Notes under the pieces: model-generated
The model's database searches: none
What the model was told of the DNA's origin: nothing
The model's input: only the letters and a program-made list of their open reading frames with translations
Assembly (NCBI RefSeq): GCF_014672835.1
Contig: NZ_CP060244.1
Coordinates: 2,087,001 to 2,151,000 of the forward strand
Source of the DNA: Entomobacter blattae
Lineage (GTDB): Bacteria; Pseudomonadota; Alphaproteobacteria; Acetobacterales; Acetobacteraceae
DNA length: 64,000 bases
Reading direction: 5' to 3'
Translations under genes and position numbers: made by a program
In this document: piece by piece, positions 1-64,000 of the stretch
Numbering within the stretch: the stretch's first letter is position 1
Layout: each line of letters starts with the position of its first letter

Positions 1-395
1 CGGGTAATGGTAATTTGCATAGCCCTATCAACCCGTTCTTGAACCGATGCACGAGAAAGGTCTATTCCTGGAATACGGGCAGAACGCCGCCACTCTCCCA
101 TAGCAGCCCCAAATACTGCCGCAATGGGGTGCGTTGGCTTTGCGCCTTCAGCCTCATACAATTCATCAAGGCTACCGCCTGACCAGAACTGGTCCTCAAA
201 GAAGGAGGCCTGACGGTTTACACGGCGCAATGTTGTGGTTTTGTCAAATATCAAGGCCCAAACCCAGCAGCTACACAACACCAAGGCAACCATAACCAGC
301 TTAACAACCAACGTTGCCTGGATGAATAATCCCCAAAGGGAAAGACTGCCAGCTCCTGCTGCGGCGAGGTTTGCGGCATCAACTGTAGTATTCAA
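1..395 (-). CDS. tolQ: TolQ, N-terminal part (cut by window edge)
   Basis: This is the N-terminal part of the inner-membrane proton-channel subunit TolQ of the Tol-Pal envelope system, which couples the proton motive force to outer-membrane constriction at division. About 131 codons are present and the rest lies to the left of the window. A hydrophobic membrane segment follows the N-terminus (around residues 20-45, LVVKLVMVALVLCSCWVWAL), then a cytoplasmic stretch ending near an ERVDRAM motif. The start is taken as TTG at 395 because an AGGAGG ribosome site sits 5 nt upstream and no in-frame ATG is near. It follows ybgC in the usual ybgC-tolQ order, with a gap of about 140 bp. The identification rests on the first third of the protein plus context. 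Confidence 0.85.
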   Translation of the reverse strand, partial: MNTTVDAANLAAAGAGSLSLWGLFIQATLVVKLVMVALVLCSCWVWALIFDKTTTLRRVNRQASFFEDQFWSGGSLDELYEAEGAKPTHPIAAVFGAAMGEWRRSARIPGIDLSRASVQERVDRAMQITIT

Positions 396-536
396 ATAGA
401 CCTCCTAGACATTAACACCTGTTGCGAAGCAGCAAATTTCATAAAATTTACGGTTTTATGCCGATTCTGTATATTCAGCGATATTTATAATAGGAATTTC
501 TGAATTAATCTATATGGACCCATAAAATGCCAAATT

Positions 537-944
537 TTAGGGCGAAATCGCCAAAAGGGCCACTTTCCATTTTTCTGGCATCCGTACTGGCCGCATAGTC
601 TGGGTGCTAAGACAGGCCAATTTCACCTCCATGCTAGCGTATAAAAGCGCCCCTACTGTAAAAAGCTGCAACAGCACCGTGGTAGCCCCCTGAATTTCTT
701 GCAGAATTGTGGTAACGGTCACCTCATCATCCAGTTTTAAGGGCCTTTTATAGGAAATATTGGCATTGGCCACGACAAAGCACATATTATAATCTTGCGC
801 GAGATCTAGAACAGACGCTTGGCAAGAACGAAGCGCTTCTGTTCGAGCCCGTTCAGCAAAGGCCAGGTACCGCGCATGATACATCACACCCCCTGCATCT
901 GTATCTTCATAATACACTCGTATCCGTATACTATGTTTCGCCAT
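537..944 (-). CDS. ybgC: Tol-Pal-associated acyl-CoA thioesterase YbgC
   Basis: A hotdog-fold thioesterase of 135 aa, the family's usual length. The [16 protein letters not shown] motif near residue 10 contains the conserved catalytic Asp and Tyr/His positions of the 4-hydroxybenzoyl-CoA thioesterase family. Known YbgC proteins act on acyl-CoA or acyl-ACP at the inner membrane and are co-transcribed with tolQRA. The start is placed at 944 ([14 protein letters not shown]). The open frame continues upstream to 1046, but that extension lies inside ruvB and lacks hotdog similarity. The gene overlaps the end of ruvB by 14 bp, so the two are probably translationally coupled. Confidence 0.92.
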
Positions 945-2007
945 CCTTTTCTTCCTTTTTCGCCAGCATATCCAGTTGGGCACCCAACTGCTCGGGAGGA
1001 ATAAGCCCCAAATGTTGCCAGCCCCGCATACCCAACATCCGGCCACGGCTTGTGCGCATAACCAACCCCTCTTGAATCAAGTAGGGTTCTACCACATCTT
1101 CAATCGTATCGCGAGATTCTGCAAGCGCTGCTGATAGGGTCTCTACCCCTACTGGGCCTCCATTATGGAACTCTGCAATACGGTGGAGATAGCGCCTATC
1201 CATTGCATCCAAACCCAAACGATCAACCTCCAGTTTAGTCAAGGCCCTATCGACAAGCGCGCGGGAAACCTCTGCCTGAGTTCCCCCTTCCTCATCATCA
1301 ACCCCGGCAAAGTCCCTTACCCTGCGCAAAAGCCGCCCTGCAATACGGGGTGTACCACGAGAGCGACGTGCAATCTCCTCGGCTGCTGACTCTGATAAAC
1401 TAAACTGTAATTTACGGGCTGTATGCATAACAATGGTTTGCAATTCTTCAACCTCATAAAAAACCAATCTGAGAGGAATACCAAACCTGTCCCGCAAGGG
1501 GGTAGCCAAAAGGCCTGCCCGCGTTGTTGCCGAAACTAAAGTAAAGGGCGGAAGATCTATTCTCACCGAACGAGCTGCTGGCCCTTCCCCAATAATGAGG
1601 TCAAGCTGAAAGTCTTCCATAGCGGGATAGAGAATTTCTTCTATAGAAGGTTGAAGACGGTGAATTTCATCAATAAAAAGAACATCATGAGGTTGCAGAT
1701 TAGTCAGGATTGCAGCCAGATCCCCAGACCGTTGAATAACGGGGCCAGAGGTAGCACGAAAGCCAACCCCCAGCTCGCGAGCAACAATCTGGGCCAAAGT
1801 GGTTTTCCCTAACCCTGGCGGGCCATACAGCAGAACATGGTCAAGCGCTTCTTTACGATTTCGAGCAGCTTCAATAAAAACAGCAAGGTTCTCCCGCACC
1901 ATTTTCTGCCCAACAAACTCTTTAAGCGTTTGAGGACGTAAGGTGGTTTCCGTGATATCTCCAATTTGCCGGGCCTGTTCTACCAGCCTTTCGGAAGGTT
2001 CATCCAT
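931..2007 (-). CDS. ruvB: Holliday junction branch migration ATPase RuvB
   Basis: RuvB is the hexameric AAA+ motor that, loaded by RuvA, drives branch migration of Holliday junctions. The 358-aa protein has the Walker A motif GPPGLGKTT (about residues 62-70), Walker B FIDEIHRL (about 111-118), sensor motif SATTRAG, the arginine-finger region [10 protein letters not shown] and a C-terminal winged-helix domain that binds DNA. The length is normal. It lies 39 bp downstream of ruvA in a ruvC-ruvA-ruvB run and overlaps ybgC. There is no sign of damage. Confidence 0.98.
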
Positions 2008-2046
2008 AATTGTTTAACATTCCCCATTCCATTAAGACCACTCAGA

Positions 2047-2679
2047 TTAAACCCGAGAGAGTGCCTTCAAACAGGCCCTGATAACCTCGCTAAGGACCGC
2101 TTCTCCCTCTACTGTAGCAATAACGCCAACCACAACAGGAAGGGCTTCAGAACGCCTGAACCCCAACCCTTCTAGAGCCAGAAGGGCATCTTCCTGTACA
2201 GAATTTCCTACAGGAAGTTTCTGCCCTTTTGCACGGATTTGCAATGAAGGGCTCTCTAAAGTACCTGAGGGCAATGCTAGTGCTGGCTTATCCTTTAATT
2301 CTGTAACAATGCGGGTTGCCAATTTTGCGCCAATACCTGGCACTTTTACAAGCGAAGCCTTATCAGCAGAAGCAATAACAGCATAAAGTTCCTGAGGGGT
2401 AAAGAAAGAAAGAGCAGCCATCCCCATACGGTTTCCCACACCCTGCACACTTGTTAAAAGACGAAACCAGTGCTTTTCCTCAAGGGTTTGAAACCCATAT
2501 AAGGTCATAGCATCCTCCCGCACCACGGTTTCAATAAACAGGCTAACCTTTTCTTCTGGCTTTGGCAGATTAACCATGAACCGTGAAGAAACATAGACGA
2601 TATACCCCACCCCATTAACGTCTAAAATACAATGGTCTACATCTTGATGAAGGACAAAACCTTTTAAGAACCCGATCAT
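2047..2679 (-). CDS. ruvA: Holliday junction DNA helicase subunit RuvA
   Basis: RuvA forms the tetrameric platform that binds the four-way junction and recruits RuvB. The protein is 210 aa when started at MIGFLKGFV (2679). It has an N-terminal OB fold (residues 1-65), two helix-hairpin-helix motifs (VQGVGNRMG and VPGIGAKLA, about residues 80-120) and a C-terminal RuvB-binding domain after an acidic-poor linker. An in-frame extension to 2739 would overlap ruvC and is not RuvA-like, so it is not used. It begins 4 bp after the ruvC stop, which implies one operon. Confidence 0.97.
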   Translation of the reverse strand: MIGFLKGFVLHQDVDHCILDVNGVGYIVYVSSRFMVNLPKPEEKVSLFIETVVREDAMTLYGFQTLEEKHWFRLLTSVQGVGNRMGMAALSFFTPQELYAVIASADKASLVKVPGIGAKLATRIVTELKDKPALALPSGTLESPSLQIRAKGQKLPVGNSVQEDALLALEGLGFRRSEALPVVVGVIATVEGEAVLSEVIRACLKALSRV

Positions 2680-2683
2680 GGCA

Positions 2684-3193
2684 CTAGCCTCTTTGCATGG
2701 CTGCCAAAACCTTTTTGGCGGTGGCTCGATGATGGGCATGGCAAATAGCCACCGCTAAGGCATCTGAGGCATCAGCCCGCTTGATAAGAGCCCCTGGCAA
2801 AAGTCTTCTGACCATCATCTCAACCTGTTCCTTACTAGCAGAACCTGTACCAACCACCGATTTTTTAACGGCCTTAGCCCCATACTCTGCCACCACAACG
2901 CCAGAAAGTGCCGGAATTAACAGAGCAACTCCCCGCGCATAGCCCAATTTGAGCGTTGAGTCCCCATTCCGGTTCACATATGTTTCCTCAATGGCTGTTT
3001 CATGAGGCGCATAAATTGTAAATAACTCGGTTAACCCTTTATGCAACGCCGTAAGGCGTTCTGGCACAGTCTTGGATGATTCAGTTGCTATAACACCATC
3101 AGCCACATAACGCAGGCGGTTACCGTCGCTTTCCAGAATACCCCACCCTGTATAACGCAACCCCGGATCAATCCCTAAAAAGCGAAGCATCAC
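2684..3193 (-). CDS. ruvC: Crossover junction endodeoxyribonuclease RuvC
   Basis: RuvC is the dimeric resolvase that cuts Holliday junctions. The 169-aa protein shows the RNase H-like fold signature: FLGIDPGLRYTGWG at the N-terminus with the first catalytic Asp, the acidic IEETYVNRN motif around residue 67, and the final KRADASDALAVAICH block with the last catalytic acids. The first two codons are both ATG, and either could be used. The gene starts 2 bp after the yebC stop and ends 4 bp before ruvA, so yebC-ruvC-ruvA-ruvB-ybgC form one transcription unit. Confidence 0.97.
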   Translation of the reverse strand: MMLRFLGIDPGLRYTGWGILESDGNRLRYVADGVIATESSKTVPERLTALHKGLTELFTIYAPHETAIEETYVNRNGDSTLKLGYARGVALLIPALSGVVVAEYGAKAVKKSVVGTGSASKEQVEMMVRRLLPGALIKRADASDALAVAICHAHHRATAKKVLAAMQRG

Positions 3194-3195
3194 AC

Positions 3196-3948
3196 CTACT
3201 CAGAAAGCTGTTCAGCAATCATATCAGGAAAGTCAAAATTCGCATAGACAGACTGAACATCATCGTTATCATCCAGCACATCTATCAGCTTAAGCAGGCT
3301 ACGGGCCTTTTCAACATCATCAATGGTTACCACTGTACCGGGTCGCCATTCGAGACGGGCAGAACGGGCTTCCCCAAAGCGGGTTTCCAGTGCATCCCTC
3401 ACGGTAAAAAACTGTTCAACCTCACAGGTGACTTCATGGCCCTCTTCAGAGCTTTCAACATTCTCTGCACCCGATTCAATCGCTGCTTCCAACATGTCTT
3501 CCTCAGAAGTGGCCTCAGCGGAGTAGGCAATCACTCCCATACGGGTAAACATAAATGAAACTGAGTTTGTCTCCCCCAAGGAGCCACCATATTTTGAAAA
3601 AGCAGCCCTGACATCAGAGGCAGTACGGTTTTTATTGTCCGTAAGGCCCTCCACAATAACAGCCACCCCATAAGGCCCATAGCCTTCATAACGCACTTCG
3701 GTATAGTCATCGCTGCCACCGGCACCCGTTGCTTTTTTTACGGCCCTTTCAATCGTATCCTTAGGCATATTCACTTCGCGCGCCGATGCTATTGCAGCCC
3801 TTAAGCGCGGGTTAGAGGCAGGATCGGGCAGGCCAGAACGAGCTGAAACCGTAATTTCACGGATAATTTTTGCAAATTGGCGCGCCCGTTTCGCATCTTG
3901 AGCACCCTTGCGGTGCATGATGTTTTTAAATTGGGAATGACCAGCCAT
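3196..3948 (-). CDS. yebC: YebC/PmpR family regulatory protein
   Basis: The 250-aa protein begins [23 protein letters not shown], the hallmark of the YebC/PmpR family, and continues through the three family domains ([13 protein letters not shown] near residue 125). Family members are described as transcription regulators. Some are now known as translation factors that relieve stalling at proline runs. Location directly before ruvC is typical in alphaproteobacteria. Nothing in this sequence tells which of the two roles applies here. Confidence 0.95.
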
Positions 3949-4025
3949 AGAGCTCCTCTTAATTCACATTATTTTATAAAATCAAATAAAATCAAACTGC
4001 TACAGTGTTAATCTAAACCGCTTTT

Positions 4026-6812
4026 CTAGGTAAGCCTACCATGGCAATGCTTGTATTTTTTACCGGATCCGCAAGGACACAAAGCATTTCTTGGCGTATC
4101 TTGCCATTCAGGGCGAGCAGGACTCAATTCAGCCTCCAACACTTCGCTCCCAGAAGACGCCATGCTTCCCAATGCAGATGGAGACATAGAGGCTAAGCCC
4201 GGATTTTGGCCCATATCACGAAAAGCAGGAGGAACTGAAAGATCTTCCCCTTCTGCCAAAGCCTCAGGATGCCCATAGGTAAAGCCTGTGGTATCCATAT
4301 GCTGTGGGATCATTTCCTCTTCGGAAGGAGCTGCAGAGATCTGCACACGGGCGACAAGCATTGTGACACGCTCATGCATTTCATCCAGCATCATCTGAAA
4401 CAGGCGGAAAGCCTCTTGCTTATATTCATTCAGGGGGTCTTTTTGACCATAAGCCCTTAGACCAATCCCTTGGCGGAGATGATCCAGAAATAACAGATGC
4501 TCCTTCCAAACGGCATCTAGAGTTGTAAGGAGCAGTTGTTTTTCTATATATTGCATAATATCAGCGCCAAACTCTTTGGCTTTCTCTGCCACAGCATGGC
4601 TTGCCGCCTCCTCAATGCGCTCACTAATTACCTGGGCATCAACCCCATCTTCCTTAACCCACTCGGAAAATGGTAAGTCCAGATTTAAAACCTCCTTAAC
4701 GCGTGCGGCAAGCCCTTCTATATCCCATTGCTCTGCATAGGTTTTTTCTGGAATATGGCCACTCACCAGCCTTAAGATCACCTCCTGACGAATATTCTCA
4801 AGAATATCCGAAACATTCTCGGCAGCCATAAACTCCCGGCGCTGGGAGTACACCTCCTTACGCTGATCGTTCATGACGTCGTCATACTTCAAGGTATTCT
4901 TGCGCATATCGAAGTTACGGGCTTCAACTTTTTTCTGGGCTTTTTCCAAAGCCTTGTTAATCCAGGGATGTATAATGGCCTCCCCTTCTTTAAGCCCAAG
5001 CTTCTGAAGCATTCCCCCCATTCGGTCAGACCCAAAAATACGCATAAGATCGTCTTCCAAGGAGAGAAAAAATTTAGAATTTCCTGGGTCTCCCTGCCTG
5101 CCCGAACGCCCACGAAGCTGGTTATCCACCCGGCGACTTTCATGGCGCTCTGTACCAATAACAAACAGCCCCCCCGCTTGTTTTACCACGTCATGATAGT
5201 TCTTGACTTCATTGAGGATCCGCTCAGCATGCTGGTTATATTCTGGAGTGCCTTCCTCCCCGCTCAGCTCTTGCTCTAAGCGCATTTCTACATTCCCGCC
5301 AAGTTTAATATCTGTCCCTCGGCCAGCCATATTGGTGGCAATGGTAATGGAACCTGGAGCACCCGCCTGAGCAACAATAACAGCTTCCTGCTCGTGGAAA
5401 CGCGCATTGAGAACATTATGCTTAATCCCACGCTTTTTTAAAATATCTGAAAGCAGCTCGCTTTTCTCAATGGAGGTTGTGCCCACCAAGACAGGTTGTC
5501 CCGTTTGAGAAACTTGCCCAATAAGCGTTGCCACAGCATTGTATTTTTCCTGTGCTGTCAAGTAGATTTCATCGTCACTATCCTTACGAATAACAGGCAG
5601 GTTGGTTGGAATAGCGACAACATCAAGCTTATAAATTTCTGCAAATTCATCGGCCTCGGTAAGGGCTGTACCAGTCATCCCCGATAATTTGGGGTATAAT
5701 CGAAAGTAATTCTGAAAGGTAATGGAAGCTAGGGTTTGATTTTCCTGCTGAATTTCTACCCTTTCCTTAGCCTCTAGGGCCTGATGAAGCCCTTCAGAAT
5801 AACGCCTGCCATCCATCATACGGCCAGTAAACTCATCTATGAGGATAACCTTGTTATCACGCACAATATAATCGACATCCCGTGAGAAGAGCGTATGAGC
5901 CCGTAAAGATTGCTGAACGTGATGAACGATGGAAACATTGTGAACATCGTACAGCCCTCCCTCATGCAAAATGGCAGCACCCCTCAACATTTGCTCGACC
6001 TTCTCTACCCCCTCCTCGGTGAGGATAGCCGTTCTAAATTTTTCGTCCTTCTCAAACGTTGCAGGGTCTTTAACCAGTTCAGCAACCACACTATCGACAG
6101 AAATATAAAGGGAAGAACTGTCCTCAGCAGGGCCTGAAATAATTAACGGCGTGCGGGCTTCATCTATCAGAATGGAATCCACCTCATCAACAATGGCAAA
6201 ATTAAATGGGCGCTGAACCATTTCGAGAAGGGAATATTTCATATTATCACGCAGATAATCGAACCCAAATTCATTATTCGTGCCATAGGTAATATCGGCA
6301 TTATAGGCTGCGCGCCTTTCCTCATCATTCAAATCCGCAACAATAACCCCGGTAGATAGCCCTAAAAATTCATAAAGTTTTCCCATTTGGGCTGCATCAC
6401 GGGAGGCTAAGTAATCGTTCACAGTAACGACATGGACCCCTTTACCTTCCAACGCATTAAGATAGACGGCTAACGTAGCTACAAGGGTTTTTCCTTCACC
6501 GGTGCGCATTTCGGCAATACGACCCGAATGAAGGACCATGCCCCCAATCAGCTGCACATCAAAATGGCGCATCCCCAAAACCCTTTTAGAGGCTTCTCTT
6601 ACCACAGCAAATGCTTCCGGCAAAAGGGCATCCAATGTTTCGCCTTGGGCGAGACGCTCACGAAACTCCTGGGTTTTGGCTGTTAACTGGCTATCTTGCA
6701 GGGCCTGCATCTGGGGCTCAAGCGCATTGATTTCAGGAAGGCGACGGCGAAAAGCCTTCAAGGAACGATCATTGGCATTGCCAAACAAGGCACGTGCAAT
6801 ACTGGCGAACAT
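4026..6812 (-). CDS. secA: Preprotein translocase ATPase SecA
   Basis: SecA is the motor that pushes unfolded preproteins through SecYEG. The 928-aa protein carries Walker A in [12 protein letters not shown] (about residues 103-114), the [11 protein letters not shown] Walker B motif near residue 210, the [13 protein letters not shown] helicase motif near 510 and the [13 protein letters not shown] arginine-finger region near 580. The extreme C-terminus ends with the zinc-binding SecB/lipid-interacting motif [13 protein letters not shown]. All regions expected of a full-length SecA are present. It is probably monocistronic: 77 bp separate it from yebC and over 600 bp lie upstream. Confidence 0.98.
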
Positions 6813-7431
6813 GGAAACCCTTCGGAAAAAAACTAAATTGGTTACAAAAAATGGAGCTTAACTGCCCCTCATCTGTATGTCTTTTATTGGCATCTCTTTA
6901 TGGCCGCTTTACTACGGCATGGCATGGCTTTAACAAATACCATATTTTTCTCTAAATTTAAACTTCAAGGCCAAGGTCTTTTACTGGTGGAAATTATTAT
7001 GAATAATTTCATTCTTACACTGATCCTCAGAAGAAGGTAAATCTTTTCTATGCCAAGAGATCTGTGCCAAGGGAGAAACTGATAGGGGTCAAACCCGTAT
7101 CATTCCTTAATTCTTATCCAACTTTTTACCTAACGGCTTTTCTTCCCTCAGAGCAGCCACGCCGTGCCCTTACCCATTCACGCAAACTCAACCTCCTAGC
7201 CACGAATATACTCTCAAGCATGAGTGCACTCTTAAGACAGTGATGTATGGTTCTGTATGAACACGTTTAGTTCTGTATGAACACATTGGTGAGCAGGGAG
7301 GTTGCCAGATTATTCATTTTCTCAGCCCTGTAACAATAATTTTTAAGGAATAAACAAAACGGCTCTTGCCGAAAAAGAGAATATGCTTTTATAGATGTTT
7401 TATTTTCTTATCACAATCAAGGCTACAAATC
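6813..7431. other. 619-bp intergenic region, secA / ppiC divergent promoters
   Basis: This space separates divergently transcribed secA and the parvulin gene, so it should hold both promoters. No open frame on either strand looks like a protein. The only organised structure is a pair of 20-bp-spaced repeats at 7250-7284, listed separately. A short imperfect dyad (GAAATTATTATGAATAATTTC split around 6992) is also present, but in such AT-rich DNA it may be chance. Confidence 0.5.
7250..7284. repeat. Two identical 15-bp dyad repeats spaced exactly 20 bp
   Basis: The sequence GTTCTGTATGAACAC occurs at 7250-7264 and again at 7270-7284. Each copy contains an inverted repeat, GTTC-N5-GAAC. The 20-bp centre-to-centre spacing is close to two helical turns, as in cooperative operators. 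It lies about 150 bp before the parvulin start codon. It could be a regulator's tandem operator or simply a slippage duplication, which this genome shows often. It does not match the GTTC-N7-GTTC direct-repeat LexA site known in alphaproteobacteria. Confidence 0.45.
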
Positions 7432-8391
7432 ATGCATATTTTCACCCCTAAGGCAGTTTACCTGGCTGCTACTTTCTCTTTACTGGTATCGTCTGGGTCT
7501 TTTGCTGCGTTAGCGGCTGAAAATGCACCCTCTCCTGCAAAGGACAGTCCTACAAAAAATACTCAAGATTCTACGGCCCTTGTTGCTACAGTCAACGGCC
7601 AGCCAATCTACCGCTCCCAGGTTGATAAAATCCTTTCTACACTCACACCCCAGCTTAAAAACAGGACGTCATCACCTGCTTCGACTGAACAGCTCAAACA
7701 TCTGATTGCTGACCAGCTGATTAAACATCAGATTATTCTCCAAGAAGCCATAAAAGCAGGTATTGATAAAGACCCAACCATTCAAGACCAGATCAAGCGG
7801 GCAGGAGACAATATTTTGGAAAATGCCTATCTTTCCAAAATTATTACTCCCAAACTCACCGACAAGGCCATTAACGACTACTATAAGGCCCACTTTGCCA
7901 ATAAAAAACCTGAAGAAGAAATTCACGCCAGGCATATTTTGGTTGATACGGAATCCACAGCAAAAGAAATTATCACCAAGCTTAAAAAAGGAGGAGATTT
8001 TGTTAAGCTGGCCAAAGAATACTCTAAAGACAAAGGCACAACACAAAATGGTGGTGATTTAGGGTGGTTTAAAAAAGATACCATGATCCCTGCCTTTTCA
8101 GATGCTGCTTTTAGCATGAAAGACAACTCCATCAGCAAAACCCCTGTGCAAACCCCCTATGGCTGGCATGTCATTGAAGTTTTGGGGCATCGGTCTTCCC
8201 CCATCCCCACGCTGGATTCCGTTAAAGACCAGATTCGTCAGAGTCTCATTCAGCAATATGTGCAAGATATTATGGATAAAGCTAATAAAGACAGCAGCGT
8301 TGTTCTTTATGATGACAATGGCAAGCCCATACCCACATCTGCAAAGGCCTCCTCCTCCGCTCCTGCCACTGTTCCTGATAGTAAACACTAA
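7432..8391 (+). CDS. Secreted PpiC/SurA-like parvulin peptidyl-prolyl isomerase
   Basis: A 319-aa periplasmic foldase candidate. The start is placed at 7432 (MHIFTPKAVYLAA), which gives a signal peptide ending around SFAALAAEN; the longer in-frame start adds residues before the signal peptide. A helical SurA-N-like chaperone segment (about residues 45-150, VNGQPIYRSQVDKIL) precedes a single parvulin domain (about 160-255, HARHILVDTE to YGWHVIEVLGHR). The C-terminus is Ser/Pro/Ala-rich. One parvulin domain rather than SurA's two makes a PrsA/PpiC-like secretion foldase the better label. It stands alone, with argJ starting 250 bp later. Confidence 0.85.
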   Translation: MHIFTPKAVYLAATFSLLVSSGSFAALAAENAPSPAKDSPTKNTQDSTALVATVNGQPIYRSQVDKILSTLTPQLKNRTSSPASTEQLKHLIADQLIKHQIILQEAIKAGIDKDPTIQDQIKRAGDNILENAYLSKIITPKLTDKAINDYYKAHFANKKPEEEIHARHILVDTESTAKEIITKLKKGGDFVKLAKEYSKDKGTTQNGGDLGWFKKDTMIPAFSDAAFSMKDNSISKTPVQTPYGWHVIEVLGHRSSPIPTLDSVKDQIRQSLIQQYVQDIMDKANKDSSVVLYDDNGKPIPTSAKASSSAPATVPDSKH

Positions 8392-8575
8392 TTGGCTATA
8401 CTATAAGCCCCAAGCGATGATGTACTCATAGCATACATCGTTATCTCCGCCATTACGCGAAAGTCAGAGATTTTTGCCCTGTGATTTTTTGCCTTGTAAA
8501 TATTTCTCATAAAATGGCTTAAATAGCGTAATGGCAGGGGGCAGGATTTATTGCCTTCCTTTTGCTAGCCTCTTT

Positions 8576-8605
8576 CTTTAAACGACCCCTCTTTAAACAA
8601 CCATA
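8576..8605. repeat. Imperfect 15-bp tandem duplication upstream of argJ
   Basis: Two adjacent 15-bp units, CTTTAAACGACCCCT at 8576-8590 and CTTTAAACAACCATA at 8591-8605, share 11 positions. They lie in the argJ leader about 40 bp before its start codon. This is one of many similar short duplications in the intergenic DNA of this window, and no function is apparent. Confidence 0.45.
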
Positions 8606-8642
8606 TTGGTAAGTTTATTTTCACTCTTGTTTTGTGATCTCT

Positions 8643-9884
8643 ATGGCCCAATCCCTACCCGTTTCTCCCCTTGCAAAACCTTTACCCCCTCTTCATGCAG
8701 TTCCAGGCGTAAAGCTTGGCGCCTATGAAGCCAATATCCGCTACAAAAATCGTTTGGACCTTGTGATGTTCCAGTTTGAGAGCTCTACACAAGTGGCCGG
8801 GGTATTTACAAAAAATCTTTGCCCTGGTGCCCCCATTGATTGGTGCCGGAATGCCTTACAAGTCACAGGTGGCACTGCCCGTGCCTTGGTGGTCAATGCT
8901 GGGAACGCCAATGTTTTTACAGGTCAAGCAGGCAAAATCACCACCCAAGAAACTGCCGAGGCAGCAGCAAAGCTTGTTGGCTGCCGCCCAGAGGAAATCC
9001 TGCTTGCCTCTACTGGAGTGATTGGGGAAAAACTTGACTCTCATAAAATTACCACCCCCCTTCCTCACCTTTTTTCTCACATGACTGAAACCAAATGGGA
9101 AGAGGCTGCCAGGGGGATTATGACCACTGATACCTTCGCCAAGGCCAGTACAAGAAAAACCACAATTAACGGCAGCACCGTTATCATACAGGGAATTGCC
9201 AAGGGCAGTGGAATGATTGCCCCAGATATGGCCACCATGCTTTGTTTTATCGCCACCAATGCTGCCATCCCCGCACCTATTCTTCAGGAACTGCTTGCAG
9301 AAAATATCCAAGACACATTCAACAGTATCACTGTGGATTCCGATACCTCTACTTCTGATACTGTTCTTCTTTTTGCCACGGGAACTGCCAAAAACACGCC
9401 CCCTTTCTCTTCTCAGTCACAAGAGTTGAACCATTTTAAAAAAGCCCTTCATGAGGTTCTTCTCGATCTTGCCTTAATGGTTATTTCAGATGGGGAGGGG
9501 GCTCAAAAAATTTTCAAGGTATGTGTTAAAGGTGCTCAATCTGATAATTCTGCAAAACGAATTGCCCAAAGCATTGCCAATTCCCCTTTGGTAAAAACAG
9601 CGATCGCTGGAGAAGACGCCAACTGGGGCCGCGTTGTAATGGCTGTAGGAAAAAGCGGAGAACCTGCTAATCGAGATACTCTTTCCATCATGATTGGAGG
9701 CATCCCAGTCGCAATCAATGGGGTGGCTGTGAAAAATTATGATGAAACCCCAGTGGTCGCCCATATGAAAACACCCAATATCCTTATTGAGGTTGACCTT
9801 GGCATAGGCCAGGGGCAATCCCATATGTGGAGTTGTGACTTAACCCACGGATATATTGATATTAACGGCTCTTATCGAAGTTAA
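8643..9884 (+). CDS. argJ: Bifunctional ornithine acetyltransferase / N-acetylglutamate synthase ArgJ
   Basis: ArgJ recycles the acetyl group from N-acetylornithine to glutamate in cyclic arginine biosynthesis; bifunctional forms also use acetyl-CoA. The 413-aa protein starts at MAQSLPVSP (8643). The self-cleavage site that splits it into alpha and beta chains is in [16 protein letters not shown], with the nucleophilic Thr at about residue 198. Other family blocks seen are [20 protein letters not shown] and the C-terminal [17 protein letters not shown]. Whether this copy is bifunctional cannot be read from sequence. It lies 43 bp before rlmN. Confidence 0.96.
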
Positions 9885-9927
9885 CCTCTTTTACCTCCTC
9901 CTCTTCTAATCTGAGAATTGTGTATAC

Positions 9928-11139
9928 ATGCCCGCTTCACCCCCCTCTCCTGCCTTGGACAATACCCTCGATACGACAGAATGGGAGCGCAGGCAGATTA
10001 TGGCCAAAACCGCCCGCTTTTCTCCCCCCTCTTCTATCCATCCGGATGGTAAAAAAGAGCTGGTTGGCCTTTCCCGAGAAGAAATGCTAGAAGCTGTTGC
10101 TGCTATCGGCGAACAGCCTTTTCGCGCTAAACAGTTATGGCATTGGATTTACCATCAAGGAGTGACAGATTTTTCGAAAATGTCTTCTATTGCCAAGCCG
10201 CTTCAACAAAAGCTTGCTGAGCATTTTCATATTTCTCGCCCAGAAATTGCTGTTCAAAGCACTTCTCAAGATGAGACACGCAAATTTCTGTTTCGATTTC
10301 GTGATGGGCAGGAAGCAGAAACCGTCTATATTCCCGACCGCAGAGAAGACCGCGGTGCTGTTTGTATTTCCTCACAGGTTGGTTGTACGCTTTCTTGTAA
10401 ATTTTGCCACACAGGCACCCAGCTGTTAGCTCGTAACCTTGGCACTGCCGAAATTGTTAGCCAGTTTATGGCAGCCCGTGATAGCTATAAAGAATGGCCC
10501 AGCCCTAAAGGAGAAACCCCACGGCTTCTTTCGACCATTGTACTGATGGGGATGGGAGAGCCTCTCTATAATTATGAGAATGTCGCAAAAGCTATGCGAA
10601 TCGTTATGGATGGCGAGGGTATTGCCCTTTCACGCCGTCGTATTACCCTTTCCACTTCTGGTGTTGTTCCCATGATGGACCAATGTGGCAGCGAGCTTGG
10701 GATTAACCTTGCCGTCTCTCTTCATGCCGTACGGGACGATTTACGCGATGAGCTAGTTCCCCTTAACCGCAAATATCCCATTAAAGAGGTCATCGCTGCC
10801 TGCAAAAGATACCCCGCAGCCAATAATTCCCGACGCATTACGTTTGAATATATCATGCTAAAAGGCATTAATGACTCAGAGGCAGATGCCCGAAAGCTTG
10901 TGCGTTTAATTGCTGGACTGCCCGCAAAGGTTAACCTTATTCCCTTTAATCCCTGGCCTGGAAGTGATTATGAACCTTCTACACGCCAGCAATTGGATAA
11001 ATTTGCCGCTATCATTATGAATGCCGGTTTTGCCTCACCCATTCGTACCCCTCGGGGGCAGGATATCTTAGCAGCATGTGGACAATTAAAAACCCACTCA
11101 CAAAGGCAGCGTGAAAAAGCGCTTTCTCTCCGCCATTAG
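9928..11139 (+). CDS. rlmN: Dual-specificity 23S rRNA/tRNA methyltransferase RlmN
   Basis: A radical-SAM enzyme that methylates C2 of A2503 in 23S rRNA and A37 of some tRNAs. The iron-sulfur cluster motif is CTLSCKFCHTG. The C-terminal Cys that forms the methyl-transfer intermediate is in RGQDILAACGQL. The core starts at LVGLSREEMLEAVAAIGEQPFRA. The first 35 or so residues are poorly conserved, so initiation at the internal ATG at 10000 (MAKTARFS) is possible. Just past its stop codon the sequence switches abruptly into a headless LysR relic. Confidence 0.96.
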   Translation: MPASPPSPALDNTLDTTEWERRQIMAKTARFSPPSSIHPDGKKELVGLSREEMLEAVAAIGEQPFRAKQLWHWIYHQGVTDFSKMSSIAKPLQQKLAEHFHISRPEIAVQSTSQDETRKFLFRFRDGQEAETVYIPDRREDRGAVCISSQVGCTLSCKFCHTGTQLLARNLGTAEIVSQFMAARDSYKEWPSPKGETPRLLSTIVLMGMGEPLYNYENVAKAMRIVMDGEGIALSRRRITLSTSGVVPMMDQCGSELGINLAVSLHAVRDDLRDELVPLNRKYPIKEVIAACKRYPAANNSRRITFEYIMLKGINDSEADARKLVRLIAGLPAKVNLIPFNPWPGSDYEPSTRQQLDKFAAIIMNAGFASPIRTPRGQDILAACGQLKTHSQRQREKALSLRH

Positions 11140-11149
11140 CTTTTTACCT

Positions 11150-11673
11150 CAAACCTGGCGTTGCGGATAGCCAATTTGGCGGATTCTTCCTTGCGTGTTC
11201 GCCGAATTTGTAATGTTCGTCGCCTTTTAGTAGGCTCGCCTGAATATTTCCAAAAACATGGCAGGCCAGAACATCCTAATGACTTGGTTCATCATGATTG
11301 CCTCGGATATGTCTATTTACCAACACCAGGTGTGTGGCGTTTTATTCATGAACAGTCGGGGGAGACGGTCTCCGTTGTTCCCTCAGGGCGGCTGCGGGCT
11401 AATAATGGCGATGCCTTAACAGCTTCCCTCTGTGCTGGGTTAGGCATCGCCGTTCAGCCAGAATTCACTATCTGGAAAGAACTCGAGACCGGTGCGCTGG
11501 AAGCCGTGATGCTGGATTGGTCCTTACCTCATCTTACGCTTAATGCCGTGATGCCCCCAGGAACCTTGCGCCCAGCCCGGGTGATGCTGGTGACAGATTT
11601 TCTTGTTGAGGAACTACGGAAAGCTTTATGGGCTTATTATAAATACCATAAGAATAGGGTATTTCTACCATAA
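11150..11673 (+). pseudogene. LysR-type regulator relic, effector-binding domain only
   Basis: The reading frame matches the C-terminal half of a LysR-type regulator: LRIANLADSSLRVRRI, then RRLLVGSPEYFQKHGRPEHP, HDCLGYV, the GLGIAVQPEF hinge motif and a terminal block ending in LVTDFLVEELRKALW. The N-terminal helix-turn-helix and about 100 residues of the effector domain are absent. Similarity begins about 10 bp after the rlmN stop. An open frame starting at TTG 11161 would give 170 aa, but there is no clear ribosome site and no DNA-binding domain. It is best read as a truncated relic. Confidence 0.85.
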
Positions 11674-11905
11674 CCTGAATATATATTTTTCCATGGGACG
11701 GCGAACGTCAAACTGAAAACCCTTTTCCTTTCAGGCAGAACCGGGTGCTGCTTTGCATACCAGCGAGAATTTTAACCTTGGTTCGACTGCCATCCATAAC
11801 AGGGACTTCAATTTCTACTCCAAGAGCTGCTTGGGTCATCCGGAGGAGAACACTACAATAAATATTAGCCCTTTCACAAAGATGAATAACCCCTTGTAGA
11901 AGGAA
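11657..11905 (-). pseudogene. dnaJ relic (C-terminal substrate-binding region)
   Basis: Read on the minus strand, about 80 codons match the CTDI-CTDII part of the chaperone DnaJ. They include [17 protein letters not shown], then [18 protein letters not shown], then the GKGF element, and beyond it IYIQVMVE. An in-frame TGA at 11710-11708 interrupts it just after GKGFSV. The J domain, the glycine-rich region and the zinc fingers are missing. The fragment overlaps the end of the LysR relic. A working dnaJ must exist elsewhere in the genome, so this is a decayed partial copy. Confidence 0.85.
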
Positions 11906-12082
11906 GTTCTCTATCTCAGCTTACTGCTAAAAGAGGAACTCTTTATTTACAGGGATCGGGATTTTTTATTCTGCCCTTTCAGACCTGAACGTGGTTAACC
12001 AGAAAACAAAAAGGCATTGAGGGTATTATTTGCAATCTTTTTTCTGAAGAAGGGCACTTGATTACCTTTGCCATGCCCTGAC

Positions 12083-12262
12083 TTAAACATGTTGGAAGAT
12101 ATTGCCATGGTCATCCCCTGGGGGATAGCTGTACACCACTCCCGGCAAGTCTGTTGCTATCAAGTCCGTTATTATAGTGCCAGAAATACCGCCAGCCCCA
12201 TATCCAGGAAGTTTATTTCTGACACCCAGCACTCCCCAAAACACTGCTATTCTCCAAGACAC
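12083..12262 (-). CDS. Possible 59-residue small ORF, unidentified
   Basis: A GTG at 12262 preceded by AAAGGA at a spacing of 4 nt opens a 59-codon frame: VSWRIAVFWGVLGV at the start, a Gly-rich centre (LPGYGAGGISGTIITDL) and PPGDDHGN near the end. It lies 75 bp downstream of the glycosyltransferase gene on the same strand. I recognise no family. It could be a small protein, the remnant of a longer gene, or chance. Neighbouring DNA is already gene debris, which favours a relic. Confidence 0.25.
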   Translation of the reverse strand: MSWRIAVFWGVLGVRNKLPGYGAGGISGTIITDLIATDLPGVVYSYPPGDDHGNIFQHV

Positions 12263-12336
12263 TTGTTCCTTTAAAAGCTTATTTTAAAGGCCTTTAAAGA
12301 TCATTGTGCACCACACCCTTTATTAGGAATTTTTTC

Positions 12337-13371
12337 TTATTCCGCTCTATCACGATCTAAAAAAAACCGGTAAGGATGGTTTAATGGCACACCAGAAAAG
12401 GGCTCAAGTTTCCAACCTGGTGTATGATCCCGGATATAATTTTGCCGATAGACTGACAAAATCGCTTCTAACCCCTGTTGTTGATAGATTGTATAATATT
12501 CTAACCAATGCTCTCCCCCAATAGAGCGTTCTGGATGATGTTTTCTAGCTTCCATAATTGCCCTAGCTCCATTGCGAATTTTATCCAGAAAATATTCAAA
12601 GCTACGGTTAGGAAATTCCCTAATATATAATCCGTAACTTAATCCCCCTGTATAATGGGCAACTTCTTGCGTTTTCTTTTTAATAAAATGATTCCCCTGG
12701 GCAATATGAGCTTCCAAATGGGCCCGAACAACAATTTTGGGCGGAACAGCAAAAAGGGGGCACCGATAAGCCATTTCCTGTAACAGGTTGGTCAGGGCGG
12801 TCGACGGTTTATAAAAGCTGTAATGACAATGAATGAGCTTGGTGACCACGACAGCATCAATAGTCTCAGGAACGGAATCAAGGGTTTCCAAAGAGTTTTG
12901 CGGAATGAAAAATTCATCGGCATCAACCGGAATAATCCACCTTAAATCCGGCCAAAGGAGGTTAGCCATAACATAAGCACTTGTGGTTTTTTCAGATTGA
13001 TAATGGGCAATAATAGGATCATCAATAATGATAACCTCAACATGGTCGGCATATTTTTGAAAGTCCTTAACCAGCTCACCCGTATTGTCTGTGGATTTAT
13101 TATTGATAACGATAAAACGCCTAACCCCAATAAAATAAAGCCACCAGAGATTTTCTGAAATAACATCGGCCTCGTTCTTCACCATTAAAATGGCAGCAGC
13201 AAATTGGTAAGCAGGAAACTCCCGGGTAGGAAATGCCATATCCCGATGCTCTCCAAATTGCAGAAGCTCCCCCTGAACAGTACCTGCCCATGAGGTTGGG
13301 TCTCCTAAAGGCTGATCACGAAGGGCGGGAGTTTGCATACCCCATATAAATTTTTCAAGATCGGAAGACAT
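12337..13371 (-). CDS. Glycosyltransferase family 2-like protein
   Basis: A 344-aa GT-A fold transferase. The N-terminal nucleotide-binding half reads AAILMVKNEADVISENL and INNKSTDNTGELVKDF, and the metal-binding DxD lies in IIPVDADEFF near residue 150. This matches the compact family-2-like group (Pfam Glyco_tranf_2_4) often found in polysaccharide or lipid decoration loci. The start at 13371 (MSSDLEKFIWG) is chosen over the upstream in-frame ATG because the extra 15 residues are hydrophobic and unlike the family. Sugar donor and acceptor are unknown. It is divergent from the sugar transporter at 13702. Confidence 0.75.
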   Translation of the reverse strand: MSSDLEKFIWGMQTPALRDQPLGDPTSWAGTVQGELLQFGEHRDMAFPTREFPAYQFAAAILMVKNEADVISENLWWLYFIGVRRFIVINNKSTDNTGELVKDFQKYADHVEVIIIDDPIIAHYQSEKTTSAYVMANLLWPDLRWIIPVDADEFFIPQNSLETLDSVPETIDAVVVTKLIHCHYSFYKPSTALTNLLQEMAYRCPLFAVPPKIVVRAHLEAHIAQGNHFIKKKTQEVAHYTGGLSYGLYIREFPNRSFEYFLDKIRNGARAIMEARKHHPERSIGGEHWLEYYTIYQQQGLEAILSVYRQNYIRDHTPGWKLEPFSGVPLNHPYRFFLDRDRAE

Positions 13372-13701
13372 ACATACCCTATCAACAAAAACAATAATGA
13401 AACCAAAATACTGCAAAATATTTTATCGGAGAAACACTTAAAAACACATCTTGCCATCAAGCTAACAACGTAGATACATTAGATAAATATAAATATCTTT
13501 TACATAACCAATCATTAGGACCCCAAGAGTAATTCCTATGGCAAGAAGTCTCAAATTTATACGAGAGCGGTAATTTTACTCTTCTTTTTATTTTACCCTG
13601 ATTTTGTTTTATCCTTATTGAAATTTTTATCTTTCTGATGATTCAGCCAGAGTATTTTTCCACAAATTTGTTTAACAGATTGATTTAAAAGAAAGTTTTT
13701 T
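13372..13701. other. 330-bp AT-rich divergent promoter region
   Basis: This gap lies between the divergent glycosyltransferase and MFS genes. It is very AT-rich and contains no coding potential on either strand. I see no convincing dyad or repeat. It presumably carries promoters in both directions, but no clean -35/-10 pair could be assigned. Confidence 0.4.
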
Positions 13702-15102
13702 ATGAAGATGCACCTTTCGAGTTCTCAAAAAAAAGTGCACGTTAGATCGTTTATCATTACGGTATTAATATGTTTTTCAGGCCTGATGGTTGGTCTCGAT
13801 CTTGGCGTTATTTCAGGAGCCTTATCCTTTATTGCCCAAACATTCAAGGCCTCAACCCTAGCTTTGGAATGGATTGTGGGGATTATGCTGGCCGGAGCAG
13901 CTGTTGGCTCCATTCTTGCAGGCTACTGGGCAAAACAGTTGGGGCGAAAAAAATTACTCGTTATTACAGCAATTCTCCTTTTTTTAGGCTCTGGCGGATG
14001 CGCCATAGCCTGGTCTGTTTTTAGCCTTCTGATTGGCCGTTTTGTTATGGGCGTAGGCTTGGGTATTGCAGCCTTTGCGGCGCCTGTTTATATTTCTGAG
14101 CTGATCATGGAAGAAATACGTGGTCTGATGGGAACATTCTTCCAGCTTATGATCACCATAGGAATTCTGCTCTCATATTTAAGTAATTATTTTCTCAGTG
14201 GCTTGGACAATAACTGGCGCTGGATGTTTGCCATTGCTCTTATACCGGCCACATTATCGTTAATTTCAGTATTTTTTCTGCCTTCTGACCCACGCTGGCT
14301 TATTACTCGGGGGAGAGAAGAAGAAGCTTTAAAAACCTTAAAATATTTACGTTACACCGATGCCGCAGCTCATAAAGATATTGAAGGGATTAAAACAGAT
14401 ATTAAGACACAGACAACGGCCCAAAATGGATTTTCTCTTTTCAAAAACAATGTTCATTTTCGCCGGGCCGTATTTTTGGGAATAACCCTCCAGGCCATGC
14501 AGCAGCTTGCCGGTATTAATGCGATTATTAACTACGCGCCTACCATTTTTAAACTCGCAGGCTTTGGGGCGGACTCTCAATTAACAAATACGATCCTTGT
14601 CGGTGTTATTAACATTCTTTCTACCTTTATTGCCATGGCCCTTATTGAGAAATGGGGCCGTAAACCTATACTCTATATTGGCTTTAGTATCATGATGGTC
14701 AGCATGGCCGTTCTTGCCCTATCAATCAGCACAGGAAACGGTTCCTCCTTTGTACAGACTTTATCGGTGGCTATGCTCTTACTGTTTATTATTGGCTTTG
14801 CCATGTCGATTGGGCCACTCGCCTGGGTTATTTGCTCTGAAATTCAACCTTCCAATGGCAGAGATTTCGGAGTCTCGCTTTCCACCCTCAGTAACTGGAT
14901 CTCCAATATGCTTGTAAGTGCGAGTTTTTTAAGCCTACTGGAACTGATTGGGTATGGTGGAACTTTCTGGATCTTTGCTGGCCTGAATGGACTATTCATT
15001 ATCCTGACCTTTATGTTCGTTCCTGAAACAAAAGGTGTTGCCCTGAAAGATCTTGAGCAGAACCTGATGAAGGGGATTCAACTCCGCAAGATTGGAAGAT
15101 AA
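13702..15102 (+). CDS. Sugar-porter family MFS transporter (proton/sugar symporter)
   Basis: A 466-aa twelve-helix permease of the sugar-porter family (GalP/AraE/XylE type). Diagnostic motifs are GLDLGVISGAL in TM1, WAKQLGRKKLL in the first cytoplasmic loop, the central LPSDPRWLITRGR block that follows TM6, QQLAGINAIINYAPTIF in TM7, the EKWGRKP loop and the C-terminal VPETKGVALKDLE. These indicate hexose or pentose uptake. The substrate cannot be decided from sequence. Start at 13702 (MKMHLSSSQKK) agrees with a GAAAG-type ribosome site. It converges on fghA. Confidence 0.9.
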   Translation: MKMHLSSSQKKVHVRSFIITVLICFSGLMVGLDLGVISGALSFIAQTFKASTLALEWIVGIMLAGAAVGSILAGYWAKQLGRKKLLVITAILLFLGSGGCAIAWSVFSLLIGRFVMGVGLGIAAFAAPVYISELIMEEIRGLMGTFFQLMITIGILLSYLSNYFLSGLDNNWRWMFAIALIPATLSLISVFFLPSDPRWLITRGREEEALKTLKYLRYTDAAAHKDIEGIKTDIKTQTTAQNGFSLFKNNVHFRRAVFLGITLQAMQQLAGINAIINYAPTIFKLAGFGADSQLTNTILVGVINILSTFIAMALIEKWGRKPILYIGFSIMMVSMAVLALSISTGNGSSFVQTLSVAMLLLFIIGFAMSIGPLAWVICSEIQPSNGRDFGVSLSTLSNWISNMLVSASFLSLLELIGYGGTFWIFAGLNGLFIILTFMFVPETKGVALKDLEQNLMKGIQLRKIGR

Positions 15103-15150
15103 ATCCATCAATCCCCCTTAGCACCTTACTTGGCACCTTAACGGAAATCA

Positions 15151-16020
15151 CTACCATAAAAAACGCAGGTGATGAGTGATATGGTCTTTCATAAAACTCT
15201 GGATGAACCAATAGGAATGGTCATATCCTTCGTGAAAGCGCAAATTGAGCTGTTGTCCAACCTTACGGGCCGCAGCTTGAAAATCTAGCGGACGGAGCTG
15301 GCCCTGTTGTAAAAAATTATCCTCACGACCTTGATCAATCAGAATAGATTGGGGATGAATATGCCCTTTCAGAAGTAGACAAGTGGCATCATACTCTTCC
15401 CAGCTTAGTGTGTCTTCTCCCAGATATCCCTTAAACGCCTTAATACCCCAAAGGCATTGGGTCGGATGGCAGATTGGAGCAAAAGCAGAAATAGACTTCC
15501 ACTGATCTGGGTTTCTTAATCCATGAACCAATGCGCCATGTCCTCCCATAGAATGCCCCATAATGCCCTTGCAGTTTGACTTTACGGGAAAGGAAGACTC
15601 TATCCAGGCCGGTAACTCTTTGCTGATATAACTCCCCATTTGATAATGGCTTGACCATGGTGAAGCTGTAGCATCGAGATAAAACCCAGCTCCACTGCCA
15701 AAATCATAGGCCTCATCTTCGCCAGGCAAGCCCGTATGACGAGGCGATGTGTCTGGCGCTACGAGGATCAGATCATGCTCGGCTGCATATGAAAGAATGG
15801 TGGACTTGGTTAGAAAAGTTTCCTCAGTGCATGTCAGACCCGCCAGAACATATAATTGTGGGCAGGCACTGCCTTTGATAGCCCGTTCAGGAAGAAAAAC
15901 AGCAAAGGCTGTCTCCCCCTTCAGAAAAGAAGACCTTCTTTTATAAACTCCTACCGTTCCACCGTAACATTTATGGAGAATAGAAGGGAAAAGAGCTGCC
16001 ATATCACTTCCCATACTCAA
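15151..16020 (-). CDS. fghA: S-formylglutathione hydrolase
   Basis: An esterase-fold hydrolase (289 aa) that releases formate and glutathione from S-formylglutathione, the last step of glutathione-dependent formaldehyde detoxification. The nucleophile elbow is GHSMGGHGAL. The other triad members are expected at the Asp in LIDQGREDNFL and the His in YDHSYWF. Family-typical text such as YVLAGLTCTEETF and the DTSPR region is present. It overlaps adhC by 17 bp, so the two are coupled. Start at 16020 (MSMGSDMAA) is uncertain by a few codons because three Met codons are close together. Confidence 0.94.
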   Translation of the reverse strand: MSMGSDMAALFPSILHKCYGGTVGVYKRRSSFLKGETAFAVFLPERAIKGSACPQLYVLAGLTCTEETFLTKSTILSYAAEHDLILVAPDTSPRHTGLPGEDEAYDFGSGAGFYLDATASPWSSHYQMGSYISKELPAWIESSFPVKSNCKGIMGHSMGGHGALVHGLRNPDQWKSISAFAPICHPTQCLWGIKAFKGYLGEDTLSWEEYDATCLLLKGHIHPQSILIDQGREDNFLQQGQLRPLDFQAAARKVGQQLNLRFHEGYDHSYWFIQSFMKDHITHHLRFLW

Positions 16021-17125
16021 CTATTGTTCTAATACCTTCTCCTCGTTCCATCATCTCAAATCCTTCATTAATACGCTCAAGAGGGAGATGAGCGGTAATA
16101 AGATCGTCTATATTAATTTTCCCATCCATATACCAGTCAACAATTTTCGGGACATCTGTTCTCCCCCTTGCTCCCCCAAAAGCCGAACCAATCCAACGCC
16201 GGCCCGTAACCAGCTGAAAGGGGCGTGTGCTTATTTCCTGGCCTGCCCCAGCTACCCCAATAATGGTTGAGATCCCCCACCCGCGATGCGCACATTCCAG
16301 CGCTTGCCGCATAAGGGTGGGATTGCCTACACATTCGAAGGAATAATCTGCGCCTCCATCTGTAAGTTCAATAATATGCTGAACAACATCTTCCCCCTTA
16401 CCCAATGTTTGGGGGTTGATGAATTCCGTAAGCCCAAACTGACGAGCCATGGCCTCGCGCTTTGGATTGATATCGACCCCTATAATCCGGCCAGCACCAA
16501 CCATTTTAGCACCTTGCACAACATTCAGCCCAATGCCCCCCAAACCAAAGACAACCACCGTTGAGCCATACTCAACCTTCGCTGTGAATAAAACAGCGCC
16601 AATCCCTGTTGTAACACCGCATCCGATATAACAAACCTTATCAAAGGGAGCATCCTTGCGGATTTTTGCCAAAGCAATTTCTGGCATAACGGTATAATTG
16701 GCAAAAGTAGAACACCCCATGTAATGATGGACAGGCTTGCCTTGATAGGAAAAACGCGTTGTACCATCTGGCATAAGGCCCTTACCTTGCGTTCCCCTTA
16801 TGGCAGTACACAGATTGGTTTTCTGCGAAAGGCAAGATTTACATTGCCGACATTCAGGTGTGTATAAGGGAATAACATGATCACCTGGTTTAAGACTGGT
16901 TACCCCACTCCCCACCTCACATACGATACCCGCACCTTCATGGCCGAGAATAGAAGGAAAAATGCCTTCCGGGTCATGACCAGAAAGGGTATATTTATCC
17001 GTATGGCATAAACCCGTTGCCTTTATTTCTACCAGGACCTCTCCAGCCTTGGGGCCTTCGAGCTGGACGGTATCCACAATCAAGGGTTTACCCGCTTCTA
17101 GGGCAAGCGCTGCTTTTATATCCAT
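16004..17125 (-). CDS. adhC: S-(hydroxymethyl)glutathione dehydrogenase (class III alcohol dehydrogenase)
   Basis: A zinc-dependent dehydrogenase that oxidises S-hydroxymethylglutathione to S-formylglutathione, the substrate of the adjacent FghA. The 373-aa protein has catalytic zinc ligands in GLCHTDKYTLSGHDPEG, structural-zinc cysteines in PECRQCKSCLSQKTNLC, and the NAD-binding GLGGIGLNVVQGAK motif. The start is 17125 (MDIKAALALEAGKP), preceded by AGAGGAAAG. The frame stays open 59 codons further upstream, but that stretch is unlike the family. adhC-fghA is a two-gene formaldehyde-clearing operon. Confidence 0.96.
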   Translation of the reverse strand: MDIKAALALEAGKPLIVDTVQLEGPKAGEVLVEIKATGLCHTDKYTLSGHDPEGIFPSILGHEGAGIVCEVGSGVTSLKPGDHVIPLYTPECRQCKSCLSQKTNLCTAIRGTQGKGLMPDGTTRFSYQGKPVHHYMGCSTFANYTVMPEIALAKIRKDAPFDKVCYIGCGVTTGIGAVLFTAKVEYGSTVVVFGLGGIGLNVVQGAKMVGAGRIIGVDINPKREAMARQFGLTEFINPQTLGKGEDVVQHIIELTDGGADYSFECVGNPTLMRQALECAHRGWGISTIIGVAGAGQEISTRPFQLVTGRRWIGSAFGGARGRTDVPKIVDWYMDGKINIDDLITAHLPLERINEGFEMMERGEGIRTIVEYGK

Positions 17126-17395
17126 CGATCTTTCCTCTCTATAAAAAGAAAAACTGCTTTGTTCCCCATTCCATAGGATTATAATCTTTGGTGGGTTTTG
17201 CTGGTCTGTAACAAAAAATTTCAATACCCCATTTTCATTCTCAAAAACAGCTTTTTCCGTTAATCTTATGGGAAAATAAAAGAACCATGGTTGCTTTATC
17301 ACCTTTTCCCAATATTATAATACCTTTTAAAAACCCATAAGCTAGGCCTTTAAAAACCACTTATATTAAATTCATTTTCGAAATCAATAAAGTTT

Positions 17396-18274
17396 ATGAT
17401 CGTTAATCGTCGTATCGGTGTCTATATTCTCCTGCGTGAAAGTTTAAGATCCCTTCTTGCCCTTTTTGCATGGGATCTGCTCGTTGTTATTCTTTTCCAG
17501 CTCTTTCATCAGGAATGGATGGAACAGCCTGCTCTTCCCATCTCCCTTATCGGTTCAGCCCTTGTGCTGTTCATGAACGTTCGCAACAATGCAGCCTATA
17601 GCCGATGGTGGGAGGGGCGCTCCTTATGGGGCATGGTTACCAACAATTGCCGCTCTTTTGGTAGGCAGGCCGGAACCTTGTTAAACAACCGCCCCGATCT
17701 TGCCTGTGCTATGGCTGCCTATGCCCATTCCTTGCGGGGAAGCTTAGGAGATATTGATGTTTCAGCAGATGTAAGGCGCCTCCTCCCAGAAAAGATAGAA
17801 AAGCGGATCCGGGGAATTTCTAACCAGCCTAACGCCATTTTATACGAAATTGGAGTAGAGGTGAATGCCGAAGTGGCCAGGCAAAATATCGATGGCGCTG
17901 TTCATGGGCAAATTGACCGTATCCTTTCCGACATGGCCAATGCGCAAGGGGGGCTAGAAAGAATCCGAAAAACGCCTTTAGCAATTCAGTTTTCAGGACT
18001 CCCCCGTTTTCTGACCATTTGCTTTTGCCTTGTTCTTCCCCTCTCCATGGTGCAAAGCCTGGGTTGGATTACCCCGCTTGGTTCATCCCTTGTAGGGTTC
18101 CTTTTCGTAGCCCTAGACAAAATCGGGCATGATCTGGAAGAACCTTTTCGCAATAACACAGCCCATACCCTCCCCATGAAGGCCATGGCAATCACCATCG
18201 AGATAGACCTGCTGCAACCTTTGGGATTACCAGCCCCACCCCCCTTGCAACCTGAAGGAGGAGTGCTCATATAA
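17396..18274 (+). CDS. Bestrophin-like (YneE/UPF0187) anion channel protein
   Basis: A 292-aa integral membrane protein of the bacterial bestrophin family. Characteristic parts are the N-terminal amphipathic stretch (VNRRIGVYILLRESLRSLLA), LFMNVRNNAAYSRWWEGRSLWG, and the late PRFLTICFCLVLPLSMV helix followed by the acidic DLEEPFRN motif. Solved bacterial bestrophins are pentameric ion channels. The conducted ion for this protein is not predictable. It is divergent from adhC, with 270 bp between, and followed by carD at 118 bp. Confidence 0.88.
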   Translation: MIVNRRIGVYILLRESLRSLLALFAWDLLVVILFQLFHQEWMEQPALPISLIGSALVLFMNVRNNAAYSRWWEGRSLWGMVTNNCRSFGRQAGTLLNNRPDLACAMAAYAHSLRGSLGDIDVSADVRRLLPEKIEKRIRGISNQPNAILYEIGVEVNAEVARQNIDGAVHGQIDRILSDMANAQGGLERIRKTPLAIQFSGLPRFLTICFCLVLPLSMVQSLGWITPLGSSLVGFLFVALDKIGHDLEEPFRNNTAHTLPMKAMAITIEIDLLQPLGLPAPPPLQPEGGVLI

Positions 18275-18392
18275 AAAAGGTTATGGCCTTCCCTTTTTAA
18301 CAGCCAATCCTGCCCGTTCTGGCCTAAGAAATTGTATGGCAACAAACAAATTGGAAGACATAATTAAATAAATGTGATATAATCCGCAAGTC

Positions 18393-18986
18393 ATGAATAT
18401 GTTTAAATCAACAGCCAAAGCCCACGTCACAGATATCACTGCCCGCAATGCTGCAAAAAAAACAGCTGCTGAAGCAAAAAGTTTCAAACTTTCTGAGTTC
18501 GACCTTTTCCAGGAAGGCGATGCAATTGTTTATGCCGCCCACGGCGTTGGGCGTGTAGATAGAATTGGCACGGATGAAATTGCCGGCACCAAGCTTGAGA
18601 TTATCCAAATCTCTTTCCCTGGAAACCAGATGACCTTGCGAATTCCTCTTTCTAAGGCCAAGAAATCTGGGCTTCGCAAAATTGCCTCGCGGGAAATTGT
18701 AGACAAAGCCATGAGCACCATTAAAGGGAAACCACAATCCAATAAGGGAATGTGGGCTAGGCGAGCTGTGGCCTATCAAGAAAAGATCAACTCTGGTGAT
18801 TTGTTACAAATTGCCGAAGTATTGCGTGACTTAAGGCGTAATGCGGGGAGTTTGGATGGCAGCTTTAGCGAGCGCAAGCTGTTTGAAGCTGCCCAAGACA
18901 GATTTGTAGCAGAAGTTGCTATTTTGGAAAACCGCCCAATTGATGTCGTTCTGGTGGAACTTACAGCGGTTATGAAATCTGCATAG
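18393..18986 (+). CDS. carD: CarD-family RNA polymerase-binding regulator
   Basis: A 197-aa protein of the CarD/CdnL family, which binds the RNA polymerase beta subunit and stabilises open complexes at housekeeping promoters. The N-terminal Tudor-like RNAP-interacting domain is seen at about residues 30-90 (FQEGDAIVYAAHGVGRVD and QMTLRIPLSKAKKSGLR), followed by the helical DNA-binding domain with WARRAVAYQEKINSGD and VLRDLRRN. About 28 Lys/Ala-rich residues precede the conserved part. It is probably monocistronic. Confidence 0.93.
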   Translation: MNMFKSTAKAHVTDITARNAAKKTAAEAKSFKLSEFDLFQEGDAIVYAAHGVGRVDRIGTDEIAGTKLEIIQISFPGNQMTLRIPLSKAKKSGLRKIASREIVDKAMSTIKGKPQSNKGMWARRAVAYQEKINSGDLLQIAEVLRDLRRNAGSLDGSFSERKLFEAAQDRFVAEVAILENRPIDVVLVELTAVMKSA

Positions 18987-19182
18987 CATGCATTTTTTCT
19001 ATTTAACCTAATTTTATACTTTTTGCTTCATATTAATATTCTCTCAATAAGGGTAACCTGTTTTGGGGTTTTTGTGCTGAGCTTCTTTATCCTGAATCCG
19101 CTCGCTTTATATCCCTAATCGGTTTGTTCCCAAAGCCCTTCCCCTATGGCAGGTGGACTTTTTAAACAAGGGAATATGCTCC

Positions 19183-19560
19183 ATGACCAAAACCAGAATT
19201 TTACTGGTTGAGGATGAGTTTGTTATTCGACTCTCTCTTTCCGAATTTCTCGAAAATAAGGGATTCGCTATTTTACAAGCTGAAACCAGTTATGACGCTA
19301 GAAAAATTATTAACAGCCATCCTGTAGACTTACTCATCACCGACCTTTCTCTTCCTGGCCTATGGAATGGCGTTCAGCTTGCTGAATTTGTCCGAAAAAA
19401 GCATAAAAATATTCCTGTTATTTTTACAAGTGGCACCTTTAGTCATCCAAACTCCACTCTTTTTAAAAACCTGACTTCCACTCATAAAGATATTTTTATT
19501 ACTAAACCTTACCAGTTAGATTTTATCCTAGAGACAATAAAAAAGCTGCTCTCAGTCTAA
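19183..19560 (+). CDS. Single-domain response regulator (CheY-like receiver)
   Basis: A 125-aa protein made only of a receiver domain. It has the acidic pocket in LLVEDEF, the phosphoacceptor Asp in LLITDLSLPG (about residue 55), the conserved Thr/Ser in VIFTSG and Lys in FITKPYQ. There is no output domain and no kinase gene nearby. Start at 19183 (MTKTRILLVEDE) is chosen; a GTG ten codons upstream is in frame but adds non-family residues. A partner kinase must be encoded elsewhere. Confidence 0.88.
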   Translation: MTKTRILLVEDEFVIRLSLSEFLENKGFAILQAETSYDARKIINSHPVDLLITDLSLPGLWNGVQLAEFVRKKHKNIPVIFTSGTFSHPNSTLFKNLTSTHKDIFITKPYQLDFILETIKKLLSV

Positions 19561-19668
19561 TATTTCTGGAGTCAGCTCAACTCTCTCTCGCTTTTTTCTT
19601 CGTAAAATCTCCCTTGTTTTCTCCCCCTGATCTTAATAGAATAAAAGGGCTATCTCGCCAGAACGATA

Positions 19669-20643
19669 ATGGTTTTTTCATTGGCAACAAGACAGGCGCC
19701 CCGAAAATCGATGCAGAAACGCACTGCCCATCTCACTTCATTTTTTCAAGATTCCTTTTCCGCCTCAAAAACCAAATCTTCCTTGGATCAATTCGAAAGA
19801 AAATTGACTTTTCTGGAAAAAATGCTCCATATCCAACGGGTCGTCATCAGGGTTTTTCTTATCGGCCTATGGTCATGCCTTTGCATTGTCCTGCAAAGCC
19901 TTTTCCTCAAATTACCCGGCTCAGCAAAAATTCGCATGCCCCGCCTTTTTTGGAAAAAAGTCTGCACAATGCTCGGCCTAAAAGTCAGGGTTATCGGTGC
20001 TCCCATTAGAAATTACAAAGCAAAGGGCCGACCGGTTATCTATATCTCCAACCATTCTTCATGGTTAGATGTTCCTGTACTGGGCGCAAGTGTGTATGCC
20101 TGTTTTGTCGCCAAGGAAGAAGTGGGAACATGGCCAATCATCAGCACCATATCCCGGCTTGGTCGAACGATTTATGTAAGCCGTCAAAGGGGCACAACAG
20201 GCCGTGAACGTGACACTATGATTACCCGCTTACAGGAAGGTGACAACCTGATTCTTTTCCCTGAAGGAACCTCTTCCGATGGCTCTAGGGTATTGCCGTT
20301 TCTTTCCTCCTTTTTTAGTATTGCCAAAACTTTTTCCAAAGAGGAAAAACTTCAGCGCATAACCCCTCTTCTTCAGCCTGTTTCTATTGTGTATGATCAG
20401 CTAGAAAACTTACCTGTAGGAAGAAGACGGCGGAGTATTTTTGCCTGGTATGGAGATATGGAACTAGCACCCCATTTCTGGAAACTGGGCCAATGGAGAA
20501 ATATGCGCACCACTGTTTTATTGCATCCCCCCATTGATCCAGACCTTTTTTCCTCTCGGAAGGCCTTAGCGATTACAGCCTGGAAAGCCGTTGATGAAGG
20601 AGCAGCAGCCCTTCGCCAGATGCGTGAACCTCCTGTTTTATAG
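19669..20643 (+). CDS. plsC: 1-acyl-sn-glycerol-3-phosphate acyltransferase (PlsC family)
   Basis: A membrane-associated acyltransferase that makes phosphatidic acid from lysophosphatidate. Motif I NHSSWLD, the GRTIYVSRQRG substrate motif and motif III LFPEGTSSDG are all present, and an N-terminal hydrophobic helix (VFLIGLWSCLCIVL) anchors it. The 324-aa frame has a basic, poorly conserved first 50 residues. Initiation at the Met near 19822 (MLHIQRVV) would give a more usual length. It lies 280 bp before miaB. Confidence 0.88.
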   Translation: MVFSLATRQAPRKSMQKRTAHLTSFFQDSFSASKTKSSLDQFERKLTFLEKMLHIQRVVIRVFLIGLWSCLCIVLQSLFLKLPGSAKIRMPRLFWKKVCTMLGLKVRVIGAPIRNYKAKGRPVIYISNHSSWLDVPVLGASVYACFVAKEEVGTWPIISTISRLGRTIYVSRQRGTTGRERDTMITRLQEGDNLILFPEGTSSDGSRVLPFLSSFFSIAKTFSKEEKLQRITPLLQPVSIVYDQLENLPVGRRRRSIFAWYGDMELAPHFWKLGQWRNMRTTVLLHPPIDPDLFSSRKALAITAWKAVDEGAAALRQMREPPVL

Positions 20644-20923
20644 GCCTATATATTTTATTAAGCCTATAGCTGCTTCTTAAAAAGAGATCCTCCCGCCCTT
20701 AACCTGGTAAAACGGTTTTTTACGTTTCATGACAAAAAACTTTAATTTCCCCATTAGACACGATATAGAATACAAAGCCTTTCTAGTTCCTTTGAGCACC
20801 TGTCCTTAAGCGCTTGTAAGGATGTAGACCAAACTGCTATTTTATTTTAGGAAATGCTCTTAGCTCAGTCTTTATCGCCTTCTTAACTCCTTCTTCATCA
20901 ACAATAAAGTATAGACTCAATAT

Positions 20924-22294
20924 ATGCCCGTACCTTCTTCTACCTCTTCTTTGCGCAAGCTTCACGTGATTACCTGGGGTTGCCAGATGAATGTTTATGA
21001 TAGTGCCCGCATGCAAGATGTTTTAAAACCGATTGGCTACAGGGCTACTGCTTTCCCTGAAGAAGCAGACATGATTATTCTCAACACCTGCCATATTCGT
21101 GATAAAGCCGCAGAAAAGGTCTTTTCAGAGCTTGGTCGCTTAAGGCTTATTAAACAGGCACGAGAAAAAGAGGGTCAGCAAACCATTCTGGCAGTTGCTG
21201 GTTGTGTGGCCCAAGCAGAGGGAAAAGAAATTCTAACCCGAGCGCCCTATGTTGATATTGTTCTGGGCCCCCAAACCTATCATCGCCTTCCTGAAATGGT
21301 TGCCCGCATAGCACGTGCCGGTAAAACCGTTATCGAGACTGATTTTCCAGTAGAACAAAAATTTGATTTCCTGCCCGCCCCCACTACTGAAAACCAACTG
21401 ACAGCCTTTCTAACCATTCAGGAAGGATGCGATAAATTCTGCTCTTTCTGTGTAGTCCCCTACACACGAGGGGTTGAAAGTAGCCGGCCTGTATCTTCTG
21501 TCCTGGCGGAAGCCCGTGCTCTTATCAAAATGGGTGCTGGTGAAATTACTTTACTGGGGCAAAACGTCAATGCCTATCATGGCCTTACAGAAGATGGGCA
21601 ACCCTGCACACTGGCAGATCTCATAAAAAGCCTAGCAGCTCTGCCGGGGCTTAAGCGTATTCGTTATACAACGTCTCACCCTCGGGATATGAGCGATGAT
21701 CTCGTTGAAGCCCATAAAGAAATCCCCGCTTTAATGCCCTTCATCCATCTTCCAGTTCAATCGGGTTCAAATAAAATCCTCTTAGCGATGAACCGTGGGC
21801 ACCAGGCCGGCTTTTATATGGAGTGGATTGAAAAACTGAAACGCGCAAGACCAGATGTTGCCATATCCTCGGACTTTATCGTAGGATATCCTGGTGAAAC
21901 GGATAAGGACTTTGAAGACACCATGTCTTTGGTTAAACAAGTTGGTTTTGCCCAAGCCTATTCCTTTAAATACTCTCCTCGACCGGGCACCCCTGCAGCC
22001 AACGCCCCCGGCCAACTGCCAGAAGATGTTAAGGATGAAAGGCTTTATCAGCTTCAGGATTTATTACGCAGCCAGCAAGATTCCTTTAACCAAACCCTTG
22101 TGAACAAGGTTGTAAATGTCTATTTTACAGGAAAAGGTCGAAAAGACGGGCAAATTACTGGGCGTAGCCCTTATCTTCAGCCAGTGCATGTTATTGGTGA
22201 TGAAACACTCATTGGTCAGGAGCGGCCTGTTTATATCTCTCAACAACTCACCAATTCCCTTGGTGGACAAATCAAGGAGCTTGAAAACACTTAA
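20924..22294 (+). CDS. miaB: tRNA-2-methylthio-N6-dimethylallyladenosine synthase MiaB
   Basis: A radical-SAM methylthiotransferase that adds the 2-methylthio group to i6A37 of tRNA. The 456-aa protein has the N-terminal cluster-binding cysteines in WGCQMNVYDS, NTCHIRDKA and AGCVAQ, the radical-SAM motif CDKFCSFC, and a C-terminal TRAM domain (about residues 385-450). All three MiaB domains are intact. Its stop codon overlaps the phoH start, which shows tight coupling through miaB-phoH-ybeY-corC. Confidence 0.96.
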   Translation: MPVPSSTSSLRKLHVITWGCQMNVYDSARMQDVLKPIGYRATAFPEEADMIILNTCHIRDKAAEKVFSELGRLRLIKQAREKEGQQTILAVAGCVAQAEGKEILTRAPYVDIVLGPQTYHRLPEMVARIARAGKTVIETDFPVEQKFDFLPAPTTENQLTAFLTIQEGCDKFCSFCVVPYTRGVESSRPVSSVLAEARALIKMGAGEITLLGQNVNAYHGLTEDGQPCTLADLIKSLAALPGLKRIRYTTSHPRDMSDDLVEAHKEIPALMPFIHLPVQSGSNKILLAMNRGHQAGFYMEWIEKLKRARPDVAISSDFIVGYPGETDKDFEDTMSLVKQVGFAQAYSFKYSPRPGTPAANAPGQLPEDVKDERLYQLQDLLRSQQDSFNQTLVNKVVNVYFTGKGRKDGQITGRSPYLQPVHVIGDETLIGQERPVYISQQLTNSLGGQIKELENT

Positions 22295-23379
22295 TGCGTA
22301 CAGACACGCCATCCCCCATGCCCCTTTCTGTGCCACTCTCTCCTGACACCCCACCGCCGATCATACTGGTTTTTGAAAATAATCCTTCCCTTGCCCTACT
22401 TGTTGGCCAGCACGATCAGCATCTAGCCCTTATTGAGCAATCTCTTGGGGTGCGTCTTTCCTGTCGGGGAAGCCAGATTGTCATTAGAGGAAATGTTGAA
22501 AACTCGCACCTCGCCCAACAGGTTTTGGAAAGCCTCTATTCCAACCTTAATGCCGGACAGCCTATTGATGCAGACATCATAGCCTCCACCATTCGTATGG
22601 TTGCACCGAAGGCTAAACAAGCCAAACAGAAAGCAAGACCCCTCTCTGAGGGTGAAGAGTCCTCAGATCGGCTTTCATCAGACAATCTTCCGGAAATAAA
22701 AACCAAAAAAGGTAATATTCTCCCCCGTTCTCCTGGGCAAGCTCAGTATATGCATCACTTAGCTCACCAGAAAATGGTTTTTGGAGTTGGCCCTGCTGGT
22801 ACAGGAAAAACATTCCTTGCAGTTGCCCAAGCCGTTGCCATGCTGCATGCTGGACTCGTAGACAGGATCATCCTCTCACGACCTGCCGTTGAAGCAGGCG
22901 AACGGTTGGGGTTTTTGCCTGGGGATATGAAAGAAAAGATAGACCCCTATCTTCGTCCCTTATATGATGCTCTTCATATCATGATGCCAGCAGAACAAAT
23001 TAACAAGCGGATGGTGAGTGGGGAAATTGAAGTGGCTCCCTTAGCTTTTATGCGCGGCAGAACGCTTGCCCATGCCTATGTTATTCTTGATGAGGCTCAG
23101 AATACAACATCGGCTCAAATGAAAATGTTTTTAACACGCATGGGAAGTGGCACCCATATGGTTATTACCGGAGACTTAAGCCAGGTTGATCTTCCCGCAG
23201 GCACGGTTTCTGGCCTTAAAGATGCTATTGAAACCTTACACAATATCGAAGGTATTGCCACGATGCGCTTTACCTCTGCCGATGTTGTTCGTCATCCCCT
23301 CGTAGCCCGTATCGTCGATGCCTATGATAAGAAAAAAACAGGCCACACCCGTAACGTTAAAAAAATATCCCCTTCATAA
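22294..23379 (+). CDS. ybeZ: PhoH-like ATPase (YbeZ)
   Basis: A 361-aa PhoH family ATPase. It has a KH-like N-terminal region (about residues 40-100, LGVRLSCRGSQIVIRG) followed by the P-loop domain with Walker A GPAGTGKTFLAVA near residue 165 and Walker B VILDEAQNTT near 265. YbeZ partners the YbeY endoribonuclease in ribosome and RNA quality control in bacteria studied. The gene starts inside the miaB stop codon and abuts ybeY with no gap. Confidence 0.94.
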   Translation: MRTDTPSPMPLSVPLSPDTPPPIILVFENNPSLALLVGQHDQHLALIEQSLGVRLSCRGSQIVIRGNVENSHLAQQVLESLYSNLNAGQPIDADIIASTIRMVAPKAKQAKQKARPLSEGEESSDRLSSDNLPEIKTKKGNILPRSPGQAQYMHHLAHQKMVFGVGPAGTGKTFLAVAQAVAMLHAGLVDRIILSRPAVEAGERLGFLPGDMKEKIDPYLRPLYDALHIMMPAEQINKRMVSGEIEVAPLAFMRGRTLAHAYVILDEAQNTTSAQMKMFLTRMGSGTHMVITGDLSQVDLPAGTVSGLKDAIETLHNIEGIATMRFTSADVVRHPLVARIVDAYDKKKTGHTRNVKKISPS

Positions 23380-23871
23380 ATGCCCACCCTTCCTTATCTT
23401 CCGGCCGCCTACACGGTCAATGGCTATAACATTCTTATCCAGAATAAAAGCTGGCTAAAACCTCTTTCCCGTGCTTCACGCCTTGTTCAGCGCATGACCC
23501 AACGAACCGGTGGGAAAGGGAATATCGTTTTTGCCGATGACTATACCCTTCAAAAGCTTAACCATACTTTTCGTAAAAAAAACAAGCCGACTAATGTCCT
23601 GACTTTTGAATCGCCTCACCCCTTCATTGGGGGAGATATTGTGCTGTCTTTTGAAACCTTGAAGAAGGAATCTTCTCAACAGCGTAAACCGTTTTTACAC
23701 CATACTGCCCATATTCTTGTGCATGCCCTTCTTCATCTTCAAGGGTACGACCACCTCTCCGCGGGAGAAGCCCGCATTATGGAAATGCAGGAGATCCTCC
23801 TGCTGTCCTACTTAGGAATTCCTAATCCCTGGAAACCACGCCAATTTTACGAAGATAACCCGCGCGCATGA
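23380..23871 (+). CDS. ybeY: Endoribonuclease YbeY
   Basis: A metal-dependent RNase needed for 16S rRNA 3'-end maturation and ribosome quality control. The 163-aa protein shows the zinc site HALLHLQGYDH near residue 118 and the upstream block RKKNKPTNVLTFE, followed by GGDIVLS. It starts directly after the phoH stop and overlaps corC by 4 bp. It is normal in length and motifs. Confidence 0.95.
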   Translation: MPTLPYLPAAYTVNGYNILIQNKSWLKPLSRASRLVQRMTQRTGGKGNIVFADDYTLQKLNHTFRKKNKPTNVLTFESPHPFIGGDIVLSFETLKKESSQQRKPFLHHTAHILVHALLHLQGYDHLSAGEARIMEMQEILLLSYLGIPNPWKPRQFYEDNPRA

Positions 23872-24815
23872 CCCTTCCTTCTGAATCCTCCAACCCTCCC
23901 TTATCGCTTCTTGCACGATTACGAAATTATTTCATTCATTTTAACGATCGAAATACCGATGGAGGGTTACGTCATTCTATCACCAAGCTTATTCAACAAG
24001 CTGACTCAGGCGAGGCAAAGGCTGAATCTTCTACTCCCCTTTCTGAAATGGACCAGCAGGAAAGGGCCCTTCTGGCTAATGTCCTTAAGCTACGCGACAT
24101 TACTGCCGATGATGTCATGGTTCCCCGCGCCGATATTATTGCCCTTCCACTGGAAACTTCGCTTGATCAGGCTCTAGCTTTTACGCGCCAGGAAAACCAC
24201 TCACGTATTCCTGTTTACGAAGGAGAGCTAGACAATATTGTGGGAATGCTCCATGTGAAAGACCTAATCGCCTATATTGGAGAGAAGGCCGAATTCCAAC
24301 TTAAAAGCATATTACGCCAACCCTTAATGATCGCCCCGCAAATTCCCGTTCTCGATCTCTTGCTGCAAATGCGACAAAAGAGGATTCACCTTGCCCTTGT
24401 TATTGATGAATATGGAGGGGTTGATGGCTTGGTCACAATTGAAGACCTGGTAGAGACCATTGTGGGTAAAATTGATGATGAACACGATGAGCCTGAAACC
24501 CCCATGCTGGTAGAGCGACCCAATAATACGTACGATATTTCGGCTCGGATGCCGCTTTCAGAATTCGAAGACAAATTTGGCCCCATCCTCACCGATGAAG
24601 AACGCCATTCTGATATTGATACCGTAGGAGGCTTGGTTTTTAGAATTGCGGAGCATGTTCCTGCCAAAGGTGAGGTTTTAACCCATAAGAGCGGCTTTGT
24701 CTTCCGTGTTCTGGATGCAGATGCCAGGCATATCTACCGGGTAAGGCTTAAAACCCCTACCCTCCCAATCCAGCCTGAAAACCAGGAACCTCCTTCTGCT
24801 GACCCCGCTCCATAA
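23868..24815 (+). CDS. corC: CorC/HlyC-type CBS-domain protein
   Basis: A 315-aa soluble protein with two CBS domains (about residues 85-205: MVPRADIIALPLE, HSRIPVYEGELDNIVG, IDEYGGVDGLVTIEDL) and a C-terminal CorC/HlyC domain that begins after EHDEPETPM. Family members are linked to magnesium/cobalt efflux or tolerance, but the role is not firmly established. In relatives this position is usually followed by the apolipoprotein N-acyltransferase gene lnt (from general knowledge of the gene cluster). Here it is followed by gene debris instead. Confidence 0.9.
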   Translation: MTLPSESSNPPLSLLARLRNYFIHFNDRNTDGGLRHSITKLIQQADSGEAKAESSTPLSEMDQQERALLANVLKLRDITADDVMVPRADIIALPLETSLDQALAFTRQENHSRIPVYEGELDNIVGMLHVKDLIAYIGEKAEFQLKSILRQPLMIAPQIPVLDLLLQMRQKRIHLALVIDEYGGVDGLVTIEDLVETIVGKIDDEHDEPETPMLVERPNNTYDISARMPLSEFEDKFGPILTDEERHSDIDTVGGLVFRIAEHVPAKGEVLTHKSGFVFRVLDADARHIYRVRLKTPTLPIQPENQEPPSADPAP

Positions 24816-24863
24816 AAGGGCAAAAGACGCTTTAAACCTTGTAGCATTAAATGACTATGGACT

Positions 24864-24894
24864 ACCAAAACCAACTATGACCAGAACCACTATG
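24864..24894. repeat. Imperfect 15/16-bp tandem duplication after corC
   Basis: Two adjacent units, ACCAAAACCAACTATG (24864-24879) and ACCAGAACCACTATG (24880-24894), are near-identical apart from one substitution and a one-base gap. They lie about 50 bp downstream of corC. No function is apparent. This is a further example of the short duplications common in this window. Confidence 0.45.
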
Positions 24895-24944
24895 ATGGCT
24901 ATGGAACAGGCCCTATTAGGACCCAAAGACAGGCCTGAATAAAA

Positions 24945-25423
<479 letters not shown>

Positions 25424-25496
25424 TTTGGTTATTGAGTATATTAGATTTCTACATGCTATTTTGTCCCAGTGGGCACCAGAACGGAGATATTGAATA

Positions 25497-25544
25497 ATGG
25501 CAAAGGCAAAGTTTGAGCGGAATAAACCCGATTTTATGAAATAG
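25497..25544 (+). pseudogene. tuf relic: first 11 codons of elongation factor Tu
   Basis: ATG at 25497 begins MAKAKFERNKP, the exact N-terminus of bacterial EF-Tu, with GGAG about 10 nt upstream. After codon 11 the similarity ends abruptly. The frame runs DFMK and stops at TAG 25542-25544. In a normal str operon fusA (about 2.1 kb) separates rpsG and tuf, and here it is missing. The short ORF would encode a 15-residue peptide and is surely non-functional as EF-Tu. Confidence 0.85.
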
Positions 25545-25568
25545 AACCGACAGAATAGAACCAGCAGA
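25541..25568. repeat. 14-bp tandem duplication at the end of the tuf relic
   Basis: ATAGAACCGACAGA (25541-25554) is followed directly by ATAGAACCAGCAGA (25555-25568), differing at two positions. It begins inside the relic's stop codon, about 10 bp after EF-Tu similarity is lost. It may mark the recombination junction or later slippage. Confidence 0.5.
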
Positions 25569-25792
25569 AAGGAAAGTTCCGTTTTTTATAAGAGGGAATT
25601 TTTTCTTAACCAGACAGAAACGTTTCCTCCCCCCATTTTCAAAAATGATTAGCTAAAAAGCTGCTTGGGTTAATAAGAGATACCTTATAATCCCCACGAA
25701 AATCCATTTTTTCCTCTCCCTTCCAGGACAAACCCCTTTTCATAAATTTTATGCGAGAGTATGATGAGCATTATTTTTACGGGGAGTGCACA
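25569..25792. other. Non-coding DNA before the dsbA-like gene
   Basis: Together with the relic and its duplication this completes a gap of over 360 bp between the S7 relic and the next intact gene. It is AT-rich, and I see no protein similarity, strong dyad or RNA motif in it. It should contain the promoter of the thioredoxin-like gene. Confidence 0.4.
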
Positions 25793-26434
25793 ATGTCCAT
25801 AAACCGCCGCTTGTTTTTAGCTACAACGGGTTTTCTTACAGCCAGCAACATATTTTCACTCTGGCCAGCAGGAGCAAATACCCTTGCCTCTGCTTCCACT
25901 CTACCTGAAATTGCTTTCGGCTCCAAAGAGGCCGAGGTTGTTGTTGAGGAATGGTACTCCCTCACATGTATTCACTGTGCAAAATTTTCTAGTGACACTT
26001 TTCCCAAAGTTAAATCCCAGCTGATTGACACGGGAAAAATCCGCTATGTTTTCAAGGAATTTCCCCTTGACAAGGTTGCCCTTACTGCTTCTATGGTTGC
26101 CCTGAGCTTGCCGGAAAAGCATTATCTCCCCTTTATATCCCTCTTGCTCTCTACCCAGGATAAATGGGTTTTCAAACGTGATGTTAACCCAGAGGAAGAA
26201 TTAAAACGTATGGCCATACTGGCTGGCATGTCTGGGGAAGAGTTTGATAAGACTATTCATAATACGGCCCTGCAAGAAGCGATATTAAACGAGCAAAACA
26301 AGGCCGAAAAAGACTATAAAATTGATAGTACACCATCTTTTCGATTTTTCTCCACCAAAACAAAAAAAACATCTTTTACACGCGGAGAATTAACATATGA
26401 TGAATTCCTTAAACAGTTTAAATCTGTCCAATAG
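25793..26434 (+). CDS. DsbA-family thiol:disulfide interchange protein, exported
   Basis: A 213-aa thioredoxin-fold protein with an N-terminal twin-arginine-like or Sec signal (MSINRRLFLATTGFLTASN), active site CIHC in SLTCIHCAKF near residue 60, and cis-proline motif STPSF near the end. Family members form or isomerise disulfides in the periplasm. The start is 25793, preceded by GGGGAG; the longer frame from 25751 is not needed. A DsbA-like gene immediately before smc is a common alphaproteobacterial arrangement. Confidence 0.88.
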   Translation: MSINRRLFLATTGFLTASNIFSLWPAGANTLASASTLPEIAFGSKEAEVVVEEWYSLTCIHCAKFSSDTFPKVKSQLIDTGKIRYVFKEFPLDKVALTASMVALSLPEKHYLPFISLLLSTQDKWVFKRDVNPEEELKRMAILAGMSGEEFDKTIHNTALQEAILNEQNKAEKDYKIDSTPSFRFFSTKTKKTSFTRGELTYDEFLKQFKSVQ

Positions 26435-26587
26435 GTCAATAATAGCTTTTTTCATTTATCAGCCTTAATAGAACCCAATCCTCGCTCCCTTATAGGCCCC
26501 TCTCAACTTAGAATGTGAGCATACCCATTAAGGCACACCCCTTCTTTCATGAGGGTGCGATGTGTCTGTTTTCTCCTAACAATTCTT

Positions 26588-29500
26588 ATGCCGCCAGCAA
26601 TAACCAAACTCCGCCTTACCGGCTTTAAAAGCTTTGCTGATACCGCAACGGTTGATATCCTGCCAGGGTTAACCGGTATTGTGGGACCAAACGGGTGTGG
26701 CAAATCAAATATTACCGAAGCCCTGCGCTGGGTTATGGGAGAAAGTTCAGCCCGGTCACTACGTGGTGAGGGGATGGAAGATGTCATTTTCTCTGGTACT
26801 TCGGTTCGCAGCTCCAGAAACCTCGCCGAAGTCTCCTTAACGATTGAGCAGGCCACAGGGCTTGCACCTTCGCCTTTTCGAGAGGCGTCAAACCTGGAAA
26901 TCACTCGTAGAATAGAGCGGAATACGGGAAGCCTTTATACCATCAATGCCCAAACACGCCGTGCACGCGATGTGCAGACCCTGTTTGCAGATATGGCCAT
27001 TGGTGCACGTTCCTCTGCTATGGTTAGCCAGGGGCGTATTTCTCATCTCGTTAGTGCCAAACCCGAAGAGCGCCGCATTATTCTGGAAGAAGCTGCTGGT
27101 ATCACCGGCCTCCATGCCAGACGAAAAGAGGCTGAACAAAAATTACAGGCTACCGAAACCAACCTTGAACGCACGACAGACCAACTGAACCAACTTTATA
27201 CGCAAATTGAATCGTTAACTGAACAATCTGCTCAAGCCAAAATATACCGCACCCTTTCGGAAAATATTCGCAAGACAGAGGCGGCACTTTTTTACCTACA
27301 GTTCAGCCAACTTCAAAAATCCTATACCCACACCAAAGAGCAGCTTGAAAAATCGGTAGAACTGTATTCTGATCTTAAAAGAACCCTTGCCCATTCGATT
27401 GAAAAAATTCATTCGGATGAAACAGCCTTAAAAAACTGCCAAACCACTATGGAAGCGCAGCGAGAAGAAAGGGAAAAACTTCGCATTCAAATTGAAATGC
27501 TCGCCCATGAAGAAAAACAAGCCCAACTTGCCCAAGAAAACCTTAATAGCCAGATCGAACAATTGGCAACATCCCTGGCCGTAGCCGAGAACCACTATAA
27601 CGATGCCCAGACGACATCTTCCAATCTGCAAAAAGAATATGACGTCTTACGTGATCAACAACATCACCTTCTTCATGACGTTAAACAGCAAGAAGAAGAG
27701 GGCCTTGCCCTTCAAACTCAAGGTCATGTTCTTCAAGAGCGCTTAGGACAATGTAGTGCAGCTTTGCAAGAAGGCGAGCAAACACAAAAACATCTCTCTG
27801 AAAATCTCCAAGCCACGAAGGAGAAATTAGCCCAGCTTTTGGCGCAAGCCTCTGAGCTGAGTGATGAACGAACCACGCTCCTCTCCAAAATGCCAACACA
27901 AGAAGCCCTTTTGGATGCTGAAAAAAAAGTAGCCCTCCTCGCAGAGCAGCAAAAAACCCTCAATACAGAAATTCTTAAAATAGAGACCGAACAGGCCCCT
28001 TATGAGCTACGCTTTCAGCAAGCGCAAAAAGAATGGGAGCGCACCCGTCAAGAGCGGTTATCCCTTACAAGCCGCCTTGAAAAAAAACGAGAGCTCTGTG
28101 AACAGACTCGTACCCTCCTTGAAACCTTAAAAGAGGAGCAAATCCTCTCAAAACAAAAACTGTCATCCCTCTCTGCACGCAACTCTTTACAAGATCAGAT
28201 TGAAAGTTCTACAAAAAAGCTGGAAGATATTCGCCAAACTCAGGAGCTTTACCAGCAAGACTATCAACTGACTCTCAAAAAGACAGAAGAACAAAAAAAA
28301 CACCAACAGGATTTTTATGCTGAACAGCATAACCGGGCTGCTTTATTATCCCATTATGAAAAAACAGTCCAAAACCTTGAGAAGCAGCTGGGCCAACTCA
28401 ACGCCACTTTGAAAGAATTCCAAAATAGCCTTGAAAACCCCCAAATCTTGGGTCAACTCACGCAAAGACGGCAACAAATAGAAAACCAGTATGACCAATT
28501 AAAAAAAGAAAAAGACAAGCATGAGGCTCTGCTGGAGGACACCAAAACAATACTCTCCCAAACCCAAAGTGAGATCTTGACCTACCAGGCTGAAATAGAG
28601 CGACTCGAAGCGCAAAAGAAAGGGATTCAAGCTATCTGGCAGCCTGCAGCCGCTGATTTACAGGCCAAAAAGAGCTATCTACTCCTTTCAGAGCATATTC
28701 CTGTTCCCGATGGGCTGGAAGCAGCCCTTGCTATAGCCTTACAGCAAGGCCTGGAAGCCGCCTATGATACCACCGACGCCCCGCTTTTCTGGGCAGAACT
28801 GCCTCTTTTTTCGGCCCCTCCTTTCCCATCGGCAGAGATTAAGGCCTTTTCCACCCTTTTTACTTTTCCTCCAACCTTGGCGAGAGCTTTTGCCTTTATT
28901 GGTCTTATTACGCCTACCACCGATATTTTAACTTGCCTCTCCTCACTTCAGCCAGGCCAAACTCTTGTTTCAAAAGAAGGTGGGTTATGGCGATGGGATG
29001 GCCTATGCATCAAGCCCGGCCAGCCTTCAGCGGGAGCTCTTCGGCTAGCCCAACGCCATACGTTAACTGAACTCGAAAAAAAACTTAAACAAACCGCCCA
29101 AGCTCTTCACCCCCTGCTCCAAAAGGTAGAAGAGACGACACATGAGCTTGCCTGCCAAACCAGTGCCCTTAAAGCCCTTAAAATCACTATGGCAGACTGT
29201 GAACACCAGCTTCTTACTCATAAAACCCAAGAAGAAGCAGCCCTTAATAGGCAAGTTATTGCCCAAACCAAGATCTCTACAACCGAGCAACAATACCACC
29301 ATATAAGCCAGCAGAAAGCTGATGCCCTCACTGCTTTGGAAGAGGCAAAAAAAGCCTATTCCTCTTATTCTGATCCCCAGAACATTGAAGAGGCCACTCA
29401 CTATGCCCAATCTGTACAGGATAGTGCACTGGCCACCTTACAGGCTCAGCAAAAAACCCTTCACCTTCACGAGCTCTCCTTGCAAAACATGCGTAATGAA

Positions 29501-31129
29501 TACGCTTCCCTCCAAAAGGATATCACAAGCCTAAAAACTCAGATTGAATCCCAAAACCAGTCGTTCCTCCATAAAAAACACGAGCTTGCTGAGCTGGAGC
29601 ATGAAGTGGAAGAGATTCATAATCAGCTTGAAAACCTGCCCTCAGACGTCCTTTTAGAACAACAGGCTCTTTCCTACAAAAATCAGCTTCTTGAGAATGA
29701 TCAGAAAAAAGACCAACTTCTGAAAGCACTCGCTGCAACTAACCAGGACTATACACAGCACAGCACAGCACTTGAGGCTCTTCAACAGCAACTCAATGTC
29801 CATAGCAGTCGGCTTTCTACCATTGAGCAGCATTTCCAACCCCTACAGCGCAGTATTGAAGACAACCAAACGCAGATTGCACTTTATGAAGACCGTCTTT
29901 CTCAACTGCCTGACCTAACCTTGCTTCGTAAAGAAAAAGACAATGCCCAGCTAGCCTATAACGAACACACCAAGGCCTCCAATGCACACCAGAAGTGTCT
30001 TTCTGAAACTCACACCCAACTCCAGATCTGCCACACCCGCCTACCCGTTCTACAAGCAGAAATAGAGCAATGGAAAGAACGGCTTCTGAATGCTGAAACC
30101 CAAAAACAACGCCTAACCCACCAAAAGGAGCATTTAGAAAAAGATCGGGACAATGCCTTTCAGCGCCCCACTGACGAGCAGCAGACCTTGGCTACCCTTA
30201 CCAATGCGTTAGCCAGCATTGAAGACCAGGTTCAAAATAACCAAACGACCTTCCAAAATCTTACCCTGACTCTGCAGGAGAGTATTGCCAGCAAAAATCT
30301 TCTGGAACACAAAAAGCAAACGCTGCGAGAAAATATCATCCGCCTCGAAAGCAAGCAGGATCAAATTAAACAGCAGCTCAACGAAATAACAGAAGACCTC
30401 CAGCAAAAAAGCCCTGCCCTCTCGGAGGAAGACAAGAAGACACTCTCCCACGAGTCGGAAAATACCCTTAAAAAAAAGCTTTCCCGCCTTACGGAAGACC
30501 GTACAGCTCTTGGCCCCGTTAACTTACGGGCCGATATGGAATGCCAATCCATCCAAGAAGAGGCCACTACCCTTCAAAATGACTGTGATGACCTAAGTGC
30601 TGCCATTGCCAAGCTCCGCCACTCCCTTTCAGAGCTTAATCAGGAGGGGAGAGATAAGCTAAAAAACACATTTACCCTTATTAACCGTAATTTTCAGGCC
30701 CTTTTTACCCGCATGTTTAATGGTGGTAAGGCTTATCTTTCCCTTACCGGTAACCCAGACCCCTTGTTAGCAGGCCTTGAAATTTTTGTACAACCGCCTG
30801 GTAAGAAAATGGCCTCGCTTTCTCTTCTTTCAGGTGGTGAACAAGCCCTTACAGCCCTTTCTCTTATCTTTGCCGTTTTTTACTGCACCCCTGCTCCACT
30901 CTGCGTTCTCGACGAAGTAGACGCCCCTCTAGACGATGCCAATATTGAACGGTTTTGCACTCTGCTGCGAGATATGGTATCAGAAACAGGAACACGCTTC
31001 TTAATTGTAACCCATCACCAACTGACCATGGCCAATATGGACAGGTTATATGGTGTTACCATGCAGGAACGTGGTATCAGCCGTGTGCTTTCCGTTGACT
31101 TTGCAAAAGCAATGGCTATTATAGACTGA
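26588..31129 (+). CDS. smc: Chromosome segregation protein SMC
   Basis: The condensin ATPase that loops and compacts the chromosome. At 1513 aa it is much longer than the 1150-1200 aa of most bacterial SMCs. The N-terminal head has LTGFKSFAD and Walker A GPNGCGKSNI. The C-terminal head has the ABC signature LSLLSGGEQALTALSL, Walker B in CVLDEVDAPLDD and the D-loop. Between lie two very long Gln/Glu-rich coiled coils around a hinge at about residues 690-840. The coils are full of tandem-like Q/L/E heptads. The start is 26588 (MPPAITKLRLTGF); 13 extra in-frame residues upstream are unlikely. Confidence 0.96.
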   Translation: MPPAITKLRLTGFKSFADTATVDILPGLTGIVGPNGCGKSNITEALRWVMGESSARSLRGEGMEDVIFSGTSVRSSRNLAEVSLTIEQATGLAPSPFREASNLEITRRIERNTGSLYTINAQTRRARDVQTLFADMAIGARSSAMVSQGRISHLVSAKPEERRIILEEAAGITGLHARRKEAEQKLQATETNLERTTDQLNQLYTQIESLTEQSAQAKIYRTLSENIRKTEAALFYLQFSQLQKSYTHTKEQLEKSVELYSDLKRTLAHSIEKIHSDETALKNCQTTMEAQREEREKLRIQIEMLAHEEKQAQLAQENLNSQIEQLATSLAVAENHYNDAQTTSSNLQKEYDVLRDQQHHLLHDVKQQEEEGLALQTQGHVLQERLGQCSAALQEGEQTQKHLSENLQATKEKLAQLLAQASELSDERTTLLSKMPTQEALLDAEKKVALLAEQQKTLNTEILKIETEQAPYELRFQQAQKEWERTRQERLSLTSRLEKKRELCEQTRTLLETLKEEQILSKQKLSSLSARNSLQDQIESSTKKLEDIRQTQELYQQDYQLTLKKTEEQKKHQQDFYAEQHNRAALLSHYEKTVQNLEKQLGQLNATLKEFQNSLENPQILGQLTQRRQQIENQYDQLKKEKDKHEALLEDTKTILSQTQSEILTYQAEIERLEAQKKGIQAIWQPAAADLQAKKSYLLLSEHIPVPDGLEAALAIALQQGLEAAYDTTDAPLFWAELPLFSAPPFPSAEIKAFSTLFTFPPTLARAFAFIGLITPTTDILTCLSSLQPGQTLVSKEGGLWRWDGLCIKPGQPSAGALRLAQRHTLTELEKKLKQTAQALHPLLQKVEETTHELACQTSALKALKITMADCEHQLLTHKTQEEAALNRQVIAQTKISTTEQQYHHISQQKADALTALEEAKKAYSSYSDPQNIEEATHYAQSVQDSALATLQAQQKTLHLHELSLQNMRNEYASLQKDITSLKTQIESQNQSFLHKKHELAELEHEVEEIHNQLENLPSDVLLEQQALSYKNQLLENDQKKDQLLKALAATNQDYTQHSTALEALQQQLNVHSSRLSTIEQHFQPLQRSIEDNQTQIALYEDRLSQLPDLTLLRKEKDNAQLAYNEHTKASNAHQKCLSETHTQLQICHTRLPVLQAEIEQWKERLLNAETQKQRLTHQKEHLEKDRDNAFQRPTDEQQTLATLTNALASIEDQVQNNQTTFQNLTLTLQESIASKNLLEHKKQTLRENIIRLESKQDQIKQQLNEITEDLQQKSPALSEEDKKTLSHESENTLKKKLSRLTEDRTALGPVNLRADMECQSIQEEATTLQNDCDDLSAAIAKLRHSLSELNQEGRDKLKNTFTLINRNFQALFTRMFNGGKAYLSLTGNPDPLLAGLEIFVQPPGKKMASLSLLSGGEQALTALSLIFAVFYCTPAPLCVLDEVDAPLDDANIERFCTLLRDMVSETGTRFLIVTHHQLTMANMDRLYGVTMQERGISRVLSVDFAKAMAIID

Positions 31130-31148
31130 GCCTAAATAGGATTGATTG

Positions 31149-31976
31149 ATGACTGCATCTTTACCAATTCCCTTGGATAAAAGTAAAATTACCTCAGAAA
31201 CCCCAGTTTCTTCCACCCAGCCCAGGAAAAACATCCACAGACGTTGCCTTTGGCAAATTGCTGGGAGTGTAAGCCTGCTGGGGGCTTTTACAGCTTTTTT
31301 TGTTTATCATGAAGTCTCAGCCAATAGCCTTATGGCAAAGATTCATCATGATTTTATCCTCTGCACCCGGTTTGAGACCTTTGCATTTCAACAAGGGAAT
31401 GCAGATAATGGGAGCATTGCCAATAGCAATAAAGCCCCAGCAATGGTTAAGTTTAACATTTCTGCACCGGATTCTTCCCTCGATCCCGTAACAGAAAAGA
31501 ACCAACTTGATACCGCTATTGCATGGGCCCGTCGTTATCGGGACTCTCTGATGATGTTACAAGTTTCCTCGCATGAGAAAATTGCCAGTATCATCAAAAC
31601 CCTTTCAGCGAATCGCCTTTTGAACAGGGTAGTTATTTCGGCTGATAATATGGAAACAGCTAAAACTGTCTTCAATACCAACGCCAATGCGGTGGTCGCT
31701 GTTCCTGTTAAAACATTTCAGGATTTACAAAACTACCGCTCTCTTGCCCGGCATTATACCTTGGCGTTCTATATTCCGAACAATGCCAGTGTTAACCTGT
31801 TCCAAATGGCCCATAAGGAAGCTACAGCCATTATAACCGACGTCCCCAACCGGGCCAATAATGCCAGCAAACTGCCGGCTGCGCGGTTTGATAGCAATTT
31901 TCTGGCGACAAGGAAAATTAATATTCTGGTAACAGATCCAGACATTACCTTGCCAGAGGCTGTCCTTAAAGGATAA
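31149..31976 (+). CDS. Membrane-anchored protein of unknown function, GDPD-barrel-like
   Basis: A 275-aa protein starting at ATG 31149, 19 bp after smc. A basic cytoplasmic tail is followed by one transmembrane segment (about residues 37-55, LWQIAGSVSLLGAFTAFFVY) and a periplasmic domain. Blocks such as LLNRVVISADNMETAKTVF and ANAVVAVPVKTFQDL, with ITDVPNRA near the end, resemble the later strands of TIM-barrel phosphodiesterases of the GDPD/PLC type. The catalytic His and Glu pair at the start of that fold is not seen. I therefore give no enzymatic function. Confidence 0.55.
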   Translation: MTASLPIPLDKSKITSETPVSSTQPRKNIHRRCLWQIAGSVSLLGAFTAFFVYHEVSANSLMAKIHHDFILCTRFETFAFQQGNADNGSIANSNKAPAMVKFNISAPDSSLDPVTEKNQLDTAIAWARRYRDSLMMLQVSSHEKIASIIKTLSANRLLNRVVISADNMETAKTVFNTNANAVVAVPVKTFQDLQNYRSLARHYTLAFYIPNNASVNLFQMAHKEATAIITDVPNRANNASKLPAARFDSNFLATRKINILVTDPDITLPEAVLKG

Positions 31977-32122
31977 GGCCTTCTTCGGTCTAGAACACTT
32001 TGTCTAGACACAAAAACTCGTTCTTTATTGTTTAATCTACTTTTTTATCGTTTATCGGGTTATGGTTTTTTTGCCCGACTATCACTCTTTCGTACGCTGC
32101 ACACTTTATTGCCAAACCCCTA

Positions 32123-32545
32123 TCATTGCCAGCGCCCCATACGTAAAATTTCTGCCCATTCCTGGCTTGTTACTGGACAGACTGAAAGACGGGACTGGCG
32201 GATTAAAGCCATCTGAGCGAGCTTAGGGTTATTCTTGATTTGGGCTAACGTCACAGGCTGTGGCATAGATTTTATCGTTTGAACATCTACGCACACCCAA
32301 CGACTATCTTCTTCCGCTGTGGGATCAGGATAGGCCGTACGAACAATTTTTACGACCCCTACAATTTCTTTTCCGATATTAGAATGGTAAAAAAAGGCCA
32401 GATCACCCACCTTCATCTCTTTAAGATTATTACGGGCCTGATAATTCCTTATTCCTGTCCACGGCTCTATGCCATTCTGAACCTGTTCATCCCAGGAGAA
32501 GGCATCGGGCTCTGACTTGATAAGCCAAAAACGCTGTGTGTTCAT
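32123..32545 (-). CDS. EVE domain protein (PUA-like)
   Basis: A 140-aa EVE-domain protein: FWLIKSEPDAFSWDEQ at the N-terminus, then WTGIRNYQARNNLKEMKVGD, AFFYHSN and IVGVVKIVR. The EVE fold is related to PUA and YTH domains, and known members bind modified nucleobases in RNA or DNA. Start at 32545 (MNTQRFWLIK) leaves 11 bp to the upstream YciI gene, so the pair is likely co-transcribed. The biological target is unknown. Confidence 0.88.
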   Translation of the reverse strand: MNTQRFWLIKSEPDAFSWDEQVQNGIEPWTGIRNYQARNNLKEMKVGDLAFFYHSNIGKEIVGVVKIVRTAYPDPTAEEDSRWVCVDVQTIKSMPQPVTLAQIKNNPKLAQMALIRQSRLSVCPVTSQEWAEILRMGRWQ

Positions 32546-32556
32546 CACCTTGCCAG

Positions 32557-32850
32557 TCATTCCACAAATACCTGATCCCGTATCACTGACCGAAATGGCC
32601 TAATAATCACACTTTCAAAAAGGTTAATCTGGGCATAAGGGTCCCCTGCTGCAAAACCTTCTGCAGCAGCACGGTCTGGCACGTCAAGTAAAATAAACGT
32701 TCCGCAAGCCCTGCCATCATGATCAAGCAAGGGGCCGGCATCCATAATTTTTTCAAGGTAAGTCTTAAGATAGGCAATATGGCGAGAACGGACTGCCATA
32801 CGGGTTTCAAACGCGCCTGGCCTATCGTAACAAGTTATTATAAAAAGCAT
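32557..32850 (-). CDS. YciI-family protein
   Basis: A 97-aa YCII-related protein with a ferredoxin-like alpha-beta fold: MLFIITCYDRPGAFETR, RSRHIAYLKTYLE, GPLLDHDGRACGTFILLDV and FAAGDPYAQINLFESV. The conserved His and Asp of the family's proposed active site are present. Function is unproven in general; some relatives act as small dehalogenase- or muconolactone-isomerase-like enzymes. It is paired with the downstream EVE gene, an arrangement known from other alphaproteobacteria. Confidence 0.85.
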   Translation of the reverse strand: MLFIITCYDRPGAFETRMAVRSRHIAYLKTYLEKIMDAGPLLDHDGRACGTFILLDVPDRAAAEGFAAGDPYAQINLFESVIIRPFRSVIRDQVFVE

Positions 32851-33149
32851 ATAACCCCCTTTCCATAACATTTACCATGTTGATAACGTATAGGAAATTT
32901 ATCTGTTACAGAATAATAAAAAAGACGTCTTACAAAACAAAAGCAGTAAAACCTCTGTTATTTCCGTAAAAAAAATCATAACTGGTATTTTTATTTTCTA
33001 TTTTTCTTAAACAGAACTATTTATCCTTGCTCCACTTACAATACAAAAATATAAAGACAGTAAGTTTTAATAAGCAGGATCGGCACCTTTCCTACCCAAA
33101 GGCTTATGGGCAAACCATACCCCAGAAACTTTACTGCTGAGGATATTTC

Positions 33150-33941
33150 ATGTCAGCCCTTTCTTCTATACCTGAACCAATAAAACGCAAAAAAGGGTTT
33201 TTACGTTTCGCCCACCCGACGGAATTTCTCAACCTCTCTCAAAAACTCCAGCTCTGGATCACATTGGGAGCGCTTATCCTTATAGTCTATGGTATGGGCT
33301 GGGCTCTTTTTTTCTCACCAGCCGACTGGCAACAAGGCGATAGTGTGCGAATCATGTATATCCATGTCCCCATGGCCTGGCTCGCCTCAATGGGCTATGT
33401 GGCCATAGCTGTATGTTCTTGTCTTTCTTTGGTTTGGCGCCACCCCTTAGCAGACCTTGCAGCAAAAGAAATGAGCCCTGTAGGGGCCATTGCTGCAGGA
33501 TTATGCCTAATCAGTGGGTCTTTATGGGGAAAACCCATGTGGGGAACATGGTGGGTATGGGATGCCCGGCTAACTTCCATGTTAATTCTGTTTTTTCTTT
33601 ACCTGGGCCATATCGTGCTTATGAACGCATTTGATAATCCCCAAAAAAGCTACCGTTCTGCTGCCATCTTGGCTCTTATTGGTGTTATTGACCTCCCCAT
33701 TATTAAATTCAGTGTCCAATGGTGGAATACTCTTCACCAACCCAACAGCATAACCCTGACCGGTAGCCCCACCATGTCTTACACCATGTTGTGGCCCCTG
33801 CTGATATGTTTTTTGGGCTTTAGCTTGGGTTTTGTTGCCCTGATCATGGCCCGGGTACATGCTGCCATTTTAGAGCACCGGATTAAAACCCAAATCCTTA
33901 ACTATACTTTGCAGCATACCCAGCAAAATCATATAGGGTGA
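33150..33941 (+). CDS. ccmC: Heme exporter/handling protein CcmC
   Basis: The first gene of a cytochrome c maturation (System I) operon. CcmC is a six-helix inner-membrane protein that loads heme onto CcmE. The tryptophan-rich WWD heme-binding motif is WGTWWVWDARLTSML (about residues 130-145), and flanking His residues include the one in RIMYIHVPMAWLA. Length 263 aa is normal. A GAGGA ribosome site precedes the start. The ABC-transporter partners ccmA and ccmB, usually just upstream, are not in this window. Confidence 0.95.
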   Translation: MSALSSIPEPIKRKKGFLRFAHPTEFLNLSQKLQLWITLGALILIVYGMGWALFFSPADWQQGDSVRIMYIHVPMAWLASMGYVAIAVCSCLSLVWRHPLADLAAKEMSPVGAIAAGLCLISGSLWGKPMWGTWWVWDARLTSMLILFFLYLGHIVLMNAFDNPQKSYRSAAILALIGVIDLPIIKFSVQWWNTLHQPNSITLTGSPTMSYTMLWPLLICFLGFSLGFVALIMARVHAAILEHRIKTQILNYTLQHTQQNHIG

Positions 33942-33945
33942 TAGT

Positions 33946-34098
33946 ATGACCCATCTTCCTTATCTTTTCGCAAGTTACGGGCTCACCTTATGCGCTATTG
34001 TTTATCTCTCTTTGCAGGCTTATTTCAGAATCAGGAAAGATAAAAGACAGCTTGAAAAACTTAAAAACCTCCCCCATACTGACAGGCATCCCTCATGA
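33946..34098 (+). CDS. ccmD: Heme exporter protein CcmD (50 aa)
   Basis: A tiny one-helix protein that helps release holo-CcmE from the CcmABC complex. The 50-codon frame starts at ATG 33946, 4 bp after ccmC. It reads MTHLPYLFASYGLTLCAIVY, then a Lys/Arg-rich cytoplasmic tail. The single membrane span with an N-terminal Tyr-rich stretch and a basic tail is typical. Its stop overlaps the ccmE start (ATGA at 34095-34098). Confidence 0.88.
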   Translation: MTHLPYLFASYGLTLCAIVYLSLQAYFRIRKDKRQLEKLKNLPHTDRHPS

Positions 34099-34661
34099 CC
34101 CGGAAAATGAAACGGCTGTGGATCTTGATAGTTTGTGCCTTCGGCATTGGCACCGCTACCGCCTTAACCCTTACAGCCTTTTCTTCCAGCATCATCTATT
34201 TCATGACACCTTCCCAAGTTAAAAACGCTCCTCCTTCAGATAGAATCATTAAACTGGGTGGCATGGTTGTAGCGGGGAGCCTCCATGTGGAAACCCACAA
34301 TACGACACCCGTAGCAACATTTGAAATAACTGATGGGCAAGACAGCATACCTGTTCATTTTACGGGTGTCCTTCCCGACCTTTTCCGAGAAGGCCAAAGT
34401 GCTGTAGCCATTGGAACTTTGACAGGAAAAGTCTTTACTGCAAGCGAAGTCTTAGCCAAGCATGACGAAACCTATATGCCCAAGGATGTCGCCGATGCCT
34501 TACAAAAAGCTGGAAAATGGGACCCACGCTTTGGCCCCCCACCCGATGCAAAAAGCTGGAACAGCATGACCCTATCAGAGATCAAAAAACAGGATCATCC
34601 TCTTAACCCCCAACAAATGCTATCACCACCCCCCCTCTCCACACTCAAATCTACGCCATGA
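34095..34661 (+). CDS. ccmE: Periplasmic heme chaperone CcmE
   Basis: CcmE carries heme covalently from CcmC to CcmF. The 188-aa protein has a membrane anchor (LWILIVCAFGIGTATALTLT), a beta-barrel OB-fold domain with VEITDGQ-like text (FEITDGQDSIPVHFTG), and the heme-binding His in the conserved LAKHDETYMPKDV motif near residue 130. The C-terminal tail is proline-rich and variable. It overlaps ccmD and ccmF by 4 bp each. Confidence 0.95.
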   Translation: MTRKMKRLWILIVCAFGIGTATALTLTAFSSSIIYFMTPSQVKNAPPSDRIIKLGGMVVAGSLHVETHNTTPVATFEITDGQDSIPVHFTGVLPDLFREGQSAVAIGTLTGKVFTASEVLAKHDETYMPKDVADALQKAGKWDPRFGPPPDAKSWNSMTLSEIKKQDHPLNPQQMLSPPPLSTLKSTP

Positions 34662-36661
34662 TGAGCCCTGAACTAGGCCATTTTGCCTTAGCGCTTGCCT
34701 TTTGTTTCTCTCTCATTCAAGCTATAAGCGGATTATGGGGGGGACAAAAAAACAATGCCCTTCTTTTATATTTTACCCCAAGCATGGCTATAGGCCAAGC
34801 CATTGCCCTGGCCTACGCATTGGGATGCCTGATTTATGCAGCAATTACAGATGATTTTTCTGTTCTCAACATTGCAACAAACAGTGCCCATAATAAACCC
34901 CTTTTTTATAAAGTTACCGGCGTTTGGGGAAACCATGAAGGATCGATCCTCCTATGGTGTTTTATTTTGGCTTTATGTGGATGGTGTGTCGCCCTGTTTG
35001 GTAAAAACCTGCCGCTTCTGCTGCGCGCTCGCGTTATCGCGATATTAGGTGCTGTCTCATCAGGGTTTTTGTTATTCTCCATTACCACTTCCAACCCTTT
35101 TGCCCGCCTTTGGCCAGCTCCCATGAATGGCCAGGGGATGAACCCACTCCTGCAGGATCCAGGGCTGGCTATCCACCCTCCTATTCTCTATGCCGGGTAT
35201 GTGGGGTTTTCCATTCCCTTTGCCTTCGCCATCGCTACCCTCATTGAGGGAAAAACAGATGCTGCCTGGGGAAGATGGGTAAGGCCCTGGGCTGTTGGCG
35301 CGTGGGTTTTTATGACTGGCGGAATTGCTTTAGGGTCCTGGTGGTCTTATTACGTACTCGGCTGGGGGGGATATTGGTTTTGGGATCCTGTTGAAAATGC
35401 CTCTCTTCTGCCATGGCTAACGGGAACAGCCCTTGTTCACTCCGCTATTGTCGTAGAAAAACGTGAAGCCCTTAAAATATGGACTATCCTGCTAGCGATC
35501 ATCACCTTCTCCCTCTCCCTTTCGGGAACATTTCTGGTACGCTCTGGTATTCTTAACTCTGTGCATAGTTTTGCCAATGATCCTTCACGGGGTGTATTTA
35601 TTCTTGCCTTACTGGGGTTTTATTGTGGGGGGGCACTTGCATTATTTGCCTGGCGAGCCCCTACCCTTACTGCCGGCGGTATTTTTAAACCCCTTTCCCG
35701 GGAAGGCAGCCTGGTAGCGAATAATGTGCTATTATGCTGCATAACTACTATTGTACTAACGGGTACGATGTATCCCCCCTTTATGGCCTTATTATTCGAC
35801 CAGAGCATTTCTGTAGGCAAACCCTTTTTTGATTCTACGGCTATTCCCTTTTCCGGCCCGCTCTTTCTGATCATGGGGATTGCGCCTTTCCTTACATGGA
35901 AAAGTGCCTCTCTCAAGAAAACGTTAAAAAAAACAACCATAGCCCTGGTGATAAGCCTTTGTGGCATGGTTTTTATCTTTATAAAAACCTGGTCGCCCCT
36001 TTACTCTTTTCTCTGTGGCTGCGCACTCTGGACTATTATGGCCAGCTTTTTTCTGCTTATTTCAAAGCTGCGGGTGTCTTCTTCCTCTCTTCTCCAAATA
36101 GGGCATAGGCTTAAAACGCAGCCACGCTCTGTTTGGGCTGTGTGTTTTGCCCATGCAGGGGCAGGAATAGTAGCATTAGGGATTGCTGGAATGGCCATGG
36201 CAGAACGCAAAATTGTGGATGTTCCCTTGGGAACTTCGGTCTCCCTTCATGGATATCACTGGATCCTATCAGATGTTCAAACACAAAAAAGAGAAAATTT
36301 TGAGGAAATTATTGCCACCATTCTGGTAACCTCCCCAGACAATAGTATTGTCACTGTCTTACACCCTTCCAAACGCCTTTTCAGCCTTAATCATCAAATG
36401 ACAACCAATGTTGCCATCCATACCAACTTATGGGCAGACCTCTACGCAGTTTTGGGAGATATACACACTTTAAACAATACAACCTCTTACGTTTTGCGCT
36501 TGCATTATAATTTTCTTGCCCCGTGGATATGGATTGGGGCTGCCATGATGGCACTAGGGGGGGTATTTTCACTCTCAGACCGAAAACTGCGCATAGGCCT
36601 ACCCCAAAAAAATACCAAACCCCTCGCTACTCAGCCACTGGGAGATCATTATGGCCACTAA
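34658..36661 (+). CDS. ccmF: Heme lyase subunit CcmF
   Basis: A 667-aa polytopic membrane protein that attaches heme to apocytochrome c together with CcmH/CcmI. The WWD motif is GWGGYWFWDPVENASLLPWL (about residues 235-254). Conserved flanking blocks are NHEGSILLW, DPGLAIHPPILYAGYVG and SLSGTFLVRSGILNSVHSFA. The periplasmic loop near the C-terminus, then a final helix, are present. It overlaps ccmE and ccmG, so the operon is read as one message. Confidence 0.96.
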   Translation: MMSPELGHFALALAFCFSLIQAISGLWGGQKNNALLLYFTPSMAIGQAIALAYALGCLIYAAITDDFSVLNIATNSAHNKPLFYKVTGVWGNHEGSILLWCFILALCGWCVALFGKNLPLLLRARVIAILGAVSSGFLLFSITTSNPFARLWPAPMNGQGMNPLLQDPGLAIHPPILYAGYVGFSIPFAFAIATLIEGKTDAAWGRWVRPWAVGAWVFMTGGIALGSWWSYYVLGWGGYWFWDPVENASLLPWLTGTALVHSAIVVEKREALKIWTILLAIITFSLSLSGTFLVRSGILNSVHSFANDPSRGVFILALLGFYCGGALALFAWRAPTLTAGGIFKPLSREGSLVANNVLLCCITTIVLTGTMYPPFMALLFDQSISVGKPFFDSTAIPFSGPLFLIMGIAPFLTWKSASLKKTLKKTTIALVISLCGMVFIFIKTWSPLYSFLCGCALWTIMASFFLLISKLRVSSSSLLQIGHRLKTQPRSVWAVCFAHAGAGIVALGIAGMAMAERKIVDVPLGTSVSLHGYHWILSDVQTQKRENFEEIIATILVTSPDNSIVTVLHPSKRLFSLNHQMTTNVAIHTNLWADLYAVLGDIHTLNNTTSYVLRLHYNFLAPWIWIGAAMMALGGVFSLSDRKLRIGLPQKNTKPLATQPLGDHYGH

Positions 36662-37229
36662 CCCCACAATAACTCGTAGAAGGCTTCTGCTTGGGCTCCC
36701 CTTTGCTGCCGCTGCTACTGTTGGGGTTGGCTTTTCGGTGATGTTATACCGCATGCACGCCGGCTCTTTCGATCCGCATAATATCCGTATCCCGGTTCTT
36801 AACAAACCCGTGCCAGAATTTTCCTTTGCTGCTTTACGAGGGATAGGAAAGGGTTTTTCAAACCAGGACCTCTACCATATAACACAGCCAGTCTTGGTTA
36901 ATTTTTTTGCCTCATGGTGTATTCCCTGTATTACAGAAAACCCAGCTCTTATGGCCTTGAAAGCCCATCTTCCCATATGGGGAGTGGCCTATAAAGACCA
37001 GCCAGACAATACCCGTAATTTCCTAAACCATCATGGTAACCCTTATACCCGTATAGCAAGCGACCTAGAGGGGATATCTTCCTTAAATTGGGGACTGTCA
37101 GGCGTGCCTGAAAGTTTTTTAATCCTGCCTGGAGGAATTATTAACTGGCATATGGCCCTCCCCCTTACAGACAAGATCATCCACACCACCTTGCTGCCCC
37201 TTTTGACTCAGCTGACCACAAAACCATGA
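36651..37229 (+). CDS. ccmG: Thioredoxin-like thiol reductase CcmG/DsbE
   Basis: A membrane-anchored periplasmic thioredoxin that reduces the CXXCH cysteines of apocytochrome c. The 192-aa protein has an N-terminal anchor (RRLLLGLPFAAAATVGVGF), the LVNFFASWCIPCITENP active site (WCxPC), the family GVAYKDQ motif and the cis-Pro GVPESFLI. It begins inside the ccmF coding end and overlaps ccmH by 4 bp. Confidence 0.94.
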   Translation: MATNPTITRRRLLLGLPFAAAATVGVGFSVMLYRMHAGSFDPHNIRIPVLNKPVPEFSFAALRGIGKGFSNQDLYHITQPVLVNFFASWCIPCITENPALMALKAHLPIWGVAYKDQPDNTRNFLNHHGNPYTRIASDLEGISSLNWGLSGVPESFLILPGGIINWHMALPLTDKIIHTTLLPLLTQLTTKP

Positions 37230-37792
37230 AAAGCTTTTCACTATTCCTAGATCTGTCATTTCTCCTGGGCCTGTCATTTCGCGTTCCTGGTTTTTTGGCG
37301 AGGTTTTTTTTCAAGCCTATTGGAGCAGTAGGCCTCATCACTCTTCTTTTTTTATTTCCTCTTCATACTCTTTACGCCATTGATTCACCTTCAGAACTTC
37401 TTGCCAATGTCGATCAGGAAAAAAGGGCTGAAAAACTTGGTTCACAACTACGATGCCTCGTCTGTCAAAATGAAAGTATTGAAGATAGTAATGCTGAACT
37501 GGCCAAAGATCTAAGGCATGTTATTCGTGAGCATATCACCATGGGGGAAAGTGATCCCCAAATTATGCAATGGATGGTAAAACGCTATGGCACTTTTATC
37601 CAGCTTTCACCTCCCTTTAATCTTGGTACAACCTTATTATGGGTGATGCCTTTTCTCAGTGTTATAGTAGGCGGAGGCCTCTGTTTTTATTTCTATCGAA
37701 AAAGTCATAAAAATTCTCTCTCCTTACCTTTAACCCCGAAAGAGAAAGATATTTTAGCGAAAATTATCCAACAGGATGGCTCTCAAGAATGA
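37226..37792 (+). CDS. ccmH: Cytochrome c maturation protein CcmH (CycL)
   Basis: CcmH is a membrane-anchored thiol protein that holds apocytochrome for heme ligation. The 188-aa protein has the conserved LRCLVCQNESIEDSNAELA motif with the paired cysteines, then MVKRYGTFIQLSPPFN and a C-terminal membrane helix. The N-terminal signal region is longer than usual and contains an in-frame 18-bp near-duplication (DLSFLLG, LSFRVPG) at about 37253-37288. That fits the slippage pattern seen in this genome. Confidence 0.93.
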   Translation: MKSFSLFLDLSFLLGLSFRVPGFLARFFFKPIGAVGLITLLFLFPLHTLYAIDSPSELLANVDQEKRAEKLGSQLRCLVCQNESIEDSNAELAKDLRHVIREHITMGESDPQIMQWMVKRYGTFIQLSPPFNLGTTLLWVMPFLSVIVGGGLCFYFYRKSHKNSLSLPLTPKEKDILAKIIQQDGSQE

Positions 37793-38526
37793 ACTGGTTT
37801 TACTGTGCCCTTCTCGGCCTTGCTGCACTCAGCCCCGCCTTGTGGTTTTTGGCCTCTATTTCTCTACGAAAAACTGCACCCCTTATCCTCAATGACAGTG
37901 CACCAAAAGCTATAAATTTTTATACGGCACAGCTTGAGGAAATTAAAATACAGCTCCAAAATGATGAGATTACTCCAGAACAGTATAAAAATGCCCAGCT
38001 TGAAATTCAACGAAGGCTTCTCCAGCAGGCTCATACCCAACCACCTTTGAAATCGCAAAAGGGCTCTCTTTTAGGCTGCTTTATTATAGCCGGGCTTATC
38101 CCCATAGCCAGCCTTATGCTGTATGCTGTCAATGGTACTCCCTCTTTGCCGGCATTCCCCTTAAGTGAGCAAATAAAGAAACAAGAGAGTGAAAACCATA
38201 AAGCAGAACAGCTGATAGCAGTGCTGAAGGAAAAGTTGAACGCTATACCGGCTGGAAGTGAAAAGGCCTTTCCTGTTCTTGTCCTGCTCGGGCAAGCTGA
38301 ATTAAAGACAGGCCACCTTAAGGAGGCAGCCACAACCCTGACAAACGCCTTATCCCTTCATTTTGATCCTTTGCTTGCTGCTATTACAGCAGAAACCATA
38401 ACCCAGGAAAACGGCCACGTGACCCCTTACGCGGTTGAGCTTTTCAAAAAAGCTTTAAAAGCTGCCCCAGACAATGCTCCCTGGAAAGAACAGGCTCAGC
38501 GGAGAATTAACCAAATCGGGCAATAG
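37789..38526 (+). CDS. ccmI: Cytochrome c maturation protein CcmI (CycH)
   Basis: The 245-aa protein has an N-terminal membrane helix (FYCALLGLAALSPALWFLA), a cytoplasmic loop with a helical leucine-rich element (LEEIKIQLQNDEITPEQYKNA), a second helix (GCFIIAGLIPIASLMLYAV) and a periplasmic C-terminus with TPR-like helices (LLGQAELKTGHLKEAATTLTN). This is the domain plan of CcmI, the apocytochrome c chaperone. The TPR region is short compared with long CcmI proteins. It ends the operon. Confidence 0.88.
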   Translation: MNWFYCALLGLAALSPALWFLASISLRKTAPLILNDSAPKAINFYTAQLEEIKIQLQNDEITPEQYKNAQLEIQRRLLQQAHTQPPLKSQKGSLLGCFIIAGLIPIASLMLYAVNGTPSLPAFPLSEQIKKQESENHKAEQLIAVLKEKLNAIPAGSEKAFPVLVLLGQAELKTGHLKEAATTLTNALSLHFDPLLAAITAETITQENGHVTPYAVELFKKALKAAPDNAPWKEQAQRRINQIGQ

Positions 38527-38661
38527 TAATATTTGAGGCATATTTTTACAAAATTTTATGGTTAAGAGACCGATTATAGAAAATTCTTTAAGAATGTTAT
38601 TCTTTAAGAAAAGGCCTTTTGCTAAGAGGCCCCCATATTTTACAGGATAGTTTTGTAAACT

Positions 38662-38715
38662 CGATTAAAAAACGTTATGCTTTAACTGCATAACACGTCC
38701 AATCGGGCTTTTTCT
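38662..38715. terminator. Nested inverted repeats after ccmI, probable terminator
   Basis: An inner perfect 7-bp dyad, GTTATGC-TTTAACT-GCATAAC (38674-38694), is enclosed by an outer CGATT/AATCG pair (38662-38666 and 38701-38705) and followed by a T-rich run (GGGCTTTTTC). It lies about 140 bp after ccmI on the same strand. A transcription terminator for the ccm operon is the simplest reading. A structured RNA end or a protein-binding site is possible. Confidence 0.4.
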
Positions 38716-38947
38716 ATCGTTCTATGGGCGTAAGCACCCAACCTATTAACATTTTCATGTCTTCATCAACTCTGGCCAATAGTGTCTTTCTTGCCTCCCA
38801 AAAAAAGTTATGGAGCTTCAAAAATTAAAGCCTCACTAAAAACCACAGAGTTCTCCACCGTAACCGTACCTGCCAAAGCCCTTCAAGAAGCTCAAACCAA
38901 CATTGCATGAGCCGTTGCTTCGTTAGAGTATTTGAGCCTAACAAATG

Positions 38948-38975
38948 AAAGCTGCCTTCATACAAAGGCAGCTTT
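38948..38975. terminator. 11-bp-stem hairpin, probable terminator of adh
   Basis: AAAGCTGCCTT (38948-38958) pairs perfectly with AAGGCAGCTTT (38965-38975) around a 6-nt loop. It sits about 60 bp beyond the stop codon of the minus-strand alcohol dehydrogenase and could stop transcription from either side. The stem ends in A/T pairs, giving short U runs in both directions. Confidence 0.6.
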
Positions 38976-39036
38976 GCATCTTTATTTGGATTACGCCGTA
39001 AAGTAATCCTTAATAAAAAAACCATAACCCCGAAAA

Positions 39037-40179
39037 CTACATGGCTTCAGCAAAAATCTCCACGATTTGGGCATGGGTAGGCTGAACTGGGTTCGTGATG
39101 GCACAAGCATCTTTCATAGCATTTTCAGCCAAAACTTTAAAATCTGTTTCCTTCACATGCAGTTCCTTTAAGCCATTCGGAATACCCAACTCTTTGGCAA
39201 GCGTTTTCATAGCCTGAACAGCGCCTTCGGCCGACTTTTCCTTTGCTCCCAGTAGCTCAGCAACATGGGCAAGACGGTCCTTGGCATGCTTGGAATGAAG
39301 CATGTTGAATTTCTCAACATGGGGGAGAAGCACCGCATTACAGACACCATGAGGCAGATTATAAAACCCGCCAAGCTGATGGGCCATGGCATGCACATAC
39401 CCTAAAGACGCATTATTAAATGCCATCCCTGCGAGGAATTGGGCATAGGCCATCTGGTCACGCGCTTCCATATCTTTGCCATCTTTAACGGCACGAGGAA
39501 GATATTGGCCAATAATCTCAATACCTTTTACAGCACACGCATCTGTAATAGGGGTTGCTGCGGTAGAGACATAGGCTTCAACACAGTGGGTTAGGGCATC
39601 CATACCCGTGGCTGCCGTTAATGAGGGGGGCATGCCTACCATTGTTTCTGGATCATTCACAGAGATGATCGGGGTTGTATGTTTATCCACAATGGCCATT
39701 TTTACATGACGCTTTTCATCTGTGATAATACAGAACCGTGTCATTTCACTAGCTGTACCAGCTGTGGTATTCACAGCAATCAGTGGTAATTGCGGTTTGG
39801 CTGCCTTATCAAGCCCTTCATAATCACTAATCTGGCCACCATTGGTAGCAACAAGAGCAATACCCTTTGCACAATCATGAGAGGAGCCACCACCAATGGA
39901 AATTATGGCGTCACACCCATGTTCTTTTACCTGCTTCAAGCCCGCATTAACATTATTTACAGTAGGGTTAGGTTGTACCCCATCATATAAATGATTTTTA
40001 ATACCTTCTGCCGATAGTTGCTTGGCAATCTTTTCAGGAAGACCGGTTTTAACCATCCCCTGATCTGTCACCAGCAAGATATTATGAAGGCCCGTTTTTT
40101 TTATTTGGAGGATAGCTTCTTTTAAGCTCCCTTCCCCCATAAGATTAAAAGACGGAATGAAAAAAGCTGTTACTGCCAT
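39037..40179 (-). CDS. Iron-containing alcohol dehydrogenase
   Basis: A 380-aa group III (iron-type) alcohol dehydrogenase. The NAD-binding motif is [16 protein letters not shown] near residue 97. The metal-binding His residues lie in [14 protein letters not shown] and in [24 protein letters not shown]. Overall it is closest in look to 1,3-propanediol, ethanol or methanol dehydrogenases (DhaT/YiaY/Mdh group), which cannot be separated by reading alone. The protein is complete. It is probably monocistronic and may recycle NADH or handle short alcohols or aldehydes. Confidence 0.9.
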
Positions 40180-40359
40180 AATTAAGTAACCCCATGATGT
40201 AAATGATAAATATTACACTTTATCCTTCCGTTACCATATCAAGGATGCTCCGTTTATTACAGTAGCAAAACGCATAGCTGATCTCAGCTTTATTCACGAC
40301 TGGGTAAAAGAAGGTTGTTCGTATTATATTTTGTAAAGTCTTAATAATTAACGTAGAAG

Positions 40360-40381
40360 CGTATAGTAATCGTATAGTAAT
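40360..40381. repeat. Exact 11-bp tandem duplication
   Basis: CGTATAGTAAT occurs twice head to tail at 40360-40370 and 40371-40381, with a further partial copy (TTATAGTAA) about 15 bp on. It lies about 30 bp beyond the stop of the membrane-protein gene. No function is evident. Confidence 0.5.
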
Positions 40382-40410
40382 TAATAAAAAAACTTATAGT
40401 AAAACGCAGT

Positions 40411-40923
40411 TTAACGAGTGGCCTTTTCTAATACTCCAAAGGGAACTTTTTGCTTCTGTTTTTTTGGCCTAACCTCACAAGAGACGAGATAAACTCCCAG
40501 AAAAAATACCAGGTTGGAAAGGGCGTTAAACCAAGCCACCAAAAACAGGAGAGAGGGAACCGATAAAGACTGCCAGACAGACAAGATAATAAACAAAAAC
40601 GAAAAGGGACGAATGCCTTTTAACATTTCCCGAAAAGGATTCATAAATCCCTGTCTGATAAGGCCACGCATTCTTACCAAGCCAACATAAAAAGCAACCC
40701 AGTAAAACCACACAATAATATTGAAGATCACACCGCCAAAGTTCCCTAACATAAGGGCAACCATAGCAATGAGAGAGGCCGCTGAAAAAACAAGCGCCCC
40801 TAACTGGAAATTCATGCCCACATCAATAGCCGAAGGGCGTTCAGGCAGCCAATCCGCTATGGGCTGAAATAAACGATCCAGCACCCAGAAATCTATTTTC
40901 GAGATGAAATCTGAAAGTGACAT
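40411..40923 (-). CDS. Membrane protein of unknown function (four predicted helices)
   Basis: A 170-aa protein starting at MSLSDFISKIDFWVL (40923). Hydrophobic segments are visible at about residues 40-60 (LGALVFSAASLIAMVALML), 63-83 (GVIFNIIVWFYWVAFYVGL), 105-125 (FSFLFIILSVWQSLSV) and 128-150. A positively charged tail (RPKKQKQK) follows. I do not recognise the family. The frame is open for 17 more codons upstream, which do not look coding. It stands alone between adh and bfd, on the same strand. Confidence 0.65.
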   Translation of the reverse strand: MSLSDFISKIDFWVLDRLFQPIADWLPERPSAIDVGMNFQLGALVFSAASLIAMVALMLGNFGGVIFNIIVWFYWVAFYVGLVRMRGLIRQGFMNPFREMLKGIRPFSFLFIILSVWQSLSVPSLLFLVAWFNALSNLVFFLGVYLVSCEVRPKKQKQKVPFGVLEKATR

Positions 40924-41111
40924 AAGCAATAAAGTGTCATTATATCCAGGTATGAATCTTCTTGGCAGAAGCAATCTTTAACTCTTGTAAAAACCCTCTT
41001 CTGCCTTTCACCCTTCATAAGGTGATTACTTTACAATCTTATCACAAAAAAAGGCATACAGCAATTGGAAAAGACGGCTGAGAAAACCCTCCAACTTCCA
41101 ACATACCTTTT

Positions 41112-41160
41112 GGAAACAGTTTATTGGAAACAGTTTATTGGAAACAGTTTATTGGTTATT
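41112..41160. repeat. 14-bp unit repeated three times exactly
   Basis: GGAAACAGTTTATT occurs at 41112-41125, 41126-41139 and 41140-41153 without a mismatch, followed by a degenerate half unit (GGTTATT). Perfect identity suggests recent replication slippage and probable copy-number variation between strains. It is intergenic, about 190 bp from the membrane-protein start and 160 bp from the end of bfd. Confidence 0.85.
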
Positions 41161-41228
41161 ACAGCGCAAACAAGAGGCCATTAACCATGGGAATATCAAG
41201 CACAGAAACATTGAGCTTTTCTTTCATC

Positions 41229-41258
41229 CTGATCTGGCAAATGCCGATCTGACAAATG
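41229..41258. repeat. Imperfect 15-bp tandem duplication
   Basis: CTGATCTGGCAAATG (41229-41243) is followed by CCGATCTGACAAATG (41244-41258), with two differences. It is another member of the repeat cluster downstream of bfd. Confidence 0.6.
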
Positions 41259-41290
41259 AAAGATAAAAACTCCCAAAATGAGGGCTTATT

Positions 41291-41335
41291 CTAGACTGAT
41301 ATTTCCTAGATTGATATTTTCTAGGCTGACATTTT
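41291..41335. repeat. 15-bp unit three times, last copy contains the bfd stop codon
   Basis: CTAGACTGATATTTC (41291-41305), CTAGATTGATATTTT (41306-41320) and CTAGGCTGACATTTT (41321-41335) are adjacent copies with a few substitutions. The third is the end of bfd read on the minus strand (codons for Lys-Met-Ser-Ala and the TAG stop). The 3' end of the gene, stop included, has thus been copied outward twice, and each copy keeps a CTA/TAG triplet in the same phase. Confidence 0.8.
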
Positions 41336-41572
41336 TTCTTGCCCTGTCTGGTGGTTGCCCTCAGAGCAAGCACACCTCTGTTCTTGGCAACAACCCGACC
41401 CTTCCCCTGTAGAGAGGGTGCCCCTTATATAGTTGGCCATAGTTCGTACACACTGCCCACACTGAACCTTTCCCCCACAGGATGCATAGATATCCTTTGG
41501 TTTTTTGGCCCCAGCCTGGATGGCCGTATCAATATCCTTATCAGTAATGGTGTTACATGAGCAAATATACAT
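41321..41572 (-). CDS. bfd: Bacterioferritin-associated ferredoxin with Cys-rich tail
   Basis: Bfd binds a [2Fe-2S] cluster and reduces bacterioferritin to release stored iron. Started at MYICSCNTITDKD (41572), the 83-aa protein has Cys4, Cys6, Cys38 and Cys41, exactly the C-x-C-x31-C-x2-C spacing of the known E. coli protein. E. coli Bfd is 64 aa; here about 20 extra residues carry four more cysteines (GCCQEQRCACSEG). Divergent bfr lies 257 bp away. A Fur-like site 42 nt upstream predicts iron repression. In-frame Met at 41584 is an alternative start. Confidence 0.9.
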   Translation of the reverse strand: MYICSCNTITDKDIDTAIQAGAKKPKDIYASCGGKVQCGQCVRTMANYIRGTLSTGEGSGCCQEQRCACSEGNHQTGQEKMSA

Positions 41573-41613
41573 AACATAACCCATAATGGACGAAACAATT
41601 TTGCCACTATGCT

Positions 41614-41632
41614 TCAAATGATAATAATTATC
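41614..41632 (-). promoter_or_regulatory. Fur-box-like site upstream of bfd
   Basis: Read on the minus strand, GATAATTATTATCATTTGA matches the classical 19-bp Fur consensus GATAATGATAATCATTATC at 14 positions. It lies 42 nt upstream of the bfd start, where it would cover a promoter. Alphaproteobacteria may use Fur, RirA or Irr for iron control, so the actual regulator is not settled by sequence. Confidence 0.6.
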
Positions 41633-41721
41633 AATATTATTCTTCAATCCTTATCAGCCTTTTTGCTGAGCTTGTTAAGAATGAGAACAAGTTTTGATAG
41701 ATAACCCATTGATATACAAAG

Positions 41722-41736
41722 TGATTTTCATTCTCA
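41722..41736. promoter_or_regulatory. Second Fur-like dyad in the bfd-bfr intergenic region
   Basis: TGAGAATGAAAATCA on the minus strand resembles the core Fur repeat TGATAATGATTATCA at 12 of 15 positions. It lies about 94 bp before bfr and 150 bp before bfd. With the site at 41614-41632 it suggests iron-dependent control of the divergent pair. Confidence 0.4.
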
Positions 41737-41829
41737 ATTCGAAAAAAAATATTTTAAAAAACTATTGCATCTCAACCAAAAATCTATCATGTCATAGTAA
41801 TATTAAATCTTTTGTTTTGGAGCTATCAC

Positions 41830-42315
41830 ATGATCATCGACCTCAAAGTTGTAGAATATCTTAACCTACAGCTTACTAATGAGCTTACAGCGATTAATCA
41901 GTATTTTCTGCATGCCCGCACATTACGCCACTGGGGCGTAACCAAACTGGGAGAGTTTGAATACAAAGAATCCATCGAGGAAATGCACCATGCTGATTGG
42001 CTGATAGAGCGCATCCTGTTTTTAGAGGGTCTGCCTAATGTGCAACGCCTCAACCAGATTCGAATCGGGCAAACCGTTGAAGAAATTCTCCAATGTGACC
42101 TAGATCTGGAAAAAGATGCCATTACCCTTCTTCGTGAGGCGATTGCCTATTGCGAATCGGTTAAGGATTTTGTCTCAAGAGATATCCTGCTGAAAATCCT
42201 TGAAAATGAAGAGCATCATGTAGATTTTGTTGAGCGCCAGCAAGATTTGATCAAACTTGTCGGTATTGAACGCTACATCACCCTCAATTCTGCTGAGGCA
42301 CCAAAGCAGGAATAG
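41830..42315 (+). CDS. bfr: Bacterioferritin
   Basis: The heme-containing 24-mer ferritin that stores iron. The 161-aa protein matches the family throughout: VVEYLNLQLTNELTAINQYFLHAR, the ESIEEMHHADWLIERILFLEG block that contains the heme-ligand Met and ferroxidase Glu/His residues, and the second ferroxidase half ILENEEHHVDFVERQ. Start at ATG 41830 (MIIDLKVVEYL) follows GGAG in TTTTGGAGCTATCAC. It is paired divergently with bfd, its dedicated reductant. Confidence 0.97.
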   Translation: MIIDLKVVEYLNLQLTNELTAINQYFLHARTLRHWGVTKLGEFEYKESIEEMHHADWLIERILFLEGLPNVQRLNQIRIGQTVEEILQCDLDLEKDAITLLREAIAYCESVKDFVSRDILLKILENEEHHVDFVERQQDLIKLVGIERYITLNSAEAPKQE

Positions 42316-42639
42316 GTCTTACTGCCCTCCCATCAACATACCCAAGGCCAGCATTCTGTTGGCCTATTTTTATGCCCCCTATTTTCTATACACGGTAGTC
42401 TTCTTTTCTACACACAGTGCTTTTCTACAGATGGTGGCCCTTGAAATTTTTTGGCGGCTTTCCTCCTCCCTTCAATATTCCCATAAGCTGGGTTTATGAA
42501 TTTATTCTGATATAACCCATCTGGCATAACCCAGTAAAAACCGTTACCTTAAACAAGGCAGCAATTTCTATGTGGCCTGGTTAACAGTTTGCTGTCTGGC
42601 TATTTCTTAAAACACCCCAGTTCTGGATATGTCACAATA
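42316..42639. other. Intergenic region between bfr and the M16 peptidase
   Basis: Apart from the bfr terminator, this 324-bp gap holds imperfect repeats of TTTTCTAnACACnG-type units at about 42382-42437 (three copies, 17-22 bp apart). No coding similarity is seen. It should contain the promoter of the peptidase gene. Confidence 0.45.
42343..42372 (+). terminator. Rho-independent terminator of bfr
   Basis: AGGCCA (42345-42350) pairs with TGGCCT (42360-42365) around a 9-nt loop, followed directly by ATTTTTATG. It lies 30 bp after the bfr stop codon. The stem is short but GC-rich and the T run is well placed. Confidence 0.7.
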
Positions 42640-45339
42640 ATGAAACAGTCTCTTCTGTCCTCCAGTTTTGCTTTAAGCATTCTTTTATCGTCCCCGCTTT
42701 ATGCCAAAACTCCCCATACCCTTCCTCCCTCTCCTTCAGAAAGCCTTTCTTCAACGGCCTCTTCCGTTACCCGTGCCACACTTAAAAACGGGTTACGCGT
42801 TGTTATTATTCCCAACAATTTAGCGCCTGTTGTCACAACCGAGGTCAACTACCTTGTGGGCTCTACAGAAACCGCTCCAGATTTTCCCGGAACAGCCCAT
42901 GCCTTAGAACACATGATGTTTCGGGGAAGTGAAGGCTTGGATAAAGACCAGCTTGCAGCTATTGGAGCCCAGATAGGCGGGAGTTATAACGCCTTTACCA
43001 CCGAGACTGTAACCCAATATTTCTATACGGCTCCCGCTGAAGATCTCGACGTTATGCTTCGTATAGAAGCCATGAGAATGGGAAAACTAAGCCTTAATGC
43101 CAAAGATTGGGAAAAAGAAAAAGGTGCTATTGAACAAGAAGTCTCTCGTGATCTTTCAAGCCCAATTTACAAATATATTTCCCAGCTCCAAAATATCCTT
43201 TTTCAAGGCACCCCCTACGCTCATGATCCTTTGGGCACGCGTCCCTCTTTTGAGAAAACAGATGTTGCCCGGCTTAAGAGTTTTTACGATAAATGGTATG
43301 CTCCTAACAATGCTATCCTCGTTATAGCAGGCAATGTCGACCCGCAAAAAACACTCGAAAATGTTAAACAGCATTTTGACTCTATTCCTTCCAAAAAACT
43401 CCCCACCCCCAATACCGTGGCCCTTACGCCTCTAAAAGCCCAAACGTTGAACCTCCCGACTGATTTACCCGTAGGGATCATCAGTATTGCTTTTAGAATG
43501 CCTGGCCAACACGGTAAAGATTTTGCCACTGCCAACCTCTTAGCCGATATCCTCAACAGTAAACGCGGGAAACTCTATGAGCTTGTCCCCCAAGGAAAGG
43601 CCTTGTTCTCTGAGTTTGACTATATTCCCAAAGGAAGGGTAGGTTTTGGCCTGGCCGTAGTAGGCTTTCCAAAAGGGCAAGACCCAAAAGGCCTTCATGA
43701 AGAGCTCAAATCCATTCTACAGGATATCCAGAAAAATGGGGTGCCCAAAGAGTTACTGGAAGCCTCACGCCAACGCGAGCTGGCACAAATGGCTTTTCAA
43801 AGCAATAGCATCAGCGGACTAGCCAGTACTTGGTCTGAGGCCCTAGCCTTTCAAGGGCTCAACTCTCCTGCAGATATGGAAGCGGCTTATAAATCGGTTA
43901 CCTTGCAAGATGTTAATGCCATGGCCAAAACTATTTTGGCCCCTGAAGAGAGCATTACGGCTTTCCTCACACCACAAGAATCGGGCAAGCCCATTGCCCA
44001 AAAAGGGTTTGGTGGAGCAGAATCTTTTGCTTCAGTGCCCGATAAGCCTGTAAAACTTCCACAATGGGCAGAGAAAGCCTTAAACACCCTTTCTATTCCC
44101 CCTAAATCCCCGCTCCCAGTGGATATTACCCTTGAAAATGGTTTGCGCCTGATTGTACAGACTGTTCATATTAGCCCTACCATAAGCTTGTTCGGAAATG
44201 TTCGCCATGAATCCTCCCTTCAGGAGCCTAAAGGCCAAGAAGGCATTTCTGATATCACGAGCGAACTGTTTAGTTACGGAACAACAACCCTTGACAGATT
44301 AAGCTTTCAAAAAGCCCTGGACGATATTGCAGCTGATGAAAACGCTGGATTCAGCTTTTCTCTTAGCACCCTTACACCCCAATTTGAAAAAGGGCTCAAG
44401 CTTCTGAGTGATAACCAGTTGCGGCCAGCCTTCCCAGAAAAAGCTTTTATGGTGGTGCGCCAACAGCAAGCCCAGGCACAGATAGGACTACTGAAATCCC
44501 CAGGATATTTGTTCAGAAGGGCTGTGTTAAAAGCCCTTAACCCCCCAAACGACCCCACCTTAAGGGAAGCCACACCAGACCAGATGATGAAAATATCTCT
44601 GGAGGATGTCAAAAAATTCTATCATGATTCTTTTAGACCCGACCTTACTACTATTGTCATCGTGGGGAACATTACTCCCCAGCACGCAAAAAAACTGATA
44701 GCAGACAATTTTGGACAGTGGAAAAATATTGGCCCTAAACCCATTGTAGACCTTCCTACTCGCCCTGATAATAAAACCTCGCATGCAGTGGTTCCAGATA
44801 ATGCCAACGTGCAGGATACTGTTATTTTAGCCACGACAACTGGGGTTTTACCCACCTCAACTGATCACTACTACCTTAATCTTGCCAATGAGATTCTTGG
44901 GGGTGGGTTTTCTTCTCGTCTCTATAAAGATTTGCGGGTAAAAACAGGATATGTGTATACGGTCAGCAGTCAGTTTGGCTGGTCTCGTACCCGCAGCGGC
45001 TATGCTGTAACTTATGGTGCAGACCCCGATAAAGTCAGTAAAGCCAGCACACTTGTCGTAAAAAACATCAAAGAGTTACAGTCTTCTCCCGTCAGCAATG
45101 AAGAACTGACCCTCGCTAAAGCTTCTCTCCTAAGAAGAATTCCGCTTGATCGTGCTTCAGTTGATTCCATCGGCCGCTCCTACCTTGCTTTGGTCAATCT
45201 TAACCTCCCTTTGGACAATGACAACAGGGCCGCACAATATTACTTTAAAGCCACTCAACAAGACATTCAAAATACTTTCAAGAAATGGATTCGTCCTGAT
45301 GATATCGCTCAAATTGTAAAAGGGCCCACTCCCAAATAA
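42640..45339 (+). CDS. Secreted M16-family zinc metallopeptidase (two-domain)
   Basis: An 899-aa processing-peptidase-like protein. Start at 42640 gives a signal peptide MKQSLLSSSFALSILLSSPL, cleaved near YAKT. The N-terminal half has the inverted zinc motif HALEHMMFRG (HxxEH) with the distal Glu in the EKGAIEQEV block. The second half (from about residue 480) is a related but catalytically inactive M16 domain with LGGGFSSRLYKDLRVKTGYVY. Tandem M16 proteins in proteobacteria (pitrilysin-like or YhjJ/PqqL-like) degrade peptides in the periplasm. The substrate is unknown. Confidence 0.93.
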   Translation: MKQSLLSSSFALSILLSSPLYAKTPHTLPPSPSESLSSTASSVTRATLKNGLRVVIIPNNLAPVVTTEVNYLVGSTETAPDFPGTAHALEHMMFRGSEGLDKDQLAAIGAQIGGSYNAFTTETVTQYFYTAPAEDLDVMLRIEAMRMGKLSLNAKDWEKEKGAIEQEVSRDLSSPIYKYISQLQNILFQGTPYAHDPLGTRPSFEKTDVARLKSFYDKWYAPNNAILVIAGNVDPQKTLENVKQHFDSIPSKKLPTPNTVALTPLKAQTLNLPTDLPVGIISIAFRMPGQHGKDFATANLLADILNSKRGKLYELVPQGKALFSEFDYIPKGRVGFGLAVVGFPKGQDPKGLHEELKSILQDIQKNGVPKELLEASRQRELAQMAFQSNSISGLASTWSEALAFQGLNSPADMEAAYKSVTLQDVNAMAKTILAPEESITAFLTPQESGKPIAQKGFGGAESFASVPDKPVKLPQWAEKALNTLSIPPKSPLPVDITLENGLRLIVQTVHISPTISLFGNVRHESSLQEPKGQEGISDITSELFSYGTTTLDRLSFQKALDDIAADENAGFSFSLSTLTPQFEKGLKLLSDNQLRPAFPEKAFMVVRQQQAQAQIGLLKSPGYLFRRAVLKALNPPNDPTLREATPDQMMKISLEDVKKFYHDSFRPDLTTIVIVGNITPQHAKKLIADNFGQWKNIGPKPIVDLPTRPDNKTSHAVVPDNANVQDTVILATTTGVLPTSTDHYYLNLANEILGGGFSSRLYKDLRVKTGYVYTVSSQFGWSRTRSGYAVTYGADPDKVSKASTLVVKNIKELQSSPVSNEELTLAKASLLRRIPLDRASVDSIGRSYLALVNLNLPLDNDNRAAQYYFKATQQDIQNTFKKWIRPDDIAQIVKGPTPK

Positions 45340-45355
45340 ATGGCGTGCTGACAAT

Positions 45356-45397
45356 AAAATAAGAGCCGCTCTTTTTTATAAGAGCAGCTCTTATTTT
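45356..45397 (+). terminator. 18-bp-stem terminator after the M16 peptidase
   Basis: Arms at 45356-45373 and 45380-45397 are complementary at 17 of 18 positions (AAGAGCCGCTCTT against AAGAGCAGCTCTT in the centre), with a 6-nt loop. A and T runs on the two sides would make it work in both directions. It begins 16 bp after the peptidase stop codon. Confidence 0.85.
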
Positions 45398-45696
45398 AAA
45401 AATTCCTCAAAACTTTTGCAGATTCCGTTATAGAAATTCTCCCACAGAGAAAAACTTCTCCCGTAGAAAAGCTCCCCCTAGAGAAATTGTACTTCTTTTG
45501 CTCCTTGCCATTAGATACCCCGCTCTTTTAGGGAAACCCCTATAGGAGGAGGAGACAAAGAGAAAAACACTCCCCTTCTGTGAACAGGAAGTCTTTTGAC
45601 TAAATTTTCTGAAGGCTACTCCTACTAACAGAATTTTGCGCGTATTTTACCTTTTTATGAGAATTTTCTTTTATAGCCTTATCAAAAAAGCTCTCT
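45398..45696. other. Intergenic DNA with degenerate repeats
   Basis: At 45430-45490 a loosely repeated motif of the form TAGAAAnnCTCCC recurs three to four times at 15-19 bp spacing. A GGAGGAGGAG stretch near 45547 is not followed by a plausible start codon. No gene is seen on either strand. The gap is between convergent genes. Confidence 0.45.
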
Positions 45697-47115
45697 TTAA
45701 TAAGCTACACCCTTCTCCATAACCAACCAACGCGCAAAAATATCTTTGTAGACCCCTGAATCGATCTCCTCTTTTGCTTCTGGATGGGTATGATAATAAT
45801 CTTGTAAATTTACGCTTTCACAAGGCTGGCGTAGCTCTTTGGCACCCCAACGCAAAAAATGTTCATAACCATTACGAATAACCCCAGAATGGATAAAGGT
45901 TACGATATCAGGATTATGCTGGAGATAGAACCCCTCATCAAACCACTCTAACGGTGAATAGTGCATGGGTTCACTATTTTCCAGATAATGCTGTAAGGCG
46001 GTATCATAATGTTTATGAGCTATCGCCTCTTTCACTTCGGGATAGTGTTTTTCATACCATTCAGGATCGAAATAAACAGAGGGTCGGATATGACGCAATT
46101 TTTCTACGGGTAAGGCTCGATACGTTGTATAGGGCCCACGTTCGGAAAGAGGAATCTCCTGCTTTTGTAAATTTTTTTCCAGTGAGCGACTATCATAAAG
46201 ATAGTGGCACCGACGATTTTCACGATCTCCGTATAGAATAAAATGTTCATACCCGTTTGAAAGAGCGGCATTCTCTAAAACATCTTTCGTAAGGTCGGTA
46301 TTTTCTGCCAAATAATAGTCTTCATAAAAGAGGGGTGTTGGAGAGTGATTTTCCTCATAACCTTTAAGGCAATAATAAATAAAGCCAGACTTATAATCGC
46401 TCTCTAAGACCTTCTTATAAATATCGGGATATTTCTTAGCATACCAGACCTCATCAAAATAAGGATTAGGAGAATGCCCAAGCCCACTTCCTATCTCCCG
46501 ATAAAACTCTTCGACACAGGTCATATCAAACATCTGCATCCGTTCTTTAACCAAAGGATAAGTACGCATATACCATTCTTCATCAAACTTTTCCCACACT
46601 GGTACCCATTCCTTATGAGCCTGTCTCTCATAAAACTCATAAAAATATTTCTGAGTTTCCAAAGGAATATCTCTGTGAGTAATATCCATTATACGATAAT
46701 TATTAACCTCAACACTCCAGTTAAGAAAAGCACAGCCAGCAAGCGAATCAGCAGGGTTATAAGCCATTAAAACCAAATGGTAACGGCCTGCCTCCTTTAC
46801 AGAAAAATCGTGAGAGCTGATAATTTTTTCAAACGCTATACCTGTTGGAGAGTTGGGATAGATCTCCTTAACGTCACTTCTTGGAATAGGGTATAAAGGC
46901 ACAATAACTGGCTTTCTACGATTATTTTCCTCTAGAAATGCCAAATACAAGTTTCTTTCAGATGTGGTATTTTCAACAAACCCCCACCCACGTAACGAAA
47001 AACTCTTTTGTTCTTCTGCACGGTTCAGTTGTATATCCTGATAAGATGGCGTTACGTCATCCATTCCTGTAATATAATCTATATAAAACAAAAGGTTAGA
47101 AAACTTCATTACCAT
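45697..47115 (-). CDS. FDxxWY-repeat protein of unknown function
   Basis: A 472-aa protein without signal peptide or membrane helix. An N-terminal beta-rich domain (about residues 35-135, LRGWGFVENTTSERNLYLAF) is followed by five copies of a repeat at about residues 177, 219, 262, 349 and 392: FDEEWYMRTYP, FDEVWYAKKYPDI, FYEDYYLAENTDL, FDPEWYEKHYPEV and FDEGFYLQHNPDI. Copies end in a GYEHFLRWGxxExR-type element. Similar repeats accompany glycosyltransferases in acetic acid bacteria and other alphaproteobacteria, but no transferase domain is present here. Function is unknown; a role in surface polysaccharide is inference. Confidence 0.7.
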   Translation of the reverse strand: MVMKFSNLLFYIDYITGMDDVTPSYQDIQLNRAEEQKSFSLRGWGFVENTTSERNLYLAFLEENNRRKPVIVPLYPIPRSDVKEIYPNSPTGIAFEKIISSHDFSVKEAGRYHLVLMAYNPADSLAGCAFLNWSVEVNNYRIMDITHRDIPLETQKYFYEFYERQAHKEWVPVWEKFDEEWYMRTYPLVKERMQMFDMTCVEEFYREIGSGLGHSPNPYFDEVWYAKKYPDIYKKVLESDYKSGFIYYCLKGYEENHSPTPLFYEDYYLAENTDLTKDVLENAALSNGYEHFILYGDRENRRCHYLYDSRSLEKNLQKQEIPLSERGPYTTYRALPVEKLRHIRPSVYFDPEWYEKHYPEVKEAIAHKHYDTALQHYLENSEPMHYSPLEWFDEGFYLQHNPDIVTFIHSGVIRNGYEHFLRWGAKELRQPCESVNLQDYYHTHPEAKEEIDSGVYKDIFARWLVMEKGVAY

Positions 47116-47280
47116 TTCTTCCGATTTTTATTGCCACCATTCAGTGATCTTTAATTTTATAACCCTAATAAACTACAAAAACAGACCCTATTGATAACAA
47201 CTCAACGCGATAAAGTAAAATAATATGCAATTCAAAATATAATACTTTCCCAATGATCTCACAATTCTCTTTGTTCATAT

Positions 47281-47310
47281 AAAAATAGCGCCTATCAAGG
47301 CGCTATTTTT
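47281..47310 (-). terminator. Rho-independent terminator of rpsA
   Basis: AAAAATAGCGCC (47281-47292) and GGCGCTATTTTT (47299-47310) form a perfect 12-bp stem around a 6-nt loop. It lies 47 bp beyond the rpsA stop codon, with the T run on the minus-strand side needed to end rpsA transcription. It also insulates the next minus-strand gene. Confidence 0.9.
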
Positions 47311-47356
47311 AATAGTTCTTAAAATATGAATTTCAGCTTTTTGGTAGAAGCTAAAA

Positions 47357-49072
47357 TCAGCCTTCTGTATTACGTTTACGAATAGCGGCTCCAAGGATAT
47401 CCCCTAAAGATGCTCCACTATCTGAAGAACCATAATCAGAAATAGCCTGCTTATCTTCTTCAACCTCACGGCCTTTAATGGTTAAGGCCAGCTTACGAGA
47501 GGCACGATCAACAGAGATAACTTTTGCATCCACCTTTTCACCCTCGGCGAAGCGCTCTGGACGCTGATCTGCCTTATCTCTGGCAAGCTCTGTCCTACGA
47601 ATGAAACCGGTTAAAGTGTCATCAACTTTCACTTCAATACCGTTACTCTGCACAGCCGTCACAATACAGGTTACAACATCCCCTTTATTAACACGGGAGA
47701 GAACTTCGGCTGCTGGATCTTCCTGCAATTGTTTGATGCCAAGAGAAATACGTTCTTTCTCCACATCCACATCGAGCACTTTTGCCTTAACAACCTGACC
47801 TTTTTCGTAATGCTTAATGGCTTCTTCACCACTTTCATCCCATGAAAGATCAGACATATGAACCATACCGTCAATATCCTGAGAGAGACCTATAAACAAG
47901 CCAAACTCGGTAATATTGCGGATTTCGCCTTCAACGATAGAGCCCACCTTATGCTCTTCACTGAATTGCTCCCAAGGGTTACGCTGAACTTGTTTTAGCC
48001 CAAGGGAAATACGGCGCTTGGCACTGTCAACATCCAACACCATAACCTCAACCTCTTGCGAGGTAGAAGCGATTTTGCCAGGATGAACATTTTTCTTTGT
48101 CCAAGACATTTCTGAGACATGCACCAGCCCCTCAACGCCAGGTTCTAGCTCTACAAAGGCACCATAATCCGTAATGTTGGTTACGCGGCCGACAAAGCGT
48201 GATTCGGGTGGATATTTTGTCGCGATATTCTCCCATGGATCAGCCTCAAGCTGTTTCATACCCAAAGAGATGCGTTGAGTTTCAGAATTAAACCGGATAA
48301 CCTGAACACGAACAGACTGGCCAATATGCAAGGCTTCAGCCGGATGGGTAATACGCCGCCAGGCAATATCGGTGACATGCAATAGTCCATCAACCCCACC
48401 CAGATCAACGAAGGCACCATAATCGGTGATGTTTTTAACAACACCATCCAAAATCATACCTTCTTGCAGACCCTGGATAAGCTCGCTACGTTGCTCAGCC
48501 CGTGTTTCTTCTAAAACGGCACGACGAGAGACGACAATATTACCTCTCGCACGATCCATCTTTAAAATCTGAAAAGGTTGTGTCACACCCATTAACGGGC
48601 CAACATCTCTTACTGGGCGAACATCGACCTGTGAGCCAGGAAGAAACGCCATGGCGCCACCCAAATCAACTGTAAACCCACCCTTAACACGACCATATAT
48701 GGCCCCATTCACGCGCTGATTAGCCTCGAATGCCTTTTCAAGGGTTGTCCACGCCTCTTCACGACGGGCTTTTTCACGTGAAAGAACGATAGAACCGTCT
48801 TTATCTTCGTAACGCTCTACATAGAGTTCAATAACATCGCCAGGCTTAACGTCTGGCTTTACGCCTGGTGGGGCAAATTCTTTAAGGGAAACACGCCCCT
48901 CACTTTTAAGACCCACATCAACAATAGCATATTCGTCTGTAAGGCGTAAAACCTTACCTGTAACAACAGAACCTTCAAAACCGGCATCGGTACCTAGGGT
49001 TTCGTCAAGAAGCGTTGCAAAATCTTCACCGCCAAAATGGTCGGTAGGGGTTTGGGTTGTGGCTGAAGCCAT
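47357..49072 (-). CDS. rpsA: 30S ribosomal protein S1
   Basis: S1 helps 30S subunits bind structured mRNAs. The 571-aa protein contains six S1 RNA-binding (OB-fold) domains in sequence, the last four visible as repeats of the GAFVDLGGVDGLLHVTDIAW, GAFVELEPGVEGLVHVSEM and GLFIGLSQDIDGMVHMSDLSW kind. It has the normal proteobacterial length. It follows aroA-cmk on the same strand, separated from cmk by 385 bp, so it probably has its own promoter. Confidence 0.98.
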   Translation of the reverse strand: MASATTQTPTDHFGGEDFATLLDETLGTDAGFEGSVVTGKVLRLTDEYAIVDVGLKSEGRVSLKEFAPPGVKPDVKPGDVIELYVERYEDKDGSIVLSREKARREEAWTTLEKAFEANQRVNGAIYGRVKGGFTVDLGGAMAFLPGSQVDVRPVRDVGPLMGVTQPFQILKMDRARGNIVVSRRAVLEETRAEQRSELIQGLQEGMILDGVVKNITDYGAFVDLGGVDGLLHVTDIAWRRITHPAEALHIGQSVRVQVIRFNSETQRISLGMKQLEADPWENIATKYPPESRFVGRVTNITDYGAFVELEPGVEGLVHVSEMSWTKKNVHPGKIASTSQEVEVMVLDVDSAKRRISLGLKQVQRNPWEQFSEEHKVGSIVEGEIRNITEFGLFIGLSQDIDGMVHMSDLSWDESGEEAIKHYEKGQVVKAKVLDVDVEKERISLGIKQLQEDPAAEVLSRVNKGDVVTCIVTAVQSNGIEVKVDDTLTGFIRRTELARDKADQRPERFAEGEKVDAKVISVDRASRKLALTIKGREVEEDKQAISDYGSSDSGASLGDILGAAIRKRNTEG

Positions 49073-49457
49073 GGAATTACCTATTTAATCCTGTTACTGT
49101 CTTTCGTAAAGCAACCAATCCCTCTTGAATATTTTAGGGTTGTAGTTACTCTCATAATGACCTTGTCTTGCGCGTTACTGCCATAGTTACAGTAAAACGA
49201 CTTGCTGTGTGCCTTAACGCACTCCAGCCCGTTAAACTCTTCACTTTCTGCCTTGAAATTTCGGGCAGTTCTTTTTTATCAAGTGTCACCAAGTGACAGG
49301 CTTGTCAATCTTTTTTGTTCGATCAGCAATCAATAATGCGAAAGATAAATGGTTTGTGAATACCTTCTCACCTTTGCCGAACCTATTTAATTTTCAAAAC
49401 CCCCAAAAAGTTCCCTTATCCCCCCATAACAAAAGGAGGAAATAAGGAGTCTCTCTG
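49073..49457 (-). promoter_or_regulatory. rpsA leader region with a perfect dyad
   Basis: This 385-bp gap upstream of rpsA has no coding content. On the minus strand a consensus -35 TTGACA lies at 49308-49303. Just downstream is a perfect palindrome, TGTCAC-N3-GTGACA (49284-49298), about where the promoter spacer would be. No well-placed -10 box could be assigned (TTGATA lies at 20-bp spacing). S1 synthesis is known to be autoregulated in E. coli at translation; the dyad here would instead suggest a DNA- or RNA-level site. Confidence 0.4.
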
Positions 49458-50117
49458 TTAAGGATCTTGTTGAAGATGAGATGTAATAATCGCCATGGCT
49501 TTTTGAAATACTTGTTCGGGGGTAAGGTCGTCTGTCTCGATAGTCTGGGCATCATCAGCCTTGCGGAGCGGAGAGTTCGTGCGATTCCTATCATAAGAAT
49601 CTCTCTCTTCAATCTCACGCAGAAGGTGTAGGATACCTGCCTTCTCTTGAGGATCTCCCAACTGGCCCCCATTTTGTAACCAACGCCGACGAGCCCGGGT
49701 TTGTGCAGAAGCTGTGATATAAAGTTTAACGTCCGCGTTTGGGCAAATCATCGTTCCAATATCCCGGCCATCCAGCACCCCGCCCCGTTCTTGGGCGAAT
49801 TTCTGTTGAAAACCCATAAGGGCCTGGCGAACCAAAGGCTGGGCAGCCACCAAACTGGCAGCAATATCAACCTCTGATGTGCGAAGATCATGACGTTTCA
49901 GATCGTCTTCCTTTAAATGGCGCGCCTGTTCCTCAGCAGAATGAAGCTGAGGATCTACCCCTTTGTCAAGAACCTTACGGGCAACAGCCCGATACAGAAG
50001 GCCCGTATCAAGATAGGGAAGCTTTAAAGCGTGAGCGATAGTCCTGGCCAAGGTGCCTTTTCCAGCAGCAGCTGGGCCATCAATAGCGATGAGCATACGC
50101 CGTGAGTTTTTTTTCAT
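49458..50117 (-). CDS. cmk: Cytidylate kinase
   Basis: Phosphorylates CMP and dCMP for nucleotide recycling. The 219-aa protein starts MKKNSRRMLIAIDGPAAAGK, which contains the P-loop GPAAAGKGT, followed by YLDTGLLYRAVA and the DGRDIGTMICPNADVKLYI block of the family. Its start overlaps the aroA stop by 4 bp. aroA-cmk-rpsA is a widely conserved order. Confidence 0.96.
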   Translation of the reverse strand: MKKNSRRMLIAIDGPAAAGKGTLARTIAHALKLPYLDTGLLYRAVARKVLDKGVDPQLHSAEEQARHLKEDDLKRHDLRTSEVDIAASLVAAQPLVRQALMGFQQKFAQERGGVLDGRDIGTMICPNADVKLYITASAQTRARRRWLQNGGQLGDPQEKAGILHLLREIEERDSYDRNRTNSPLRKADDAQTIETDDLTPEQVFQKAMAIITSHLQQDP

Positions 50118-51460
50118 AAGGCAAACCCAGCTCCAAGCCCATTCATAAGCGTGAAATAGCCTGGAAAACTGGTATTGATAAAACCTGTATCATCAATAAA
50201 AACACTGCTTTCAGAAACAAGCCCTAAAATAGAGGCACTCATTGCTAAACGATGATCCATATGAGTTTCAATTTTCCCCCCTCCAGGAAGAGGCCCCTCT
50301 CGTCCTTCAATGATCAGATCATCACCCTCAATATGCACTTCCACACCATTAACCTTTAGCATCTCGAAAGTAGAAGAGAGCCGATCACTTTCCTTTACAC
50401 GAAGCTCTGCCAACCCCCTGAAACGCGATGTTCCCCTTGCACAGGCTGCGGCCACGGAAAGAATAGGAAATTCATCTACCATGGAAGGCACCCGGCTCTC
50501 AGGAACCTCTACCCCATGGAGGTTGCTGGCCTTAACCACAAGAGTCCCTGTTTTTTCCCCACCTTCTGTGGCTTCTCCAACACTCTCTATTTGTGCTCCC
50601 ATTTCTAGAAGGGTTTGAAAAATACCCGTCCGTAAGGGGTTAAGACCCACAGTCTTAAGGGTCACTTCTGACCCCGGCACCAAAAGAGCAGCCACCACAA
50701 CAAAAGCTGCAGAAGAAGGATCGCCCGGTACAAGAATATCCTTCGCCGTAAGATGAGCCTTCCCCTTCAGGCGAATAATGCGCCCCCCCCCTTCTTGCGG
50801 GATCACCTCCACAGGCACCCCAAAATGACGAAGCATATTTTCAGTATGGTCCCGTGTCACCACAGGTTCTTCTACCACTGTTTCACCCACACAATTCAAG
50901 CCAGCAAGGATGATGGCAGACTTAACCTGAGCTGAAGCCACAGGCAAGCGATAGGTAATGGGGCTAGGATTGCCTACACCGCGAATCGCAACAGGGAGAC
51001 GCCCACCCTCCCGATACAGAAAAGTAGCCCCCAAGCCAGAAAGCGGGGCAATAACCCGCATCATGGGCCGTTTTCTTAAACTGGCATCCCCAGTCATCAC
51101 GCTTGTAAAAGGGGAGCTGGCTAAAAGCCCGCTCAATAAACGAGCAGCTGTACCGGAATTCCCCATATCCAGAATATCGGCGGGTTCTTGCAACCCTTGC
51201 ATGCCTCGACCCTCAATGACCCATTCCCCCTCAGACTTCCGTTCAATTATAGCCCCCATTGCCTTCATGGCCTCGGCCGTTCTAATAACATCCTCCCCCT
51301 CCAGCAAACCATGCACATGGGTGACCCCTTTTGCCAGGGATGCAAGCATTAAAGAACGATGGCTGATAGATTTATCTCCTGGGAGAGAAACAACCCCCTT
51401 CAAGGGCTGTTTTAAGCGATGAACCGTTAAGGGCTGAGCCTGATAGGAAGAATGCAACAT
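50114..51460 (-). CDS. aroA: 3-phosphoshikimate 1-carboxyvinyltransferase (EPSP synthase)
   Basis: Catalyses the sixth step of the shikimate pathway. The 448-aa protein has LPGDKSISHRSLMLASLAKG near the N-terminus, the MGNSGTAARLLSGLL block, PGDPSSAAFVVVAALLVPGS and the late RVKESDRLSSTFEML motif. A G9 run (50783-50791 on the plus strand as C9) encodes Gly-Gly-Gly around residue 225. The ATG at 51460 is the start. Divergent from the TIGR02300-type gene. Confidence 0.97.
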   Translation of the reverse strand: MLHSSYQAQPLTVHRLKQPLKGVVSLPGDKSISHRSLMLASLAKGVTHVHGLLEGEDVIRTAEAMKAMGAIIERKSEGEWVIEGRGMQGLQEPADILDMGNSGTAARLLSGLLASSPFTSVMTGDASLRKRPMMRVIAPLSGLGATFLYREGGRLPVAIRGVGNPSPITYRLPVASAQVKSAIILAGLNCVGETVVEEPVVTRDHTENMLRHFGVPVEVIPQEGGGRIIRLKGKAHLTAKDILVPGDPSSAAFVVVAALLVPGSEVTLKTVGLNPLRTGIFQTLLEMGAQIESVGEATEGGEKTGTLVVKASNLHGVEVPESRVPSMVDEFPILSVAAACARGTSRFRGLAELRVKESDRLSSTFEMLKVNGVEVHIEGDDLIIEGREGPLPGGGKIETHMDHRLAMSASILGLVSESSVFIDDTGFINTSFPGYFTLMNGLGAGFAL

Positions 51461-51847
51461 AAATGGAATAGTACTTTCACTCAGTTAGAGAAAGACCTGG
51501 ATGAACCAGTTAGAGAGAAACCGGGATAAACCCCTTTGCTTAATCAATAATAATAAAACAAAAAATCACACCCGATAAGGCTTAAAAAAATTAATCCATA
51601 CGGCATTTTGGGCCTCAGGGGATTTATCTAGAAAACACACAAAAAAAATAATTACATATTTTTTAAATCCTCTTGCCGTTATCCCTTGCATTTCGGAATA
51701 GAGCATGTCTACTAACAGGGTGTACTTACAAACCTTATAAGACTCTTATCACAAGCAGATGCTGCCCGTTGATTGAGCTATCGGTTGAATTGTCTTGTAC
51801 AATCACAAGTTTTTTTGTTATTATTACTGAGATGGATAAAGTTCAAA
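51461..51847. other. 387-bp divergent promoter region, aroA / TIGR02300 gene
   Basis: Holds an imperfect 25-bp tandem duplication at 51482-51531 (listed separately) and AT-rich DNA. A TTGTACAAT stretch near 51795 could be a -10 region for the rightward gene. No coding similarity is seen on either strand. Confidence 0.4.
51482..51531. repeat. Imperfect 25-bp tandem duplication upstream of aroA
   Basis: Two adjacent 25-bp units begin CAGTTAGAGAAAGACCTGG (51482) and CAGTTAGAGAGAAACCGGG (51507) and end GATGAAC and GATAAAC. They are about 80 percent identical and lie in the aroA leader, starting some 20 bp before its start codon. Confidence 0.6.
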
Positions 51848-52210
51848 ATGGCAAAGCCGGAACTCGGCACTAAACGCACCTGTGTTTCATGCAATGCACG
51901 GTTCTACGACTTGGGCGTTGAACCGGCAATATGCCCAAAATGTGGGGCTGAGCAACCCTTAGAAGCCCCTCGCCTGCGGCGGGTATCGGGAACATCCTCT
52001 ATTGAACAGAGTGAACAAAAACTTAAGAAACATCCTGAAAACGACACAGATCTGGATACAGATGTTGACGTAGATGTTGATCTTGATCCCGATGAAGATA
52101 CCGAAACCGAGGATGATCTTCTGGAAGATACTTCCGACCTGGATGATGACACAGATGCCATTGAAGCAGAAATAGAGGTTATCTCCGATAAGGATGACCA
52201 CGATAATTAA
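51848..52210 (+). CDS. TIGR02300-family zinc-ribbon protein with acidic tail
   Basis: A 120-aa alphaproteobacterial protein of unknown function. It starts [20 protein letters not shown] and has two CxxC pairs (TCVSC and ICPKC) that should bind zinc, plus the family motif [12 protein letters not shown]. The C-terminal half is a nearly pure acidic tail ([20 protein letters not shown] and beyond) coded by short in-register repeats of GAT/GTT/GAC codons. The location divergent from aroA is typical. The start at 51848 is set by the conserved N-terminus. Confidence 0.9.
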
Positions 52211-52264
52211 TCCCCTCTCCCCAAGACAATCGCTTGAGGACAGGTTTTGAATTTTCAGGTCAAT

Positions 52265-52313
52265 ATAAAAGCCAATATAAACCATTACTTCTATGGTTTA
52301 TATTGGCTTTTAT
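52265..52313. terminator. Perfect 21-bp inverted repeat, probable terminator
   Basis: Arms at 52265-52285 and 52293-52313 are perfectly complementary over 21 bp, with a 7-nt loop (TACTTCT). The stem core is GCCAATATAAACCAT. It lies 55 bp after the TIGR02300 gene and 150 bp before the DUF3597 gene. The flanks start A/T-rich, giving A and T runs. A bidirectional terminator is the most likely use, but the stem is unusually long and of low GC for that. The left arm also contains a 12-bp direct repeat with the sequence just before it (CAATATAAA twice). Confidence 0.7.
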
Positions 52314-52463
52314 GCTTCTGGCTGTCTTAACACCTCATGCCTTTTCCATTTTATTGCCCTTTTGTTATCAATCTATATACTCTATCCTGCGTTAGAAACT
52401 ATCAGAACAGCCATGAAGGTTGTTAATGATAAAATAGTGCCAAATAACATTCAGGAGTTTACT

Positions 52464-52835
52464 ATGGGCCTTTTTAGTTCGATTATGTCAAAAATATTTG
52501 GTCATGCTGAAGCAGCGCCAGTCCAAGAGGGCACCCAGACAGCTGATTCGACTGCTCCATCCGCTTCAACGTCTGGTTCTGTAGATGTTGAAGCTGTACT
52601 TTCAGATATGGCAACCAAAGCCGGCCAAACCCTCAACTGGCGAGAATCTATCGTAGATCTTCTCAAACTTCTCAACCTGGACAGTTCGCTTTCTGCTCGC
52701 CAGCAACTTGCCGATGAGCTCCACTATAACGGTGATAAAAACGATTCAGCGAGCATGAATATCTGGCTCCACAAGGCCGTTATGAAGGCTCTGGCTGACA
52801 ATGGGGGGAAAGTGCCCGACTCCCTCAAACACTAA
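52464..52835 (+). CDS. DUF3597-family protein
   Basis: A 123-aa protein that starts MGLFSSIMSKIFGHAEAAP, followed by a low-complexity Ala/Ser/Thr-rich linker and a compact C-terminal domain (about residues 48-123) with VDVEAVLSDMATKAGQTLNWRE, then VDLLKLLNLDSSLSARQQLA and LHYNGDKNDSASMNIWLHKAV. This matches a small family of unknown function that resembles LysM-neighbour or phage-tail-associated domains. Start at 52464 follows AGGAG; the frame is open much further upstream, across the inverted repeat, and is not coding there. Confidence 0.85.
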   Translation: MGLFSSIMSKIFGHAEAAPVQEGTQTADSTAPSASTSGSVDVEAVLSDMATKAGQTLNWRESIVDLLKLLNLDSSLSARQQLADELHYNGDKNDSASMNIWLHKAVMKALADNGGKVPDSLKH

Positions 52836-52891
52836 ACACACAAGCGAAGATCTATTAAAAACGTTTTCCTGTCAGAAGAAATTGTCCCTTT

Positions 52892-52916
52892 AAAGCCTGC
52901 GACAAAAGCAGGCTTT
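52892..52916. terminator. Hairpin between convergent DUF3597 gene and folB
   Basis: AAAGCCTGC (52892-52900) pairs with GCAGGCTTT (52908-52916), a perfect 9-bp stem with a 7-nt loop. It lies 57 bp after the DUF3597 stop and 77 bp beyond the folB stop. There is no long T run, so termination efficiency is uncertain. Confidence 0.55.
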
Positions 52917-52992
52917 CATGGTGGGCGCGTAAGCTATTCAGTACTGTATGAAAATATAGTCTTCCCTTGTTGTTAAGATGTACGAAGACACT

Positions 52993-53403
52993 TTAAGAAC
53001 TTTCCTCAACGGGCTGGTAACGCTCTATCTCTGTGCCTACGGCCTCGACATCGGGCATAATATTGAGTTTTTCAACCTTTACCCGCGTTACCACTATTCT
53101 TTTATCTTGTAAAATAGCCTTTGAGATTTTTTCGGCCAATGTCTCAACCAAATTAATATGCCCCTCGCGAACAATGTCGCGAATAATCACCACAAGATCG
53201 GCATAAGATACAGTTTTCTCAAGATTGTCTTCTTCAATAAACCCTTCTGAGACATCCTTAATTCCCACAGAGACATTAATTCTTACGGGTTGGGTAATGC
53301 CTTTTTCATGTTCATAAATCCCTATTTCTGCCTGAACAAGCATATTTGAAACAAAAATATGCCTTAGGGATGTCCATCCCTCCTTGGGGGAAAACGGTGC
53401 CAT
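52993..53403 (-). CDS. folB: Dihydroneopterin aldolase-like protein FolB
   Basis: A 136-aa FolB-type tunnelling-fold protein for folate (or tetrahydromonapterin) synthesis. Seen are LRHIFVSNMLVQAEIGIYEHEK, the VSYADLVVIIRDIV block, HINLVETLAEKI with the catalytic region, and VTRVKVEKLNIMPDVEAVGTE. The start overlaps the stop of the SDR gene by 1 bp, so SDR-folB form a pterin operon. Confidence 0.88.
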   Translation of the reverse strand: MAPFSPKEGWTSLRHIFVSNMLVQAEIGIYEHEKGITQPVRINVSVGIKDVSEGFIEEDNLEKTVSYADLVVIIRDIVREGHINLVETLAEKISKAILQDKRIVVTRVKVEKLNIMPDVEAVGTEIERYQPVEESS

Positions 53404-54155
53404 TATATCTCATCTCCATTTCCAGGCTGCCATTGAAGGTGCTGTCCTCCATCAAGAGCTAACATTTGCCCTGTGACAGAAGGAAGGCTGATAAGGCTCA
53501 TAACAGCATGGCCGATTTCAGACAAGTCCGTCCCCCGACGCAAGGGAACAGAACGACACTGCTTTAAAAACTGCTCTTCAGTCTGGTAGATGCTGGCTTG
53601 GGTAGGCCCTGGCCCAATGGCATTCACACGGATATTCTGTGGTGCCAAAGCAAGCGCCATACTTTGCGTTAAGCCCCATAAGGCGTATTTCGAAACCGTA
53701 TAGCTCATAAAATGGGGTGTAATAGACCAAACCCTCTGATCAAGAAAATTGATAATAGCTCCCTGCTGGCTTTTATCATGATGGCGAGCAAATTCTTGCA
53801 TTAACACACATGGAGCCCGCAAATTGGATTCCAAATGGGTATCCCATAATTCTCTGGTCATATCTTGCCATTCATCACGAAAAAAAGCGCTGGCATTATT
53901 AACAAGAACACCCAAATTCCCGTAAAATGACCGGCTTTTCTCTGCCAGCTCGAGAACATCCTCTTCCTTAGAGAGGTCTGCCTGAACAAGGCTTGCCTTA
54001 CCCCCGGAATTTTCAATATCTTTCTGCAGAGTATGGGCTGCTTCCTCACTCTTACGATAGTGGATCACAACAGAAAAACCATTAGCCGCCAAATATAAAG
54101 CCGTCTGACGTCCAAGACGTAAAGCTGCTCCTGTAATAAGGGCAACTTTTCTCAT
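53403..54155 (-). CDS. SDR-family oxidoreductase, pteridine reductase-like
   Basis: A 250-aa short-chain dehydrogenase. The cofactor motif is TGAALRLGRQ, with Arg after the Gly-rich loop as in NADPH-dependent FolM/PTR1 pteridine reductases. The NNASAF motif and active site Tyr/Lys in SYTVSKYALW are intact. With folB directly downstream, dihydromonapterin or dihydrofolate reduction is a reasonable inference. Start at 54155 (MRKVALITGAAL). The EF-Ts relic lies immediately upstream. Confidence 0.85.
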   Translation of the reverse strand: MRKVALITGAALRLGRQTALYLAANGFSVVIHYRKSEEAAHTLQKDIENSGGKASLVQADLSKEEDVLELAEKSRSFYGNLGVLVNNASAFFRDEWQDMTRELWDTHLESNLRAPCVLMQEFARHHDKSQQGAIINFLDQRVWSITPHFMSYTVSKYALWGLTQSMALALAPQNIRVNAIGPGPTQASIYQTEEQFLKQCRSVPLRRGTDLSEIGHAVMSLISLPSVTGQMLALDGGQHLQWQPGNGDEI

Positions 54156-54273
54156 ATTAGCAGCAATAGGATATAGGGGGATACGGTGTGCAATACTCAT
54201 GGACAAAACAAACACGCTTTAAAATTGTTTCTTTTGAATCATTAATAAACCATCCCTTATCCAACGTATACAA

Positions 54274-54432
54274 AAATATGGCTTCTACATCTTCTCCAGC
54301 CTTTAAAGCCACATGTGCAATATCTTGTACAAACTGCTGAAAGGTTTTATTTCTGGCTACAAAATCTGTTTCAGCGTTCACTTCTACCATCGCCGCACTA
54401 TTTTCTGGAGTATTACACCAAGCTTCCACGCC
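54274..54432 (-). pseudogene. tsf relic: internal piece of elongation factor Ts
   Basis: About 50 codons match the start of the EF-Ts core domain: [19 protein letters not shown], then [20 protein letters not shown]. The N-terminal UBA-like domain and everything after the first subdomain are missing; the frame then runs on in unrelated sequence to 54157. A GTG at 54429 keeps it open, but a 50-residue piece cannot act as the exchange factor. It lies two codons past the recR stop and in the same frame. Confidence 0.88.
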
Positions 54433-54435
54433 GTT

Positions 54436-55038
54436 TTATCCATTAACTACCTTACGAGCAGCAAAGGCCGCTGCTATGGTCCCGTCGTCCAACCCTTCAA
54501 GGGTACTTCCCATCGGCACCCCTTGCCCTAACTGACTGACTGCCACAGCAAACGGTTTAAGTTTTTCCTGAAGCCAATGCATGGTCGTTACGCCGTCCAC
54601 GGTAACACTTAAGGCAAGAATAACTTCCTTAACACGGCCTTCTTCTATACGGTGAAAAAGAGAACGGCTATTTAAATCTTCTGGCCCCTGGCCTGCCAGG
54701 GGTGATAGCACTCCCCCCAAAACTTGGTAACTTCCACGATATAAACCTGAGTTTTCCAAAGCCCATAAATCCCCCACTGTTTCTACTACACACACCACCG
54801 ACTGATCCCGAGTGGGGTCAGAACAAATCAGGCAGGGATCACTTGAATCCACATTCCCACAGACTGAGCATGTTTTGACTGTGCTGGCAGCTTGCTCCAG
54901 GGCTTGCGCTAAGGAAAGCATTTTACCTTGAGGGTTCTTTAATAACGCCAGGACAACCCTACGCGCCGAACGAGGACCCAATCCTGGCAGTCGAGAAAGG
55001 AGGGATAAGAGGGACTCAATTTCTGGGCTAATTCGCAT
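54436..55038 (-). CDS. recR: Recombination mediator protein RecR
   Basis: RecR works with RecO and RecF to load RecA at gaps. The 200-aa protein has the helix-hairpin-helix LSRLPGLGPRSARRV, the zinc finger CSVCGNVDSSDPCLIC and a Toprim domain (VVCVVETVGDLWALENSG, then TVDGVTTMHWL). ATG at 55038 is preceded by AAAAGG and gives the usual length; an in-frame GTG at 55077 is less likely. It is last in the dnaX-ybaB-recR run. Confidence 0.96.
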   Translation of the reverse strand: MRISPEIESLLSLLSRLPGLGPRSARRVVLALLKNPQGKMLSLAQALEQAASTVKTCSVCGNVDSSDPCLICSDPTRDQSVVCVVETVGDLWALENSGLYRGSYQVLGGVLSPLAGQGPEDLNSRSLFHRIEEGRVKEVILALSVTVDGVTTMHWLQEKLKPFAVAVSQLGQGVPMGSTLEGLDDGTIAAAFAARKVVNG

Positions 55039-55119
55039 GATGGCCTTTTCACTGCTGGTCTTAAAATCCAGAGCCACAGCAAAGAGAATGCTTGCCTAAA
55101 CCCTGAATGACACCCTTAT

Positions 55120-55443
55120 TTAAAAGGGGAGCTTCATACCAGCTGGAAGAGAGAGCCCCCCAGTGACCTTCTGCATTTCTTCAGCTGTTTTGGCATCAAG
55201 ATGTTTGCGAGCATCCGCGTGTGCTGCCATAATCAGGTCCTGGAGCATTTCCATTTCAGAAGCATCCATCAAGCTTGGATCTATCTTTATCGCTTTCATA
55301 ACCCCTTTCCCGTTAAGGGTTATAGTGACCATCCCTGCGCCAGCACTGCCTTCTACCTGCAAACCTTCAAGTGTGGCCTGCATTTCTTCCATTTTCGCCT
55401 GCATTTGAGAGGCCTGCTTCATAAGACCTGCAAGATTTTTCAT
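55120..55443 (-). CDS. ybaB: YbaB/EbfC nucleoid-associated protein
   Basis: A 107-aa small DNA-binding protein. Typical text: [62 protein letters not shown] and a C-terminal [13 protein letters not shown]. Family members form tweezer-like dimers on DNA. It sits between dnaX and recR in the classic arrangement and probably shares their transcript. Confidence 0.95.
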
Positions 55444-55515
55444 AAGATGATCCCTTTTCTCTCTATTAATCTTCTACCCACATATAAGTTATAAAAAAAC
55501 CACAAACAATTCTTC

Positions 55516-57549
55516 TTAAAGAGTTTTAGTATTTTCCTCAAAAAATAGTTCCTCCTCGTCTATTTCTTCTCCCTCATCTCTTTCTATATAAGGATCTGCC
55601 AAATCATCCATAATCACTTCTGCTTCGTCTTGTTGAGGTAAACCGTAACTATCCAGGGAATGATCTGTAACAGTTTTTATCATTGCCCCAGGAAAAACTG
55701 TCATAATTTCCTTAACCAAGGGATTTTCTTCTACCTCAAGGCGAATTTGTTGCTCTACAGCCCTTTCCTGTTCTGCAAGAGTGGGCTCTCCCTGCTGGGT
55801 GGAGACCACAACTGACCAAACTAAGGAGGTTTCTTCATTCAATATCTCCCGCAATTTTTGGGGAATATCCCTTGGGGCAGACGCATCTAGGCTGATCTCT
55901 AGCACTGGGGGAGCTAAACGTACCAGCCTTACATCATGACGTAAATGCCCATGTAGACGCCCTACGCCTTTTTTTTTTGTTAGGGCTACAACATCCCGCC
56001 AGCTTCTCGGAGGAGAAGAAGGTTTTGGCACCTCACCTTCCGACATTTCTTGAGAAGGCTCCGGCCCCTCTTTTTTTTCCTCCTCTGTTTTTCCTTCATC
56101 TGGAACCTTCTCTTCCTGCTCCAAGACAATCTTTTGAATATCCTTGGTTGGAAGAGTTTCCAACTCTGAAGAGAGCGTCTCTTCCTTGGGAATATCCTTC
56201 GCCTGTAAGTCTTGAGTGAAAGAGGGCGCTAGATTTTTTTTTTCACTTGCCTTATCCGCAGGGGATAGCACTGAAGATGCAAAATGATGAGGGGGAGTTT
56301 TATCCTCACTGACCGACGGAGGCCTGAGAGACATTTTTTCTATCACCTCTGCCGGGGAAGGAAGATCTGCCAGATAACATAAGCGCAGAAGAACCATTTC
56401 TGCAGCAGCCTTTCTATCCGGTGAAAGATCAACCTCTGCAAGCCCCTTAAGCACCACCTGCCAACTGCGGGCTAATACCGGAACACTAAGCTTTTCTGCT
56501 AACACGCCCCCCCGTGTTCGCTCAAGCTCCGAGAGCTCGGCACTTTCCTTTAAGACCGGCAGCGCTTGAAGGCGAGAAATCAGATGAATAACCTCCAGTA
56601 AATCCGAAAGAACAACACTAAAATCTGCTCCCAAACGATAGGCCTGCTCAGTCAATGTTAACAACTGGTCTGGTCTTCCAGAAAAAGCCGCCTCCAGAAT
56701 ATCAAATACCAAAACCTGATCCACCAAACCCAGCATTTCAGAAACAGACTGGGCCTGAACAAGCGTTTTTCCCTCTATTTTTCCCTCATGACCAGAAGAA
56801 TTTTCTTCAACTCTTCCCTGTGCAATAGCCTGATCAAGCAAGGAGAGGCCATCTCGAACGGAACCATCGGCAGCGCGAGCAATCATGGCAAGGGCATCGG
56901 GTTCTATGCCAATGCCTTCCTGTTGGGCAAGGGAAGCAAAATGAGCAATCAACCTTTCCTGCGAGACCCTTTTCAAGTCAAAACGCTGGCAACGGGATAA
57001 AATGGTTAAAGGCACTTTCCGCAGTTCTGTCGTCGCAAAAATAAACGTAACCTGAGCAGGAGGTTCCTCCAGGGTTTTCAGTAAAGCATTAAAGGCATTG
57101 CGGGAAAGCATATGCACTTCATCGATAATAAAAACCTTCATCCTTCCTTGTAAGGGACGGAAACGACTGGATTCTATTATTTCACGAATGTCATCCACCC
57201 CAGTATGAGAGGCTGCGTCAATTTCTAATACATCTGGATGGCGGTCTGCCAATATGGCTTTACAGTTGTGGCATACTCCACACGGGTCAGCTGTAGGGCC
57301 CCCTTGACCATCTACCCCTGTACAATTCAGCGCACGCGCTAAAATACGGGCTGAGGTGGTCTTCCCTACTCCTCTTACGCCGGTTAGCATAAAAGCGTGG
57401 GCCACCCGTTGCATGGCAAAGGCATTCCGTAAAATATGAACGGTTACTTCCTGCCCGATTAGGTCATCAAAGACCTTGGGGCGATATTTGCGGGCCAGAA
57501 CCTGGTAATGCCGGTTTTTGGAAGGTGAAAACTCTACCTGTTCGCTCAA
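55516..57549 (-). CDS. dnaX: DNA polymerase III subunits tau/gamma
   Basis: The clamp-loader ATPase and replisome organiser, 677 aa. AAA+ domain: Walker A GVRGVGKTTSA (about residue 59), zinc cysteines in CGVCHNC, Walker B VFIIDEVHML and sensor ILSRCQRFD. Domain III ends near residue 400. A Pro/Glu/Lys-rich linker follows to about 515, then the tau-specific C-terminal domain (SWRDVVALTKKKGVGRLHGHL). The linker region carries two A10 tracts in the coding strand (56243-56234 and 55978-55969) and one A8. Losing one A at the first gives a stop after about 439 aa, close to E. coli gamma (431 aa). Confidence 0.97.
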   Translation of the reverse strand: MSEQVEFSPSKNRHYQVLARKYRPKVFDDLIGQEVTVHILRNAFAMQRVAHAFMLTGVRGVGKTTSARILARALNCTGVDGQGGPTADPCGVCHNCKAILADRHPDVLEIDAASHTGVDDIREIIESSRFRPLQGRMKVFIIDEVHMLSRNAFNALLKTLEEPPAQVTFIFATTELRKVPLTILSRCQRFDLKRVSQERLIAHFASLAQQEGIGIEPDALAMIARAADGSVRDGLSLLDQAIAQGRVEENSSGHEGKIEGKTLVQAQSVSEMLGLVDQVLVFDILEAAFSGRPDQLLTLTEQAYRLGADFSVVLSDLLEVIHLISRLQALPVLKESAELSELERTRGGVLAEKLSVPVLARSWQVVLKGLAEVDLSPDRKAAAEMVLLRLCYLADLPSPAEVIEKMSLRPPSVSEDKTPPHHFASSVLSPADKASEKKNLAPSFTQDLQAKDIPKEETLSSELETLPTKDIQKIVLEQEEKVPDEGKTEEEKKEGPEPSQEMSEGEVPKPSSPPRSWRDVVALTKKKGVGRLHGHLRHDVRLVRLAPPVLEISLDASAPRDIPQKLREILNEETSLVWSVVVSTQQGEPTLAEQERAVEQQIRLEVEENPLVKEIMTVFPGAMIKTVTDHSLDSYGLPQQDEAEVIMDDLADPYIERDEGEEIDEEELFFEENTKTL
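55969..55978 (-). other. A10 homopolymer in dnaX (tract 2)
   Basis: Ten consecutive A residues in the coding strand form the end of ACA and three AAA codons (Thr-Lys-Lys-Lys, about residues 524-527) at the start of the C-terminal domain. With nine A the frame reads on to GCG TAG and stops at once. With eleven A, or a -1 ribosomal slip, it stops after about 11 further codons. Either would remove the tau-specific domain. Confidence 0.75.
56234..56243 (-). other. A10 homopolymer in dnaX (tract 1)
   Basis: Ten A residues in the coding strand span GAA AAA AAA AAT (Glu-Lys-Lys-Asn, about residues 436-439) at the beginning of the linker after domain III. Nine A would give GAA AAA AAA ATC TAG, ending the protein at about 439 residues. 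This is the position where a gamma-like product would be expected to end. Confidence 0.75.
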
Positions 57550-57721
57550 AGACTCAACATTTCCTTATTGAAATAAACCCCAGAGCAGAAGGAACCTCAC
57601 GAAAAGGGTTCTCTATAAAATAACCAACCCCTAAAAAATAACCAGCTCCTCACAACATGCCTAGTTCCATCCGCCAGAAACCATGAGCTTATGAGCTTGC
57701 CAGCTATTAAAGGTGGAAAGC
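57550..57721. other. Spacer between SRP RNA and dnaX
   Basis: It includes imperfectly repeated segments (TAAAATAACCAACCCC and AAAAATAACCAGCTCC near 57615-57645). No coding content or clear terminator for the SRP RNA could be assigned. Confidence 0.35.
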
Positions 57722-57830
57722 CAGACAGCAACCCAGACACTTCTCATAATGGCTGCTTCCTTCCAGACCTGACCGAGTTTACGAGAGGCCTGCCCACTGC
57801 TGACTTTCCGATACCCTCATACCATAGACC
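57722..57830 (-). ncRNA. ffs: Signal recognition particle RNA (small bacterial type)
   Basis: On the minus strand the sequence GGTCAGGTCTGGAAGGAAGC matches the conserved apical loop of bacterial SRP RNA, which binds Ffh. Flanking arms pair as expected (CAGCA and TGCTG at the base, CTCTCGTAA against TTATGAGAAG nearer the tip). The 4.5S-type RNA of about 90-110 nt should run from near 57830 to 57722; exact ends are not determined. It lies upstream of dnaX on the same strand, as in many alphaproteobacteria. Confidence 0.92.
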
Positions 57831-57965
57831 CCCATAGGCAAGACAAGGGGGAAAATAAAAAAAAACTGAAAAATAACAACTGGCCCTACATTTTTTTTGC
57901 AAAACACAGTTTGTTCTTTTGTTTTGACAATGCCTAACACTTCGTAAAAAAGGCAAGATTAAAGA

Positions 57966-59786
57966 CTACTCCCCTACTGCACCCCCACCAGGGTGGCGAT
58001 AATCTACCCCCCCATAATATGCAGCTTTCCCCTTTTCTTTCAGACTGGGACCCCCCACCAAAATGGCCTCAGCAATGCCCCATGAATCCATGCCTACTAC
58101 CGAATACCCCTCTTGCTGGAGGGCAGAAATAACCTCTGGCTTTAAGGTTCCGCGCTCCTCTTGAATGGCACTGGGATGCCATTGCTGATGAATACGCCCT
58201 AAATTCACCGCCTGCTGGATATTGAGGTTATAATCTATCACCCCAAGAATGGTCGTTAAGACAATCGTAGGGATACGGGAGCCACCAGGGCTCCCTGTTA
58301 CCATTTTTACCTTCCCCTTACGCAAGACAATGGTAGGAGACATTGAGGATAATGGGGTTTTCCTCGGGGCAATCTCATTGGCTTTGCTGCCAACAATGCC
58401 ATACATGTTGGGCACCCCTGGCCGAATGGAGAAGTCATCCATCTCATCATTCATCACAATACCGGTATGCTCAGCAACAACCCGTGCCCCAAACCAGCCA
58501 TTGAGCGTATAAGTGGTAGATATAGCAAATCCACTACGGTCAATCACTGAAAAATGGGTGGTCTCGGCATGTTCTTGATGTTGAACCTTTTCACCAGCAG
58601 GGATCCTCTTCCGCAAGGGTTGGGGATTACCAGCCTGCAGAGAATCGGATGCAACAGCGTGGTCTTTGGGGATATCATCCCGAATAAATTTGGCATAAAT
58701 CCTATCAACCAGATGCTGAACCGGATTTCTTACAAAATCAGGGTCACCCAAGTCACGCCTATCAGAATAGGCATGGCGCATGGCCTCAACTTCTACATGC
58801 ACGGCCTCTTTGGTATAAAGGCCTAATTTAGCCATATTATACCCTTCAAGAATGTTTAACATTTCACATAAGGCCACACCGCCCCCACTCGGCGGGGGAG
58901 CTGTAAGAACCCTGTAGCCACGATAATAACAACTAATAGGCGAAAATACCCGTGGCTTATAGGCGGCAAAATCTTCCATTTGCAAAATACCCCCCCCCTC
59001 TTTACTGGCCTTAACAATATTTTGTGCGATCTCCCCCTTGTAGAAAGCCTGTGCACCCTGTTCAGAAATCAATTTAAGGCTCTGGGCCAGATCTTTTTGC
59101 ACCAGCCTGTCCCCCACTTTATAGGAAGAGCCATCTTCTTTAAGAAAAATCTTTTTCGCAGCTGAGTCTTTAGCCATATCCTGAATAGAGGTATTAAGAA
59201 GTTCAATATCGCCCTCTTGCAGAACAAAGCCATCCTCGGCAAGGCGAATGGCTGGTTCCATAACTTGGTTACGCTTTAACCTTCCCCACCTTCTCCTGAC
59301 CAGTTCAAGGCCAGCGACTGTTCCTGGCACAGCCACAGATTTCCAACCCAATGTGGAAAGGTGTGGAACAACCTCCCCCTTATCGTTCAAATACATCGTG
59401 CGTGTAGAGGCTAAAGGGGCCCGTTCGCGAAAATCAATAAATTTTGGTTCTTCATTCGGTTTATAAAGGGTCATAAACCCACCGCCACCAATATTGCCTG
59501 CTGCCGGATAGACCACCGCCATGGCATAGGCCACCGCCACTGCGGCATCGGCGGCATTACCCCCTTCGGACAAAATCCTTGCGCCCACTTCAGAGGCCAG
59601 CTTTTGGGCTGAAACGACCATCCCATTCTTCCCTGGAACAGGGTTTATGGCAGAAGTATCCACTGCAGCACTCTGAAAAGCCAGGGGGTCACTTCCAGAA
59701 GATTGACGGGCTGCATATCCCTCCCATGGGGACATAAGACACAAGACTGCAACAACAACCGGTACTATCCTTTTGGATTTAACCAT
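57966..59786 (-). CDS. ggt: Gamma-glutamyltranspeptidase, exported
   Basis: A 606-aa Ntn-hydrolase that cleaves glutathione and gamma-glutamyl compounds in the periplasm. Start at 59786 (MVKSKRIVPVVVAVLCLMSP) gives a signal peptide. The autocleavage and catalytic Thr is in HAETTHFSVIDRSG, and the later NDEMDDFS and GSPGGSRIPT blocks are substrate-binding motifs of the family. A nine-G tract in the coding strand (58990-58998) encodes Gly-Gly-Gly. It lies between the SRP RNA and map. Confidence 0.95.
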   Translation of the reverse strand: MVKSKRIVPVVVAVLCLMSPWEGYAARQSSGSDPLAFQSAAVDTSAINPVPGKNGMVVSAQKLASEVGARILSEGGNAADAAVAVAYAMAVVYPAAGNIGGGGFMTLYKPNEEPKFIDFRERAPLASTRTMYLNDKGEVVPHLSTLGWKSVAVPGTVAGLELVRRRWGRLKRNQVMEPAIRLAEDGFVLQEGDIELLNTSIQDMAKDSAAKKIFLKEDGSSYKVGDRLVQKDLAQSLKLISEQGAQAFYKGEIAQNIVKASKEGGGILQMEDFAAYKPRVFSPISCYYRGYRVLTAPPPSGGGVALCEMLNILEGYNMAKLGLYTKEAVHVEVEAMRHAYSDRRDLGDPDFVRNPVQHLVDRIYAKFIRDDIPKDHAVASDSLQAGNPQPLRKRIPAGEKVQHQEHAETTHFSVIDRSGFAISTTYTLNGWFGARVVAEHTGIVMNDEMDDFSIRPGVPNMYGIVGSKANEIAPRKTPLSSMSPTIVLRKGKVKMVTGSPGGSRIPTIVLTTILGVIDYNLNIQQAVNLGRIHQQWHPSAIQEERGTLKPEVISALQQEGYSVVGMDSWGIAEAILVGGPSLKEKGKAAYYGGVDYRHPGGGAVGE

Positions 59787-59854
59787 AAACGCCCATTCCT
59801 CCAATAACTCTGAGGGACATAACACAACCCGACATGTCAATTATTCTTCTCTGT

Positions 59855-59886
59855 CTCAATAGGGATCTACCTCAATAGGGAGGTTT
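59855..59886. repeat. 16-bp tandem duplication carrying the map stop codon
   Basis: CTCAATAGGGATCTAC (59855-59870) and CTCAATAGGGAGGTTT (59871-59886) share their first 11 bases exactly. The second unit is the 3' end of map on the minus strand, including its TGA (59874-59872); the first is a downstream copy with a second TGA. As at bfd, a gene's last codons and stop have been copied outward. Confidence 0.65.
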
Positions 59887-60666
59887 ACTAAAGCCCGCAG
59901 GTGAAAGGGTAAAAATTTCACATCCCTCTTCTGTGACCCCAATCATATGCTCAAATTGTGCAGAAAGTGAGCGATCCCTCGTTACGGCCGTCCACCCGTC
60001 TTCGAGAATTTTTACATCAGGCTTTCCAAGATTGACCATCGGTTCCACAGTAAAAAACATACCTGCTTGCAAAACCATTCCTTGCCCAGGTTTGCCAAAA
60101 TGAAGAACATTGGGCACGGTATGGAAAAGGGTTCCTATTCCATGGCCGCAAAACTCTCTGACCACCGACATCCTATGGGATTCTGCATAAGTTTGAATGG
60201 CATAGCCAATATCACCCAAAGTATTGCCCGGCTTTACAGCTTTTAAACCCAGCATCAGGCATTCATAGGTAACATCAATCAGATTTTTGGCCTTGCGGGA
60301 AATGGCACCCACACTATACATTCGGCTTGTATCCCCATACCAGCCATCAAGAATGGAAGTGACGTCAATATTTACAATATCCCCTTCCATCAGCACACGC
60401 TCACCGGGAATACCATGACAAACAACATGATTAATGGAAATACAACAGGATTTGGGATACCCCTTATAATTAAGGGTTGCTGGCACTGCCCCATGGTCGA
60501 GCGTATAGTCGTGAATAATTTTGTTGAGCTCTTCTGTAGAAACACCCGGCTTTACATAAGGTGTTATCATATCAAGCGTTTCTGCTGCTAACCGACCCGC
60601 TGCCCGCATCTTTACAAAATCTTCTTCACCGTGAATAACCACCTGAGACGAGGTGCGCATACGCAC
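59872..60666 (-). CDS. map: Methionine aminopeptidase type I
   Basis: Removes the initiator methionine from new proteins. The 264-aa protein has the metal ligands of the family: Asp in VNIDVTSILDGWYGD and DTSRMY, His in EFCGHGIGTLFH, Glu in FFTVEPMVNLG and Glu in SAQFEHMIGVTEEG. Length is normal. It starts at 60666 (MRMRTSSQVV). The stop lies within a short tandem duplication. dacA is upstream on the same strand, separated by a terminator. Confidence 0.97.
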   Translation of the reverse strand: MRMRTSSQVVIHGEEDFVKMRAAGRLAAETLDMITPYVKPGVSTEELNKIIHDYTLDHGAVPATLNYKGYPKSCCISINHVVCHGIPGERVLMEGDIVNIDVTSILDGWYGDTSRMYSVGAISRKAKNLIDVTYECLMLGLKAVKPGNTLGDIGYAIQTYAESHRMSVVREFCGHGIGTLFHTVPNVLHFGKPGQGMVLQAGMFFTVEPMVNLGKPDVKILEDGWTAVTRDRSLSAQFEHMIGVTEEGCEIFTLSPAGFSKPPY

Positions 60667-60783
60667 TTTCTCCTAACCATTAAAACGCCGTTACAGTAAT
60701 TCCTTAAATTGATGAAGTCTCATGGTCTGGTCAAGAATAAATTTTACTAAATTTTCTGCATCTTAAGCTGTTATACAACACAA

Positions 60784-60817
60784 AGGCAGGGCTATCATTC
60801 CTGAAAAAGCCCCGCCT
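60784..60817 (-). terminator. Terminator after dacA
   Basis: AGGCAGGGCT (60784-60793) pairs with AGCCCCGCCT (60808-60817) with a single mismatch around a 14-nt loop. It is GC-rich in an AT-rich gap, 94 bp past the dacA stop. Read in the direction of dacA the stem is followed by TTGTGTTG, a modest T-rich run. Confidence 0.65.
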
Positions 60818-60910
60818 CGAAAAACAAAACCCTCTTTAAAAGATCACTTTTTTTAAATACCCTTTTCAAATACCCACGTCACTTTTAAAGCTTATATCAC
60901 CCTCAAAGCC

Positions 60911-62122
60911 TTACCCCTTATTACGATGAGCCGATTTTTTCACAGTCCTTGTATTCAGAGGAATTAAACGAACTTTCGCATTAACAGATGAAGAATGCAG
61001 AATGCGCACTTTACGAGCCTTGCGGTGACGGGTAGATAAAGAAGCTTCTGCTACTTCTGAAGCATTAGGAGAAGCCAAATGACGTACCGTCTTACGCCGA
61101 TGCCGCACAGTATGGGCGGGGTAAGATGACGAAGCCCGGGCGAGTACCAAAGGATGCGTCACCACAGGGGCCCCTTCTCGAGCGAATCCATCATCAAGGA
61201 TATTGGCCATAATGGAGCTTCTTTGCGGGTTGTTATGAGCCCCTAAAACAACGCCAATCAACCGAACATCTCCCCGTTGGGCTGAGGTCACCAGATTATG
61301 CCCGGCTGAAGCGGTATAACCAGTTTTAAGGCCATCTGCTCCCGGATAAATTTTTAGCATTGGGTCATGGTTGTTAATAACCCGCCCATGAAAAACGAAA
61401 TATGGAACCCCAAAATAATGATAATTATCTGGAAAATCCTGAATAATATGGCGGGTTAGGGTCGCAAGATCCCGCGCTGTGGTGACTTGCTCTGGATCGG
61501 GTAAACCTGAGGCATTCTTAAAAGTGGTGTGATCCATCCCTAAGGCTCGGGCTTGCTGGGTCATAATTTGACCGAAAGCCTCTTCGCTCCCCCCCCCAAG
61601 CAATTCCCCAAGAGCACAAGCCGCATCATTGGCCGATTTGGTCACCAAAGCCAAAATGGCCTGTTCCACGGTAATATAATTTCCTGGACGCAACCCAAGC
61701 TTGGACGGCTCCATAGAAGCGGCATGAATAGAGATAGGAACCAGCTGATCTAGCGAAATTTTGTCTTCATCTAAGGCTCTAAATGCTAGATAAAGGGTCA
61801 TAAGCTTCGTTAGGCTTGCAGGATACCTTTCCAGATCCGCATCTTGAGCTGAGAGCACCTGACCGGTGTTAGCATCTGCAACAAAAGAGCTAATATGGCC
61901 TGCATACTGGGCCCAAGCAGTGGTAGAGGCCATCCACACGCCTGAAAACATTAAAAACGAGGGGACAAGCTTTCGGCTCAACGGAAAGCGAAATAAAAAG
62001 GCGCACTTACGCTTCCTGCATGCTTTCTCTTCAACCATTGGAGTGGGCTGTTCTCCTTTGGAAAGAGGGGAACCCTTCTGAACAGAAGGAGAATTCCTCC
62101 TAAGTTCCTTGTTTATTTGCAC
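60911..62122 (-). CDS. dacA: D-alanyl-D-alanine carboxypeptidase (PBP5/6 family)
   Basis: A penicillin-binding protein that trims pentapeptides in peptidoglycan. Active-site motifs: PASLTKLM (SxxK), KSANDAAC (SxN) and GLKTGYT (KTG). Start is GTG at 62122 with GAGGTG 5 nt upstream, which puts about 45 residues before the membrane helix (PSFLMFSGVWMASTTAWAQ); a shorter start at an internal Met is possible. The C-terminus is unusually basic (RHRKARKVRILHSS, then TRTVKKSAHRNKG) and replaces the usual amphipathic anchor. A G9 run (61589-61597) encodes GGG in LLGGGSEEAF. Confidence 0.92.
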   Translation of the reverse strand: MQINKELRRNSPSVQKGSPLSKGEQPTPMVEEKACRKRKCAFLFRFPLSRKLVPSFLMFSGVWMASTTAWAQYAGHISSFVADANTGQVLSAQDADLERYPASLTKLMTLYLAFRALDEDKISLDQLVPISIHAASMEPSKLGLRPGNYITVEQAILALVTKSANDAACALGELLGGGSEEAFGQIMTQQARALGMDHTTFKNASGLPDPEQVTTARDLATLTRHIIQDFPDNYHYFGVPYFVFHGRVINNHDPMLKIYPGADGLKTGYTASAGHNLVTSAQRGDVRLIGVVLGAHNNPQRSSIMANILDDGFAREGAPVVTHPLVLARASSSYPAHTVRHRRKTVRHLASPNASEVAEASLSTRHRKARKVRILHSSSVNAKVRLIPLNTRTVKKSAHRNKG

Positions 62123-62591
62123 TGTAACACCTCACAATCAAGCCTTTTACCGCTGCTTTCCGCTTGGGATAACGGGGTTTACCCTATTTATCAATGGCAA
62201 AACACCACGACTGGAGAATAAAACCCCTAACCCTTAATTAACTCCCTAGAAACCAAACCCTCACCTTTACCGAGGACAGCTAAAGGTTTGCTCAAGGACA
62301 CACAGCCTTATTTCATTGACGCAATACACTCTTATTATACTTTCTAGCCTATTGATCCAAGAACAGAGAATACATAAATTACTGAAAAAAGCTGAATGTT
62401 TTAGTAACTCATTCATTTTTTCTGTTCCAGCATACGGTCTTCATTATTTTTACATAATACTATGCTTATGTACCATTCTGTCTATAATTTAGAACTAAAA
62501 AGTTAAATTATCTATAATTTATGTAACTGATCATAATAATTACGCTACTTTTATCACCGATTTCCCTTCCTTAAACATTAGAGCTGAATGA
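62123..62591. other. 469-bp divergent region, dacA / clpS
   Basis: AT-rich DNA with no coding content. TCTATAATTTA occurs twice, at 62481-62491 and 62511-62521, each containing a perfect TATAAT -10 hexamer. They are 30 bp apart and 70-110 bp before clpS, so either may be its -10 box, though no matching -35 is obvious. The copy may also be one of the many short duplications. Confidence 0.4.
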
Positions 62592-63029
62592 ATGCCGATC
62601 ACATCTTTTACCGCCCCTCATCATTCCTCCCAGCCTTTGACCAACCGGAATGCCTCCGCACCGTTATGGGCCCCTTATGGCGGGAAATCGCATTCTCCCT
62701 CTGATAATGAGGATAATAATAACAATAATTCTGGCACTTTTGTGGATATTGTGGTGCACACGCGCCCACTTATTAAAAAACCTTCGATGTACAAGGTGTT
62801 GATGCTTAATGATGACTACACACCTATGGAATTTGTTGTTCATGTACTGGAGCGTTTTTTTCAGAAATCCCGAGATGAGGCCACTAACATTATGCTGAAA
62901 GTCCATCAGCAAGGGGTTGGGGTTTGTGGGGTTTTTACCTATGAAGTCGCCGAAACCAAGGTAACCCAAGTGATGGATCTAGCAAAACGTAACCAGCACC
63001 CTTTACAATGCACAATTGAAAAAGACTAA
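62592..63029 (+). CDS. clpS: ATP-dependent Clp protease adaptor ClpS
   Basis: ClpS delivers N-degron substrates to ClpAP. The 145-aa protein has a long, variable N-terminal extension (about 60 residues, Asn/Ser-rich) and the conserved core: [23 protein letters not shown] and [20 protein letters not shown]. The Asp and Asn residues that read the N-end rule signal are in [10 protein letters not shown]. clpA follows 220 bp later on the same strand. Confidence 0.94.
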
Positions 63030-63249
63030 CCGCGATCCAAAATATAACCAAAGGGTTAATGAGAGGAAGAGAATCGTGCTTTTTTTATCATATAAAAATT
63101 TTTATCGTTAATTATTTAATCTTTCATCCCATATATCTGTTTAAAAAGTATAATATTTTTCACATTAATTCGCTCAAACCCCAAATGCACTCAAACCCTA
63201 GGCATTATACCATTTTCCACTAACCCGCTTTGAAAAGGCAAGTCCCAGC

Positions 63250-64000
63250 ATGTTGTCACGCAACCTTGAACAGACACTTCACCGTGCGCTTTCTATTGCC
63301 AGTGAGCGTCGGCACGAATATGCAACCCTCGAACACCTTCTCCTGGCACTGGCAGATGATGCTGATACCATCACTGTATTCAGGGCTTGTGGCGTTGATA
63401 TCAGCAAGCTTAAATCTGACCTCTCTGATTTTATTGATAAGGATCTCTCTGGGCTGGCCGCAACCCACGAGACCGAGCCCAAACCCACGGCGGCCTTCCA
63501 AAGGGTTATTCAAAGGGCAGCAATCCACGTCCAAACCACAGGACGCGATGAAGTGACAGGGGCTAATGTTTTGGTCGCCCTGTTTGCCGAACGCGAAAGC
63601 CATGCCATCTATTTCCTCCAGCTACAAGACATGACAAGGCTTGATGCTGTCAATTTCATCTCCCATGGCATTGCCAAAGCCCCTGGGGGAAGCCGTAGGT
63701 CTGTTCCGCCCACCTCGCCCCCTTCTCAGGATGAGGAAGAGCCTTCCTCTTCTGCCTCTTCGGAGAAAAACGCAGAAGCTTTAAAGACCTATTGTGTTAA
63801 CCTTAACAAAAAGGCCGAAAATGGAAAGATTGACCCCCTTATTGGCCGCGATACGGAAATAGAGAGAACAATCCAAATCCTGTGCCGGCGTACAAAAAAC
63901 AACCCCCTTTATGTGGGCGACCCAGGTGTGGGGAAAACAGCCATTGCTGAAGGGCTGGCCCGCAGGATTGTTGAGAAAAAAGTCCCAGATGTTCTCAAAA
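63250..64000 (+). CDS. clpA: ATP-dependent Clp protease ATP-binding subunit ClpA (cut by window edge)
   Basis: The first 250 codons of the AAA+ unfoldase ClpA; the rest lies beyond the window. Start at 63250 ([20 protein letters not shown]) is the family N-terminus. The N-terminal Clp-N double repeat ([10 protein letters not shown] and [20 protein letters not shown]) is followed by a Ser/Pro/Glu-rich linker and the first AAA+ domain with [17 protein letters not shown] and Walker [15 protein letters not shown]. Pairing with clpS upstream supports ClpA over ClpB or ClpC. Confidence 0.95.

Follow-up and report, generated by a model that had tools for sequence, protein, structure and literature searches.

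The gene described here is dnaX, which encodes the gamma/tau subunit of DNA polymerase III. It lies on the minus strand at 55516..57549 of the window, by which we mean the whole stretch of 64,000 nucleotides that was analyzed, positions 2087001-2151000 of the single 2,701,842-base contig that makes up the genome of Entomobacter blattae, an acetic acid bacterium of the Acetobacteraceae. The open reading frame begins with TTG and encodes 677 amino acids, matching the NCBIfam model NF006585 over its full length (754.9 bits against a cut-off of 604, E 6.9e-227). Pfam recognizes PF13177, PF22608, PF12169 and PF12362 in the protein, which cover AAA+ domains, domain III and a tau-specific domain. Domain III (PF12169) spans residues 264-405 (56335..56760, minus strand), and the tau-specific C-terminal domain (PF12362, DUF3646) spans residues 514-627 (55669..56010, minus strand). 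Tau is read in a single uninterrupted frame, free of internal stops and open through all three of the A-runs described below, its C-terminal part in the same frame as its N-terminal part; this is not a dnaX of the two-ORF type.

A run scan, followed by a check of the frame, places three runs of A in the sense strand of the gene. The first, of ten A, occupies codons 436-439 (GAA AAA AAA AAT; 56234..56243, minus strand) in the linker; a run of eight follows at codons 491-494 (56071..56078, minus strand), directly abutted by an AGGAGG that was noticed by eye; and the second run of ten takes up codons 524-527 (ACA AAA AAA AAA; 55969..55978, minus strand). Both A10 runs lie 3' of domain III, which ends at residue 405. 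The preliminary description of this DNA had placed two A10 runs at exactly these positions and codons, and there it was right. It had also pictured them as flanking the linker, but the second sits inside PF12362, and it had passed over the A8 run altogether.

What would happen to the protein if transcripts gained or lost a single A can be computed from the frames. Loss of one A at the first A10 run is predicted to bring in a TAG after one codon (56229..56231, minus strand) and so to yield a protein of 439 amino acids, the length that the preliminary description had given; one A more would let translation run on for 45 codons, to a 484-residue end that it had missed. The A8 run would give 520 residues with one A fewer and 505 with one A more. 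At the second A10 run, the loss would lead to a TAG after two codons (55962..55964, minus strand; 528 residues) and the gain to a stop after 11 codons (538 residues), both much as had been anticipated. Residues 1-405, comprising the AAA+ motor and domain III, are kept in every one of these predicted products, and the tau domain is truncated in some and lost in others, so that most or all of it goes. E. coli gamma is 431 residues long, and the predicted 439-residue product would therefore be gamma-sized, from the same kind of gene.

Thermus thermophilus is reported to make its gamma by slippage on an A9 run in dnaX (PMC1088944, PMC5009743), with stops nearby in both alternative frames (PMC5009743). 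Like the window gene, Thermus dnaX encodes tau in a single ORF, carries its long A-run 3' of the clamp-loader domains and gives a shorter protein when an A is lost or gained, an outcome that is a prediction in our case; the slipped RNA and the 1:1 ratio of products belong to Thermus. The window gene differs in having two A10 runs and an A8, in the 45 codons that separate the first run from its stop when an A is gained and in the absence of its runs from the relatives examined. One could nevertheless suppose programmed transcriptional slippage of the Thermus type, with the runs selected for a substantial and defined gamma:tau ratio. A single-ORF tau with A-runs 3' of domain III fits such a scheme, and so do the stops one and two codons beyond the A10 runs after loss of an A, since a stop within one codon follows only 6.1% of the 264 mid-gene runs of six or more A in our sample, dnaX included. 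Among the 23 runs of eight or more A, however, again with dnaX included, the same early stop is commoner, at 18%. Gain of an A fits less well: the 11 codons of the second run are ordinary (median 10 for mid-gene runs of six or more A), but the frame that stays open for 45 codons after the first is long, 96% of such runs meeting a stop within that distance, and this counts against occasional transcriptional slippage as well as against a programmed form of it. Taking these points with the comparisons below, we regard selection for a defined ratio as improbable.

Ribosomes could also be responsible, if they shift -1 or slide while translating the A-runs, in which case the short forms would have 484 or 538 residues. 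In-frame A_AAA_AAA heptamers are present in all three runs, and sliding of ribosomes on iterated AAA codons has been reported (PMC4363877). Against this, the only in-frame heptamers are A_AAA_AAA and A_AAA_AAT, and none of the dnaX runs holds an in-frame A_AAA_AAG, described as more prone to shifting in E. coli (PMC5009743); furthermore, a search for a stimulatory RNA structure found that the 60 nt 3' of each run fold like their shuffles (z -0.03, -0.72 and -0.01). The window gene thus departs from the E. coli one both in its heptamers and in having no stem-loop beyond what shuffled sequence gives, and its 439-residue product would need one A lost, the opposite of the -1 shift used in E. coli. 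Ribosomal recoding strikes us as a poor prospect for this gene.

How unusual the runs are depends on the genome in which they sit. In all, it contains ten A10 runs, each exactly ten long and none longer, nine of them in coding frames as sense-strand A and one (L004) outside any open frame. Six of the nine coding runs are near a gene end, four of these near the start (L005, L006, L008 and L013; in L005 and L008 the open frame extends beyond the retrieved stretch and the placement comes from one of two inspections) and two near the stop (20 codons upstream in L009 and 17 in L012). Three are mid-gene, and two of those three are in dnaX. The only other mid-gene A10 is in a trehalose-phosphatase gene (PF02358; L007, G000:C1:743529-743538). 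On the assumption of 2.2 Mb of coding sequence, the probability that at least two of nine coding A10 runs would fall in dnaX is 0.007-0.008, a point in favor of programming of the Thermus type.

Across 337,620 nt of other genes, taken from the window and from twenty 20-kb stretches with dnaX excluded, there is no run of ten or more A or T, against 7.1 expected from plain codon usage or 9.3 from codon context, and A9 and T9 together occur five times against 11.6 or 12.5 expected. Runs of eight show no overall depletion: there are 39 of A and 22 of T, where the whole sample would be expected to hold about 26 and 25. Across the full window, too, A8 is unremarkable, with 27 matches (overlaps included) where 20.6 would be expected. 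Long runs look to have been purged from the sampled genes from about nine or ten upward. This fits a report that the coding sequence of AT-rich genomes avoids slippery runs (PMC1088944), although the depletion could reflect slippage in DNA replication instead of transcription. Runs of nine are nonetheless not rare inside the genes of this genome: among the 30 inspected of 56 places with exactly nine, seven are sense A and six sense T and lie 30 codons or more away from either end of the open frame, in a tally that includes some short and doubtful called frames.

These numbers bear on the simplest alternative of all, that the runs are an accident of a Lys/Glu-rich linker written in AAA-biased codons, with slippage negligible and without a role. 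AAA makes up 67% of lysine codons in a 464-kb sample of the genome, whose GC content is 45.5%, and when dnaX is resampled synonymously, with the protein and genome codon usage held fixed, at least one A10 turns up in 34-37% of trials. The lysine-rich linker accounts, then, for part of the excess of runs in dnaX. Two A10 runs, on the other hand, turn up in only 2.3-2.7% of trials, the other sampled genes have no runs of ten or more, and ten A exceeds the length at which slippage is reported (PMC6260861). The occurrence of A9 inside other genes and the lack of a structural stimulator speak for chance, as does the lack of conservation described below. Because the chance tests were framed after the runs had been seen, they are suggestive and not proof of selection; we think an accident unlikely, though it deserves to be taken seriously. 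A scan for tRNA genes, confined to the 20 stretches, found no tRNA-Lys in them.

No other genome is available from the genus, so a recent gain of the runs is possible. The comparison extends over dnaX genes of more distant relatives, with strand and frame set by homology search; 110 of 112 loci were read, followed by nine and then 27 more. This made a pool of 146 loci and 130 distinct sequences (127 with a stop), a few pairs of which represent a single gene whose reading began at different starts. Nearly all come from the family, with at least one outsider: L032 is from a class-mate outside it and L107 from a Rhodospirillales MAG whose family is not stated. Each sequence was scanned from the start of the match, which leaves up to about 14 first codons unscanned. 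None of the 130 distinct sequences has a run of nine or more A in the scanned part of dnaX, and the longest sense run is eight, in two sequences. The preliminary description had looked to relatives for conservation of run length, and in these sequences there is none.

Even the low-GC genus of the family (that of G269, with nine genomes), whose DnaX N-terminal part is 67-72% identical to ours, reaches A8 at most. In one of its genes, L133, the site aligns without gaps and has the same lysine triplet, SWREILAFVKKK against SWRDVVALTKKK, coded AAA AAG AAG. Synonymous AAG interruptions of this sort were what the preliminary description had itself named as telling against its idea. A DNA search with the 3' part of dnaX matched four of 397 family genomes, itself included; of the other three matches, L124 (G269) is dnaX, while L125 and L126 have no DnaX N-terminal match. 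As far as sampled, the runs are lineage-specific, since they are absent from the 130 sequences and L133 codes the same three lysines with AAG. This is as chance would have it, and it counts against a programmed Thermus-type system.

The explanation we prefer lies between accident and program. Slippage by the RNA polymerase of enterobacteria has been reported on runs of at least nine A or T (PMC6260861), and it is plausible in dnaX because ten A exceeds that length; slippage by the E. coli enzyme is described as low and more frequent on T than on A, with 0.39% insertion at A7 (PMC6260861). In other respects, we suggest, this is an ordinary single-ORF dnaX, whose two A10 runs are lineage-specific sites prone to slippage; on them RNA polymerase would gain or lose an A in a minority of transcripts to leave A9 or A11. 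Normal translation of these transcripts would then produce DnaX of about 439, 484, 528 or 538 residues, short forms in which the clamp-loader motor and domain III would still be present and a working tau domain missing. Such a gamma-like product may be tolerated, and possibly useful, which would let the runs survive where other sampled genes have none of their length; the survival of two runs in one essential gene would be expected if cutting DnaX short at these points is harmless or useful. For a minority gamma-like DnaX made in this way we put the chances at about even. That slippage occurs, how often it does so and whether the short proteins are stable and used are matters we infer, and programming of the slippage is a further, unproven step. 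Run length, predicted products and depletion elsewhere thus speak for the slippage that the preliminary description proposed, and its expectations of conservation and uniqueness fail. The preliminary observation holds and is moderately unusual; the mechanism is plausible and unproven. Phase variation by slippage of the DNA itself seemed less likely, since, as we reason, loss of the tau domain, once fixed in an essential gene, should not persist.

Short DnaX need not come from slippage at all. Caulobacter crescentus, also an alphaproteobacterium, has short forms of DnaX that matter, and they are reported to be made by ClpXP proteolysis (PMC5422525). By analogy, partial proteolysis of tau by ClpXP could give Entomobacter a gamma-like DnaX to which the A-runs would be irrelevant. 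The precedent is from the same class, but processing in Caulobacter is reported to be species-constrained (PMC5422525), and we are inclined to doubt that it operates here. If slippage on the A10 runs is real, an alphaproteobacterium would be making a short clamp-loader form by means other than the protease route of Caulobacter, and the question of why bacteria reach short DnaX by different routes would become testable.

The preliminary description went on to suggest that slippage here would be the third independent appearance of the mechanism, and that claim has to be given up. A GeneTack survey from 2013 reports 17 two-ORF dnaX genes in 12 genera (A10 in nine of them, A7-A9 in three), for which it proposes slippage in transcription (PMC3711429); Blochmannia dnaX is described as having a homopolymer frameshift that is maybe corrected by slippage (PMC3017870). 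The two-ORF genes share with ours a poly-A run near the gamma/tau boundary and differ in that their tau needs a frameshift, whereas tau is the unslipped product of the window gene. If slippage does take place in it, the window dnaX adds to a set of poly-A-recoded dnaX genes that is already known. Among literature titles and the opening lines of abstracts, we recognized no report of dnaX slippage in alphaproteobacteria or acetic acid bacteria, though one may exist in print.

Poly-A junctions in dnaX also turn up closer to home, in another order of the class. In the order of the class-mate G040, 17 genomes were searched and 15 match the N-terminal part of DnaX strongly (L217-L231); G424 and G429 (63% and 82% complete) gave weak matches and were left out. 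The N-terminal frame is short in all 15, at 401-429 residues, and always ends just 3' of an A9 or A10 run, the stop beginning four bases after the run in 14 and ten bases after it in G436. All 14 genomes with a C-terminal match have the tau part in the -1 frame (for example, L170 nt 772-2480), with PF12362 confirmed by Pfam in that frame in G040 only. The phase of the run at its 3' end is shared by 14 of 14, the last codons being AAA AAA AAG, and with such an ending either transcriptional slippage or -1 ribosomal frameshifting could make tau. Close pairs of C-terminal frames differ most at third positions (one pair, for example, has 13 changes there against 7 at first and 2 at second positions), and since changes concentrate there, the tau part is probably made and under selection. 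To judge from its frames, dnaX in this order is of the two-ORF type described in PMC3711429, and its tau would need recoding.

These junctions, which are fixed among the genomes sampled from another order, lend some weight to a Thermus-type program in our gene, and they make the stronger natural case of the two, because full-length tau cannot be read there without recoding. It is conceivable that the Entomobacter lineage recently evolved a slippage-made gamma-like DnaX at its two A10 sites, independently of this second alphaproteobacterial order with its tau-recoding A9/A10 junction. We hold that larger proposal to be rather unlikely; if true, dnaX of the class entered poly-A recoding at least twice, and in opposite polarity.

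A survey of class-mates took in 20 loci from 24 genomes, of which 19 were read (L182 gave no match), and four of the 19 dnaX genes have A9 or longer (L167, L170, L172 and L186), two with a gene GC content near 30%. The wider survey of the class is of best matches only and gives no class-wide count of two-ORF dnaX; among those matches, a short dnaX frame in G536 was rejected, since it ends at the contig end. L167 (G037:C48) is a single-ORF dnaX with A9 and A8 at codons 430 and 446, close to where the tau part begins, and with alternative-frame stops 2-9 codons away, which makes it a possible second Thermus-like candidate in an order represented by one genome. L172 (G043:C10), a dnaX of 29% GC, has A11 at codon 132, within the ATPase part, and A10 at codon 541, within the tau part, in an open frame.

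One last observation concerns a neighbor in the window. Directly 3' of recR, at 54157-54429 on the minus strand, there is a frame of 90 residues that matches PF00889 (EF-Ts; E 2.9e-12) over only the first 58 of its 204 positions and looks like a partial copy of tsf.
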